The position numbers and the translations under genes are program-made. From assembly GCA_027450125.1 (NCBI GenBank), contig DAIDKG010000206.1:1-15530 (forward strand): a DNA stretch of 15,530 nucleotides, in the 5' to 3' direction. Below are positions 1-15,530 of the stretch, one piece after another. The stretch's first letter is position 1, and the number at the start of each line of letters is the position of its first letter. The notes beneath the pieces are model-generated. The model was given only the letters and a program-made list of their open reading frames with translations, did no database searches and had not been told where the DNA came from. The stretch comes from Bordetella sp. GTDB lineage: Bacteria > Pseudomonadota > Gammaproteobacteria > Burkholderiales > Burkholderiaceae_B.

Positions 1-232
1 AGCCGAGCACGCTGAAGAGCAGCGTGGCCAGGGCATAGCGCTGCCAGCTCATCTAGGCCTGAAGGTCCACGCCCGCGATGCGGTAGATCGCGCGTTCGAT
101 GGGGCGGCCCCAGGCGGTGAGCCGGTATCGGCCGTTTTCCATGCACTCGCGGATATAGCGGCCCAGGAAAGGCGAAATGGCCAGCAATATCGCGAGGTAT
201 ACCGCCAGCAGTGCGATGTAGCGGGTATCCAT
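1..232 (-). pseudogene. kdpA: KdpA, potassium-transporting ATPase potassium-binding subunit, N-terminal part with in-frame amber stop
   Basis: KdpA is the membrane subunit of the KdpFABC pump that binds and translocates potassium. The ATG at 232-230 overlaps the kdpF stop (ATGA). The first 59 codons give a typical KdpA start: one hydrophobic helix (about residues 6-22), then a GRPIERAIYRIAGVD stretch matching the family. Codon 60 is TAG (55-53 on the minus strand). The same frame then continues with MSWQRYALATLLFSVLG, which corresponds to the E. coli segment EMNWKQYLCAILGLNMLG. The stop therefore replaces the conserved Glu just before that Met, as a GAG to TAG change would do. The gene runs off the left edge. 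An ATG directly follows the stop, so reinitiation is possible, but the product would lack the first transmembrane helix. Confidence is high for kdpA identity and good for inactivation, barring a sequence error. Confidence 0.8.
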
Positions 233-321
233 CAGAATTTCTCCGGCTTGAACAGGGCGATGAGCAGGTAAACCATCAGCAGCGCGGCCAGGCCGCCGCT
301 GATCCAGTAGATGAGGTTCAT
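232..321 (-). CDS. kdpF: KdpF, small stabilising subunit of the Kdp potassium pump
   Basis: This is a 29-residue single-helix membrane peptide (MNLIYWISGGLAALLMVYLL, then IALFKPEKF). KdpF is a lipid-like stabiliser of the KdpABC complex. Its length, one hydrophobic span and the short polar tail ending in E-K-F match the family (E. coli KdpF is also 29 residues and ends in EAF). The start overlaps the stop of the preceding 32-codon frame (ATGA), and its own stop overlaps the kdpA start (ATGA), so all three are translationally coupled. An AAGGAGAG ribosome-binding sequence lies just upstream on the minus strand. If kdpA is inactive, this peptide has no partner to stabilise. Confidence 0.85.
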   Translation of the reverse strand: MNLIYWISGGLAALLMVYLLIALFKPEKF

Positions 322-416
322 GGCCGCTCTCCTTGCGAGAGGGCCGAGCAGAAGACGGTCAGGCCCCAGATCGAGCCGGCCAGCGCGCCGAAAATGGCGA
401 AATACAGCAGGTCCAT
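318..416 (-). CDS. 32-residue membrane peptide at the head of the kdp operon
   Basis: The frame reads MDLLYFAIFGALAGSIWGLT, then VFCSALSQGERP. It has one hydrophobic segment (residues 3-24) and a short charged tail. The start is supported by a GGGGAG Shine-Dalgarno about 5 bases upstream on the minus strand. The stop overlaps the kdpF ATG by four bases (ATGA), a spacing that favours real translation. The opening residues (M-D-L-L-Y-F) resemble those of kdpF next to it (M-N-L-I-Y-W), which could reflect duplication or simply similar membrane-peptide composition. I do not recognise a named family; a second small Kdp-associated subunit is the natural guess from position. Confidence 0.6.
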   Translation of the reverse strand: MDLLYFAIFGALAGSIWGLTVFCSALSQGERP

Positions 417-497
417 GTTTTTCTCCCCAGGGGCATGCAGCCCCTTGTGCAGGTCCGTTGCGGCATGAGTGGCCGCAGGTGTGCGCAGATTAGGCAG

Positions 498-560
498 GCG
501 GGGATAAAAACGGAGTAAAGCTTGCGTGGGCGGGCATAAAAAGCGCGTAAAAAGCGCGTA
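498..560 (-). promoter_or_regulatory. Candidate KdpE operator: phased T-tract repeats upstream of the kdp genes
   Basis: On the minus strand the order is TTTTTA-CGCGC-TTTTTATGCCCGCCC, then TTTTTATCCCCGCC further towards the genes. On the plus strand this includes a perfect tandem of the 11-mer TAAAAAGCGCG (537-547 and 548-558) and a third TAAAAA at 505. The tracts start 11 and 32 bases apart, close to one and three helical turns, so they lie on one DNA face. As I recall it, the E. coli KdpE site upstream of kdpFABC also has two T-rich half-sites followed by CCCGCC. The operator lies 80-145 bases upstream of the first kdp-operon ATG (416). I see no convincing -35/-10 pair beside it. A KdpD/KdpE pair is not in the window. 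Confidence 0.5.
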
Positions 561-653
561 CAGGCACCGGAGTGCGGGAGTACTTGGCTTTTTGCCCTAA
601 AATGGTGCGTTCTTCAGGTAAATCGGCTTAGATCGGGCGCAAGAATGCATCAA

Positions 654-672
654 ACTAGGGCATTCCCCTAGT
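654..672. promoter_or_regulatory. Perfect 19-bp dyad, likely a regulator binding site
   Basis: ACTAGGG at 654-660 and CCCTAGT at 666-672 are perfect inverted arms around a 5-base spacer. Two major-groove half-sites about 12 bp centre to centre fit a dimeric regulator. The site lies about 210 bp upstream of the DUF4212/symporter pair. In gammaproteobacteria, acetate-type sodium/solute symporters are controlled by two-component response regulators with LuxR-type DNA-binding domains (CrbR/ErdR). That makes such a regulator a reasonable guess, but no regulator gene is nearby and the binding motif is not established here. Confidence 0.4.
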
Positions 673-812
673 GTCATAAGCTCATGACCGGTGCAGAATT
701 CCGTTCGTAGCAGGTGAGGAGACACAAACAGCCCAAAGGGCACGCCGGCAAGTACCGGTCAGTAAATTCACAATAAAAATAAAGCAATATCAAAAAAAGC
801 AAGAAAAGCGCG

Positions 813-843
813 ACGGCCGGCACGACAACGTGTCGGCCGTTTT
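813..843 (+). terminator. Strong leader hairpin followed by a short U run
   Basis: ACGGCCGGCAC (813-823) pairs with GTGTCGGCCGT (830-840) over 11 base pairs with one G-T wobble and a 6-base loop, and the plus strand then runs TTTT (840-843). It sits 42 bases before the DUF4212 start codon. On the plus strand it could act as an attenuator or block read-through. On the minus strand it is followed by a weaker T-rich stretch. The short T run leaves an intrinsic terminator uncertain. Confidence 0.4.
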
Positions 844-881
844 CGCATCCGGATTTCGCGTACGGGAGCGCCGCGGGGCGC

Positions 882-1181
882 ATGAACGCCATGCAGGATC
901 ACCACAGCTCGCAGCCTTCCGGTCCGGGCGGTCCGTATCGGACGCACGCCGCCCAGGCCTATTGGCGCCGCAATGTGCGGCGTATCGCAGTCCTGCTGGC
1001 CGTCTGGCTGCTTCTGACCATTGCGCCGGCCCTTTTCACGAGCTGGCTCGCCTTCGACTTCATCGGCTGGCCGTTCCCGTTCTGGCTGGCCGCCTACGGC
1101 GCGCCGCTGGCGTACCTGATCATTGTCGCTGCCTATGCCTGGCTCATGGGGCGCGCCGACCGCGCCGGACGGAGAGACTGA
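882..1181 (+). CDS. DUF4212 family small subunit of a sodium/solute symporter
   Basis: This 99-residue protein has two transmembrane helices (about 32-54 and 62-88), a polar N-terminus and a basic C-terminus. It has the family pattern Y-W-R-R-N followed by a first helix, then an F-D-F-I-G-W-P-F-P-F-W turn before the second helix. DUF4212 proteins occur almost always directly upstream of VC_2705-type symporters and probably form a small accessory subunit; their exact role is unknown. The stop overlaps the next start by one base (TGATG). The start at 882 has only weak ribosome-binding sequences (GGGG at 875, GGAG at 865); a second Met at 891 is an alternative. A longer frame from 830 in another phase is not this gene. 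Confidence 0.88.
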   Translation: MNAMQDHHSSQPSGPGGPYRTHAAQAYWRRNVRRIAVLLAVWLLLTIAPALFTSWLAFDFIGWPFPFWLAAYGAPLAYLIIVAAYAWLMGRADRAGRRD

Positions 1182-3241
1182 TGCCGTCCGAGCGGAACGC
1201 CGACCCGTTCAGCCAGCGGCTGCGGCGCGTCTACACGCTGTACACGGCGGGCTTCTGCCTGCTGGTGCTGGTGCTGGCGCTCGCCGAGATGGCCGGGCTG
1301 GCGCGCGCCTGGATAGGCTATGTCTTTCTGTTCGTCACGGTCAGCCTGTATGCCGGTATCGGCATCCTGTGCCGCACATCCGATCCGGTCGAATATTATG
1401 TGGCGGGCCGGCGCGTGCCGGCTTTCTACAACGGCATGGCCACGGCGGCCGACTGGATGTCGGTGGCTTCCTTCATCGGCGTGGCTGGCACGCTCTATCT
1501 CACCGGCTACGGCGGCCTGGCCTATGTGCTGGGCTGGACGGGCGGCTATGTGCTGGTGGCGCTGCTGCTGGCGCCCTATCTGCGCAAGTTCGGCCAATAC
1601 ACCATCCCCGATTTTCTGGGCGCTCGCTACGGCGGCAACGTGCCGCGGCTGGCGGGCGTGGCGTGCGCGGTGCTGCGCTCTTTCACCTATCTGGTGGCGC
1701 AGATCTATGGCGTGGGCATCATCACCACGCGGCTTACGGGCATTCCCTTCGAGCTGGGGATCTTCGTGGCGCTGGGCGGCATGCTGGTCTGCTCGTTCCT
1801 GGGCGGCATGCGCGCGGTCACCTGGACGCAGGTGGGTCAGTACATCATCCTGGTGATCGCCTATCTGGCGCCGGTGGTGTGGCTGTCGGTCAAGGACACC
1901 GGCTCGCCCATCCCGCAGCTGTCGGCGGGCTCCGTGCTGCGCCAGGTTCACGCCAAGGAGCTGCAGCTGCACGACGACCCGGCCGAGCTGGCCGTGCGGC
2001 GCCTCTGGCAGGCGCAGGCCCGGGAAATGACGCGGCGCCTGGACGCGCTGCCGCAATCCTGGACCCAGGAAAAGGAGCGCCTGCGCGCCCGTCTGGCCCA
2101 GCGCGTCGCCGCCGACGCGCCCATGGTCGAGGTGCGCACGCTGGAGCGCGAGCTGGCCGACTTTCCGCCGGATCCCCAGGCAGCCCGCGTGGCATGGTCG
2201 AAGGCGCGGCAGGTGTACGAAGCGCGCGGCTCGCCGCCGGTGGCGCTCGCGCAGCCTTTTGCTGCAGGCAGCGCAACCGAGAGGCGCGACCTGCGCGTGA
2301 ATTTCCTGGCCCTGGTGCTGTGCCTGATGCTGGGCACGGCGGGCATGCCGCACATTCTCACGCGTTCCTACACCACGGCCTCGGTGGGCGAGGCGCGCAA
2401 GTCCGTGTTCTGGGCCCTGTTTTTCATTTTGCTGCTCTACTTCACGGCGCCGGCGCTGGCGCTGCTGGTCAAGTACGAGGTCTATACCCAGCTGGTGGGC
2501 AGCTCCTACGCCAGCCTGCCGGCCTGGGTTCACGCCTGGGGTGCGGTCGATCCCGGCCTGATGAGCGTGACCGACATCAATCGCGACGGCATCGTGCAGC
2601 TGGGCGAGATCGGCATCGGCGCGGATGCCGTCGTGCTGGCCATGCCCGAGATCGGCGGACTGCCTTATGTGATGTCCGGGCTGGTGGCCGCCGGCGCGCT
2701 GGCCGCCGCCCTGTCGACCGCGGACGGCCTGCTGCTGACGCTGTCCAACTCGCTGTCGCACGATACCTGGTACCGGGTCGTCGCGCCCCGCACGCAGGCG
2801 GGCCGGCGCGTGATCGTCTCCAAGGTGCTGCTGCTGCTGGCGGCATTCGCCGCGGCCTGGGTCGCGGCGCGCAAGCCCGCCGATATCCTCATCATGGTGT
2901 CGGCGGCTTTCTCCTTCGCGGCCTCGTCCTTCTTTCCCGCGCTGGTCATGGGCGTGTTCTGGAAGCGGGCCAACAAGTGGGGGGCGACGCTGGGCATGGC
3001 GGTCGGACTGGCCGTGACCTTTGCCTACATGGCGCACGCCGAGCCCTCGCTGCGCGAATGGGTGTTCAACGTGCCGCGCACGCAGGCGGTGCACCTGTGG
3101 TGGGGGATACAGCCCATCTGCGCGGGCCTGTTCGGCGCCCCGGCGGCGTTCCTGACCATTGCGGTGGTGTCGTTGCTGACGCCCAGGCCGGACGCGGCGA
3201 CCGAGGCCCTGGTGGATTATCTGCGCGAGCCGGCGCAGTAG
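1181..3241 (+). CDS. VC_2705 family sodium/solute symporter (SSS family, acetate-permease-like)
   Basis: This 686-residue inner-membrane protein has about 13 predicted helices. It resembles ActP-like members of the SSS family, which import small organic anions or related solutes with sodium. Recognisable stretches are DPVEYYVAGRRVPAFYNGMA near residue 67, GMATAADWMSVASFIG after it, and GLVAAGALAAALSTADGLLL near residue 505. Two features stand out. A hydrophilic insert of about 110 residues (roughly 258-370) with coiled-coil character separates two helices. A canonical EF-hand loop, DINRDGIVQLGE, occupies residues 465-476. The start at 1181 is supported by GGAGAG at 1171-1176 and by overlap with the DUF4212 stop. 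The substrate cannot be read from the sequence; acetate or another carboxylate is the family guess. Confidence 0.88.
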   Translation: MPSERNADPFSQRLRRVYTLYTAGFCLLVLVLALAEMAGLARAWIGYVFLFVTVSLYAGIGILCRTSDPVEYYVAGRRVPAFYNGMATAADWMSVASFIGVAGTLYLTGYGGLAYVLGWTGGYVLVALLLAPYLRKFGQYTIPDFLGARYGGNVPRLAGVACAVLRSFTYLVAQIYGVGIITTRLTGIPFELGIFVALGGMLVCSFLGGMRAVTWTQVGQYIILVIAYLAPVVWLSVKDTGSPIPQLSAGSVLRQVHAKELQLHDDPAELAVRRLWQAQAREMTRRLDALPQSWTQEKERLRARLAQRVAADAPMVEVRTLERELADFPPDPQAARVAWSKARQVYEARGSPPVALAQPFAAGSATERRDLRVNFLALVLCLMLGTAGMPHILTRSYTTASVGEARKSVFWALFFILLLYFTAPALALLVKYEVYTQLVGSSYASLPAWVHAWGAVDPGLMSVTDINRDGIVQLGEIGIGADAVVLAMPEIGGLPYVMSGLVAAGALAAALSTADGLLLTLSNSLSHDTWYRVVAPRTQAGRRVIVSKVLLLLAAFAAAWVAARKPADILIMVSAAFSFAASSFFPALVMGVFWKRANKWGATLGMAVGLAVTFAYMAHAEPSLREWVFNVPRTQAVHLWWGIQPICAGLFGAPAAFLTIAVVSLLTPRPDAATEALVDYLREPAQ
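2573..2608 (+). other. EF-hand calcium-binding loop within the symporter
   Basis: The 12 codons encode D-I-N-R-D-G-I-V-Q-L-G-E. Positions 1 (D), 3 (N), 5 (D), 6 (G), 8 (V), 9 (Q) and 12 (E) match the EF-hand calcium-loop consensus exactly. It lies in a loop between helices, near the AMPEI-GGLPYVMSG segment that leads into the next membrane span. Confidence 0.7.
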
Positions 3242-3257
3242 CCGGCGCGCCGCCCGC

Positions 3258-3937
3258 TCAGCCCTGCATCAGTACCAGCAGCGCGCCCGATCCGCCTTCG
3301 CGCGGCGGGGCTTCGGAGAAAGCCAGCACCTCGGCCTTCTGCGCCAACCAGGCCCGGACCTTGTCCTTGAGTACCGGTGCCATGCCTTGCGATCCGTAAC
3401 CCTTGCCGTGCACGATGCGCACGCAGCGCACGCCCTGGCCCAGGCATTCGTCGAGAAACGAAATCACGGCATGGCGCGCCTGCTCCACGCGCAGGCCGTG
3501 CAGATCGAGCTCCGCCCCCGCGCGCCAATGGCCCTGCTTGAGCTTGCGCGCGGTGTCGGGCGCCGCGTCGGCGCGCACGTAGGCGGTGCCGTTCTCGGAA
3601 AGCAGGTGCGCCACGCCGCCGTCGGATATGCCGGCGTCGGCGCGGCCGGCATTGGCGCCTCCCGGCCTTTCGCCGGTGGCATGCATGCGGCGCGCCGCCA
3701 CGGCGGGGCTGGCGGGCAAGGCGGCGGGGCGGCGCTCGATTTGGTTGCGCGGCTTGATGGGCCTGGCGCTCTGCATGGCCTTGCGAAAGGCGTCGACGTC
3801 CTGCTCGGGCGCGGCCTGGTCGAGCCGGGCGCGGTCCTGCGCGGCCATGCGCTCGTCACGCTCGGCTTGCTTGCGGGCCTCCAGGGCCTGCCGATGCAGT
3901 TGCTTCAGGTCGGCCAGGCCGCTTTTGGCGCCGCGCA

Positions 3938-3938
<1 letters not shown>
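3258..3938 (-). CDS. Smr domain protein, probable nuclease
   Basis: This 226-residue soluble protein has a charged, Ala/Arg-rich N-terminal half (coiled-coil at about 8-45, low complexity to about 130) and a C-terminal Smr domain (about 142-225). The two Smr signatures are present: LDLHG (144-148) and HGKG (177-180), with the terminal GGSGALLVLM strand. Smr domains occur at the C-terminus of MutS2 and as stand-alone proteins such as E. coli SmrA/SmrB; characterised members cut DNA or, for SmrB, mRNA at collided ribosomes. This one has no MutS part and is of the stand-alone type. Its ATG overlaps the trxB stop (TAATG), so it is probably co-translated with trxB. It converges on the symporter gene with only 16 bases between the stops and no clear terminator. 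Confidence 0.85.
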
Positions 3939-7318
<3,380 letters not shown>

Positions 7319-7322
<4 letters not shown>

Positions 7323-7951
7323 TGCGATCGGTAGTGCGGGCGTTGCTGTTTGTCGTGCTGGCCTGCGGCCCGGCGCTGGCCTGGGGCGCGACGGCGCAGG
7401 AGCAGCTCAAGGTCTTCGTGTCCACGGTGCACTCGGCCACGGGCTCCTTCAGCCAGGCCACGACCAGCCCGCAGGGAGGCAAGACGGCGCCCGCGCAGCA
7501 GGGCACCTTTGCCTTTCAGCGCCCCGGCAAGTTCCGCTGGGAAGTGCGCAAGCCCTACGCGCAGCTCATCGTGTCCGACGGCAAGCAGGTCTACCAGTAC
7601 GATCCCGACCTGGCCCAGGTCACCGTGCGCGAGGTCGGCAAGGCCATCGGCGCCTCGCCGGCCGCCATCCTGTTCGGCTCGGGCGATCTCGAACAGGCGT
7701 TCACGGTGACCTCGCTGCCCGACAAGGACGGCCTGCAATGGCTGCGTGCCAAGCCGCACAATGCCGCCGACGCGGGCTTTGCGCAGGTAGACATCGGCAT
7801 GCACGACAATCTGCCGGTGCGCATTTTGCTGCTCGATGCCTTCGGGCAGACCACGCGCGTGGATCTGTCCGGCATGCAGGCCAATGCAGCCGTGCCCGCG
7901 GGGCAATTCCAGTTCACGGCCCCCAAGGGCACGGACGTGGTGCGGATGTAA
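7319..7951 (+). CDS. lolA: LolA, periplasmic lipoprotein carrier
   Basis: This 210-residue protein takes lipoproteins released by LolCDE across the periplasm to LolB. It begins with a signal peptide (basic MMRSVVR, hydrophobic [15 protein letters not shown], cleavage likely near residue 23-25). The mature part has the LolA pattern: GSFSQ near the start, [20 protein letters not shown], then a core with [14 protein letters not shown], and the closing [12 protein letters not shown] motif. The ATG at 7319 has GGGAGG at 7309-7314 and overlaps the ftsK stop; a second ATG at 7322 is equally plausible. ftsK-lolA is a conserved pair, and the usual next gene, rarA, is displaced about 7 kb to the right. 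Confidence 0.95.
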
Positions 7952-8012
7952 GCCGCATCGACGGGTTGCTTTGTTTGCCCGAGCCCCGAGGCTCAAGAGC
8001 TTGGACTTGGCA
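7952..8012. terminator. Possible hairpin between convergent lolA and dgoA
   Basis: GAGCC (7981-7985) and GGCTC (7990-7994) pair around a CCGA loop in the 61-bp gap between the two converging genes. Neither strand has a T run after the stem, so it is at best a weak two-way terminator. Confidence 0.25.
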
Positions 8013-8648
8013 CTAGCTGTTGCTCTTGCTCCAAGCCGCCGCGAAAGCATTCGCGGCGCTTCCCACGTCGGCCGCGCTCTTGCCTGGCTTGTACAGCGCC
8101 GAGCCGATGCCGAAGCCCGCGGCGCCTGCGGCGTGCCAGGCGGCCATGCAGTCGGGCGTGATGCCCCCAACCGGCAACAGCGCCGTGTCGCCGGGTAGCA
8201 CTGCACGCAGGGCCTTCAGGACGGCCGGGCTGATCATCTCGGCCGGGAAGAGCTTGAGCGCAGTGGCGCCTGCGTCGAGCGCCGCGAAGGCCTCGGTGGG
8301 CGTCATCACGCCGGGCAGGCAGGGCATGTCCAGGCGCACGGCTTCGCGTATCACCTCGGCATTGAAATTGGGCGATACGATCAGGCGGCCGCCCGCTGCA
8401 TGGACTTCGCGCACTTGCTGCGCGTTCAGCACCGTGCCGGCGCCCACCAGGGCCTGAGGGTGCTGATGCGCCAGCCGGGCGATGCTCTCCAGCGGCTGGG
8501 GCGAGTTCAGCGGCACTTCCAGCAGGCCGAAACCGGCTAAGGTCAGCGCGGCGCCGATGGCCGGAGCTTCGTCGGGCGTCAGGCCGCGCAGGATGGCGAC
8601 CAGTGGCAGGGTGCGCATCGCAGCGCCGAAGGTATCGTGAGCGTTCAT
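8013..8648 (-). CDS. dgoA: 2-dehydro-3-deoxy-6-phosphogalactonate aldolase
   Basis: This 211-residue class I aldolase splits 2-keto-3-deoxy-6-phosphogalactonate into pyruvate and glyceraldehyde-3-phosphate in the cytoplasm. The family residues are visible: Arg21 in LVAILRGLTPDEA, Glu44 in LLEVPLNSP (general base), the GAGTVL phosphate-side loop (69-74), Schiff-base Lys132 in TALKLFPAE, and the VGGITPD loop near the C-terminus. The NSPQ after the Glu strand and the GSALYKPGKS ending favour DgoA over the KDPG aldolase Eda. The start overlaps the dgoK stop (ATGA). It is the last gene of a three-gene leftward unit. No galactonate dehydratase (dgoD) accompanies it. Confidence 0.9.
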   Translation of the reverse strand: MNAHDTFGAAMRTLPLVAILRGLTPDEAPAIGAALTLAGFGLLEVPLNSPQPLESIARLAHQHPQALVGAGTVLNAQQVREVHAAGGRLIVSPNFNAEVIREAVRLDMPCLPGVMTPTEAFAALDAGATALKLFPAEMISPAVLKALRAVLPGDTALLPVGGITPDCMAAWHAAGAAGFGIGSALYKPGKSAADVGSAANAFAAAWSKSNS

Positions 8649-9553
8649 AGGAGCTTGGTCTGTTGTGCCAGAGCATGCAGCCCGGCCCAGGTGGCCTGGT
8701 CATGCAGGCTGCGGCTGGTTCGTCCGCGCAAGGCCAGCGCGCGGGCATAGTGGCCGGTAAGTTGCGGCGCGCCGATCAGCGCCGGCTCGCCGGCATCGGA
8801 GTCCGCCAGCGCCTGCCGCAGCTCCTCGCCGATCAGCAGGCCCGACAGATAGCTGCCCAGTTCGGCGGGCGTGCGGCCTTCGAGCAAGCCCAGCGTGCGA
8901 GCGCCGAAGGCGGTATGCAGCAGGCCCCGGCCCTCGAAAGCGCGCGCCGCGCCTTCGTCGAAGGCTGCGCCGTCGAAGGGGGCGTCGGCATCCACGGTCT
9001 TGGACAGCAGCGACTGGCGGCCGAACAGGGCGTAGAACTCGCCGGTCATGAAGGTGCGAAAAGCCTCGATGCGTCCATTTTGCACCCGTGCCCATTTGCT
9101 ATGGGTGCCGGGCAGCACGAAGATCCCATCCTGCAGGCCGGTAAGGCGTAGTGCGCCGAAGATCTGGACCTCTTCACCGCGCATGACGTCCGGCACGTCG
9201 TCCTGCGTGCAACGCATGCCCGGCACGATGGCCACGCGGTCGGCCGGGGCGCCGGGTGGATTCCAGAGCAGATGTTCGACCAGATCGCCGAAACCGGCGG
9301 GGCAGGGGCAGTAGGCCGCCTCGGCCCAGCCTTGCCGGCTGCCTGCCATGCCGGATATGAGGCATACGCTCGCCGCATCCATCCAGGGAGCGAAGCAGGC
9401 CTGGAAAACCGCGGCGAATTCGCCCTGCGGCACGCTCAGGATGCCGCGCCCGAAGGACTGTTCTTCCAGTATCTGCCCGGTTGCCGACAGCCGCGCGCCG
9501 CGCAGCGAACTGGTACCCCAATCGACTGCTACCAGGGTCTTGCCCGTGCTCAT
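8645..9553 (-). CDS. dgoK: 2-dehydro-3-deoxygalactonokinase
   Basis: This 302-residue protein of the ASKHA fold phosphorylates 2-keto-3-deoxy-galactonate at C6 using ATP. The phosphate-1 loop is VDWGTSSLRGA (10-20). Other DgoK signatures are SGMAGSRQGW (67-76), MRGEEVQIFG (124-133), and LPGTHSKWARV (147-157), which holds the substrate and nucleotide loops. The C-terminal part has ELGSYLSGLLIGEELR. Length matches the family (about 290-330). The start at 9553 overlaps the Rid gene stop by four bases; the frame stays open further upstream but without homology. It supplies the substrate for dgoA directly downstream. Confidence 0.92.
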   Translation of the reverse strand: MSTGKTLVAVDWGTSSLRGARLSATGQILEEQSFGRGILSVPQGEFAAVFQACFAPWMDAASVCLISGMAGSRQGWAEAAYCPCPAGFGDLVEHLLWNPPGAPADRVAIVPGMRCTQDDVPDVMRGEEVQIFGALRLTGLQDGIFVLPGTHSKWARVQNGRIEAFRTFMTGEFYALFGRQSLLSKTVDADAPFDGAAFDEGAARAFEGRGLLHTAFGARTLGLLEGRTPAELGSYLSGLLIGEELRQALADSDAGEPALIGAPQLTGHYARALALRGRTSRSLHDQATWAGLHALAQQTKLL

Positions 9554-9942
9554 GCGCGCGGCTTGTAGGCTGTCACGTCGATCTCGACCTTGGCGTCGAT
9601 CATCAGCCGCGATTCCACGGTGGAGCGCGCCGGGCGGTGATCGCCGAAGCACTCCATGTACACGCGGTTGAAGCTGCCGAAGTCGCGCGCGTCGGCCAGC
9701 CATACGCTGACTTTCGCCACGTCGGCCAGCGTGCAGTCGGCCAGCTCCAGCGCGTCCTGCACGCGCTTGAAGACCTGGCGCGTCTGCGCTTCGATGCCGC
9801 CCACGATCACTTGACCCTGGTCGTCGGTAGGTACCTGACCGGAGACGAAGACGAAATCGCCCGCACGGGTGGCGGGCGACAGCGGACGCGTCTGGCGATC
9901 CGAGGCAAGGGGGGATTGGCCGAGCATTTCGACAGCGGACAT
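9550..9942 (-). CDS. Rid family (YjgF/YER057c/UK114) enamine/imine deaminase
   Basis: This 130-residue protein is of the Rid family, which forms trimers and hydrolyses reactive 2-aminoacrylate-type enamines/imines released by PLP dehydratases. Arg106 in RPARSTVE and Glu120 in AKVEIDV align with the catalytic Arg105 and Glu120 of E. coli RidA. The GDFVFVSGQVP strand is typical. The Tyr of RidA (Tyr17, in IGPY) is replaced here by a Ser-Pro stretch (PLSPAT), so it belongs to a Rid subgroup other than classical RidA. The frame overlaps dgoK by four bases. It has GGAG about 7 bases before the start. Being in the same cassette as a PLP dehydratase suggests it handles that enzyme's intermediate. 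Confidence 0.88.
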   Translation of the reverse strand: MSAVEMLGQSPLASDRQTRPLSPATRAGDFVFVSGQVPTDDQGQVIVGGIEAQTRQVFKRVQDALELADCTLADVAKVSVWLADARDFGSFNRVYMECFGDHRPARSTVESRLMIDAKVEIDVTAYKPRA

Positions 9943-9953
9943 GAGGACTCCAA

Positions 9954-9968
9954 TGTAATAAGTTTACA
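9954..9968. promoter_or_regulatory. RpiR-type operator 1 (left, near the rid start)
   Basis: TGTAAT-AAG-TTTACA is an inverted repeat with one mismatch between arms (TGTAAT against TGTAAA). Its half-sites and 3-base spacer resemble the known HexR motif (TGTARTNNNAYTACA), and HexR is an RpiR-family regulator. It lies 12 bases upstream of the rid ATG, where bound protein would block leftward transcription. Confidence 0.5.
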
Positions 9969-10026
9969 AAAATATCTAGGGAAAACGCCTAAATCGTTTT
10001 TTATGGAACTTAAATACGATTATTGA

Positions 10027-10041
10027 TGTAATTTTATTACT
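10027..10041. promoter_or_regulatory. RpiR-type operator 2 (right, near the transporter start)
   Basis: TGTAAT-TTT-ATTACT contains the perfect dyad GTAAT-TTT-ATTAC and matches the HexR-type RpiR motif except for the last base. It ends 3 bases before the transporter's ribosome-binding site, a typical repressor position. It is centred 73 bases from operator 1, about seven helical turns. Confidence 0.55.
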
Positions 10042-10054
10042 TCAAGGAGACGCG

Positions 10055-11419
10055 ATGCAATCCCTCGCAACCGGGTCGAATACCCCGTCCGAAGCCGTCG
10101 CGCGCAGGCGTGCCGCCTTCGGCGCTTCGGTCGGTACATTGATCGAATACTACGACTATTACCTCTACGGCCTGGCGGCGGCCACCGTTTTTCCCAAAGT
10201 GTTCTTCCCCGCCTCCGATCTCACCATGGCGCAGCTGGCGTCGTTCGCTTCCTTCGCGGTCGGTTTTCTGCTGCGTCCGATCGGCGGCATCATCTTCGGG
10301 CACATCGGCGATCGCGCCGGCCGCAAAGCGGCGCTCATGATTACGGTTATCGGCATGGGCCTCGCCACCGCCGCGATCGGCCTGATCCCGTCGGCCGACC
10401 AATGGGGGGCGCTGGCTCCGTTGCTGCTCATCATATGCCGCAGCCTGCAAGGGCTTTTCGTGGGCGGCGAGATGGGGGGCGCGGCGACGCTGATCGTCGA
10501 GCACGCGAAACCGGGCAAGCGCGGCTTTTATGGTTCGCTGCTGATCGTCGGCGCCGGTATCGCCAATGTGCTGTCGGCGGGCCTGATGGCCGTGCTCGCG
10601 CGGAACCAGACCTGGTTCCTGGAGTGGGGTTGGAGATTGCCGTTCCTGTTCTCCCTGGTTCTGGTCGTGGTGGCGGTCATCATGCGCTCGCGGCTCGAAG
10701 AATCCGAGGAATTCCGCAAGCTGCTCCAGGAGCGCAAGCAGGCGCAAAAAAAGCGGCGGGCCCCGCTGCTCGAGGCGCTCGTCAAGCATCCCAAGAACGT
10801 CATTCTGGGCATACTCATGGGTCTCGTGCAGAGCATCGCGGGATACGTGATCCTGACGTTCGGACTTTCGCTCGTTGTGAAGGAGGGCGTTTCGAACCAG
10901 GTGGGCTTCATCGGAACCTTCATCGTCGGGGTCCTGCAGATAATCATGGCCCCGGTCTGGGGAGCGCTGTCCGACAAGATCGGCCGCCGGTCTTTGTATA
11001 TTGCGGCCGCCATTTTTCTCGCGATCATTGTCTATCCTGTCCTGATGCTCTATCAAACCAAGGATCCGCTGATGATCTGGATCGGCATGATCGTCGGTTT
11101 CGTCATTCCCGGCGTCGCGATGCAGGCGACGTTCCAGACCATGCTCGCGGAGATGTTCGACGTCCAGGCGCGCACCACGGGCGTCGGCCTCGGCTATCAG
11201 CTGTCCAACGTTTTCGGCGGCGGCTTCGCCCCGATGATCTGCGTGGCGCTGGTCGCTTCCGCCGGCGGCGCGATGTGGCCTGTGCTGATCTATGTGGCGG
11301 TCATCGCCCTGGCCAGCGTGCTGGCGACGGTCTTCGCGTCGCTGCGGCCGGATACCGCACGGGGGAGCGACGTTTCGTCGGGCTTGGACGCAAGCGGCGC
11401 GGCGCGGGCACGGAGTTAA
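10055..11419 (+). CDS. MFS transporter of the metabolite:H+ symporter (MHS) type
   Basis: This 454-residue inner-membrane protein has about 12 helices and the MHS pattern: GTLIEYYDYYLYGLAAA near the first helix, FLLRPIGGIIFGHIGDRAGR (containing the MFS motif between helices 2 and 3), SLQGLFVGGEMGGA, and WGWRLPFLFS before a charged central loop (EESEEFRKLLQERKQ). Relatives such as ShiA, ProP and KgtP import polar acids with protons. The substrate is not readable; in context an N-acylated amino-sugar acid or N-acyl-D-amino acid is inferred. AAGGAGA gives a strong start. Its DNA is visibly less GC-rich than its neighbours. It leads a four-gene rightward unit. Confidence 0.88.
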   Translation: MQSLATGSNTPSEAVARRRAAFGASVGTLIEYYDYYLYGLAAATVFPKVFFPASDLTMAQLASFASFAVGFLLRPIGGIIFGHIGDRAGRKAALMITVIGMGLATAAIGLIPSADQWGALAPLLLIICRSLQGLFVGGEMGGAATLIVEHAKPGKRGFYGSLLIVGAGIANVLSAGLMAVLARNQTWFLEWGWRLPFLFSLVLVVVAVIMRSRLEESEEFRKLLQERKQAQKKRRAPLLEALVKHPKNVILGILMGLVQSIAGYVILTFGLSLVVKEGVSNQVGFIGTFIVGVLQIIMAPVWGALSDKIGRRSLYIAAAIFLAIIVYPVLMLYQTKDPLMIWIGMIVGFVIPGVAMQATFQTMLAEMFDVQARTTGVGLGYQLSNVFGGGFAPMICVALVASAGGAMWPVLIYVAVIALASVLATVFASLRPDTARGSDVSSGLDASGAARARS

Positions 11420-11429
11420 TATCCGACGT

Positions 11430-12692
11430 ATGAACGACATTCTGCTTGACTCTCAGTACAAGGGCTTTCCCCTTGCCGCCGGACCCTGCCGCGCCAGCGA
11501 GATCGGCGCGCGCAACTGGTACCTTCTGGCCGACGATATGCCTTATCCGCTGGCCGTCCTCAGCCGTACCGCGATGGCCCATAACCTTGCCTGGATGCAG
11601 GACTTCGCCCGCCGCAAGGGCATAGACCTGGCGCCGCACGGCAAGACCACGATGTCGCCCGAGCTGTTTGCGCAGCAACTCGCAGCGGGGGCCTGGGGTC
11701 TGACCTTCGCCACGGTTTTCCAGGTCGGCATCGGCGTGGCGGCTGGCGCGCGTCGCATCATCGTCGCCAACCAGGTGCTGGCCGATGCCGACCTGGACGG
11801 ACTGGCCGCGCTGCTGGCCGGGCACGCCGATCTGCGCGTGTGGTTTCTGGTCGATTCGGCCGCCCAGCTTGGGCTCATCGAAGACTGGGCCCGGCGCCGC
11901 AACTGGCCGGGCCGCTTCGACGTGCTGTTGGAAATGGGCATCCCCGGCCAGCGCACCGGCTGCCGCACGCAAGACGAGGCCGTGGCCCTGGCTCGGGCCT
12001 TGGCGCGTTCGCCAGCGGTGCGTTTCGGCGGCATCGAATGCTACGAGGGCGGCGTGGCCCGTTGCGACAGCGAGCATGACACCCGCGAAGTCACGGCCTT
12101 GGTGCAGCGGGTGCTCGACCTGGCCCGCGTCTGCGATGTCGAAGACCTGTTCGCCCAAGACCCGCCCTTGTTCACGGCGGGCGGCTCCGCTGTCTTCGAC
12201 CTCGTTGTGCCGCTGCTGCGCGCCCAGGGGCTGTCGCGCCCCGTGCGCGGCGTGCTGCGCTCGGGCTGCTACATCACGCACGACCACGGCAATTACGCCC
12301 GTTTTCTCAAGAACGTGGAGCAGCGCGAAGGGCTGGACGAATCCCTGCGTCCCGCGCTGGAAGTCTGGGCGATGGTGCAGTCCGTGCCCGAGCCGGGCCT
12401 GGCATTGCTTACCTGCGGCCGGCGCGACATCTCCTACGATCTGGAAATGCCCATTCCCCAGCGTCATGCGGCGCGGGGCGCGCGCACGTCGACGCCCGTG
12501 CCCGCGAGTTGGAAAATCACCGCCCTGAACGACCAGCATGCCTACCTGCGTTTCGAGGGGCCTGCGCCCCAGGTGGGCGACCGGGTTGCGCTGGGCATTT
12601 CGCATCCTTGCACCACCTTCGACAAGTGGCGCTGGCTGCCCTTGATCGAGGACGACGGCCGCATCAGCGGTGCAGTCCACACCTGCTTCTGA
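11430..12692 (+). CDS. D-serine dehydratase-like PLP/metal enzyme (beta-hydroxy-D-amino acid dehydratase or deaminase)
   Basis: This 420-residue cytoplasmic enzyme is of the fold-type III family, with an alanine-racemase-like N-terminal barrel and a D-serine-dehydratase-like C-terminal domain. The PLP lysine is Lys72 in LAPHGKTTMSPE. The metal site is His392-Pro-Cys394 in SHPCTTFDKW. The H-x-C arrangement is that of eukaryotic D-serine dehydratase and D-threo-3-hydroxyaspartate dehydratase, whereas D-threonine aldolases have H-x-D. Elimination of water from a D-configured beta-hydroxy amino acid is therefore the likely reaction. The start at 11430 follows the transporter stop by 10 bases; the frame is open further upstream inside the transporter, without homology. 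The stop overlaps the rpiR start (TGATG). Confidence 0.85.
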   Translation: MNDILLDSQYKGFPLAAGPCRASEIGARNWYLLADDMPYPLAVLSRTAMAHNLAWMQDFARRKGIDLAPHGKTTMSPELFAQQLAAGAWGLTFATVFQVGIGVAAGARRIIVANQVLADADLDGLAALLAGHADLRVWFLVDSAAQLGLIEDWARRRNWPGRFDVLLEMGIPGQRTGCRTQDEAVALARALARSPAVRFGGIECYEGGVARCDSEHDTREVTALVQRVLDLARVCDVEDLFAQDPPLFTAGGSAVFDLVVPLLRAQGLSRPVRGVLRSGCYITHDHGNYARFLKNVEQREGLDESLRPALEVWAMVQSVPEPGLALLTCGRRDISYDLEMPIPQRHAARGARTSTPVPASWKITALNDQHAYLRFEGPAPQVGDRVALGISHPCTTFDKWRWLPLIEDDGRISGAVHTCF

Positions 12693-13585
12693 TGGACGGT
12701 CTGCTCAAGCAACTGCGTAACCGTATGTCCGCATTGCCCGACGCACAGCGTCGCGTCGTGCAATGCATACTGGAAGACCCGCGCGCCGCCGTCGCTGCCA
12801 CGGTCGAACAACTGGCCCAGCAGGCGGGCGTGTCCATGCCCACCATCGTGCGCACCTGTCGCGCCTTCGGCCATGAGTCGGTGCGCGACTTCATGCTGGC
12901 GCTAGCGCAGGATCTGGCCGTCACCGGCTCCTATCTGCACCGCAGCGTGCTGGCCGAGGACAGTGCGCAGGATGTGGCCAGCAAAATCATCCACGCGGCG
13001 GTGTCGTCCCTGACCGAGTTGGGCCGGCGCATTGATATCGCCATGGTCGAGCGCGTCGTCGCGTGCCTGGCGCAGGCGCGCCGTATCGACTGCTATTCGG
13101 TCGGCGCGGCGTCCACGTTCATGGCGCAGGAGCTGCAAAGTCGCCTGTTCCGCCTGGGTCTGACGGCCAACGCCATTTTCGACCTGCATCAGCAGCTCGT
13201 CTCGGCCAGCACGCTGGGGCCGCAGGGTGTGGCCTTCGTCATCTCGCACGTGGGCCGCATGCCCTACACGCTCGAGGCCGCCAGGTTCGCCCGTGCCCAG
13301 GGCGCCACCGTCGTCGCGCTGACCCAGCCCGATACGCCGCTGGCCGAGGTGGCCGATCTGCCTTTGCTGGTCTCGGTGCCGCAGGACGCGGTCATGCGAG
13401 TGGGTACCGAAGCTTATCTGGCGCACCTGGTCGTGATCGAAGTGCTGATGGTGCGCCTGGCCCAGCAACTGGGTCCCGTGGCCGCGCGCGGCCTGGGCCA
13501 ATACCGCCAATTGCTGAGTAAATACGGATTCGACAGCGCCGAATATTCCGGCGCACAGGAACTGGACGATGAATACAAGCACTGA
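12692..13585 (+). CDS. RpiR/MurR-family transcriptional regulator with SIS domain
   Basis: This 297-residue regulator has an N-terminal HTH_6 domain (about 1-77), with the recognition region TVEQLAQQAGVSMPTIVRTC (37-56), then a C-terminal SIS sugar-phosphate-binding domain (about 120-260: CYSVGAASTFMAQELQSRLF and VAFVISHVGRMPYTLEAARF). SIS regulators respond to phosphosugars; HexR, for instance, responds to KDPG. The KDPGal made by DgoK would be a fitting ligand. The usual S-G-x-T/S loop of the SIS site reads SHVGRMPYT here, a variation worth noting. The start is set by one-base overlap with the preceding stop. It probably acts at the two TGTAAT dyads upstream of the cassette; that link is inferred. 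Confidence 0.9.
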   Translation: MDGLLKQLRNRMSALPDAQRRVVQCILEDPRAAVAATVEQLAQQAGVSMPTIVRTCRAFGHESVRDFMLALAQDLAVTGSYLHRSVLAEDSAQDVASKIIHAAVSSLTELGRRIDIAMVERVVACLAQARRIDCYSVGAASTFMAQELQSRLFRLGLTANAIFDLHQQLVSASTLGPQGVAFVISHVGRMPYTLEAARFARAQGATVVALTQPDTPLAEVADLPLLVSVPQDAVMRVGTEAYLAHLVVIEVLMVRLAQQLGPVAARGLGQYRQLLSKYGFDSAEYSGAQELDDEYKH

Positions 13586-15029
13586 GTGCACCACGCTGCT
13601 CAAGAACGGCCTGCTGGTCGATGGCAGCGGTGCACCCGGCTGGCAGGGCGACCTGCTGATCTCGGGCGAGCGCATCGCTGCACTCGGTGCACCCGGCACG
13701 CTGCCGTGCGCCGATGAAACCGTCGATTGCACCGGCATGGTCATCGCCCCGGGCTTCATCGACGTGCACACGCATGACGATGCCGCCGTGCTCGACGCGC
13801 CGGGCATGTTGCCCAAGCTCTCGCAGGGCGTGACCACCGTGATCGTCGGCAATTGCGGCATCTCGCTGGCCCCCGTGGTCACGGGCGAACCGACGGCGCC
13901 CTTGTCGTTGCTGGGCCGCCGCCAGTTCCGCCACGCCCGCATGGCCGACTACGCGCAGGCGGTCGACGCCGCGCATCCCGGCGTCAACGTGGCCGCGCTG
14001 CTGGGGCACACTGCGCTGCGCATGCGTTACATGGACGATCTGGATCGCCCCGCCAACGAACAAGAGCGGACCGCGATGGCGGATGCCATGCAGGAAGCGA
14101 TGGATGCGGGCGCGCTGGGACTGTCTTCCGGCATCTTCTACAAGCAGGCCTACGCGGCCGATCTGGAAGAACTTACCGCCGTGGCCTGCGTGGCCGCGAG
14201 GAACGGCGGCGTCTATGCCACCCATATCCGCGACGAACTGGCCGGCATCATTCCCGCGCTGCACGAGGCGGCCCAGACGGCTCGCCAGGCCGGCCTGCCG
14301 CTGGTGCTGTCGCATCACAAATGCGCCGGCGCTGCCAACTGGGGCCGCACGCGCGAGACCTTGCCGCTCATCGAATCGCTGGCCCAGGGCCAGCCACTGG
14401 GCATGGACGTGTACCCCTATACCGCGGGCTCCACCGTGCTGCGCACCGACCTGGTGGACGGCATGATCGACATCCTCATCACGGGCAGCCAGCCGCATCC
14501 CGAGATGACGGGCCGCTATCTCAAGGACATCGCCCGCGAATGGGGCGTTTCCGAGACCCAGGCCTGCGATCGCCTGCAGCCCGGCGGGGCCTGCTACTTC
14601 CAGATGCGCCAGGACGACGTGGACCGGGTCGTGACCCATCCCTTGTCCATGATCGGCTCCGACGGCCTGCCGCACGACGAGCGCCCGCATCCGCGCCTGT
14701 GGGGCACCTTCCCGCGCGTGCTGGCTTCGTATTGGCGCGAACGCGGCCTGCTGCCGCTGGAGCAGGCCATCCACAAGATGAGCGGCCTGTCGGCCGCGCG
14801 CTTTCGCATCGCCGGACGCGGCCTGCTGCAAGCCGGCTGCATGGCCGATGTGGTTGTCATCGATCCCCAACGCGTGAAGGACACCGCCACCTACGAGCAA
14901 CCCGTGCAGTTCAGCGAAGGCATCGAGCGGGTGTGGGTCAATGGCGTACTCAGCTATACGTCGGCCCGGCGCAGCACGGGCGCCAGGGCGGGCCGTTTCG
15001 TGCGGCGTTCCAGCACGGGCCAGGCGTAA
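13569..15029 (+). CDS. N-acyl-D-amino-acid deacylase (amidohydrolase superfamily)
   Basis: This 486-residue cytoplasmic metalloenzyme removes the acyl group from N-acyl-D-amino acids. Metal-site residues match D-aminoacylases: His67 and His69 in DVHTHDD, bridging Cys96 in GNCGISL, His219 in ATHIRDE, His250 in SHHKCAG, and catalytic Asp365 in [17 protein letters not shown]. There is no signal peptide. The protein clearly resembles the characterised Bordetella bronchiseptica N-acyl-D-glutamate deacylase Bb3285, but differs enough (for example HTHDD against HGHDD) to be a paralogue with its own substrate. It overlaps rpiR by 17 bases, so it is co-translated. In this cassette it would free the amino group before the dehydratase acts. 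Specificity cannot be read directly. Confidence 0.9.
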
Positions 15030-15085
15030 GAAGCGGCTTCCTGCCGGGGCTTGCGCCCGCCTGGCCCAAAGGAGCGCTCCCGCCC

Positions 15086-15115
15086 TTGGGGCGCCCGGCG
15101 GCGCCATGCTCTAAT
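15086..15115 (+). promoter_or_regulatory. Possible rarA promoter giving a leaderless transcript
   Basis: TTGGGG (15086-15091) and TCTAAT (15110-15115) are separated by 18 bases. The predicted transcript start, seven bases past the -10, falls on the A of the rarA ATG at 15122. No Shine-Dalgarno lies before that ATG. A GGCGCC-CGGC-GGCGCC hairpin (15090-15105) sits within the spacer, and GGAGCGCTCC (15071-15080) is a perfect palindrome just upstream. Confidence 0.35.
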
Positions 15116-15121
15116 CCGTCC

Positions 15122-15530
15122 ATGAGCAGTCCCGACCTCTTCGCCGACGACCCCGCTTACCGCCCCTACGTGCCGTTGGCCGAGCGGCTGCGTCCGCGCA
15201 CCCTGGCCGACGTGGTGGGGCAGTCGCACCTGCTCGGTCCGGACAAGCCCTTGCGCGTGGCCTTCGCCTCGGGCCGGCCGCATTCCATGATTTTCTGGGG
15301 GCCGCCGGGCGTGGGCAAGACCACGCTGGCGCGGCTCATGGCCGATGGCTTCGATGCGCAATTCATCGCCATCTCGGCCGTCCTGGGCGGGGTCAAGGAC
15401 ATCCGCGACGCGGTCACGACGGCGCAGATCGCACAGGGCCAGGGCCGGCGCACCATCCTCTTCGTCGACGAGGTGCACCGTTTCAACAAGGCCCAGCAGG
15501 ACGCCTTCCTGCCCTATGTCGAAAGCGGCC
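15122..15530 (+). CDS. rarA: RarA (MgsA) replication-associated AAA+ recombination factor, N-terminal part
   Basis: The first 136 codons are present and the gene runs off the right edge. RarA is an AAA+ ATPase related to clamp loaders that acts at stalled replication forks. Visible motifs are [20 protein letters not shown] (residues 19-38), the Walker [10 protein letters not shown] (60-68), the GGVKDIRDA sensor-proximal segment (89-97), and the Walker [21 protein letters not shown] (112-131), which closely match the family. The start MSSPDLF is chosen because homology begins soon after it and no earlier in-frame ATG is credible. In many proteobacteria this gene directly follows lolA. Confidence 0.95.

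Follow-up and report, generated by a model that had tools for sequence, protein, structure and literature searches.

Seven adjacent genes in a 15,530-nucleotide stretch of Bordetella sp. DNA (the window) probably form a cassette that breaks down an N-acyl-2-amino-2-deoxy-D-hexonate; the likeliest substrate is N-acetyl-D-galactosaminate or either of the C4 isomers. The end product of the pathway is most likely pyruvate. The cluster is a divergent cousin of the published chitin-oxidation (ong) pathway, and the sugar used probably, not yet certainly, differs from that of ong. The new part is a distinct branch; the chemistry of deacylation, elimination of water and ammonia, phosphorylation and cleavage has already been described for ong. 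The initial annotation had proposed this order of steps and this substrate class, and both are supported by the homologous ong enzymes, which act on N-acetyl-D-glucosaminate in the available text of PMC9537276. Its remark that no established description of the set was known does not stand, since the ong cluster, as presented there, carries out the same chemistry with homologous proteins.

Gene content and proposed pathway

All seven genes that the initial annotation had placed between 8013 and 15029 were found (Table 1). Four gene junctions overlap, including 4-base overlaps of dgoK with each of its two neighbours, and the genes thus make up two divergent operons, tightly packed on either side of a 112-base stretch with 31% GC. 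The cluster sits at the lolA-rarA site, which in a close sister genome is occupied by an OngB-type cluster. The window belongs to an assembly of 3.0 Mb that is 73% complete. Neither a GH20 gene nor a TonB receptor was found within the window.

Table 1. Positions of the cluster genes and operator-like sites in the window.
Feature	Position	Strand	Support
DgoA-type aldolase	8013..8648	-	NF006600 277.7 bits, cut-off 207
DgoK, 2-keto-3-deoxygalactonate kinase family	8645..9553	-	PF05035 310.9 bits, gathering cut-off 25
RidA-family protein (OngD counterpart)	9550..9942	-	PF01042 102.6 bits
Operator-like palindrome 1, TGTAATAAGTTTACA	9954..9968		11/12 to TGTAAT-N3-ATTACA
Operator-like palindrome 2, TGTAATTTTATTACT	10027..10041		11/12 to TGTAAT-N3-ATTACA
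MHS-family metabolite:H+ symporter, presumed importer	10055..11419	+	TIGR00883 392.2 bits, below cut-off 443
Fold-type III PLP dehydratase/deaminase (OngC-like)	11430..12692	+	PF14031, PF01168
RpiR/SIS regulator, HexR/RccR-like	12692..13585 (start taken as 12692)	+	PF01418, PF01380
D-aminoacylase-like subtype V amidohydrolase, predicted N-acyl-hexosaminate deacetylase	13569..15029	+	PF07969

The MHS carrier, which scores 348.1 bits against the shikimate-transporter model (below its cut-off of 538), would import the substrate. The zinc amidohydrolase would then strip the N-acetyl group, as suggested by its homology to OngB and its kept acetamido and carboxylate residues. Elimination of water across C2-C3 by the PLP enzyme would be followed by loss of ammonia from the enamine/imine, with RidA helping, to yield a 2-keto-3-deoxy-hexonate, and phosphorylation and then cleavage would complete the route. 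By analogy with RccR and HexR, the RpiR regulator would repress both operons from two 15-base operators until 2-keto-3-deoxy-6-phospho-hexonate accumulates.

The deacylase and the dehydratase

The deacylase is 51.6% identical to 9g5m, 48.4% to the D-aminoacylase AfDam (1m7j) and 43.2% to PpOngB. It has the Cys/His/His zinc site, the two further His and the catalytic Asp of subtype V amidohydrolases, and the equivalents of C97, H222, H252, H68, H70 and D368 occur in 94 of 94 aligned rows. The alignment also shows that the acetamido/carboxylate residues of OngB are kept. From PpOngB to the window deacylase, A193 changes to F, S290 to G, S292 to T, Q298 to L and G348 to Q; the OngB specificity residues Ser292 and Gln298 are therefore absent (Thr292, Leu298, with Asp at 300), and Thr292 is as in D-aminoacylases. 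In PpOngB numbering, the window deacylase and 83 aligned relatives have in common a polar pocket of Phe193, Gly290, Thr292, Asp/Glu300 and Gln348. The hydrophobic side-chain pocket of AfDam consists of Phe191, Met254, Leu298 and Met346 according to the available part of PMC12017989, positions at which the window deacylase has Phe, Ala, Asp and Gln. That source pairs AfDam Leu298 with PpOngB Gln298 by structure, whereas our ungapped alignment puts it at PpOngB 300, so both columns are given here. PpOngB is reported to be active on N-acetyl-hexosaminates and to show no activity on N-acyl-D-amino acids.

In an unrooted tree of 59 hand-picked sequences out of the 94, the window clade lies outside both the OngB and the AfDam clades, and the best-supported split separates OngB from AfDam together with the window's clade. 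Two divergent sequences (L135, L136) were lost from the alignments by a motif filter and were added afterwards. The window deacylase is a predicted N-acyl-hexosaminate deacetylase and belongs to a third clade beside these two. To our knowledge, no activity has been assigned to any protein of this clade.

The closest solved chain to the dehydratase is 3gwq, a 'D-serine deaminase'. The window enzyme has the motifs HGKTTM and HPC, and among 63 aligned rows HPC occurs in all and HGKTT in 58. We take HGKTT to be the PLP lysine motif and HPC the C-terminal His/Cys metal pair, as in fold-type III D-serine-dehydratase-like enzymes. The dehydratase clade is separate from that of OngC in a tree of 63 hand-picked sequences out of 127. 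In the available text of PMC9537276, OngC accepts D-serine and D-threonine too and deaminates without RidA in vitro, and RidA is needed for growth in the ong system. A RidA-like match is present in 73 of the 76 full-length window-type loci.

The regulator and the paired palindromes

HexR is the best NCBIfam model for the regulator, at 181.7 bits against a cut-off of 296. The divergent promoter contains paired palindromes of the form TGTAAT-N3-ATTACA, predicted to be operators. Where the deacylase is at least 66% identical, a site of at least 10/12 is present in 47 of 47 loci, and 46 of them have a pair that each score 9 or better, with a spacing of 71–75 bases in 44; more distant loci have the palindrome in 8 of 28. 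Overall, a score of 11 or 12 is reached by 48 of 85 regions and by one or two of 4,250 shuffled ones, a comparison that overstates the weight of the palindrome because it was picked with the window already seen and because of the kinship among the loci. TGTAATNNNATTACW occurs once in the 3.0 Mb assembly, at palindrome 2. RccR binds KDPG; at aceE it has two 15-base TGTAGT-N3-ACTACA sites spaced 68 bases apart (PMC5489143, available part). The RccR-like palindromes give indirect support, by analogy, to KDPGal as the ligand of the window's regulator.

Kinase partners among relatives

From 333 relatives, 80 were kept. Of the 83 window-type loci, the 76 of 17 kb or longer were treated as full-length; most of these were picked up through their resemblance to the window's dehydratase and do not sample the family evenly. 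Gene calling in the loci was heuristic and presence/absence was counted by tblastn; SBP_bac_5, SBP_bac_1, PfkB and GH20 representatives were Pfam-checked, and the labels oppB, oppC, oppDF, IlvD, GntR and 2HADH were given by eye or position. The kinase partner is dgoK with dgoA in 23 of the 76 loci (two also have pfkB), pfkB alone in 19 and neither in 34, and a dgoA-dgoK-pfkB tandem occurs in L041 and L056. DgoK and PfkB are two different Pfam families serving one kind of product. After dereplication at 85%, dgoK stands beside the set in 12 of 43 loci. The linkage is more than chance, for which about 0.4% is expected (one gene per 5 Mb placed at random, in 20 kb). It extends to the divergent loci L135 and L136 (deacylase 51–52% identical), which read dsd-rpiR-dac-dgoK-dgoA, with an SBP_bac_1 gene nearby in L135.

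The initial annotation had named co-occurrence as a check on its proposal, which by its own terms would be refuted if the dgo genes were separable from the set in most genomes. The association recurs in the 23 loci above, but hardly in an even family sample, where one context has dgoK, 6 have a PfkB kinase and 28 have neither (35 contexts of 37 deacylase genomes, with G645 and G715 left out and L174 cut at 11 kb); in that sample the dgo genes are indeed separable in most genomes.

Co-occurrence with an AA10 LPMO, taken as a trait of the ong pathway, was tried as a discriminator and rejected. It was not found in G000, and since it is rare in window-type (3/60) and in OngB-type-selected genomes (1/7, or 1/8 counting G548, which has both cluster types), it separates nothing.

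Galacto or gluco configuration

The window DgoA has E. coli KDPGal aldolase (2v81) as its closest solved chain, exceeds the model cut-off, and carries an LVAIL beta-1 strand, Val at the V154 site and PVGGI. In the available text of PMC4915726, the Val site and the LVAIL-type strand are positions that set stereochemistry, and the log(E) quoted for the E. coli enzyme is -2.3, a preference of about 200-fold for KDPGal. The window's DgoK was the only one found in its 73% complete assembly. The initial annotation had pointed out the missing galactonate dehydratase DgoD, and this was borne out: DgoD is absent from the window, and the 73% complete assembly has no NF010624 match over the cut-off of 311, the two matches below it scoring 120 and 52 bits. 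The presence of DgoK and the sequence of DgoA point to the galacto configuration, at about an even chance. We tentatively propose, with somewhat less than even confidence, a dedicated N-acetyl-D-galactosaminate pathway via 2-keto-3-deoxy-galactonate and KDPGal, with a KDPGal-sensing RpiR repressor; as a stereochemical twin of the ong route, it would have replaced the gluco version at the same chromosomal site in this lineage.

Alternatively, the substrate could be N-acetyl-D-glucosaminate as in ong, with DgoK and DgoA replacing KdgK and Eda and acting on KDG and KDPG. The homology to OngB and OngC, the occurrence of a PfkB kinase at 19 of the 76 loci and the known natural source of N-acetyl-glucosaminate (PMC9537276, available part) agree with this, as does an Eda-type (KDPG-type) aldolase, which is part of the operon in L063 and neighbours the set in L087 and L096. 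Two further observations count against galacto: DgoA over cut-off is absent from 7 of the 24 window-type genomes that lack a locus dgoA (four of the seven are titled MAG; one is 99% complete), and the DgoA adjoining dgoK elsewhere in G047 (L201) carries Phe instead of Val at the key site. In the family sample, DgoA is found in 21 of 37 genomes with the deacylase versus 88 of 262 without, a modest enrichment (p = 0.0098) that takes no account of kinship or genome size. The gluco assignment is nevertheless rather unlikely given the KDPGal signature and the E. coli preference quoted above, a deacylase pocket unlike that of OngB, and the OngB-type cluster at the same site in the sister genome. Moreover, it is unlikely that DgoA stands in for a missing Eda, because a second aldolase match of 80–100 bits, presumably Eda-type as called by score rather than by residues, is present in all 17 genomes with a locus dgoA.

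Other substrates

Scavenging of N-acyl-D-amino acids (D-serine, D-threonine, etc.), with dgoK and dgoA as neighbours serving another sugar, is quite improbable. The membership of the two enzymes in the D-aminoacylase and D-serine-dehydratase families, the Thr292 shared with AfDam and the lack of a kinase in 28 of the 35 even-sample contexts speak for it, together with the SBP_bac_5-type (peptide family) ABC transporter that takes the place of the MHS gene in 70 of 76 relatives' loci. Against it stand the overlapping rid-dgoK-dgoA operon behind the promoter region that holds the paired palindromes and the swapping of two kinase families, as well as the Asp/Glu300 and Gln348 that window-type deacylases carry in place of the Leu and Met of AfDam. 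In addition, dgoK lies near the dehydratase in 10 of 23 full-length loci without the deacylase, and in three loci (L195, L197, L198) the set is accompanied by a GH20 hexosaminidase and an SBP_bac_1-type transporter, which supports the N-acyl-hexosaminate class. A substrate bearing a different acyl group or an ether at C3 (a muramic-acid-like aldonate), so that the group lost in the PLP-dependent elimination is not water, would suit the peptide-family transporter of most relatives and a pocket unlike that of OngB, the rest being pure inference, and is very improbable, as no recurrent amidase, etherase or peptidase was recognised among the annotated minority of flanking gene clusters.

Our analysis suggests that chitin-oxidising Gammaproteobacteria are not alone in treating amino-sugar acids as D-amino acids, and that Burkholderiales have a separate branch with a deacylase pocket, kinase swaps and an operator peculiar to it. 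Genes annotated as D-aminoacylase or D-serine deaminase may be sugar-acid enzymes. If the galacto proposal is true, the pathway would change sugar stereochemistry by exchange of an enzyme set at one site, and it would be an oxidised-galactosamine route; our literature searches, made in open-licence papers, found no described route for breakdown of galactosaminate (GalNAc1A).

Comparison with known systems

The De Ley-Doudoroff galactonate (dgo) pathway includes DgoK, DgoA and the dehydratase DgoD. The first two are common to the window, which lacks DgoD, and its 2-keto-3-deoxy acid would instead be made from an amino acid by the PLP enzyme. AfDam has F193, G290 and T292 in common with the window deacylase and differs, in its own numbering, by Leu298 to Asp, Met346 to Gln and Met254 to Ala. 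PpOngB, the GlcNAc1A deacetylase of Wang 2025 (PMC12017989, available part; 9kb1), is by sequence of the same fold family and has the zinc and carboxylate/acetamido residues in common with the window deacylase, and differs at the five positions listed above. The KDPG-sensing RpiR regulators RccR and HexR (PMC5489143, available part) have in common with the window the family and the paired 15-base TGTA-type palindromes; the half-sites are ATTACA in the window and ACTACA in RccR, and the window's HexR score is below cut-off. An ong-like operon around a GH20 gene appears, with no function given, in the available part of PMC7014002, and OngB and OngC were not clearly found in two Aeromonas in that of PMC11653859.

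The closest system is the marine ong cluster of Pseudoalteromonas prydzensis (Jiang 2022; PMC9537276, available part), in which N-acetyl-D-glucosaminate is deacetylated, PLP-deaminated and phosphorylated by a set comprising OngB, OngC, RidA, RpiR and a KDG kinase. The window likewise links RidA, an OngC-like PLP enzyme, RpiR, a D-aminoacylase-like deacetylase and a sugar-acid kinase, with the same order of steps inferred. It differs in having DgoK and DgoA rather than KdgK, an MHS rather than an SSS carrier, no GH20 gene or TonB receptor found in it, a deacylase and a dehydratase of separate clades, and a palindrome that is missing from the OngB-type locus L122, where the best score is 6/12.

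Gene set and its chromosomal site

Between lolA and rarA, both named by eye, lies a compact set of seven genes in two divergent arms, four of whose junctions have overlapping starts and stops. The region between the arms is 112 bases long with 31% GC, and the genes around it have 64–70%. The window is contig C206 of an assembly of 3.0 Mb in 600 contigs, 73% complete. The MHS gene has no match in any relatives' locus scanned for it; the usual occupant there is an SBP_bac_5-type ABC transporter (70/76).

Features of the cluster and its flanks in the window
Feature	Position	Strand	Remark
lolA	7319–7951		
Cluster under study	8013–15029		
dgoA, dgoK, ridA		minus	one arm
Palindrome 1	9954–9968		near TGTAAT-N3-ATTACA; candidate operator
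Palindrome 2	10027–10041		near TGTAAT-N3-ATTACA; candidate operator
MHS carrier, PLP enzyme, RpiR regulator, D-aminoacylase-like amidohydrolase		plus	other arm
rarA	from 15123		

Fifteen lolA loci were compared with the window, fourteen from its genus and L215 from another genus of the family. In seven (L122, L202, L206, L208, L210, L213, L215) a cluster of the OngB type, named after the deacetylase of the published N-acetyl-D-glucosaminate pathway (ong), lies downstream of lolA; six end at rarA, and the L213 stretch stops before it. lolA directly adjoins rarA in three (L207, L209, L214), an OngC-like gene stands alone between them in L203, and four (L204, L205, L211, L212) are not assignable to a class. 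The sister genome G013, whose FtsK and LolA are 97% and 93% identical to those of the window, carries an OngB-type cluster at lolA in the orientation opposite to the window's deacylase arm, and its deacylase has the exact residue pattern of PpOngB, the reference deacetylase (9kb1). We infer that one type of cluster replaced the other at this site by transfer. The seven OngB-type clusters, which include an ABC transporter, are predicted to serve N-acetyl-glucosaminate. No dgoK or pfkB match was found in their scanned stretches, and no AA10 LPMO in the two carrier genomes searched (G013, G012).

Deacylase and dehydratase

The deacylase tree of 59 sequences has three groups: an OngB group (9 rows, support 100/100) including the solved chain 9g5m and L122–L124, L127, L128, L138 and L199; the D-aminoacylase AfDam (1m7j) and two related sequences (3 rows, 98/92); and the window group (47 rows, 95/89). 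The window deacylase, whose closest relative is from Comamonadaceae (80%, L052), retains the residues that PMC12017989 assigns to catalysis and to the acetamido and carboxylate groups; in place of Leu298 and Met346 of AfDam it has Asp and Gln. Its predicted pocket is polar, yet unlike that of OngB. With no difference beyond a D/E or A/C exchange, its 21-site pattern occurs in 82 of 94 aligned deacylases, the window included; L135 and L136 share it except for Tyr at 298. The chain 9g5m, named only amidohydrolase in the PDB, has OngB residues Ser292 and Gln298. A further type (A193, S290, T292, F298, D300, Q348) in L125 and L126 groups with AfDam, and no dehydratase or RidA match was found in those stretches.

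The dehydratase tree splits likewise, into OngC-type rows with 3gwq and 52 window-type rows; L135–L137 fall on the OngC side. The chain 3gwq, a PDB 'D-serine deaminase', nests among the OngC-type sequences and is perhaps a dehydratase of glucosaminate.

A link to amino sugars is seen in L195, L197 and L198, where a GH20 beta-hexosaminidase (PF00728, 228 bits in L197 and 211 in L198; by similarity in L195) stands beside rid, dehydratase and deacylase, paralleling OngA of ong. All three loci also encode an ABC transporter and an SBP_bac_1 protein, the latter confirmed in L197.

Regulator and candidate operators

Among 85 divergent regions, 48 had a best palindrome match at 11 or 12 of the 12 positions; among 4,250 regions shuffled by mononucleotide, one or two did. 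As the pattern was derived from the window itself and the loci are related, this is not an independent test. Where the deacylase is at least 66% identical, window-type loci have a site scoring at least 10 in 47/47 and two sites scoring at least 9 in 46/47, spaced by 71–75 bases in 44 and 100–101 in two; a score of at least 10 is reached in 8 of 28 more distant ones. TGTAATNNNATTACW occurs once in the assembly, at this promoter, and palindrome 1 falls outside that strict pattern. Four more distant loci (L170, L172, L177, L184) have TGAAA-N5-TTTCA-like palindromes in the same promoter region, which suggests that the regulator's site has changed there. The top NCBIfam model for the regulator is HexR, under the HexR cut-off. 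RccR of Pseudomonas binds KDPG as its ligand and, on DNA, two 15-base sites, TGTAGT-N3-ACTACA, 68 bases apart (PMC5489143).

Kinase and aldolase partners

Partners were counted in 76 full-length window-type loci, found partly by search with the window's dehydratase and hence leaning to its kin: 21 have dgoK and dgoA, two have these with pfkB, 19 pfkB alone and 34 neither kinase. The environmental isolate Acidovorax sp. GW101-3H11 (L071) carries the pfkB form, and a Variovorax the dgo form. In a sample taken evenly across the family, the deacylase occurs in 37 of 299 genomes (E <= 1e-150), and 35 contexts have dgoK once, pfkB six times (one 6.5 kb off) and neither 28 times. Among 23 full-length loci with the dehydratase and no deacylase, dgoK is present in ten and none of these genes in 13. 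Ten loci lacking a deacylase (L047, L075, L076, L082, L097, L098, L099, L101, L103, L106) have dgoA–dgoK divergent from the dehydratase, six with pfkB too, and most adjoin IlvD-type dehydratase-like or GntR regulator-like genes (by eye); they are perhaps users of free hexosaminates.

Aldolase stereochemistry has been assigned to V154/T161 and the beta-1 strand (PMC4915726). Among the aligned loci, the key site of aldolases adjoining dgoK is Val, the exception being L201 with Phe; KDPG-type PTGG occurs in the 34–41%-identity aldolases of L047, L063, L082, L087, L096, L097, L101 and L175. Of the window-type genomes whose locus lacks dgoA, 24 in all, 17 encode a DgoA over the cut-off elsewhere and seven have no match above it.

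The substrate class proposed in the initial annotation, an N-acyl-2-amino-2-deoxy-hexonate, is well supported by homology, gene partners and regulation. The DgoA signature, and DgoA alongside a second aldolase, favour the galacto configuration. The Eda-type aldolase in L063 and tandem kinases in L041 and L056 hint that the common front end could take either configuration. A galacto-specific pathway is a tentative reading, to which we give slightly less than even weight.

Relation to the published pathway

The ong pathway was described by Jiang and colleagues (PMC9537276). OngB removes the acetyl group from N-acetyl-D-glucosaminate, the fold-III PLP enzyme OngC converts the product to 2-keto-3-deoxygluconate and ammonia, and KdgK phosphorylates the former; growth requires OngD (RidA), and OngR (RpiR) is a repressor. 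Vibrio, Klebsiella and Serratia have an extra kdgA aldolase gene, and the authors give one betaproteobacterium, Achromobacter piechaudii, as a carrier. The proposed scheme is thus that of ong with a different kinase and aldolase, and the earlier statement that the set has no established description is not supported. The window cluster represents a new version of a pathway that has already been described.
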